DNA of 36,169 nucleotides from assembly GCA_028289725.1 (NCBI GenBank), contig JANQOH010000447.1:1-36169 (forward strand), given 5' to 3'. This document shows, in pieces, positions 1 to 36,169 of this stretch. The position numbers and the translations under genes were made by a program. The notes beneath the pieces were generated by a model that saw only the letters and a list, made by a program, of their open reading frames with translations, made no database searches and was not told the origin of the DNA. Position 1 is the first letter of the stretch; the number at the start of each line of letters is the position of its first letter. This stretch comes from Alphaproteobacteria bacterium (lineage in GTDB: Bacteria > Pseudomonadota > Alphaproteobacteria > UBA7887).

Positions 1-881
1 TGTCCGCCAATCTTTTTTATGATTGCGGAATAATCGAGGCCATCATTGCCCGCCGCGCTAAACAATCCGTACAGAGCTGCGGCCTCGGCGCCGAGCGGCG
101 TCGCGACCCCGACATCTTGCGCGGCTTGCTGCGCCAACCGCAGATCTTTCAACATCATCGCCGTTGCGAAACCGGGTTTGAAATCGCGATTCGACGCCGC
201 CGTCTCGACGATCCCGGGAACCGGTAGGTGGTTCATCATTGCCCAGCACCCGCCCGATGCATTCGACGAAATATCAAAAAGTGTCTTCGGCTCCAGCCCC
301 AATTCCTCGCCCAGAGTGAAAGCCTCGCCCAGCGCAATCATCGAAATGCCGAGAATCATGTTGTTGCAAATTTTGGCTGCCTGACCATTGCCGCTGCCAC
401 CCGCGTGGACGATTTTGCGGCCCATTTTGGCGAGCAACGGCTCGGCGCGCGCGAAGGCGTCCGCATCGCCGCCGACCATGAAGGTCAAAGCCGCGCCCTC
501 CGCGCCGGCCACACCGCCGGATACCGGCGCGTCAAGCATCGGGACGCCCTTGTCCGCCGCGACGTCCGCCACCTCCCTGGCCGTGGTCACGTCGATCGTC
601 GAACAATCGATCAGCAAAGTCCCCGGTTTCACCGTGTCGATGACCCCGCCCTTTTCGCAGTAAACGGCACGTACATGAGCGCCGGCAGGCAACATGCTGA
701 TCACCGCTTCAGCGCTATCCGCCGCGGCGACCGCCGAGTCAGCCGCCTGGCCGCCGGCATCGACCACGGTCTTCACGGCGGCATCCGACAAGTCGAATGC
801 GGTGATCTCATGCCCGGCATTGAGCAGATTGCATGCCATCGGGCCGCCCATATTGCCAACCCCGATAAATCCGATCTTCAT
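1..881 (-). CDS. mmsB: 3-hydroxyisobutyrate dehydrogenase family protein (partial, C-terminus cut by window edge)
   Basis: Reverse-strand translation from ATG at 881 reads MKIGFIGVGNMGGPMACNLLNAGHEITAFDLSDAA (Rossmann GxGxMG of HIBADH family); no stop before window start. Next to HIBYL-CoA hydrolase and acyl-CoA dehydrogenase genes. Confidence 0.88.
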   Translation of the reverse strand, partial: MKIGFIGVGNMGGPMACNLLNAGHEITAFDLSDAAVKTVVDAGGQAADSAVAAADSAEAVISMLPAGAHVRAVYCEKGGVIDTVKPGTLLIDCSTIDVTTAREVADVAADKGVPMLDAPVSGGVAGAEGAALTFMVGGDADAFARAEPLLAKMGRKIVHAGGSGNGQAAKICNNMILGISMIALGEAFTLGEELGLEPKTLFDISSNASGGCWAMMNHLPVPGIVETAASNRDFKPGFATAMMLKDLRLAQQAAQDVGVATPLGAEAAALYGLFSAAGNDGLDYSAIIKKIGG

Positions 882-916
882 TGCTTCATGCTCCCAGTGG
901 CCGTTTGCACGGACCA

Positions 917-1963
917 TCAATCGAACGTCAATTCTTCCCCGTTCAATGGCGCGAAATAGGCATCAACCATGGCGTCGGTCACGTCCTCAAGGCTCGCGGG
1001 CCGCCATTTCGGCGCGTTTTCCTTGTCGATCAAAAGCGCGCGGACGCCTTCGCGGAAATCGTGATCCGCAAAGAAGCGCCGGCAAAGCCGATACTCCATC
1101 GTCATATTGTCTTCAAAACTGAGGCCCACGGCTTCGTTGAGCTGGCGAAGGCCGACTTTCAGACTCATCGGCGACACGTGACGCATGTGCGCCGCCGCCT
1201 TCTTGGCCCACTCGCCCTCCTCCGCGTCAAGAGCCGCGAGAAACGCCTCGATCGAGTCTCCCGAGAAACACGTCTCGATGGCCGGCTCCACCGCCGCCAA
1301 GCGGCCGTCGGTCGGCCGACTGGAAAACTTGTCCAACAAGGTCTCTATCGGCGCGTCGCCGATCGCCGCCACGAATTCCGGCAGTCGGTCATCGGCGACA
1401 TAGTGCGTGGCGACACCCAGCTTGAGACAATCTTCAGCTTTCGCCCGAGCCCCGGCGAGCCCGAAATAGCGGCCGAGATTATCGGGGCAGTGCGCCAAAA
1501 AATATCCGCCTCCGACATCGGGAAAGAACCCGATCGTCATCTCTGGCATCGCAAACATCGTTCGCTCGGTGGCAACGCGATAGGTGCCATGAACCGAAAG
1601 TCCGACGCCCCCGCCCATGGTGATGCCATCGATCAGCGCGACGTAGGGTTTGGGATAGCGTTTGATCAGGCGGTTCAGGGTGTATTCGGCACGAAAAAAA
1701 TCGGCCGCATGCGCGAAGCGTTCATCGGGATCATCGCTGAATTCATGAAGTCCTTTGACGTCGCCGCCGGCGCAAAACGCGCGGTCACCTGTGCCCGTTA
1801 TCAACACTTCGCGAATGTTCGGATCCTCCGCCCATTCCCTTAACTGCGGGTCGATGAGGCTGACCATATTGGCGTTCAACGCGTTCAGAATGCGCGGTTG
1901 ATTGAGGGTGATGCGGCCGACCCCACGATCGACCGCGAACAGAACGTCAGGCTCCTCGCTCAT
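917..1963 (-). CDS. enoyl-CoA hydratase/isomerase family protein, likely 3-hydroxyisobutyryl-CoA hydrolase
   Basis: [34 protein letters not shown]...[18 protein letters not shown]...[51 protein letters not shown]-CoA hydrolase-type crotonase motifs. ORF track starts upstream (2170); the ATG at 1963 is more plausible. Confidence 0.88.
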
Positions 1964-3111
1964 AGCGGTGCGTTTCCGCTCAGCAGACGGCGGGCAATGA
2001 TCACGCGCATGATTTCGTTCGTCCCTTCCAAAATTTGATGCACCCGGAGATCGCGCAGAATCCGTTCGACCGGATAGTCGCGCAAGTATCCGTAACCGCC
2101 GTGAAGCTGCAGGGCCTCGTTGCACACGGTGAACCCGGTATCGGTGGCGAAGCGCTTTGCCATGGCGCAATAGGTCGTGGCGTCGGGTGCGCCGGCATCC
2201 AATTTCGCCGCCGCTTGGCGGACCATGAGACGTGCCGCTTCCAGCTCCGTCGCCATATCCGCCAGCTTGAACTGAAGGGCCTGAAATTCGGCCAATTTCT
2301 GGCCGAATTGTTCGCGCACAAGCATATGCTCGCGGGACGCCTCAAGCGCGGCGCGCGCACCGCCGATCGAACAGGCGCCGATGTTGATGCGGCCACCATC
2401 AAGACCCGCCATCGCAATCTTGAAGCCGTCACCTTCTTCGCCGACGCGATTGGCGACCGGCACCCGACAGTCTTCAAAATTCACGGCGGCTGTCGGCTGC
2501 GAATGCCAGCCAAGCTTCTTCTCCTGCTGGCCGAAGGACAGGCCCGGCGTTCCATCTTCCACCACCAGGCAGGATATGCCCTTCGGGCCATCATCGCCGG
2601 TGCGCACCATGCAGACATAAACATCCGAGGTCGAACCGCCGGAAATGAACGCCTTGGCGCCGTTCAAAACATAATCGTCTCCGTCCCGCTTGGCGCGCGT
2701 GCGGAGTGCCGCCGCGTCGGAACCAGCCCCCGGCTCGGTGAGGCAATAGGCCGCCATCGATTGCATGCTGGTCAGCGCCGGCAGCCATTTGGCGCGCTGA
2801 TCGTCATTGCCGAACCGGTCGATCATCCACGAAGCCATATTGTGAATCGAGATGTACGCGGCCGTGGAGGGGCAACCACCCGCCAACTCCTCGAAGATCA
2901 CCGCCGCGTCGAGCCGGCCAAGGCCGGCGCCTCCATGCGCTTCGCCACAGTAAATTCCCGCGAATCCTAACGCGGCGGCCTGGCGCAAAGTCTCGACCGG
3001 GAACACATTGTTCTCATCCCAGTCGGCGGCGTGGGGCGCCATTTGTTCGCTCGCAAAGGCGCGGGCGGCGTCCTGAAACGCGATCTGTTCGTCGCTGAGT
3101 TCGAAATCCAA
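1960..3111 (-). CDS. acyl-CoA dehydrogenase (isobutyryl-CoA dehydrogenase-like)
   Basis: [32 protein letters not shown]...[38 protein letters not shown]...[43 protein letters not shown]. Likely TTG start at 3111; ORF open to 3204. 4-bp overlap with downstream gene. Confidence 0.88.
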
Positions 3112-3136
3112 TTTCCGATCCTCGCCGGCTGGCTGA

Positions 3137-4282
<1,146 letters not shown>

Positions 4283-4335
4283 CGCCGACGCAACACACCT
4301 GCGATCAAACGATTCAATTCGTCAAAAGGTGCCGC

Positions 4336-4380
4336 GTCGCCCCAGCACCCCGGGGACTTCAACCGGGGTGCGGGGGCGAC
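4336..4380. terminator. strong GC-rich hairpin between convergent hemB and peroxiredoxin genes
   Basis: Arms GTCGCCCCAGCACCCCGG (4336-4353) and CCGGGGTGCGGGGGCGAC (4363-4380): 17/18 complementary, 9-nt loop GGACTTCAA, located 3' of both genes. No U-tract, so could instead be a dispersed palindromic repeat. Confidence 0.6.
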
Positions 4381-4395
4381 TCCCGCTGCGCGGAC

Positions 4396-5055
4396 TCAGT
4401 GCGGCTGCGGAACGATGCGCAGATAAGGTTTCGGCGCGGTCCAACCGCCGGGGAACTTCTCTTTCGCGGCTTCGTCGGAAACCGCCGGAACGATGATGAC
4501 GTCTTCGCCCTGTTTCCAATTGACCGGCGTCGCGACCTGATGAACCGCAGTGAGCTGGCAAGAATCCAGCGTCCGAAGCACCTCATCAAAGTTGCGGCCG
4601 GTGCTCATCGGATAGGTCAGCATCAGCTTGATCTTCTTGTCCGGCCCAATCAGGAAGACGGAACGAACCGTTGCATTGTCTGCGGCGGTGCGTCCTTCGG
4701 ACGTGTCGCCGGCCTCGGCCGGAAGCATGTTGTAGAGCTTCGCCACGGATAGGTCGGGATCGCCGATCAGTGGGTACGTGACCGCGTGGCCTTGCGTTTC
4801 TTCAATGTCTTTCAGCCAGGCATGATGGTCACTCACCGGGTCGACGCTGAGCCCGATAATCTTGCAATTCCGCTTTTCAAACTCCGGTTTGAGTTTCGCC
4901 AGATAGCCCAGTTCGGTTGTGCAAACTGGTGTGAAGTCCTTTGGATGCGAAAAGATGATCGCCCATCCGTCGCCAATCCAGTCGTGGAAATTGATCATCC
5001 CTTCCGTCGTCTCAGCCGTGAAGTTCGGTGCTTCATCATTGATCCTGAGAGCCAT
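4396..5055 (-). CDS. peroxiredoxin, 1-Cys (Prx6/AhpC-TSA) type
   Basis: MALRINDEAPNFTAETTEGMINFHDWIGDGWAIIFSHPKDFTPVCTTELGYLAKLKPEFEKRNCKIIGLSVD...; PVCTTE peroxidatic motif with long Prx6-type C-terminal domain. Confidence 0.93.
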   Translation of the reverse strand: MALRINDEAPNFTAETTEGMINFHDWIGDGWAIIFSHPKDFTPVCTTELGYLAKLKPEFEKRNCKIIGLSVDPVSDHHAWLKDIEETQGHAVTYPLIGDPDLSVAKLYNMLPAEAGDTSEGRTAADNATVRSVFLIGPDKKIKLMLTYPMSTGRNFDEVLRTLDSCQLTAVHQVATPVNWKQGEDVIIVPAVSDEAAKEKFPGGWTAPKPYLRIVPQPH

Positions 5056-5087
5056 GTTTTACCTCCGCTGGTGATTTTGCCCCGCTT

Positions 5088-5099
5088 GGTGCATGCACC
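5088..5099. promoter_or_regulatory. 12-bp perfect palindrome upstream of peroxiredoxin gene (candidate operator)
   Basis: GGTGCATGCACC located 32 bp upstream of the peroxiredoxin ATG (5055, minus strand). Confidence 0.35.
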
Positions 5100-5222
5100 G
5101 AATGAACGAACGTCCAGGTGCCAGATGACTACAATCGGACAATAACGCTGCAAAGCGGAGCACTTTGTGAACTACTTCACTCGGAATTGAAAAATCGGGG
5201 AAGTCGGAAAATGCGTGCCGCT

Positions 5223-6290
5223 TCAAGGTGTCGGCGCAATTGCTTGTAGCAACACTTGGGCGCACCGGTCATGCCACGCGACCCGTGTGCTTTGGTCGTG
5301 AAAACCAACATGTCCGCCGCGCCGCGGCAAGATTGCGCGCACATGCGGCACGGTGCGCCAATCAAACGTATCAAGGGCCCGACTTGGTATCCAAGGATCG
5401 TCCCGCGCATGCAAAACGAGCGTGGGAATGCGGATGCGTGCAAGAAACCGAATTGCAGAACAGCGTTCGTAATAGTCGACCGCGCCGGCATATCCGTGGC
5501 GCGGCGCGATGAAACGGTCGTCGAATTCGTAGACCGTGCGTGCATGCGTAATGGATTTCTGTTCCTCGTTGGTGACGCGCGCGCCCTCGGCCAAGGCATC
5601 CTGCTTCATGCGCGCCAAAAGCCACCGGTGATACACCGCGTTGCGCGGTCGCAAGAAAGTCCGTGATGCCGCCATAAGGTCGACCGGCGCCGATACGGAG
5701 ATCGCGGCGCGCACGCTTTTCACGACCTCCCCGCCCTCGCCCAGGCATTTCAACATTTGGTTGCCACCGAGCGAATATCCCATGAGCGCGATACCATTTT
5801 GCGTCCATTGCGCCGGTAGGCCGGCAACGACCGCCCGCAAATCTTCGCTGCGGCCCGCGTGATAGTGATATTGGCACGATGCACGCGAAGGACCGGCGCC
5901 GCGCATATTGGTGCGCAGTGTGCGCCAACCCAATTTGAGAAAATGCCGGGCCGTCGCTTGCAGATAGACGCTGTCCTCGCACCCGGTTAGGCCATGAACC
6001 AGGACCAGCAGCGGGCGGGCGCGATCAACCCGCGGATGATTGAGCGCGCCTTGCAAGCGGTCGCCCGAGCCGTCATTCGCGTCAAAAAACAGCCGTTCCG
6101 CTTCGAATTCAGACAGGTCTACCGTCGCGCGCGTCACAAAATTCCGAAGTGTTTGAAGATCGCCGCCCCACCATGGCGACCGTGGTTTGAACGCCGGGAA
6201 ATCGATCTCGGAGATCGCAGTGGCTTGATCGGTGCGGCCAAATTCGTCGCTATCGGACAGCGCCCTTTTCTCCGTAAATGTCAAAGTCAT
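5223..6290 (-). CDS. YheT-family alpha/beta hydrolase
   Basis: FKPRSPWWGGDLQTLRNFVTR...RPLLVLVHGLTGCEDSVYLQATARHFLKLGWRTLRTNMRGAGPSR...LMGYSLGGNQMLKCLGE...LHARDDPWIP. Confidence 0.88.
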   Translation of the reverse strand: MTLTFTEKRALSDSDEFGRTDQATAISEIDFPAFKPRSPWWGGDLQTLRNFVTRATVDLSEFEAERLFFDANDGSGDRLQGALNHPRVDRARPLLVLVHGLTGCEDSVYLQATARHFLKLGWRTLRTNMRGAGPSRASCQYHYHAGRSEDLRAVVAGLPAQWTQNGIALMGYSLGGNQMLKCLGEGGEVVKSVRAAISVSAPVDLMAASRTFLRPRNAVYHRWLLARMKQDALAEGARVTNEEQKSITHARTVYEFDDRFIAPRHGYAGAVDYYERCSAIRFLARIRIPTLVLHARDDPWIPSRALDTFDWRTVPHVRAILPRRGGHVGFHDQSTRVAWHDRCAQVLLQAIAPTP

Positions 6291-6374
6291 AAGTGTTCTT
6301 TCCCGCCGCCGCCCATGCTGTGACTTGCGCGAGAGCGGGCCCTGCGCTATCCGAACCGGTCGCTTACCGCATGG

Positions 6375-7547
6375 ATGCCCGCTATGACCAAGCCTAATCC
6401 CCCCGCCGGCCCGCTGAATGGCGTGACCGTGATCGACATGACACGTGTGCTCGCTGGTCCTTACTGCACGATGATCCTATCGGATCTCGGCGCGCGGGTA
6501 ATCAAGGTTGAGCCGCCGGGCGGCGATGACGCCCGTGCCTACGGCCCCTGGGTCGACGGCGAATCCGCCTATTTCATGTCTCTCAATCGGGGCAAGGAGA
6601 GTATTGCGGTCAATCTCAAAGACGACGCGGACCGCCGGCTCTTCGATCGCCTCTTGGAAACCGCCGATGTGCTGATCGAAAATTTCCGTCCGGGCACCAT
6701 GGCGAAACTGGGTTATGGCTGGGATGAACTGAAGCAGAAACACCCACAGTTGGTTTACGCTGCCTGTTCCGGCTTCGGTCAAACAGGCCCGCTTTCGCAA
6801 CGCCCTGCCTATGACATGGTGGTGCAAGGCATGGGCGGCATTATGAGCCTGACCGGCCATGACGGCGGACCACCCACGCGGGTCGGCACCGCGATCGGCG
6901 ACATCACGGCGGGAATGTTCGCAGCGATCGGCATCAACTCCGCATTGTATGAGCGCGCCCAAACCGGCCAGGGGCAGTTCATCGACATTGCCATGTTGGA
7001 TTGCCAGCTTGCGATTCTGGAGAATGCCATTGCGCGCTATTTCACAACCGGACAGAACCCGGGGCCCAGTGGCGCGCGCCATCCCGCCATCGCGCCTTTC
7101 GAATGCTATGAAAGCGGCGACGGCCACATCATTATGGCCGCCGGAAATGATGCTTTGTGGGTCAAACTGTGCGAAGCGCTCGGCGCCAATCATTTGGTCG
7201 AGGACACGCGGTTCAAAACCAACCCAGAACGCATGACCAATGTGGTTGCGCTGAAAGAGGCTCTCGAAGCCGTGTTGAAGACCAACACGACCAATCATTG
7301 GTTGGCAAAGCTCGAGGAAGCGGGCGTGCCATGCGGACCGCTGCACTCGGTTGGCCAGGTTGTTGACCACCCACAATCGCTGGCCCGCAATATGGTTGTC
7401 GGAATTGACGACGCCAAAGCCGGACCCCTGAAAATTGCCGGCAATCCGATTAAGCTGTCGAACCACGCGGACCCGGCGGTTCGTGGTGGTGTGCCGGCAC
7501 TAAACGAACACAGAGACGACATCGTGGCCGAACTGAACGGAAAGTGA
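6375..7547 (+). CDS. CaiB/BaiF family CoA-transferase
   Basis: PLNGVTVIDMTRVLAGPYCTMILSDLGARVIKVEPPGGDDARAYGPWVDGESAYFMSLNRGKESIAVNLKDDADRRLFDRLLETADVLIENFRPGTMAKLGYGWDELK. Confidence 0.95.
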   Translation: MPAMTKPNPPAGPLNGVTVIDMTRVLAGPYCTMILSDLGARVIKVEPPGGDDARAYGPWVDGESAYFMSLNRGKESIAVNLKDDADRRLFDRLLETADVLIENFRPGTMAKLGYGWDELKQKHPQLVYAACSGFGQTGPLSQRPAYDMVVQGMGGIMSLTGHDGGPPTRVGTAIGDITAGMFAAIGINSALYERAQTGQGQFIDIAMLDCQLAILENAIARYFTTGQNPGPSGARHPAIAPFECYESGDGHIIMAAGNDALWVKLCEALGANHLVEDTRFKTNPERMTNVVALKEALEAVLKTNTTNHWLAKLEEAGVPCGPLHSVGQVVDHPQSLARNMVVGIDDAKAGPLKIAGNPIKLSNHADPAVRGGVPALNEHRDDIVAELNGK

Positions 7548-7554
7548 GCACGCC

Positions 7555-9891
7555 ATGAAATGGCTTCGGCGTATCGTCGCCGCATTGGCCATCCTTGTTG
7601 TGGCAATTGTTGCAGCGGGCTGGTTGTGGCTTCGCGCGTCGCTGCCGGTTTTGGATGGCGAAATCACAGTCGCCGGTGCGAACGGTCCAATCGAAATCCT
7701 GCGCGACGCCCACGGTGTTCCGCACGTCTATGCGGAGAGCGAAGCCGATGCCTATTTCGGGCTTGGCTTCGTGCACGCGCAGGATCGTTTGTGGCAAATG
7801 GAACTCGCCCGCCGTGCAGCGGCCGGCCGCTTGGCAGAACTTTTTGGCCCACGTGCGATACCGCATGATCAGTATTTTCGGACGCTCGATTTTGCCGGGG
7901 TTGCCGAGCGCAATCTCAAACATGTCTTGGAAAGTGCGCAGTCGCTGATCGGCGCATATTCGGCGGGCGTCAATGCCGCGCTCGGCGTCTGGGACGGACC
8001 TTGGCCGATTGAAATCGCCTTGTTCGGTGCCGAGCCTGAACCTTGGCTGCCGCACCATTCGATCTTGGCGATCAAAATGATGGCGGTGCAGTTGTCCGGC
8101 AATGCGTCGGAGGAAGCCTTCCGCTGGGCCTTGAGCGACCGCTTAACACCGGAGCAGTTGGCAACGCTTTGGCCCGATAACGCCGATGGTGCGCCAAGGC
8201 CGGAGGGGCACGCGGCGGCGCCAAACGTGGAGCTTGCGGAACGGACACTGGCGGCGTTGCCGGTCCCGGCGCCGTCACATGTCGGGTCGAACAATTGGGT
8301 GGTCGCCGCGCACCGCTCCAAAACCGGCGCTCCGATCCTTGCCAACGATCCACACCTGGGCCTGACCGTGCCGGCGACTTGGTATTTGGCGCATCTGAGT
8401 GCGCCGGGTCTCGACGTGATCGGGGGAACGATCCCGGGAATCCCTGCCATCGTCGTTGGGCGCAACGCGCAGGTCGCGTGGGGTGTCACGAACACCGGTC
8501 CGGACGTTCAAGATCTGTTTGTCGTCACCGATGACGATGTGATCGAGGAACGCACGGTCCAAATCGCGATGAGAGGCGCGGAAAGCGTGGCGCACACGGT
8601 GCGGCGAACGCGTTACGGCCCGATCGTGTCCGACGCTGGCCTTCCCTACGATCGTATGGCCGCGCGCAGTGGACAAAGCATTGCCTTGTCTTGGACCGCG
8701 CTCGCCGACGACGACACTTCGATTGCCGCCGGTTTTGGTTTGGCGCGATCCGCGTCCCTTGATGACGCTGTCGAGGCCGCACGCGACTTCCATGGACCGC
8801 AACAAAACTTCGCAATGGCGGATGTCGCTGGGGCCATTGGTTTTGTTTCCGCCGGGCGGGTGCCTGTGCGCCGCGATCATGATGGCTGGCTCCCTGCTGA
8901 CGCATCGACCGGCAATGGCGATTGGACCGGTCACATTCCGTTCGAAGCTTTGCCGCAGGCGCGCGACCCGGCATCCGGCGCCATTATGACGGCCAATCAA
9001 CGCGTCACGCCGGAGGATTACGACTACTTCATCACGCGGGATTGGGATATCGGATATCGCGCGCAACGGATCGCCTATTTGCTGGGCGCCTCGGAAAAGC
9101 ACGATGTCGACGGTTTTGCCGCGATGCAAACGGACACGCTGTCAGCGATGGCGCGTGAGTTCTTGCCAATTATGCTGAAGGTCGAAGCGCCCGACGACCA
9201 AACCGCGGTATTGCATCAAATGCTCGCGGAGTGGGACGGCCACATGATCGCCCATCGTCCGGAGCCGCTGATCTTCCAGGCTTGGTACCGGGCGCTTGTG
9301 CGCCGGGTGCTGCAGGATGAATTGGGCGCAAACTTCCCGCGCTATTACGGCCGCCGTCCCGCCACTATGCGGCGCGTCCTCGGCGGCGAAACAACCTGGT
9401 GCGACGACCAATCCACTGAGACGGAAGAGTCCTGCGAACAACAAATCGGGGCCGCGTTAAGCGAAGCCAACACGTGGCTTGTCGAGACCTATGGCGACGA
9501 CCCAACGGCCTGGCGCTGGGGCACGGCGCATAAGGCGGTGAGCCGCCATGCGATATTTTCATCGACGCCTGTTGTGAAGCGGCTTTTCGAGATCGTGCGG
9601 GAACATGGCGGCGGCCCCTACACCGTCATGCAGGCCAATACGCGCATCGCGAACGAACGCGAACCATTTCGCGAAAGCCACGGCGCCAGTCTCCGGACGA
9701 TCTTTGATCTGAGAGATGCCGACTCAACGCGCGCGATCGTCCATACGGGTCAGTCCGGCCATGTGCTGTCCCCGTACTATGCCGATCTCGCCGACAAATG
9801 GGTTGTCGGCGAGTATCTGACATTGCCCATGACACGCGGCGCAGTCGAGACGCAGGCCGCGCACCGCCTCGTCCTCACGCCAACGCCATGA
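7555..9891 (+). CDS. penicillin acylase family protein (Ntn-hydrolase)
   Basis: N-terminal hydrophobic segment, then ILRDAHGVPHVYAESEADAYFGLGFVHAQDRLWQMELARR and the putative nucleophile region VGSNNWVVAAHRSKTGAPILANDPHLGLTVP. Confidence 0.93.
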   Translation: MKWLRRIVAALAILVVAIVAAGWLWLRASLPVLDGEITVAGANGPIEILRDAHGVPHVYAESEADAYFGLGFVHAQDRLWQMELARRAAAGRLAELFGPRAIPHDQYFRTLDFAGVAERNLKHVLESAQSLIGAYSAGVNAALGVWDGPWPIEIALFGAEPEPWLPHHSILAIKMMAVQLSGNASEEAFRWALSDRLTPEQLATLWPDNADGAPRPEGHAAAPNVELAERTLAALPVPAPSHVGSNNWVVAAHRSKTGAPILANDPHLGLTVPATWYLAHLSAPGLDVIGGTIPGIPAIVVGRNAQVAWGVTNTGPDVQDLFVVTDDDVIEERTVQIAMRGAESVAHTVRRTRYGPIVSDAGLPYDRMAARSGQSIALSWTALADDDTSIAAGFGLARSASLDDAVEAARDFHGPQQNFAMADVAGAIGFVSAGRVPVRRDHDGWLPADASTGNGDWTGHIPFEALPQARDPASGAIMTANQRVTPEDYDYFITRDWDIGYRAQRIAYLLGASEKHDVDGFAAMQTDTLSAMAREFLPIMLKVEAPDDQTAVLHQMLAEWDGHMIAHRPEPLIFQAWYRALVRRVLQDELGANFPRYYGRRPATMRRVLGGETTWCDDQSTETEESCEQQIGAALSEANTWLVETYGDDPTAWRWGTAHKAVSRHAIFSSTPVVKRLFEIVREHGGGPYTVMQANTRIANEREPFRESHGASLRTIFDLRDADSTRAIVHTGQSGHVLSPYYADLADKWVVGEYLTLPMTRGAVETQAAHRLVLTPTP

Positions 9892-11111
9892 CACTGAGCG
9901 CCGACGATATTCACGCGGCGCGCGCGCGCATCGCCGACGCCGTCGAGGTCACACCGTGCCGCGAGTCACGCACCTTATCGGCGATTACCGGCGCGACAAC
10001 CGTGCTTAAATTCGAGAATCAACAGTTCACCGCATCCTTCAAAGAGCGCGGGGCTCTGAACCGGTTGTTGCAGCTATCGGACGCCGAAAAGCAGCGCGGT
10101 GTCATCGCGATGTCGGCCGGCAATCACGCGCAAGGCGTGGCCTACCATGCACAGCGCTTGGGCATACCGGCAACCATCGTTATGCCCCGTGCAACGCCAT
10201 TCATAAAGATCGAACAAACCAGCCACTTTGGCCCCCGTGTGATGCTCGAAGGCGAAAGGCTTCGCGAATCCGAGGGTTTCGCCCGCGCCCTTGCGGACAA
10301 AGAGGGGCTCACCTTCCTCCATCCATACGACGACGAAGCCGTGATCGCAGGGCAAGGAACCATCGCACTCGAAATGCTGGAAGCGCGGCCGGACATTGAC
10401 ACCTTGGTCATCCCGATCGGCGGCGGCGGATTGATCGCCGGCAATGCGATCGCCGCCAAATCAATCAATCCCGACATCGACATTGTTGGGGTGCAAACTG
10501 AGCTTTATCCGGCGATGTATCAGGCCCTGCGCGGCGAAGAGCCCGTGTCCGGTGGTTCGACAATCGCTGAGGGCATCGCGGTCGGCAGACCCGGAACACT
10601 CACTTTGCCGATCGTGAAAGACCTTGTTGCCGAGGTGATGTTGGTTGGCGAGGGCAATATCGAACGCGCGGTTCTGATGCTGCTCGAAGTGGAAAAAACC
10701 GTGGTCGAAGGCGCCGGTGCCGCGGGCCTCGCCGCCGTGTTGCGGGCGTCCAAACGATTTGCAGGGCGCACCGTGGGCCTTATTTTGTGCGGCGGCAATA
10801 TCGACACGCGGCTGCTTTCGTCCATTGTCATGCGCGGCCTGGTGCGCGAGGGTCGGCTTGCCCGGGTGATGATCGAATTGTCGGACCTACCTGGAAGCCT
10901 GGCGCGGGTGGCTGAGATCATTGGCGACCAGGGCGCCAATATTGTCGAGGTGTCGCACGAACGCGCGTTTACCCACATGCCGGTGAAGTCAGCGGCCCTG
11001 ATTGTGGTCATGGAAACCCGTAATCGGGACCATGCTGCATCCGTTCTCGGTGTGCTCAACGACGCCGGGTTCCCGTCGACCGAAATCGAGCATCCGGATC
11101 CCGCCGAATAA
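9888..11111 (+). CDS. threonine ammonia-lyase (threonine dehydratase) with C-terminal ACT domain
   Basis: MTLSADDIHAARARIADAVEVTPCRESRTLS...LKFENQQFTASFKERGALNRL (PLP Lys)...IPIGGGGLIAGNA; C-terminal ACT-like MIELSDLPGSLARVAEIIGDQGANIVEVSHER. ATG at 9888 overlaps upstream stop (ATGA). Confidence 0.92.
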   Translation: MTLSADDIHAARARIADAVEVTPCRESRTLSAITGATTVLKFENQQFTASFKERGALNRLLQLSDAEKQRGVIAMSAGNHAQGVAYHAQRLGIPATIVMPRATPFIKIEQTSHFGPRVMLEGERLRESEGFARALADKEGLTFLHPYDDEAVIAGQGTIALEMLEARPDIDTLVIPIGGGGLIAGNAIAAKSINPDIDIVGVQTELYPAMYQALRGEEPVSGGSTIAEGIAVGRPGTLTLPIVKDLVAEVMLVGEGNIERAVLMLLEVEKTVVEGAGAAGLAAVLRASKRFAGRTVGLILCGGNIDTRLLSSIVMRGLVREGRLARVMIELSDLPGSLARVAEIIGDQGANIVEVSHERAFTHMPVKSAALIVVMETRNRDHAASVLGVLNDAGFPSTEIEHPDPAE

Positions 11112-11122
11112 ACGCTGGTCCG

Positions 11123-11551
11123 TCAGCCGGTCGTTTTTAGGTAGGCCAGTATCTTCCGGCGAATTTCGCTGTCAGGCTGGCTGTAATACATCCGGGATCG
11201 CGGCGCCATGGCCTGGGCATCGGTCAGGAAGGCGTCCAATACGTCCTCGGTCCAAACCACGCCCTCGGTCGCCGCCGCAAAGTTCGCCGAGTACAAAAAA
11301 TTGGGATCCGAACCCGCCGCCCGCCCGACAATCCCGATCAGCTTCGGTCCGTAGGTCGCCATCATGACCGGTATTAGGCGCGCTTCGGGATTCGATCTGG
11401 TTTGAAGCGGCAACTCCGCGGCGAAATGACACGGCGCGCATTCCGTCTCATAGAGCACGCGCCCCTCTTCGACATCGCCGGCAAATGTCGTGGTTGCGCC
11501 AGCAAGCGCGCCCGCCATCGCGAAACTCAACGTCAGCCAATGTAACCGCAT
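11123..11551 (-). CDS. class I c-type cytochrome (cytochrome c family, exported)
   Basis: Signal peptide MRLHWLTLSFAMAGALAGATTTFAG, heme motif CAPCH, then YGPKLIGIVGRAAG...LDAFLTDAQAMAPRSRMYYSQ...RRKILAYLKTTG. Confidence 0.82.
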   Translation of the reverse strand: MRLHWLTLSFAMAGALAGATTTFAGDVEEGRVLYETECAPCHFAAELPLQTRSNPEARLIPVMMATYGPKLIGIVGRAAGSDPNFLYSANFAAATEGVVWTEDVLDAFLTDAQAMAPRSRMYYSQPDSEIRRKILAYLKTTG

Positions 11552-11660
11552 TCCAGACTCCTGCGGTGCAACGCGGCCCCTCTGGCCGTGTCATCGCATG
11601 AGAGCATAGCCGTTATCGCAAGACCAGGTCACCACGGTCAGTGCTACGCTGAGCGTTCCG

Positions 11661-12452
11661 GTGAGCCAAACGAGGGAGCCGAGCGTGGGACGGTTAGATG
11701 GCAGAGTTGCATTAATCACCGGCGCCGCCGGGGGCATTGGCGCCGCCACGGCGCACCTGTTCGCTTCGGAAGGCGCCACGCTGTGTCTCGTCGACCGCGA
11801 CCAGGCGGGGTTGGACGCGTTGGCCCAAAAACTCAATGCGCCGCGGACGATCGTTCAAACCGCGGACGTCTCCGCGTCAGAAGACATGCATGCCTGCGTT
11901 GATGCGGCGATCAATGCCTTTGGCGGGTTGGATATCGCGATCCTCAATGCCGGCATTGAAGGCGAATTGCTGCCCATCGGCGCGTACCCCGAGGACGATT
12001 TCGATCGGGTCATCGCGATCAATTTGAAAGGTGTTTGGCTCGGATTGAGATACGCCATGCCCGCGCTCGAGACACGCGGCGGTGGCAGCATCGTGATCAC
12101 ATCGTCGATTGCCGGCGTCCGCGGGCGCGCGGGCATGTGGGGCTATGTCGCCAGCAAACACGGTGTGGTCGGTCTGATGCGCACAGCGGCGCTCGAGGGA
12201 GCAGCATCGGGCATCCGCGTCAACAGCGTGCACCCCTCGCCGGTCGAGACGCGGATGATGCGGTCCCTGGAAAGCAAGATGAACCCGGACGATCCGGAAG
12301 GCGCGTACCGCGCCTATCGCAAGCGGTCACCGCTCGGACGCTACGCGGAGCCGGAGGAAGTCGCCAAAATGATGTTGTTTCTGGCCAGTGACGACAGCTC
12401 CCACTGCACAGGTTCGACCTTCATGATCGATGGTGGCCGGGGCGCTGGTTAG
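11661..12452 (+). CDS. SDR family oxidoreductase
   Basis: GRLDGRVALITGAAGGIGAATAHLFASEGATLCLVDRDQAG...NAGIEGE...YVASKHGVVGLMRTAALEGA...FMIDGG; GTG start at 11661 or slightly downstream. Confidence 0.93.
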   Translation: MSQTREPSVGRLDGRVALITGAAGGIGAATAHLFASEGATLCLVDRDQAGLDALAQKLNAPRTIVQTADVSASEDMHACVDAAINAFGGLDIAILNAGIEGELLPIGAYPEDDFDRVIAINLKGVWLGLRYAMPALETRGGGSIVITSSIAGVRGRAGMWGYVASKHGVVGLMRTAALEGAASGIRVNSVHPSPVETRMMRSLESKMNPDDPEGAYRAYRKRSPLGRYAEPEEVAKMMLFLASDDSSHCTGSTFMIDGGRGAG

Positions 12453-13645
12453 GCCGCGATCAGCCCGCCGAACACCGCCAAGACAATGACCACGGCCCAA
12501 GACGGCACCCGCCATTGGTTGAGGGCCACAAATCCGGCGAGCGCGAGAGCGAAGTCGAGAGGGGTTGCCACCGCCGTCGTCCAAACCGGATCGTAAAGCG
12601 CCGCGCCGAGCAGGCCGACGACGGCCGCATTGACGCCGGTGAGTGCGGCGCGCACCGCCTTCTTCCCACGCAATGCGCCCCAAAACGGCAGCACTCCGAG
12701 CACCAAAAGAAACCCGGGAAGAAATATCGCGACCAAACAAGCAAAACCGAGCGCGAGCCCCGCTAAACCCGAAGCCATCGACGCGCCGAGGAACGCCGCA
12801 ATCGCGAAGATGGGACCGGGCAATGCTTGCGCGGCGCCGTAGCCAGCCACAAAGGTTTCCTGGTCGAGCCAACCCGGCGGCACGACGACCGCTTCGAGGA
12901 GCGGCAACACGACATGGCCGCCACCAAAGACCAGCGCCCCCGCCCGGTACAGTCCGTCGACGGCCCGCACCCATGGCACATCGGATAGCTGCGCTATCAG
13001 TGCGAGGGCGACCAAGACAATGACGAAGACACTCAGTAGCAGCGTACCGGCGCGTCGGCCGATGAGATCGGGCAGAGCGCCCCCTTCGTTCGGTGTCTCG
13101 GTGCGAAAGAGTGTGATGCCGGCCAGCACGCCAATAGCGATTGCGGCAAGCTGACCGAGAATTCCTGGCAGCAGGATGACGGTCGCCACGGCCGCCAGCG
13201 CGATGGTTGCCCGTTCGCGATCCGGCGCAAGCGTGCGCGCCATGCCTAAGACGGCATTCGCGACCACCGCCAACGCCGCCAATTTCAAACCCGCAAGCCA
13301 GCCCGCAGTCGACGCTTGTTCGAATGTCGCAATGCCAAAGGCAAAAGCGATCATTAGGACAGCCGATGGCATGCAAAAGCCGACCCATGCCGCCACCGCG
13401 CCAGGCACGCCGGCGCGCAAGGCCCCTATGGACATGGCGATTTGCGTCGAGGTTGGACCGGGCAATAGCTGCGCCACCGCCAGAAGATCGGCAAATGTCT
13501 GGTCTGTCAGCCACTGGCGGCGCTTAACGAATGCCTCCCGGTAGTAACCGATATGGGCGGTTGGGCCGCCGAAAGACGTGACACCCAAGCGCAGAAAGAT
13601 CAGCAAGATGCCGGACAGGCTAGTTTTTTGATTGGGGCCCGTCAT
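12449..13645 (-). CDS. chrA: chromate efflux transporter, ChrA family (full-length two-domain type)
   Basis: LIFLRLGVTSFGGPTAHIGYYREAFVKRRQWLTDQTFADLLAVAQLLPGPTSTQIAMSIG; second half VFGGGHVVLPLLEAVVVPPGWLDQETFVAGYGAAQALPGPIFAIAAFLGA. Confidence 0.92.
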   Translation of the reverse strand: MTGPNQKTSLSGILLIFLRLGVTSFGGPTAHIGYYREAFVKRRQWLTDQTFADLLAVAQLLPGPTSTQIAMSIGALRAGVPGAVAAWVGFCMPSAVLMIAFAFGIATFEQASTAGWLAGLKLAALAVVANAVLGMARTLAPDRERATIALAAVATVILLPGILGQLAAIAIGVLAGITLFRTETPNEGGALPDLIGRRAGTLLLSVFVIVLVALALIAQLSDVPWVRAVDGLYRAGALVFGGGHVVLPLLEAVVVPPGWLDQETFVAGYGAAQALPGPIFAIAAFLGASMASGLAGLALGFACLVAIFLPGFLLVLGVLPFWGALRGKKAVRAALTGVNAAVVGLLGAALYDPVWTTAVATPLDFALALAGFVALNQWRVPSWAVVIVLAVFGGLIAA

Positions 13646-14932
13646 TTAAAGCAAATCTTTGACCTTGAGCCAAAACAGTCCCAACCATGCCAATGGCGTC
13701 CGCAGCGCTGATCCGCCAGGAAACGCGCGATGGGGAATTCTCTGAAACACATCCAAGCCACGCTGGTCGCCCTTGATCGCGGCGGCGAGAATTTCGCCGA
13801 CGACCCCGCTTAGCGCCAAACCGTGACCGGAAAAACCGTGTGCATAATAAATGTCCGGTCCGAGTCGCCCAATGTCCGGAAAGCGATTCCGTGTCAATGC
13901 GATCTGGCCGCCCCAAACAGCGTCAATGGCGACATCGCCTAGCTGCGGGAAGACGCGCAGCATGCGGCGGCGTATCGACTGTTCCAAATTCGCCGGAGCG
14001 CCATTCCTGACCGACTCGCGGCCGCCAAAGAGCATGCGGCGGTCGGCGCTCAAACGAAAATAGTCGAGCACGTGCCGGTCATCGCAAACCGCGATATCGT
14101 GCGGGATGAGCGTTTGCGCTCGGCTTTCGTCCATTGGCTCCGTCGCACAAATAAAAGTGCCGACGGGGATAATTCGGCGGCCAATCTCCTTGGCGTCCGG
14201 CGCGGGAAACGCATTGCAAGCGAGCACCAATCGATCGGCGCGAATGACGCCCTGCGCCAAATGAATTGTTGGAATTGAGTCGCAAGTAACGCGCTCGACG
14301 CGGCTCGCTTCGTACAGTCGGGCACCCGCCGCTTGGGCCGCTTCGGCAAGGCCGAGGCAGTATTTGAGCGGATGCAAATGCAACGAGCCGGTATCCAGAA
14401 TGCCGCCATGGTACCGCTCAGAGGCGACCTCGCGCCGCACCGCGTCACGGTCGAGAAGTTGAAACTGCGTATAGCCGTATACCCGTGCCGCCCGTTCCAC
14501 CCATTCAGCGTGCGCGGCCATGTTGCGCGCCTTAGCCGCCGCCAACAGGTAGCCCTGTTTCAAGTCGCAATCGATCCGGTGACGACGGCATCGTTCGGTG
14601 ATGATATCGAGACCGCGGACCGTCATGTTCCACAAAGCGCGCGCGGTTTCGCTATCGACCAACTTTTCGAGATCTTCGATCTCGCCGCCGAATCCGGTTT
14701 GCGCTTGTCCGCCGTTGCGCCCCGACGCGCCCCAGCCGACTCTCTCCGCCTCAAGCAGCACCACATCAACGCCCGATTCCACCAAATTGAGCGCGGTCGA
14801 GACGCCGGTTAGGCCGCCGCCAATGACAGCGACCTCGCAACGTTCATCCCGGTCCAATTGCGGCCACGAGCGGATCGGGCCGGCCGATGTGGCGTAGTAG
14901 GATTCGATGTGCTGGGGGGCAGTCCCGTCCAT
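13646..14932 (-). CDS. FAD-binding oxidoreductase (DAO family, gamma-glutamylputrescine oxidase-like)
   Basis: MDGTAPQHIESYYATSAGPIRSWPQLDRDERCEVAVIGGGLTGVSTALNLVESGVDVVLLEAERVGWGASGRNGGQ...IYYAHGFSGHGLALSGVVGE; directly abuts chrA start. Confidence 0.92.
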   Translation of the reverse strand: MDGTAPQHIESYYATSAGPIRSWPQLDRDERCEVAVIGGGLTGVSTALNLVESGVDVVLLEAERVGWGASGRNGGQAQTGFGGEIEDLEKLVDSETARALWNMTVRGLDIITERCRRHRIDCDLKQGYLLAAAKARNMAAHAEWVERAARVYGYTQFQLLDRDAVRREVASERYHGGILDTGSLHLHPLKYCLGLAEAAQAAGARLYEASRVERVTCDSIPTIHLAQGVIRADRLVLACNAFPAPDAKEIGRRIIPVGTFICATEPMDESRAQTLIPHDIAVCDDRHVLDYFRLSADRRMLFGGRESVRNGAPANLEQSIRRRMLRVFPQLGDVAIDAVWGGQIALTRNRFPDIGRLGPDIYYAHGFSGHGLALSGVVGEILAAAIKGDQRGLDVFQRIPHRAFPGGSALRTPLAWLGLFWLKVKDLL

Positions 14933-15011
14933 GGCGTCAGGCTAGCGAGGCCCGGTCTCCGGTCAAGCACCGGGGCTTGGCAATCCGGTTGACGCCAATC
15001 ATGATGCGCGC

Positions 15012-15470
15012 ATGCCAGATAGCACCGATCGACCGACAGAGTGGCGGGACACGTTCGAGCTCAGCGACCACAGCGCCTACACTTTTTGGACGCGCGATAC
15101 ATTTCGCTGGGGCGACACGGACGGCATGGGCCACATCAACAATGTGCAATTCGCGCGGTATTGCGAATCCGGGCGGCTTGCGTTTCTCGGCGCCACAGGA
15201 TCCGGGCGCAAGCTGCCGGCCGACGATTTCATGATCGTGCACCTGTCGATCGACTTTCGCTCGCAAATGCACTATCCGGGCGAGGTGATGATCGGCACGC
15301 GCACCATGCGTATTGGCCGGACGTCGGTCAGGGTCGGTCAAGGTTTGTTTCAAGACAACCGATGCACCGCCACGGCTGAGGGGGTAGTGGTCATGGTGGA
15401 TACAGAGACGGATCGTCCGATTCCCATCCCCGATGACTTGCGTACGCGCTTGATCGATCCGCTGGCATAG
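15012..15470 (+). CDS. acyl-CoA thioesterase, 4HBT hot-dog fold
   Basis: TFRWGDTDGMGHINNVQFARYCESGRLAFLG (RWGDTDxxGHxNNxxYxxY-type motif)...MIVHLSIDFRSQMHYPGEVMIGTRTMRIGRTSV. Confidence 0.88.
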   Translation: MPDSTDRPTEWRDTFELSDHSAYTFWTRDTFRWGDTDGMGHINNVQFARYCESGRLAFLGATGSGRKLPADDFMIVHLSIDFRSQMHYPGEVMIGTRTMRIGRTSVRVGQGLFQDNRCTATAEGVVVMVDTETDRPIPIPDDLRTRLIDPLA

Positions 15471-15496
15471 TCTGTTGGTTTGACGCCGGGCGTCTG

Positions 15497-17377
15497 ATGG
15501 AAACTAGCGTCCTGATTGTCGGCCATAGCTGGCAGATGTGGGCTGTCCTCGGCCTGCTTGTCGCCGCCATTGCGGCCTTCATCTGGGAACGCACGCCGAT
15601 CGAGGTCACCGCGGCCGCGCTGCTTGCGGTCTTGTTGATCCTTTTCCAATTCGCGCCGGTGGTGGACGCTGGCGGCGTCAATCAACTCGGCCCCGCTCGT
15701 TTGTTGGCAGGCTTCGGCAATCCGGGCCTGATCACGGTGATCGCGCTTTTGGTCATTGGGCAGGCGCTGGTTCAGACCGGCGCGCTTGAAGGCGTGGCGA
15801 GCCTGCTTCACAGATTCAGCGGCGGCCGCTTGATGATCGCCCTTGGTATGAGCCTGATTCCGGTCGCGGTCTTGTCGAGCGTGCTCAACAACACCCCCGT
15901 GGTCGTGATCTTCATTCCGATCATGAGCGCACTGGCAGAGCGGCTCCACATCTCGGTGAGCCGGATTCTCATTCCGCTCAGCTTTGCCTCGGTTCTCGGC
16001 GGCATGACGACGCTCATCGGCTCGTCGACCAATCTGCTGGTGGCGGGGGTGGCCCGCGATTTGGGTCTGCCGCGCATCGGGTTCTTTGATTTCATCGTGC
16101 CCGGACTGGTGTTGGCGGGCGTCGGCCTCGTCTACGTCATGTTGATCATGCCGCGCGTCCTGCCCGACCGTGCGACGATGGCTGGTCGGTTGGCCGGCGA
16201 CGGCCGTCAATTCATCGCGCAAATCGAAGTTGGCGATGATTCCTCGCTTGTTGGCGAAACGGCGGTCGCGGGCATGTTCCGGAGCCTGCCGGACGTCACG
16301 GTCCGCATGATCCAGCGTGGCGAGCATGCCCTTTTGCCGCCGTTCGAGGAGACGGCACTTGAAGCGGGCGACGTGATTGTTCTCGCCGCGACGCGCAAAG
16401 CGCTCACCGATCATCTCGGCAAACACCAAAGCGCCCTTCATCCGAGCCTCACGCACCGTCAATATCGGCAAGCGGAGAACGAGGAGCCGGCCCCCTGGCA
16501 AGGCGGCGAACAGGCCTTGGCCGAGGTGATGATCACCCCGGCTTCGCGCATGATTGGGCAGACCCTTGAAGTGTTCGGATTTCGCCACCGGTTTCACTGC
16601 ATTGTGCTCGGCGTCCAGCGGCGGTCGCGCATGTTCCGGCAACGGGTGACGGACATTGTCTTGGCGGCTGGTGACGTCTTGCTCATTCAAGGCCGACCGG
16701 AGGACGTGCAGGCATTGCGTGCCAACCGCGATGTCATCTTGGTTGAATGGACGCAGGAAACCTTGCCCAACTATTTCCATGCGCGCCGCGCGGCGTTGAT
16801 ATTTGCCCTCGTGGTGCTGGTCGCGGCGACCGACCTTATCCCTATCGTCGTTGCGGCGGTCGGCGGCGCCGTGGCCATGTTGCTAACGGCATGTCTGACC
16901 GTGCGTCAGGCGGCACGCGCGATCGATCGCACGGTGGTCATGATGGTCGCGGCAACGCTTGCCCTCGGTGCGGCCCTCCAAGAAACCGGCGGCGCGGGCT
17001 TTCTTGCCGCGATATTGCTGCACGCAGTCGCGGATGCGGGTCCCGGGTGGGTCTTGTCCGCCCTGTTCCTGCTCATCGCCTTGCTTACCAATGTCTTGAG
17101 CAACAATGCCTCGGCGGTGCTGTTCACGCCGATCGCGGTCATCGTGGCGGCGCAGCTTGGCGTCGACCCGATGCCGTTTGTCTATGCGGTGATATTCGCG
17201 GCAAGCTGCTCGTTCGCCTCGCCGATCGGCTATCAAACGAATCTGCTGGTCATGGCGCCTGGTCATTATCGCTTTGTCGACTATGTCCGTGTAGGCACAC
17301 CATTGTTACTTCTGCTGTGGGTCTGTTTCACGCTCTTCGCCCCGTGGTACTATGGCCTGCCGATGACCTTGCCTTAA
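15497..17377 (+). CDS. SLC13/DASS-type permease with RCK_C (TrkA-C) domains
   Basis: ~12 TM pattern, SVLNNTPVVVIFIPIMSALAERLHISVSRILIPLSFASVLGGMTTLIGSSTNLLVAGVARDLG, two central soluble modules, second half LLTNVLSNNASAVLFTPIAVIVAAQLGVDPMPFVYAVIFAASCSFASPIGYQTNLLVMAPGHY. Confidence 0.92.
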   Translation: METSVLIVGHSWQMWAVLGLLVAAIAAFIWERTPIEVTAAALLAVLLILFQFAPVVDAGGVNQLGPARLLAGFGNPGLITVIALLVIGQALVQTGALEGVASLLHRFSGGRLMIALGMSLIPVAVLSSVLNNTPVVVIFIPIMSALAERLHISVSRILIPLSFASVLGGMTTLIGSSTNLLVAGVARDLGLPRIGFFDFIVPGLVLAGVGLVYVMLIMPRVLPDRATMAGRLAGDGRQFIAQIEVGDDSSLVGETAVAGMFRSLPDVTVRMIQRGEHALLPPFEETALEAGDVIVLAATRKALTDHLGKHQSALHPSLTHRQYRQAENEEPAPWQGGEQALAEVMITPASRMIGQTLEVFGFRHRFHCIVLGVQRRSRMFRQRVTDIVLAAGDVLLIQGRPEDVQALRANRDVILVEWTQETLPNYFHARRAALIFALVVLVAATDLIPIVVAAVGGAVAMLLTACLTVRQAARAIDRTVVMMVAATLALGAALQETGGAGFLAAILLHAVADAGPGWVLSALFLLIALLTNVLSNNASAVLFTPIAVIVAAQLGVDPMPFVYAVIFAASCSFASPIGYQTNLLVMAPGHYRFVDYVRVGTPLLLLLWVCFTLFAPWYYGLPMTLP

Positions 17378-17402
17378 TCGGTCCAATTGGTTTCAGTGCG
17401 GA

Positions 17403-18164
17403 ATGCTCGACACCGATCCGCGAAAGCTTCAGTTCTTTTACGGCACCGCCGCACAACCCTGCCCCTATATCGAGGGGCGGTCGGAATGTAAGGCTGTGAC
17501 GGAACTAACCGGCCCACACGCCCCGCATCTGCACGATATGCTGAGCCGCGCGGGCTTTCGGCGCAGCCATGGCATTGCCTATCGGCCGGCCTGTCGCGGG
17601 TGCCACGCATGTGTACCGGTTCGCGTCGTGGTGGATCAGTTTCGTGCGTCACGATCCATGCGTCGCGTCCTGAAGCGGAATGCCGACCTGACGCCCCGTG
17701 AACGACCGGCCATCGCCACGCTCGAGCAATACGACCTGTTCGAAGCCTATGAAGTGTCGCGCCACGGCGACGGCGACATGGCCATGATGGACTTCACCGA
17801 CTATCGCGCCATGGTCGAGGACTCGCCCGTCGATACACGGATTGTCGAATTTCGTGACCCGGAGGGCCGGTTGGCGGCCGTCACGCTGACCGATTGGCTG
17901 AGCGACGGACTGTCGGGGGTGTACAAGTTCTTTGCCGTGGACCGTGCACGGGCGAGTCCTGGTACCCACGTCATTCTTTGGCACATCGAACAGGCCCGCG
18001 CGCTCGGGCTGCCTTATGTTTATCTCGGCTATTGGATCGGCGAGAGCCCAAAGATGGCTTACAAAATGCGGTTCCAGCCCTTGCATGCCTTGCGCGGTGA
18101 ACAATGGGTGCCCTTTACGAGGCCCGAAACCGATGCGGCGCCGGCGAACTTGGCCGCTGTTTAA
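17403..18164 (+). CDS. bpt: aspartate/glutamate leucyltransferase (arginyltransferase family)
   Basis: LQFFYGTAAQPCPYIEGRSECKAVTELTGPHAPHLHDMLSRAGFRRSHGIAYRPACRGCHACVPVRVVVDQFRASRSMRRVLKRNADL...LGYWIGESPKMAYKMRFQPLHAL. Confidence 0.95.
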   Translation: MLDTDPRKLQFFYGTAAQPCPYIEGRSECKAVTELTGPHAPHLHDMLSRAGFRRSHGIAYRPACRGCHACVPVRVVVDQFRASRSMRRVLKRNADLTPRERPAIATLEQYDLFEAYEVSRHGDGDMAMMDFTDYRAMVEDSPVDTRIVEFRDPEGRLAAVTLTDWLSDGLSGVYKFFAVDRARASPGTHVILWHIEQARALGLPYVYLGYWIGESPKMAYKMRFQPLHALRGEQWVPFTRPETDAAPANLAAV

Positions 18165-18231
18165 TCAGACCTGACCCAAGCCTATACTGAGCCCGCCAGG
18201 CGGCGCGGCCGCCGCGACGTGGGAGGGCTTG

Positions 18232-19383
18232 ATGAAACGTCGGGATTTCTTGACAGGCGCCGTGACCGGCGCGGTTGTTGCCGCCGGGGCAACTTACGCC
18301 GCAACGTCCAATCGTGCGCCGGCACCTATTGAACCGGGCACGCCTGATGATCCGGGCACGGCACCGGCCGTGTCCTCCGGCTTGCGCGAATGGAAAATGG
18401 TCACAACCTGGCCGAAGAACTTTCCGGGCGCGGGAACCGCGGCGCAGGAGCTAGCCGACAATATCACGGCCATGTCCGAAGGCCGGTTGGTGGTCAAATT
18501 GTTCGCCGCCGGCGAGGTGGTACCCGCGTTTGAATCTTTCGATGCCGTGCGGGAGGGCACCGCGGAATGTGCGCACGCGGCGCCGTATTATTGGGTCGCG
18601 AAGAACAAGAGCATTCCCTTTTTCTGCGCCGTCCCAGGTGGTTTGAGCGTGATCGAACACAATGCCTGGATCATGTATGGCGGTGGCCAAGAGCTGTGGG
18701 ACGAAATGTACGGCGAGTTTGGCGTGCGCGGTTTCTTGTCCGGCAACACCGGCACCCAGATGGGCGGCTGGTTTCAGCGCGAAATCAACTCACTCGACGA
18801 CTTCAAAGGTCTTAAAATCCGCATTCCAGGCTTGGCGGCCGAGGTGCTCAATCGGCTCGGCGCGACCGCGGTCAATATGCCGGCCGGTGAAATTATGCCG
18901 GCGCTGCAATCCGGCGTCATTGACGCGGCCGAGTGGGTCGGTCCTTGGGTCGATCTGACCATGGGCTTTTACAAAGTCGCCAAGAACTATTATGGCCCCG
19001 GCTTCCACGAAGGCAGTACGGCCAACGAACTCCTGGTCAACGAGCAAACGTGGCAGTCGCTGCCGAGCGACCTCCAAGCGATCGTTCGCACGGCCTGCCA
19101 TGAAGCCAACATGAAAGTCCCCGCGGAATATTTCGCCCGTAGCTCCGACGCACTGGCCACGCTGGTCAATGAACATGGCGTAACGCTCAAGACTTTCCCG
19201 GACGAGGTCTACGCGGAAGCCTATCGCATCTCTGAGGAGGTCAATGCGGAGACCGCGAACGAGGGCGATCTCAACCGACGAATCTATGAAAGTTGGAGCA
19301 AGTTCCGCAAACACGCCATGGACTATCAGCCCCTGTCCGATTTCGGATTTATCCAGAACCGGCGGCGCGCCATCGCGTCTTAG
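18232..19383 (+). CDS. TRAP transporter substrate-binding protein (FcbT1/TakP-like), copy 1
   Basis: Tat motif MKRRDFLTGAVTGAVVAAGATYAA, Pro-rich linker, WKMVTTWPKNFPGAGTAAQELADNITAMSEGRL...NTGTQMGGWFQREINSLDDFKGLKIRIPGLAAEVLNRLGATAVNMPAGEIMPALQSGVIDAAEWVGPW. Confidence 0.95.
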   Translation: MKRRDFLTGAVTGAVVAAGATYAATSNRAPAPIEPGTPDDPGTAPAVSSGLREWKMVTTWPKNFPGAGTAAQELADNITAMSEGRLVVKLFAAGEVVPAFESFDAVREGTAECAHAAPYYWVAKNKSIPFFCAVPGGLSVIEHNAWIMYGGGQELWDEMYGEFGVRGFLSGNTGTQMGGWFQREINSLDDFKGLKIRIPGLAAEVLNRLGATAVNMPAGEIMPALQSGVIDAAEWVGPWVDLTMGFYKVAKNYYGPGFHEGSTANELLVNEQTWQSLPSDLQAIVRTACHEANMKVPAEYFARSSDALATLVNEHGVTLKTFPDEVYAEAYRISEEVNAETANEGDLNRRIYESWSKFRKHAMDYQPLSDFGFIQNRRRAIAS

Positions 19384-19419
19384 CTCTTGTCTAGGGCCAT
19401 ATTTTAGGAAATTGACATC

Positions 19420-20502
19420 GTGAAGACTCGCAAGCTCACCCGCCGCAATATCCTCGCGGCCGGCGGCGTCGCCGCCGCATCGACCTTGGCCGCGCCCGCG
19501 ATTGCGCAGAATCGGCTGAGTTGGAAAATGATCACGGCTTGGCCCAAGAATTTTCCGGGCCTGGGCACCGGTGCGCAACGCATCGCCGACGCCATCACCG
19601 AAATGTCCGAAGGCCAGCTCTCCATCAAGCTCTATGCTGCCGGCGAACTTGTTCCGCCGCTGGAGGTGTTCGACGCCGTCGCCCAAGGCACCGCCGAGAT
19701 GGGCCATTCAGCGCCGGCTTATTGGACCGGCAAGAACAAGAGCTTCGCATTTTTTGCGGTCGTGCCGGGCGGCTTAGTCGCGCAAGAACAGAATGCCTGG
19801 GTGGCCTATGGCGGCGGCCAGGAGCTCTGGGACGAAACCTATGGCGAATACGGTCTAAAGGCCTGGCCCGCTGGCAATACCGGCACCCAAATGGGCGGAT
19901 GGTTTAACAAAGAGATCAACAGCCCCGACGACTTGAACGGGTTGCGGATGCGCATTCCCGGCTTGGCGGGCGAGGTGATCAACCGTGCGGGCGGCTTGGC
20001 GGTCAACATTCCCGGCGGCGAAATCATGACCAGCATGCAGTCGGGCGTGGTCGACGCCGTGGAATTCGCGGGACCTTGGACCGACCTCGCCTTCGGCTTC
20101 CACAAAGTCGCGAAATACTATTACGGCCCTGGTTTTCAGGAGCCGGGCCCGAGTCTGGAGTTGATCATCAATCGCCGGCTTTGGGATGAGTTGCCGCGGC
20201 ACTTGCAGAAAATCGTCGAACACGCGTCCGCGTCCGAGAACCAGCGCATGTTGTCGGAGTTCACGGCGGGCAACGCGGCGTCGCTCGAAGTGCTGGTGCG
20301 CGACCACGGCATAACACCGCAAAAGATGCCCGATGACGTAATTCGGAAATTAAGAGCGATTAGCGAGGAGGTCCTCGAGGAGACGGCCGAGCTCGGCGAC
20401 TTAAACCGCCGCATCTATGAGAGCTGGTCCAAATTCCGCGCCCAAGCGGCGGCACTGGCGCCATTTACCGAGCAAGGCGCCCTCAACCAGCGTGACCTGT
20501 AA
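19420..20502 (+). CDS. TRAP transporter substrate-binding protein (FcbT1/TakP-like), copy 2
   Basis: GTG start; Tat-like TRRNILAAGGVAAASTLAAPAIAQ; WKMITAWPKNFPGLGTGAQRIADAITEMSEGQL...GGWFNKEINSPDDLNGLRMRIPGLAGEVINRAGGLAVNIPGGEIMTSMQSGVVDAVEFAGPW; clear paralog of flanking copies. Confidence 0.95.
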   Translation: MKTRKLTRRNILAAGGVAAASTLAAPAIAQNRLSWKMITAWPKNFPGLGTGAQRIADAITEMSEGQLSIKLYAAGELVPPLEVFDAVAQGTAEMGHSAPAYWTGKNKSFAFFAVVPGGLVAQEQNAWVAYGGGQELWDETYGEYGLKAWPAGNTGTQMGGWFNKEINSPDDLNGLRMRIPGLAGEVINRAGGLAVNIPGGEIMTSMQSGVVDAVEFAGPWTDLAFGFHKVAKYYYGPGFQEPGPSLELIINRRLWDELPRHLQKIVEHASASENQRMLSEFTAGNAASLEVLVRDHGITPQKMPDDVIRKLRAISEEVLEETAELGDLNRRIYESWSKFRAQAAALAPFTEQGALNQRDL

Positions 20503-20542
20503 CGCATCGGCTGTTAGCTTTTTCGAGATTGAAAATTTCACA

Positions 20543-20568
20543 ACCCGTCGTCCCAGCTCACGACGGGT
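20543..20568. promoter_or_regulatory. perfect 9-bp inverted repeat (hairpin) between SBP copies 2 and 3
   Basis: ACCCGTCGT (20543-20551) / ACGACGGGT (20560-20568), 8-nt loop CCCAGCTC; lies 26 bp upstream of the copy-3 ATG (20595). Confidence 0.5.
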
Positions 20569-20594
20569 CATCAAGTCATGGAAGTGAGAAAGAT

Positions 20595-21692
20595 ATGACC
20601 CGTAAATCCCCGTCCCGCCGTGGTTTCCTCAAGGGCGCGGCCGTCGGTGCCGTCGCTGCATCATCGCTGCCCGCGCCAGCAATCGCGCAAGGCAATGTGC
20701 AATGGAAGATGGTCACGACATGGCCGAAGAATTTTCCAGGACTTGGCACCGGCGCCCAACGAATCGCCGATCGCATTGACGCGCTGACCGACGGACGATT
20801 GAAGGTAAAACTGTTCGCGGCTGGCGAGTTGGTCCCCGCGTTCGAGGCGTTCGACGCGGTGCGCGATGGCATCGCGGAAATGACGCACGACGCCGCTTAT
20901 TATTGGGTAGCCAAGCACAAAAGCATGCCGTTCTTCTGCACGGTTCCGGGCGGCCTGACCCAACAGGAGCACATGGGATGGATCTACCATGGCGGCGGTC
21001 AAGCGCTCTGGGACGAACTTTATGCTGAGTTTGGATTGAAGGCGTTTCTTGCTGGTGGCACCGGTGTTCAGATGGGCGGCTGGTTCCAAAAGGAGATCAA
21101 CAGCCTCGACGACCTTCAAGGACTGAAAATGCGCATCCCGGGCCTCGGCGCGGAAGTCATCAACCGATTGGGCGGCACCGCCGTCAATATGCCAGGCGGC
21201 GAAATCATGCCGGCATTGCAGTCCGGCGTGATCGACGCGACCGAATGGGTCGGCCCTTGGAACGATCTCGCCTTCGGTTTCTACAAGATCGCCAAATACT
21301 ATTACGGCCCAGGCTTCCACGAGCCGAGTTCGGCTCTCGAAGTCATGGTGTCGAAGGACAAGTTCGAGGAGCTGCCGAGCGACTTGCAGGCGGCTGTCGA
21401 AAACGCGTGCATGGCCGAAAACGGATATATGCTGAGCGAGTTCACGGCCGGCAATAGCGCCGCACAAGCAACCCTGACCGGTGAACATGGCGTTTCGATC
21501 GGCAGTTTCCCCGACGATGTGGTGAAAGCCGCCTACGGCGCCGCGGTGGATGTCCTGCACGAAACCGCAGACGTCGACGATCTGGGCAAACGCATCTTCG
21601 ACAGTTGGTGGAAGTTCCGACAGGAAGCGATCGACCGCGCCCCATTCGCCGAACAGGGCTACATGAACAATCGCGGTCTTGCTAACGCTTAG
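20595..21692 (+). CDS. TRAP transporter substrate-binding protein (FcbT1/TakP-like), copy 3
   Basis: MTRKSPSRRGFLKGAAVGAVAASSLPAPAIAQ Tat signal; WKMVTTWPKNFPGLGTGAQRIADRIDALTDGRLKVKLFAAGELVPAFEAFDAVRDG...GVIDATEWVGPWNDLAFGFYKIAKYYYGPGFHEPSSALEVMV. ORF track start (TTG 20529) rejected because it spans the hairpin. Confidence 0.95.
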   Translation: MTRKSPSRRGFLKGAAVGAVAASSLPAPAIAQGNVQWKMVTTWPKNFPGLGTGAQRIADRIDALTDGRLKVKLFAAGELVPAFEAFDAVRDGIAEMTHDAAYYWVAKHKSMPFFCTVPGGLTQQEHMGWIYHGGGQALWDELYAEFGLKAFLAGGTGVQMGGWFQKEINSLDDLQGLKMRIPGLGAEVINRLGGTAVNMPGGEIMPALQSGVIDATEWVGPWNDLAFGFYKIAKYYYGPGFHEPSSALEVMVSKDKFEELPSDLQAAVENACMAENGYMLSEFTAGNSAAQATLTGEHGVSIGSFPDDVVKAAYGAAVDVLHETADVDDLGKRIFDSWWKFRQEAIDRAPFAEQGYMNNRGLANA

Positions 21693-21731
21693 GCGCCTGC
21701 AACCAGAAAGGGAAAGCGCCAACGCCCTATT

Positions 21732-21766
21732 GCCAGACGCCCAACTTCCGATAAATGGAGTCTGGC
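21732..21766. terminator. inverted repeat downstream of third SBP gene
   Basis: GCCAGAC (21732-21738) / GTCTGGC (21760-21766), loop ~21 nt, ~40 bp after the copy-3 stop codon; weak terminator candidate. Confidence 0.3.
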
Positions 21767-21862
21767 GTAAGGTTGACGCAGACCCCTCGATCCCGGCTTC
21801 GATGACTGGATGGCCACGGCAGTGGTCGGGGTTCACGCGGCCAAAATGGATAACACCGGGGC

Positions 21863-22651
21863 ATGGCTGTGCTGATCCAAAGCGTTTCCAAGACCCACCT
21901 TGTCCTTGGCGACAAGGCGCTTGCCGCGCTTGAAGCAAAACCGACCGAAAGTGTCGAAGGCCGCGTCGGCGGACGCACGTTTCAGGCAAGAGTAGCCATT
22001 CCCCACTATGCAGAGAATGTTGCGCGACACTATGCCGACCTTGCACTCGCCGGATTAGAACAGATATGCAACGCTACCGAGGTTGCCCGGCCATTTCGCG
22101 ACTTTGGTTTGTTCTGTACTTTCGACGCTGCGACTGAACTACAGGTTCACGATTCCGACCTAAACCTGGATGAGAACATCCGAACGCTCATTCAGCGCTT
22201 CGGGCCGGTCGTGATCACGAATGCGTATTTGCCCGAACGTGATCGCAAAGCCGACCAAACAAACATATTTCCGCACTTGCAATTTCATTTCGATCGCGGA
22301 CGCAATCAGCCGACCCAGACATCGCTGTTCTATCGTGATCCTTTTGACCCTGTTCAGGCTGCGCCACGCGAGTCATCGACCGTTCACTGCGCAAACATCG
22401 TCGCCCACTTGCAACATGCCAAGGAAACCGGCCAGGCCGCTGAAAGCCTGGCATGGCGCGGCTTCTACAACATATTTGAGGACGAAGACCTAGATAGCCT
22501 TATCGGCAATATATTATTCGAACACCGCTGGGACGGGCCCCAAGGTACGGGCGAGATCGCGGTTTTGTTCAATGGGACCGTCTTGCACGCAAGTTACTAT
22601 CGACGCACAGCGTTGAGGGGATACCCAATCAGTGTGCGCTATCTCAGGTAG
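21863..22651 (+). CDS. uncharacterised protein; candidate divergent TauD/TfdA-like Fe(II)/2-oxoglutarate oxygenase
   Basis: 262 aa. IRTLIQRFGPVVITNAYLPE resembles TauD N-terminal strand pattern; HFD (His142-x-Asp144) in FPHLQFHFDRGRNQPTQTSLFYRDP resembles TauD WHTDVTF..PPMASILYA; C-terminal GEIAVLFNGTVLHASYYRRTALRGYPISVRYL resembles the distal His...Arg segment. Inference by eye. Confidence 0.5.
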   Translation: MAVLIQSVSKTHLVLGDKALAALEAKPTESVEGRVGGRTFQARVAIPHYAENVARHYADLALAGLEQICNATEVARPFRDFGLFCTFDAATELQVHDSDLNLDENIRTLIQRFGPVVITNAYLPERDRKADQTNIFPHLQFHFDRGRNQPTQTSLFYRDPFDPVQAAPRESSTVHCANIVAHLQHAKETGQAAESLAWRGFYNIFEDEDLDSLIGNILFEHRWDGPQGTGEIAVLFNGTVLHASYYRRTALRGYPISVRYLR

Positions 22652-22713
22652 AACGAAGCCGTTGGCCAGGTTGGCAGACTCGCCGAAATTCCCGGAAATC
22701 CTAGATTCTAAGC

Positions 22714-23382
22714 GTGGAATTGGTTCCGGAGAGCCGTGCCACCTCGTGCATAGAATTGGGTTACCGAAATATGCGTCTCTTTAGACGGCCATCGACTCCC
22801 GCCATAACGAACACTGCCCGAACGGAGGCGCGGACTGTCGTCGCGAGCAAAAATGACACCGGTCGCGTGTGCGGCGCACATTGCACCGTAAAGTGTCAGA
22901 AATGTGGATCGGTGGCGTGCCGTTGCGAGTGCACGCCTGACTGCGAACTAGCGTCGCGTGCGCTATCCAGCGAGCCTGACGCGTTTCCGGTTGAGCACCA
23001 TATCGTGCCGTTAGTATACGAACTGAAACGTCTCCGCTCATTCACACCATGTTGGTCGTGCGAAGGCCACAACGACAACACCGGCAAGCTGCACCGAGTA
23101 CCCAGCGTTTGGTTCTATTGCGAGTCCGTCGTTCAGGCGCGCCTTTTGTCAGAAGGCATCGAAAAACTGGCAATCCAAAAACGACTCAACGCGGGTTGGC
23201 ACGTGGTGATCGCCGTCGCCGAACCGGACAATCCGGATACCCTCTACAAGCTGGAACCGGCGATTGAGGTGGGTCGTGACATTAGTCTCGATCAATTGCG
23301 TGCCGACGTTCGAACGATCGCGGACAACTTAAACCACCATGTTCTTGACGCCGCGACAGCGCTGGCCGGACAGCCGGCCTGA
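22714..23382 (+). CDS. uncharacterised Cys-rich protein with PCWSCEGH motif
   Basis: 222 aa from GTG 22714 (alternative ATG 22771, MRLFRRP). N-terminal CGAHCTVKCQKCGSVACRCECTPDC (8 Cys in 25 aa), then FPVEHHIVPLVYELKRLRSFTPCWSCEGHNDNTGKLHRVPSVWFYCES. Ordered, protein-like composition but no family recognised with confidence. Confidence 0.65.
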   Translation: MELVPESRATSCIELGYRNMRLFRRPSTPAITNTARTEARTVVASKNDTGRVCGAHCTVKCQKCGSVACRCECTPDCELASRALSSEPDAFPVEHHIVPLVYELKRLRSFTPCWSCEGHNDNTGKLHRVPSVWFYCESVVQARLLSEGIEKLAIQKRLNAGWHVVIAVAEPDNPDTLYKLEPAIEVGRDISLDQLRADVRTIADNLNHHVLDAATALAGQPA

Positions 23383-23386
23383 CCCG

Positions 23387-24778
23387 CTAACCGTAGAACA
23401 CTTTGGGGAGCCAGGTCGCCATTTCGGGAATGGCGGCAATGATGACCAGCATCAAGAGTTGCAACACGACGAACGGTGCGACGCCGCGATAGATGTCGGT
23501 TGTCTTGACGCTGTCGGGCGCCACGCCGCGCAAATAGAACAGCGCGAAACCGAACGGCGGCGTCAGATACGACGCCTGGATGTTGACGGCGATCATGATC
23601 GCGAACCAGACCGGACTGATCCCCTCATACATCAAAATCGCGGGCCCGACGATTGGCACCACGACGAAGACGATTTCAATGAAGTCGAGGAAGAAGCCGA
23701 GGACGAACATCAGCACCATGGTGAGCAACATGGCGCCGAAAACACCGCCCGGCAGATTTAGCAGGAACTCCGCAACGATTTCATCGCCCTCAAAACCGCG
23801 GAACACAAGGCTGAACAATTGCGCGCCAATCAGGATCACGAACACCATGGCCGAGACCTTGGCGGTCGAGCGCATGACGTCGATCAGATTTTCGCGCGTC
23901 AACTGCTTGCGGAACGCGGCGAGGACTAAGGCGCCCATGGCACCGACGCCAGCGGCTTCGGTCGGTGTCGCCAAACCAACCAAGATCGAGCCAAGGACCA
24001 GCACGATCAGCAACAGGGGAGGCAATAAGACCTTCAGCACGCGTCCTGTCATTTCGGCGGGTGGAATGGCCGCGCGCTCCTCCGCGGGAACCGAGGGCAT
24101 GCGTTCCGGGTAGATCGTCGCATAGATGAATTGCCAAAGAATGTAGAGCCCAACCAAGGCGAAACCCGGAATCAGCGCACCAACGAACAAATCAGCGACG
24201 CTGACCGGTTCGGGCGCGAAGTTCCCCGCCGCGAGTTGCGCTTGCTGATAGGCCGCTGAAATCTGGTCGCCAAGCAAGATCAGCACGATTGAAGGCGGAA
24301 TGATCTGGCCCAACGTGCCAGCGGCGCAAATCGATCCGCAGGAGATTGGCGCGGCGTATCCGCGCTTGAGCATGGTCGGGAGCGACAGCAGCCCCATTGT
24401 CACCACCGTCGCCCCGACAATACCTGTCGACGCGGCGAGCAAAGCACCGACAACGCTAACCGCAATGCCGAGGCCGCCGCGCACGCCACTCAAAACAAGC
24501 GCCATGGTGTCGAGCAGCGCCTCGGCGAGCTTCGAACGTTCGAGCATGACGCCCATGAACACGAACAACGGCACGGCGATCAGAAGATCGTTGGTCATGA
24601 TGCCGTAGATCCGGTTCGGCAGCGCCTGGACGAACACCATGTCGAAGACGCCGAACGACGCGCCCAGGAATGCAAAGAGCAACGCCACACCGGATAAGGT
24701 ATAGGCAACCGGAAAACCGAGTAGCAGCGCCCCACACAAAGTGAGGATCATCGCGATGATGTAGAGTTCGTAGGTCAC
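23387..24778 (-). CDS. TRAP transporter large permease (DctM/FcbT3-like)
   Basis: MTYELYIIAMILTLCGALLLGFPVAYTLSGVALLFAFLG...FVFMGVMLERSKLAEALLDTMALVLSGVRGGLGIAVSVVGALLAASTGIVGATVVTMGLLSLPTMLKRGY...GSICAAGTLGQIIPPSIVLILLGDQ. Confidence 0.95.
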   Translation of the reverse strand: MTYELYIIAMILTLCGALLLGFPVAYTLSGVALLFAFLGASFGVFDMVFVQALPNRIYGIMTNDLLIAVPLFVFMGVMLERSKLAEALLDTMALVLSGVRGGLGIAVSVVGALLAASTGIVGATVVTMGLLSLPTMLKRGYAAPISCGSICAAGTLGQIIPPSIVLILLGDQISAAYQQAQLAAGNFAPEPVSVADLFVGALIPGFALVGLYILWQFIYATIYPERMPSVPAEERAAIPPAEMTGRVLKVLLPPLLLIVLVLGSILVGLATPTEAAGVGAMGALVLAAFRKQLTRENLIDVMRSTAKVSAMVFVILIGAQLFSLVFRGFEGDEIVAEFLLNLPGGVFGAMLLTMVLMFVLGFFLDFIEIVFVVVPIVGPAILMYEGISPVWFAIMIAVNIQASYLTPPFGFALFYLRGVAPDSVKTTDIYRGVAPFVVLQLLMLVIIAAIPEMATWLPKVFYG

Positions 24779-24793
24779 GCCGCCCCTCCCCGG

Positions 24794-25336
24794 CTAAAGC
24801 GCGTGCTCGTGCTCTTCCGGCGGTTTGTGTTCGATACCGCGGAGGGTTGCGACGGAATGAATAATCAGCGAAATGCCCTGCAGAATCATCGTGCCCGCAA
24901 AGATCCAGATGCAGGTCTTGAGGATGTAGACAAAGTGCAGTCCGCGTTCCTCCAACGAACCTTCGAGCTGCTGCCAACTATTCAGCACATAGTCGAGCGA
25001 GAAATAGATGATGACCGCGCTGACCGGAATCAGGAACGCGATTGTCCCGAAGATATCGACCCACGCCTTCGCCCGTTCGCCCATCTTCAGATAGAAGACA
25101 TCGACCCGAACATGTTCGTTGTGGAGCAACGTATAGGCGGCGCAGAGCAGGAACACGAATGAGTGCATGAAGCGCACCGATTCCTGCATCCAAATGAAGC
25201 CGATGTTAAAGCCGTAGCGCAGCACGACGATGACCACCGTCACGACGACCATCACCAAAGTGAACCACGAAATCGCGCGGCCCAGCCGGTCGTTGAAGGC
25301 GTCAATGACGCGCGCCAACCCGAGCAGAAAAGTCAT
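24794..25336 (-). CDS. TRAP transporter small permease (DctQ/FcbT2-like)
   Basis: ISWFTLVMVVVTVVIVVLRYGFNIGFIWMQESVRFMHSFVFLLCAAYTLLHNEHVRVDVFYLKMGERAKAWVDIFGTI; 4-TM DctQ signature, immediately upstream of dctM. Confidence 0.94.
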   Translation of the reverse strand: MTFLLGLARVIDAFNDRLGRAISWFTLVMVVVTVVIVVLRYGFNIGFIWMQESVRFMHSFVFLLCAAYTLLHNEHVRVDVFYLKMGERAKAWVDIFGTIAFLIPVSAVIIYFSLDYVLNSWQQLEGSLEERGLHFVYILKTCIWIFAGTMILQGISLIIHSVATLRGIEHKPPEEHEHAL

Positions 25337-25541
25337 TGCTTAAGGGCCATCCGCAGAATCCCCCGCATCCCTTAACCACCACCGGCGTGCCCACCGGCTA
25401 TGTCCCCCTGAGCCCCGCCTCGCCTCAACCGTGCCATTATTCGGTCAGGTTGAAGTGAACGGCGCTCGCCGCCGAAGTTAGAGAATTCCCAAGCCAAGAC
25501 CAAGCGTTTCCCGCCGGGCACATCGAATTGCCGGCTCCAAT

Positions 25542-25576
25542 ACAAAAAAATTTCGCTCAAAGAACGATTTTTTTGT
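25542..25576. promoter_or_regulatory. AT-rich inverted repeat upstream of dctQM
   Basis: ACAAAAAAAT (25542-25551) / ATTTTTTTGT (25567-25576), 15-nt spacer. Confidence 0.4.
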
Positions 25577-25579
25577 CGG

Positions 25580-25602
25580 GCGCCCACAGTCCACTTGGGC
25601 GC
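25580..25602. promoter_or_regulatory. 7-bp inverted repeat adjacent to AT-rich repeat
   Basis: GCGCCCA (25580-25586) / TGGGCGC (25596-25602), 9-nt loop. Confidence 0.35.
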
Positions 25603-25615
25603 ATAACTATTTGAT

Positions 25616-25625
25616 ATCACGTGAT
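25616..25625. promoter_or_regulatory. 10-bp perfect palindrome, candidate operator
   Basis: ATCACGTGAT in the dctQ / TetR intergenic region. Confidence 0.35.
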
Positions 25626-25648
25626 TTTTTGCTCCACTCACGCGACGA

Positions 25649-25682
25649 TGTGAACAAGATTCTTTGACGTTGTGAAAAAGAT
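25649..25682. repeat. direct repeat of a 12-mer at 22-bp spacing
   Basis: TGTGAACAAGAT (25649-25660) and TGTGAAAAAGAT (25671-25682), 11/12 identical, about two helical turns apart. Confidence 0.45.
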
Positions 25683-26115
25683 CATCGGGCCTCGGTGAGA
25701 CCCTTCACAGCCCCGTGACCGCGGCCCTGGCATAACCGTTTCAGCAGACAGACACCAAGGCGGCACAGAGGACGCGCCGCCGACAGAACCGAAAGAGACG
25801 AGATGTTTCACCAGGTCAACACCAGCAAAACCCGGCGCTCTGTATGCCGACGCAGGGTGCGCCCAAGCCGCAAGGAGGGCCTCGTAGAATTATAGGTTTC
25901 GCCGGCGAATCCGCCGGACACGGAACTTCGTTGGGGCCGAACGGACTCCCCGCTCGCGCGGTCACTAACGAAGTCGATGCGATCTCCGGTCCGCAGCATC
26001 CCCAGCACCTGCACACCGCGAGCCGGGATCGTCCGCCGCCCCTCCGTCTTCCCAGCGGGGGGGCGGCACGTTTTCTCAAAAGCAGATTTCTGCTCAATTT
26101 CAGCGCAATGGATAG

Positions 26116-26144
26116 TTTTCACGCCTCAGACGTTTAGGTATAGT
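26116..26144 (+). promoter_or_regulatory. sigma70-like promoter for TetR regulator
   Basis: TTTTCA (26116-26121) - 17 bp - TATAGT (26139-26144), 31 bp before ATG 26176. Confidence 0.35.
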
Positions 26145-26175
26145 CGCGGCTTCGGACAGCCATGAGCAGAGGCCT

Positions 26176-26895
26176 ATGAGCCAAAGCGTCGACGCCGCCC
26201 TCAAGACTTTATGCAGCGATCCCACCTGTTGTCGGGAGCGCCTTCTCCACACCGCCGGAATTATTTACGCGGAACGCGGCTATGACGCGGCCTCGACGCG
26301 CGAGCTGACCAAGGCCGCCGGGGTCAATCTGGCAGCAATTGCCTATTATTTCGGCGGCAAAGATGGACTGCAGGCCGCCGTTATTGATCACGTGGTGGAA
26401 GAATGCCGCGAGCGCACCTGGGCGGTTTTTGAGCATTTGGACCGATCGATCGACGAAGCCCACGGTGACAAGGAGGCGCTGGCCACCGCTACGGCTTTGT
26501 TCGCCGAATCATTTCTCCGCGCCGCGCTGCCCGTGAACCGGGAAACCTGGTGGGTGACGATTCTGACGCGGGCCATGGGCAGTTTGCCCGAGCCAGAGGC
26601 GCCGCTGTATGAAACGGTCTTCTTGCCCGCACACAAAATACTGCGCCGCTTGGTGACCGCGGCGACTGGTGAGACCGACCCTGATCGCCAGGGAATCGTC
26701 ACCGAAGCGCTGGTCGGTGATTTCCTGACCTTTTGCAAGAACTATTCGGTCGTTCTTCGAAGCCTCGGGTGGGACGACTTCAGCGATCCCCATATCGACC
26801 AAATTGTCGCGGTTGTCGCCCGTCGGATGCAGGCGCGTCTCGGCCTGCCGCAGATACCGCTCGCAGAGCGGTCGGCGAAGCTCGCCGCCGAATAG
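26176..26895 (+). CDS. TetR/AcrR family transcriptional regulator with CerR-like C-terminal domain
   Basis: RLLHTAGIIYAERGYDAASTRELTKAAGVNLAAIAYYFGGKDGLQAAVIDHVVEECRERTWAVFEHLDRS; helix-turn-helix YYFGGKDGL signature. Confidence 0.92.
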   Translation: MSQSVDAALKTLCSDPTCCRERLLHTAGIIYAERGYDAASTRELTKAAGVNLAAIAYYFGGKDGLQAAVIDHVVEECRERTWAVFEHLDRSIDEAHGDKEALATATALFAESFLRAALPVNRETWWVTILTRAMGSLPEPEAPLYETVFLPAHKILRRLVTAATGETDPDRQGIVTEALVGDFLTFCKNYSVVLRSLGWDDFSDPHIDQIVAVVARRMQARLGLPQIPLAERSAKLAAE

Positions 26896-26903
26896 AGATT
26901 CGC

Positions 26904-27125
26904 GTGGCCGATCGCCCGCGCCATCACAAACCATTGCCAAAAAGATTCGGCGTCGCCATGACGACCGAAGCTTATGCCAATCTACGGGAACTCGCGGACG
27001 AAAGTTGCCTAGGCAACAACTACGTGCTCACTGTGCTTCTGGAAAACATGGACACGATCATCGACCGCGACGCGTTTCGACGCGCGGTCGAGGACCTCAT
27101 CGAAACGCACCGCAAACCCGACTGA
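26904..27125 (+). CDS. small hypothetical protein, possibly ribbon-helix-helix fold
   Basis: GTG start: VADRPRHHKPLPKRFGVAMTTEAYANLRELADESCLGNNYVLTVLLENMDTIIDRDAFRRAVEDLIETHRKPD; 'F.V.MT.EAY..LRELA.ES.L..N.VL..LLEN' resembles RHH/CopG-type pattern. Confidence 0.5.
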   Translation: MADRPRHHKPLPKRFGVAMTTEAYANLRELADESCLGNNYVLTVLLENMDTIIDRDAFRRAVEDLIETHRKPD

Positions 27126-27133
27126 AACTCCTC

Positions 27134-29362
27134 CTATAGAAAGCGATTCTGTTTAGAGAAGCCTTTCGGGGCAAGCCGTCCAGCGTTTCCGCGCTTGCCG
27201 ACCCAATCCTCCAACTCGTCGCGCGTAAAGGTGCGAACACGCGACCCCTGTCGACAACTGACTCCGTCCTCAATCGCGAAAACGCGGGCGTCAGAGAGCC
27301 CGCCATCTTTGTATTTTTGGAGCATGACGCCGCGGCCCCGGGTCATCACCGGTAATTCGTCGGCGTTGAACACAAGCAATTTGTGATTGTCGCCGACCAC
27401 CGCGACGCGGTCGCCTTCACCGGGGACACACACCACGGCTTCGACGCCGGCGGCGACATTCAGGACCTGCTTGCCGCCGCGTTTTTGGGCCGTGACTTCG
27501 TCGGTATCCACCAAGAAACCGCGCCCGTCCGTCGCCGCGACCAACAATCTTTGTTTCGGTCGGTAGACCATCAGCGCGACCAAATCGTGTTCATTGCCGA
27601 GCTCGATCATCAGGCGCAAGGGTTCGCCGAAGCCGCGTCCCCCCGGCAAACGATCGCAGGTGATCGTGTAGAAACGGCCATTGGTCGCGAACACCAAAAG
27701 CTTGTCCGTCGATTGGGCGTGAAGCCGCCAGCGGAGGCGGTCCCCCTCTTTGAATTTAACCTCCGCGTCATCCGCAAGGTGGCCGCGTGCCGCGCGAATC
27801 CAGCCTTTTTCGGAACAAATCACGGTGACCGGCTCGCGCTCCACCATCGCTTCGAGCGGCACGATCTCGGCCGTGGGCGCCTCGCCAATTTCGGTGCGCC
27901 GCGCACCAAGTTCGGTCTCTTTGCCGAAGCGGGTACGGACGTCCCTAATCTCCTCCGAAATCCGCTGCCACTGAGCCTTCTCGTTCTTCAACAGCGCCTT
28001 GAGGGTTTTCCGCTCATCGGTCAGATCCGACAGTTCGCTGTGAATCTCGATTTCCTCGAGTTTGCGCAGATTGCGCAGCCGCATGTTGAGGATCGCTTCG
28101 GCCTGAACATCGGTCAGGTCCCAGCGCTTCATCATCACGGATTTCGGTTCATCCTCCTCGCGGATGATCCGGATCACCTCATCAATGTTGAGGTACGCGA
28201 CCAAATATCCGTTGAGAATCTCGAGCCTGCGCTCGATCTGATCGAGCCGATATTTGCTGCGGCGTAGCAGCACCTCGCGGCGATGGTCGAGGAACGCCTG
28301 CAACGCATCGCGCAACGACATCACGCGCGGCGTATTGTCCGCGTCGAGGACATTCAAATTCAACGGCACCCGAACTTCGAACTCGGACACGCGAAACAGC
28401 GACTCCATTAGAGCTTCGGCTTTAACGCTCCGCGAACGCGGCACCAAAACAATGCGAATATCTTCGGCCGATTCATCGACGATATCGGCGAGCCACGGGA
28501 CCTTCTTCGCCGCCATCAAATCCGCGACTTTTTCGATCAAGCGTGCTTTCGGGACTTGATACGGCAGCTCGGTGACCACGATCTGATACTGGCCGTGGCC
28601 GATCTTCTCGACTTGCCATTTTGCCCTAACCCGAAAGGCGCCACGGCCGGTCCGGTAGGCCTCGATCACGGCTTCCCGGGACTCGACCAAGATGCCGCCG
28701 GTCGGCAGGTCCGGCCCGGGCACCATCTCGACCAGCGTCTCAATCCGCGCATTCGGCTTCTTGATCAAGTGCAACGCGGCGTCGCACAGCTCATGCGCAT
28801 TGTGCGGCGGAATTGACGTCGCCATACCAACCGCGATGCCGCTTGCGCCGTTAGCAAGCAAATTCGGAAACGCCGCCGGCAGCACGACCGGCTCGGATTC
28901 TTCACCATCGTACGTGTCGCGGAAATCGACCGTGTCTTGGTCGATCCCTTCCAACAAGGCCTCAGCCACCTCGGTCAACCGCGCTTCTGTGTAGCGCATG
29001 GCCGCCGCGCCGTCGCCGTCGACATTGCCGAAATTGCCTTGGCCATCGACGAGCGGATAGCGCACAGCGAAATCCTGTGCGAGCCGGACCATGGCGTCGT
29101 AGACAGCCGCTTCACCGTGCGGGTGATATTTGCCGATGACGTCCCCGACCACGCGCGCGCATTTCTTGAAACCGGATCGCGGGTCTAGCCGGAGTTGGCG
29201 CATGGCGTACAGAAGGCGCCGGTGAACCGGTTTCAAGCCGTCGCGCACGTCCGGCAGCGACCGCGCCATGATGGTCGACAAGGCATAGGACAGGTATCGC
29301 TCGCTTAAGCTTTCGGCGAGCGGAACCGGGATGATTTCAGCGGCGTCTGATTTTCGTGACAT
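27134..29362 (-). CDS. parC: DNA topoisomerase IV subunit A
   Basis: [109 protein letters not shown]. Confidence 0.97.
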
Positions 29363-29390
29363 TTCGTTTAATTAGCATAGCTATTTCGCG

Positions 29391-30140
29391 TCAACCACCA
29401 GATATGGGGGTGCCGTTGGCAAATTTGGCGACCAGCCGATCGCGTGCCGCCGGCAACTCTCGATCGTCACGATGAACGCCATGCCGGGCTAGAAAATGAC
29501 CCGTCAACTTAAGGCCGTCGAAAATCGCGGCCCGATCCACATCGCCGCTGGCAATCAAGAAACTCGGCAAACGAAGCAGTTTGTCTCGGTATGGCTCGCC
29601 CGCCGATGCAGACACCGCGCGCCCCGTTTTCGGCGACACCCAACAGAGATTGTCGGTATGCCCCGTCACCGCGCACACGCTCAAGTCCAAACCAAATCCC
29701 AATTCACGCAACACGCCGATTTCCCAAGCCACGTAGGCAGCCCCCCAATCGGTGGCGAGTCGGTCTGGCTCGGCGAGCGTGTCCAGAAACGCGACCAAGC
29801 CGTGAAAGATGGCGGCGTGCGGTTCGCGCTCGAGCAGCACCGCATCGACGACCGCGCAGGCCGAACTCAACGCCGCCAACCGGCTCGCATCATCAAACAC
29901 CGCCGCCGCACGCGCCCGGACAAGCTCAGCGGTGAAGGTTCCGAGTTGTGTGGCGAGCCGGGCACGCCAGCGGCACATCAATTCATTGCCCGGCTGATAG
30001 AGCCCGCGCACTTTGCGCGACGCGCCGCCGGGCACCAAACCCGCGTGCCGGCCGTGCGTCTCCGTCATGACGTGCAGGAGCACGGCGCTCTCACCATGCC
30101 GCTTTACGGATAGGACGATCGCGCTATCGCGCCATTCCAT
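29391..30140 (-). CDS. recO: DNA repair protein RecO
   Basis: MEWRDSAIVLSVKRHGESAVLLHVMTETHGRHAGLVPGGASRKVRGLYQPGNELMCRWRARLATQLGTFTAEL. Confidence 0.95.
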   Translation of the reverse strand: MEWRDSAIVLSVKRHGESAVLLHVMTETHGRHAGLVPGGASRKVRGLYQPGNELMCRWRARLATQLGTFTAELVRARAAAVFDDASRLAALSSACAVVDAVLLEREPHAAIFHGLVAFLDTLAEPDRLATDWGAAYVAWEIGVLRELGFGLDLSVCAVTGHTDNLCWVSPKTGRAVSASAGEPYRDKLLRLPSFLIASGDVDRAAIFDGLKLTGHFLARHGVHRDDRELPAARDRLVAKFANGTPISGG

Positions 30141-30160
30141 CGACCAACCATTTCACCGGA

Positions 30161-31099
30161 TCAAACGTTGTAATCGAGGCCCAGATCACGGTAGCGCTCC
30201 GGGTCATCCTGCCAACCCTCGCGCACTTTGACGTGCAGGAAAAGATGCACGCGCCGGTCGAGCAAGGCCTCCAATTCGGTTCGGGCGGCACTGCCGATTG
30301 CTTTGATCCGCCGCCCGGCCTTGCCGAGGACGATCATTTTCTGGCTGTCGCGCCGGACATACACGATTTGGTCGATCCGCACGCTGCCGTCGTCCCGTTC
30401 CGTCCACGCTTCGGTTTCCACGGCGGCGGCGTAGGGTAGTTCCTGCGATAGCTGAAGAAACACCTTCTCCCGCGTGATCTCCGCCGCAAGGAGACGCAAT
30501 GGCATGTCGGCGCTCTGATCCTCGGGATACAACCATGGCCCTTCCGGCATGCAATCCACCAGGAAGGCGCGTAAAGCATCCACACCATCGCCGCTCAGCG
30601 CTGAAATCATGAACGTGTCGGAGAACAGATCTTTGCCATTTTCGAGCGTCTCTTTCGCGCACTGCGCGGTCAAGCCGAGCAAGGAGTCGCGTTTAACCAG
30701 GTCTATCTTATTGAGCGCCAAAACCGCTTGCCGATTGTCGTGCCGAAGGCGATCGATGATCAGCTGCGTGTCTTTGTCGATGCCGCGCCGCGCGTCCACC
30801 AGGACGACCACGCGATCCGCATCCTGTGCTCCGCCCCATGCCGCCGACACCATTGCGCGCTCCAACCGCTTCTTTGGCGCGAATACGCCGGGTGTATCGA
30901 TAAACACGATTTGCGCCGCCTCAGCCATCGCGATGCCGAGAACGCGGGAGCGTGTGGTCTGTACCTTTGGTGAGACGATCGATACCTTGGATCCCACCAT
31001 ACGGTTGAGCAGTGTCGATTTGCCGGCGTTCGGCGCGCCGAGAAGCGCCACGAATCCACAGCGCCTCGCGGCGCCGTCTTGGCTTTGCCGCTCACTCAT
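30161..31099 (-). CDS. era: GTPase Era
   Basis: CGFVALLGAPNAGKSTLLNRMVGSKVSIVSPKVQTTRSRVLGIAM...FIDTPGVFAPKKRLERAMV...NKIDLV; C-terminal KH domain. Confidence 0.97.
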   Translation of the reverse strand: MSERQSQDGAARRCGFVALLGAPNAGKSTLLNRMVGSKVSIVSPKVQTTRSRVLGIAMAEAAQIVFIDTPGVFAPKKRLERAMVSAAWGGAQDADRVVVLVDARRGIDKDTQLIIDRLRHDNRQAVLALNKIDLVKRDSLLGLTAQCAKETLENGKDLFSDTFMISALSGDGVDALRAFLVDCMPEGPWLYPEDQSADMPLRLLAAEITREKVFLQLSQELPYAAAVETEAWTERDDGSVRIDQIVYVRRDSQKMIVLGKAGRRIKAIGSAARTELEALLDRRVHLFLHVKVREGWQDDPERYRDLGLDYNV

Positions 31100-31796
31100 C
31101 CGGCCGCTCCAAAGTCACAAGCAATCGCTGAGCCGCAATCCTTTCGGCTTCGCGCTTTCCGCTGCCTTCACCGTTCGCGGAACCACATCCAGGTATTTCG
31201 ACTGTGACTTTGAAGCGCGGTTTGTGGTCTGGACCTTCGCTTCCGAGATGTCGGTAAATGGGCAGACCGTGCCCGCGCGCTTGGCTCCATTCTTGAAGCG
31301 CCGTTTTCGGATCTGTCGGCGGTACAACTTGTCCGGAAAACAATGGCGCCCACTGTCGTTCGATAAAATCTTGGGCCGCCGCCATCCCGCGGTCCAAGTA
31401 GACCGCGCCGATTAGGGCCTCGCACGCATCGGCCAAATTTGCTGGGTTCTCTCTGCCGCCAATGGCTTCCTCGCCGGGCGCCAGCAATAGAAATCGCCCG
31501 AGATCGAGCGCCCGGGCGACCTCGGACAACGCCTCGGCGCTGACCAATGCCGCGAACCGCCGGGCCAATTCGCCCTCGTCCTCTGTAGGATGCGCATCGA
31601 ACAAGGCGCGTGCGACCACTAAACCGAGAACCCGGTCACCAAGCCATTCCAAACGTTGGTTATCGTCTCGCGCCCCAACGTGGCCGCCGGTCAGGCTCCT
31701 GTGCGTCAGCGCGCGCCGCAGAAGAGCCGGATTGGTACAGGATATTCCAAGTTTGGATTCGATCTCAGGCGCAGGCATTGCGCCCGGATCGGTCAC
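31092..31796 (-). CDS. rnc: ribonuclease III
   Basis: ALTHRSLTGGHVGARDDNQRLEWLGDRVLGLVVARALFDAHPTEDEGELARRFAALVSAEALSEVARALDLG...; C-terminal dsRBD. GTG start at 31796 overlaps lepB stop (GTGA). Confidence 0.96.
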   Translation of the reverse strand: MTDPGAMPAPEIESKLGISCTNPALLRRALTHRSLTGGHVGARDDNQRLEWLGDRVLGLVVARALFDAHPTEDEGELARRFAALVSAEALSEVARALDLGRFLLLAPGEEAIGGRENPANLADACEALIGAVYLDRGMAAAQDFIERQWAPLFSGQVVPPTDPKTALQEWSQARGHGLPIYRHLGSEGPDHKPRFKVTVEIPGCGSANGEGSGKREAERIAAQRLLVTLERPDE

Positions 31797-32659
31797 AGTA
31801 GGTTGCCGAAGCGCGAGAACCGCATGGCAAAGGGCCATTTCCAGACTTCCCACAGCTCGGCGCTGCCGTCGGTGGAGTAGAACAATATCTCGGCGCGACC
31901 GACCAAGTTTTCCTCGGGGACGAAGCCGACCTCGGACAACACACGGCTGTCCAGTGACCCATCCCGGTTGTCGCCCATGAAGAAGTAGTGCCGGTCCGGC
32001 ACGGTATAGACCTCGGTGTTGTCGAGCGGACGCCCATAACCTTGATCAATAATTTGGTGGCTGTTTCCGTTTGTGAACGTCTCCAAATAATGACGGGTCG
32101 GGACCGTGCCGCCAATCCGGTCGTCGTAGGGGTAAGGATCCAACTGCTCGAGCTCGACGGGTTCGTCGTTGATGTGCAGGACACCTGAGATCACTTGGAT
32201 GCGGTCGCCCGGCAACCCAACCAATCGTTTGATGTAATCGGTCTTGTTGTCTTTCGGCAGTTTGAAGACCACCACATCGCCGCGTTCGGGTTCGCTGCCC
32301 CAAACCCGCCCATCGAAATCCGGGTTGATGAACGGAAAGGAGTACTTGCTGTAGCCGTAAGAGAATTTTGAAACGAACAAATAGTCGCCCACCAAAAGGG
32401 TGGGAATCATGGATCCGGACGGGATGTGGAAGGGTTCATAGGCGAATGTTCTGACGATAATCGCCAAAATGATGGCGTACGCCACCGTCTTGAACGTTTC
32501 AAACCAACCCGCAAGCCAACTCTGTTCGTCGCGGCGGTTGGCCGATTTACCGGCCTTGCCACGCCCACCCGGCGTCGAACCATTTTGCGTCAAAACGGGC
32601 TCCCACTTGCCTATCCCCACAAAGTCGCGGCACTTTACGGCGCTCGTGCGCCGATGCAA
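31793..32659 (-). CDS. lepB: signal peptidase I
   Basis: FETFKTVAYAIILAIIVRTFAYEPFHIPSGSMIPTLLVGDYLFVSKFSYGYSKYSFP...GDVVVFKLPKDNKTDYIKRLVGLPGDRIQ...FFMGDNRDGSLDSR; exact start uncertain. Confidence 0.95.
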   Translation of the reverse strand: MHRRTSAVKCRDFVGIGKWEPVLTQNGSTPGGRGKAGKSANRRDEQSWLAGWFETFKTVAYAIILAIIVRTFAYEPFHIPSGSMIPTLLVGDYLFVSKFSYGYSKYSFPFINPDFDGRVWGSEPERGDVVVFKLPKDNKTDYIKRLVGLPGDRIQVISGVLHINDEPVELEQLDPYPYDDRIGGTVPTRHYLETFTNGNSHQIIDQGYGRPLDNTEVYTVPDRHYFFMGDNRDGSLDSRVLSEVGFVPEENLVGRAEILFYSTDGSAELWEVWKWPFAMRFSRFGNLL

Positions 32660-32703
32660 CGTGAATTATCCGCCCGGCGGCGTTCCTTGGCCAATGCGGC
32701 GGT

Positions 32704-33123
32704 CTAGGCGAGGCCCTGCCCCAAGGCTGCCGGGACCGCGGTTATCAGGACGATCGCATAGGCCAAGTCCCGATCATCGGTCAGCGATACATCGATCCGG
32801 GCCCACATGCCGGCGGGCGTGAGTTCGTTCAATCGCACCAGCGCGCCGCCGGTCAATTCAAGAGTCGGCTTACCGCCCGGCAAGTTCACGACACCAATTG
32901 TTTTCAGATGCACGCCGCGCCGAAAGCCGGTGCCGAGCGCTTTCGAACAGGCTTCCTTTGCGGCAAAGCGACGCGCATAGGAATCCGCCCGTTTTTCCCG
33001 CCGGTCGCATTTCGCTCGCTCGATATCCGTGAAGGCCCGCTGCGTAAAACGCTCGCCAAACCGTTCAAGCGTGCGCGCGATCCGCGTCGCGTCGCAAACA
33101 TCGTGGCCGATGCCGATAATCAC
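32704..33123 (-). CDS. acpS: holo-[acyl-carrier-protein] synthase
   Basis: [80 protein letters not shown]. Confidence 0.96.
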
Positions 33124-33875
33124 GCGCTGCGTTGGCCGCTGGCGTCGGCGCGCGCGTTATCCATCAAAGCCCGCATCCGGCGAATGCTGCTGTCAAGACC
33201 GCCGAAAATCGCTTCGCCGACCAAGAAATGACCGATGTTGAGTTCGGTCAGCTCCGGAATAGCCGCCACCGGCGCCACTGTATCGAAGCTGAGGCCGTGC
33301 CCGGCATGGCACTCGAGCGACCGGCCGACCGCTTCGGTCGCGGCGTCCTTAAGCCGCGCGAGCTGGCTATCGCGTCCGGCGTCCGAGACTTCGCAATAGG
33401 TTCCCGTGTGGAGCTCGACGCAATCGGCGCCAAGTGCCTCGGCCACCGCTACTTGCACGCGGTCGGGATCGATGAAGAGAGAGACCCGTATGCCGGCATC
33501 GCACAGGCGCCGAATGACCGGCGCGAGCAGATTGTGTTGGGCCGCCACATCGAGCCCACCTTCGGTGGTGAGTTCCGCCCGTTTCTCAGGCACCAGGCAA
33601 ACATGGTCCGGCTGGGTGGCCAGGGCGATCTCGATCATTTCCTCGGTCGCGGCCATCTCCAAATTCAACGGCAGCGCGATGTCCGATTTTAGTCGCCGGA
33701 TATCGTCATCGGAGATGTGACGCCGGTCTTCCCGCAAATGTGCGGTGATGCCGTCGGCACCGGATTCCGCGGCTAGGCGCGCCGCCCGTACGGGGTCGGG
33801 GTGAAGACCGCCGCGCGCGTTTCGAATGGTTGCCACATGATCAATGTTTACGCCCAGTCGCAGATAGCCAGTCAT
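33120..33875 (-). CDS. pdxJ: pyridoxine 5'-phosphate synthase
   Basis: [81 protein letters not shown]...[19 protein letters not shown]. Confidence 0.97.
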
Positions 33876-33881
33876 GGCCGC

Positions 33882-34481
33882 TCATCCTTGGTTCGATCGC
33901 CTTTCCAGCGGTGGTGCGGCGGCGACCTGACCGATTTGCTCGCTCATGCGCTTTTCAGCTCGGCGCCGAATCCGCGACAACCGCAGTTGCTGATAGCGCG
34001 CGACGGCGCGGCGAACAACCCAGAACGAAACAAACCAAGCGATTATGGCCATCGGTAGGCCACCGGCCATCATCGGTAAGAATACGGCCTCAGGATTATC
34101 CCGAATAAAGGCCATGGTGAGCCCGTCCGGCAGCGCTTCGCTCCCATTTGTGCCCAGGACCCAAGAACCGAGCCGGTAGCTCGCGATCCAGATAATGGGA
34201 AAAGTCCACGGATTGCCGACGACGGTGCCCAGCGCCGATGCGATCAAATTGCCGCCCATCAACCAAGCAGCCAATGTGGCCAAAAGGAAATGGGCTCCAA
34301 GCAGGGGCGTAAACGACACGGCCGCACCGCAGGCAAACCCTGCGGCAATGCTGTACGGCGACCCAGGCAACCGGCGCACGCGGTGGCCAAAATAGGCGCC
34401 AGCGCGACGCCACCCGGTGCGCGGCCAAAGAAAATGGCCAAATCGCGCTAGCTTGGGTCTGGGATCACGCCGTCGGAACAT
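33882..34481 (-). CDS. DUF2062 domain-containing membrane protein
   Basis: MFRRRDPRPKLARFGHFLWPRTGWRRAGAYFGHRVRRLPGSPYSIAAGFACGAAVSFTPLLGAHFLLATLAAWLMGGNLIASALGTVVGNPWTFPIIWIASYRLG; internal ATG at 34481 preferred over ORF-track start. Confidence 0.88.
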   Translation of the reverse strand: MFRRRDPRPKLARFGHFLWPRTGWRRAGAYFGHRVRRLPGSPYSIAAGFACGAAVSFTPLLGAHFLLATLAAWLMGGNLIASALGTVVGNPWTFPIIWIASYRLGSWVLGTNGSEALPDGLTMAFIRDNPEAVFLPMMAGGLPMAIIAWFVSFWVVRRAVARYQQLRLSRIRRRAEKRMSEQIGQVAAAPPLERRSNQG

Positions 34482-34497
34482 GCTCTTCTTGCCCGAC

Positions 34498-35103
34498 CTA
34501 TGCGATGTGCCGGCTGCCCGGCTTGACCGCTGGAATTTCCGCGAGTGCGGGCGGCAATTGGTCCGCCGGATAGGCCGGCGCCTCGATCGCAGCCAAGGAA
34601 ACCAGCCGAACGCCAAGATCCACCGTTCCATTGCTGCGGTCGATGAGCGAGGCTTCGCCCACCACCTCGGCGCCCAAGTCCGTCACGCAGGCAATGCACT
34701 CACGGCTCGATTTGCCCGTCGTCACCACATCTTCGACGACCAAGACGCGCGCGCCCTTCTCGATCTCGAAGCCGCGCCGCAGCGCGAAGGTCCCATCAAC
34801 GCGTTCGACGAAAACCGCGTCCAAGCCTAACTGGCGGCCCATTTCGTAACCAACCACGACACCGCCCATAGCGGGCGATACGACCAGGTCGATTTTGGTG
34901 TCGGTGAAACGGGCACGGACGGCGTTTGCGAGTGCTCGACAAAGTGTTTCGCCCCGCGCCGCGCTCATCATGACCCGCGCGCATTGGAGATAAACCGGGC
35001 TGTGTAGGCCCGACGTTAAAATGAAGTGGCCTTCGAGCAGCGCGCCCGCGGCGCGAAATTCATCAAGAACTTGGTCACGCGCCATCGCGCCGGTTTCAGC
35101 CAC
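34498..35103 (-). CDS. pyrE: orotate phosphoribosyltransferase
   Basis: [35 protein letters not shown]...[63 protein letters not shown] (PRPP loop); start possibly [10 protein letters not shown] downstream of 35103. Confidence 0.95.
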
Positions 35104-36169
35104 GCGCGCGTTCCACTTGATATATCGCTGGGTTGGCCCGTAAGGCGGCGACGATATTGGTCAAATGGCGGACGTCCTGCACTTCAACGTCAACGACCAA
35201 TTCAAAGAACTCCGGCGATCGATAATTGATCTTCAAATTAGTGATGTTGCCGCGGCTGCGCGCGATTACCTCCGTCAAGGCATTCAGGCTGCCAGGCACA
35301 TTGTCGATCACGGTTACGATCCGGCCGGTGTGAAGCTCTTGCGCCGCAATTTCGGTCTGCCACGAGACATCGAGCCATCTCTCTGGAACGCTTGAAAAGC
35401 TCTCCAAGACCTCGCAATCAATGGTGTGGACGGTCACGCCTTTGCCTTCCGTCACGAGACCCACGATGCGATCACCGGGCAGCGGGTAGCAGCATTCCGC
35501 CATATGCACCGCCATGCCAGGCGTCAGCCCCTTGATCGGCACAGCGCCGTCCGAGGCCCGGCTACGCGCCAGGGGCACGACCTTCTGCGCGTCGACGGCG
35601 AGGTCGGGCCTGACCGCGCCAAGAACACCGTCCGGATCGATTTCGCCCCGTCCCACCGCCGCATACAGTTCCGACGGTCGGCGATGGCCGTATTTTTCGA
35701 TGGCTGGTTTTACCTGCTGATCGCCGAACAATTGATTTCGATTGGCAAATGTTTTTTCCAAAATAGCGCGCCCGAGACCAGCATATTCGGCGGTCTCACT
35801 TTGGCGCACGAACCGCCTAATACGGGCCCGCGCCTTCCCGGTGACCACGAAGCTCTCCCAATTTGGATCCGGCGCCGGAACGCTGGAGCGGAGAATTTCA
35901 ACCTGGTCGCCGTTCTTCAAAATAGTGCGCAACGGGGCAAGTCGACCGTTAATCTTCACACCGACGCACGTATCGCCAATGTCGGAATGCACGGCATAGG
36001 CGAAATCGACCGCCGTCGCCCCGTTTGGCAGACTGATCAGCTCGCCTTTCGGCGTAAAGCAAAACGCCTGATCGGCGAACATTTCGAGCTTGGTATGTTC
36101 CAGAAACTCCTCGGGGCCCGAGGCGTGATCGAGAATATCCAGGAGATGCCGGAGCCAGCCATATTGCCG
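35096..36169 (-). CDS. RelA/SpoT-family (p)ppGpp synthetase/hydrolase, C-terminal TGS-ACT portion (truncated by window edge)
   Basis: Frame open to window end: [93 protein letters not shown] (TGS), then [31 protein letters not shown] and C-terminal ACT. Confidence 0.94.

Follow-up and report, generated by a model that had tools for sequence, protein, structure and literature searches.

A gene for a probable divergent TauD-type oxygenase and its companion, a gene for a cysteine-rich CWSCEGH protein, inserted in an alphaproteobacterial TRAP transporter locus

The window analysed here (the whole stretch of 36,169 nucleotides from contig JANQOH010000447.1 of an alphaproteobacterial genome assigned to UBA7887) carries a TRAP transporter locus, within which two adjacent genes of the same direction are flanked by the third + strand DctP protein gene on one side and by the - strand dctMQ genes on the other (assigned by Pfam: DctP PF03480, +; DctM PF06808 and DctQ PF04290, -). 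The features on which the text relies are the following:

21863..22651, + strand: gene 1, putative divergent TauD/AtsK-like Fe(II)/2-oxoglutarate oxygenase, 262 aa (from the open reading frame list)
22286..22294, + strand: gene 1 H142-F-D144, the HxD half of the predicted iron-binding facial triad
22586..22588, + strand: gene 1 H242, predicted distal iron-binding His, in the motif GxGEIxxxDNxTxxHAS
22771..23382, + strand: gene 2, Cys-rich CWSCEGH protein, 203 aa from the likely ATG
22714..23382, + strand: gene 2 from the GTG at 22714, the start given earlier (222 aa, 62 bp after gene 1)
22870..22944, + strand: gene 2 N-terminal Cys module, C34-x3-C38 ... C54-x3-C58 (conserved Cys)
23050..23070, + strand: gene 2 motif C94-W-S-C-E-G-H100 (from the alignment of 80 sequences)

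The two co-directional, intact reading frames reported by the first-pass annotation were both recovered together with homologs of each (34 for gene 1, at 32-50% identity, and 79 for gene 2, at 27-43% identity), and the existence of these homolog sets places both reading frames beyond chance. The size given there for gene 1 (262 aa) stood, while that of gene 2 (about 222 aa, with a gap of 62 bp) had to be revised. In at least 90% of the 80 rows of the gene 2 alignment the first position is the Met of an MRI... start, and since the window's ATG at 22771 falls on that very column, the GTG at 22714 probably lies too early; with the ATG preferred, gene 2 comprises 203 aa and the intergenic gap measures 119 bp. 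The GC3 comparison proposed alongside bore out the weaker GC bias described for this segment (0.59 in gene 1 and 0.63 in gene 2, versus 0.69-0.78 in the flanking genes). An RNA structure was sought in the intergenic region and not found (z = -0.07), the Rfam search recovered no families, and the promoter scan, which is uninformative for this organism, came back empty. The neighbouring binding proteins are three tandem DctP paralogs (18229-21692 of the window), present in 1-3 copies at the same locus in relatives, the copy number thus being variable within the family.

Taken alone, the gene 1 protein of the window matched nothing in Pfam or NCBIfam. At the level of its family, however, the Pfam TauD profile (PF02668) was matched by 19 of the 35 members (best E 2.5e-6), with the window protein itself below detection. 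The HxD...H iron-binding triad (H142, D144, H242) was kept in all 35 sequences, as were R145, R158, R169, W223, E231, N237, I256 and Y260. When aligned by hhalign with ordinary TauD-family proteins of the same genome, GTGEIAVLFNGTVLHAS was placed on RKGDVLIWDNRCSMHLA, which points to H242 as the distal ligand. The window's genome contains nine further PF02668 TauD-family matches (on contigs C414, C218, C381, C5, C107 and others), and is rich in oxygenases of this kind. A genome scan with the single gene 1 sequence returned nothing, its exact peptide patterns being too specific. The AlphaFold2 model of gene 1 (mean pLDDT 92.8) retrieved, by Foldseek, 70 PDB chains at E <=0.001, led by the alkylsulfatase AtsK, Rv3406 and TauD; the best match, AtsK, reached an E of 3e-5 and a probability of 1.00, yet the TM-scores amounted to only 0.35-0.41, so that the kinship to these enzymes is remote. 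A double-stranded beta-helix, the fold of the TauD superfamily, is on these values a candidate fold for gene 1. PDB profile searches with the gene 1 and gene 2 families returned nothing useful. At R259 (17 residues past H242), which we take to be the site where TauD enzymes hold the Arg that binds 2-oxoglutarate, Arg occurs in 26 of the 35 sequences and Gln in 7; the invariant R145, R158 and R169 lie elsewhere in the sequence than this Arg. Considering that R259 is not invariant, 2-oxoglutarate is only a putative cosubstrate of gene 1. We infer that gene 1 encodes a divergent TauD/AtsK-type oxygenase that would use Fe(II) and 2-oxoglutarate. The proposal of a TauD-like oxygenase candidate was borne out by the family-level Pfam matches and the fold matches, and the remark that neither protein belongs to a family nameable with confidence was upheld as well.

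Gene 2, whether searched as the window protein or as a family, had no convincing Pfam match and belonged to no NCBIfam family. Two blocks stand out from its alignment. The first is an N-terminal module of four cysteines (C38 in 80/80 sequences, C34 and C54 in 79/80, C58 in 78/80), which encloses a loop of variable length and is predicted to form a metal-binding knot. The second is C94-W-S-C-E-G-H100, invariant at all seven positions in the 80 sequences and a probable active or ligand site; P111, F115 and W143 are shared as well. The AlphaFold2 model is confident throughout (mean pLDDT 96.1), and its comparison by Foldseek with the solved folds of the PDB gave no match (best E 0.056). A text search of the literature for the CWSCEGH motif found no paper. 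Kinship with TYW3 (PF02676), raised by a by-eye likeness to its SSCSGR motif, was rejected (hhalign probability 0.2%). Gene 2 copies that look decayed or broken (internal stops, a deletion, a frame change) were met in three genomes in which gene 1 was not found (G035, G015 and G235; L002 1447-2043, L003 and L017). At yet another locus (L103, 7349-9126) an insertion with a 456-aa DDE transposase (PF13701, E 1.9e-144) interrupts gene 2, and the broken gene stands just upstream of an intact gene 1.

The core of gene 2 is homologous to uncharacterised proteins of jumbo phages and plasmids. Against predicted viral structures, Foldseek matched it to uncharacterised jumbo-phage proteins (the best being PhiPA3 gp356, E 1e-4), in which the motif reads RYCCEGH (gp356) or LWSCEGH (an Erwinia phage relative). 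By hhalign, gene 2 aligned with its phage and plasmid relatives at a probability of 96.6% (E 6e-10) over about 76 columns around (W/C)xCEGH, and phrog_11112 was matched by 44 of the 80 gene 2 proteins. Relatives borne on plasmids were found in Cupriavidus and Enterobacter, the Enterobacter plasmid also carrying a phage tail gene; altogether this (W/C)xCEGH superfamily is a broad one. With the gene 2 protein itself as the query, neither the plasmid nor the phage searches had any match, and scans of viral contigs with the gene 1 and gene 2 alignments gave no confirmed match.

The two genes form a genuine pair. Among 385 genomes of the class, both genes were present in 8, gene 2 only in 9, gene 1 only in 0 and neither in 368 (Fisher p = 2.2e-12; 4.9e-11 without the window's genome). 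They were adjacent in 7 of the 8 genomes in which they co-occur, and on different contigs in the remaining one (G364). The phylum sample contributed one further gene 1 genome, complete in a single contig and from outside the class sample, in which gene 2 was adjacent and divergent. A scan with the gene 2 alignment over one genome per species (84,980 species) recovered 80 loci, with gene 1 beside gene 2 in 36 of them, clear flanks without gene 1 in 33 and flanks cut by contig ends in 11. Because gene 2 was the query for this set, whether gene 1 depends on gene 2 can be judged only from the class and phylum samples, and a locus counted as lacking gene 1 is one where it is not adjacent (L079 is suggested to be the G364 contig, with gene 1 elsewhere). 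The dependence is strong and one-way in the genomes sampled, where gene 1 implies gene 2; most of these genomes are MAGs, whose incompleteness could hide gene 1 in some of the cases of gene 2 alone, but would not create a dependence of 8 out of 8. The first-pass proposal of a two-gene module would have failed had homologs never co-occurred, and every gene 1 genome sampled has gene 2.

The 80 loci come mostly from MAGs of Alphaproteobacteria and Gammaproteobacteria, with a few in MAGs labelled Hydrogenedentota, Nitrospira, KSB1, Zixibacteria and Sorangium; the isolates with the pair include Pelagibius litoralis and Aestuariispira insulae. Four arrangements were observed, the commonest being gene 2 followed by gene 1 (often nearly touching) and the others gene 1 followed by gene 2 (the window, L042, L064), divergent (L029, L030, L037) and convergent (L100). 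Across the locus set no other recurring neighbour of the pair was found. That closeness is kept while the order changes, and that nothing else recurs beside the two genes, argues for function rather than inherited synteny. The distances within gene 1 and gene 2 are correlated (Mantel r = 0.81, 0 of 5000 permutations), which partly reflects species descent. Mapped onto the gene 2 tree, paired status requires 14 changes (26.6 when labels are shuffled), and the pair was therefore gained or broken repeatedly. In a comparison of the gene 2 homologs, no residue strictly tracked whether gene 1 was present.

The synteny of the junction, which the first-pass annotation had suggested comparing in close relatives, was followed in six genomes of the same family (DctM 79-86% identical): all keep the convergent order of the binding protein gene and dctM, and the pair is absent from them. 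The stop codons of the two genes lie only about 10-20 bp apart at four of these loci (L163-L166) and about 125 bp apart in G003, while in the nearest relative, G002, the junction is occupied by another gene, whose product of about 205 aa is apparently secreted (L162, about 1720-2335). The empty junctions in relatives, together with the lower GC3, establish that the pair was inserted here, into a convergent TRAP junction that tolerates such additions and seems to have received insertions more than once; neither repeats nor a target duplication were found at the insertion. Homologs of the window's TRAP, ate or SLC13-like genes were found near gene 2 in none of 80 other loci. Given this, and that the relatives' TRAP locus lacks the pair, the TRAP link of the pair is most likely accidental. 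Thus, of the two options first offered for the module, insertion at this site was upheld and a tie to the imported ligand was not, and the neighbourhood survey, advised at the same time, shows that the genes co-occur (36 of the 80 gene 2 loci) without TRAP genes nearby.

We reason that the two genes may constitute a self-contained module built around gene 2 as its core, with gene 1 oxidising either gene 2 or its ligand, a reading to which we give an even chance. The gene 2 product would be a small soluble protein, whose Cys4 module would bind metal and whose CWSCEGH motif would carry the function. It would be the core component, because the dependence is one-way and some loci have gene 2 with no gene 1 next to it. 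The product of gene 1, as its putative physical partner, would oxidise (hydroxylate) gene 2 itself or a small ligand bound by it; because no residue of gene 2 strictly tracks gene 1, the substrate is no less likely to be a common ligand than gene 2 itself. The wider claim, of an undescribed two-protein oxidative system in which a TauD-type oxygenase requires a dedicated metal-binding CWSCEGH partner in order to work, is put forward tentatively and may well prove wrong. Where one gene strictly needs another, as gene 1 does gene 2 in both Alphaproteobacteria and Gammaproteobacteria, a real biochemical partnership usually lies behind it. If the claim holds, solving one member of the large superfamily that the CWSCEGH partner shares with jumbo phages would give several phage families a first function; neither gene has a named function, and a small two-gene unit could open the whole superfamily.

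Other explanations fit parts of these data. An iron oxygenase beside a Cys-rich protein with invariant cysteines recalls RiPP-like pathways, with gene 2 as the substrate polypeptide, and gene 1 might accordingly oxidise the cysteines of gene 2 to give a product that binds metal. Published precedents exist for DUF692/MNIO enzymes (PMC12452194), which act in this way on bufferins and methanobactin. We regard this as unlikely, since gene 2 is about 200 aa long and folded throughout (pLDDT 96), with no leader/core layout; it occurs without an adjacent gene 1 in 33 informative loci, the gene 1 family matches TauD rather than DUF692, and no transporter or protease recurs beside the pair.

It is likewise improbable that gene 2 is an RNA or tRNA enzyme related to the wybutosine methyltransferase TYW3, with gene 1 hydroxylating the same base in the manner of TYW5. 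A 2-oxoglutarate hydroxylase is known in the wybutosine pathway (TYW5, in eukaryotes), the order of helix, SCxG loop, WFx strand and helix is alike by eye, and relatives of gene 2 reside in jumbo phages, which encode tRNAs. Against this, gene 2 aligned with four archaeal TYW3 proteins at an hhalign probability of 0.2%, no TYW3 appeared among the best 50 PDB fold matches listed, and no profile match of gene 2 to PDB sequences was obtained.

The patchy distribution, the changed gene order, the lower GC3 and the relatives of gene 2 in phages would also suit an anti-phage defence or toxin-antitoxin unit carried as a mobile cassette. We give this little credence, as PADLOC returned nothing at E up to 0.1, defence-like or mobile genes do not recur in the neighbourhood, the insertion shows no repeats and gene 2 alone is common. 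Least probable of all is an accessory catabolic module in which the oxygenase starts the breakdown of the TRAP-imported ligand: TauD-type enzymes often start the breakdown of imported sulfonates or sulfate esters and the pair is positioned between the DctP genes and dctMQ, but homologs of the window's TRAP genes accompany gene 2 in 0 of 80 loci, and the six relatives retain the TRAP locus without the pair, the G002 junction having a different gene.

Among known systems, the phage proteins of PHROG 11112, 7413 and 21654 (e.g., PhiPA3 gp356) share with gene 2 the core around (W/C)xCEGH; the phage and plasmid relatives lack its N-terminal Cys4 module, and those examined have no gene 1 relative beside them, the close neighbours being all hypothetical proteins. 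TYW3 (PF02676) resembles gene 2 in an SCxG motif that follows a helix, though its motif ends in GR and that of gene 2 in GH. The MNIO/DUF692 systems are analogous only in how they work, pairing a non-haem iron oxygenase with a Cys-rich protein, as gene 1 belongs to another enzyme family and gene 2 is a folded 200-aa protein rather than a leader-core precursor. A further comparison is with TauD/AtsK (PF02668), the best fold match of gene 1 and the profile matched by 19 of the 35 family members, with which it shares the HxD...H triad and, by hhalign, the distal-His motif W..G(D/E)...DN...H. It departs from them in having about 12% identity to the solved members, a spacing of only about 98 residues from HxD to H and a cosubstrate Arg that is not invariant, and, in the sampled genomes, in being always accompanied by gene 2.
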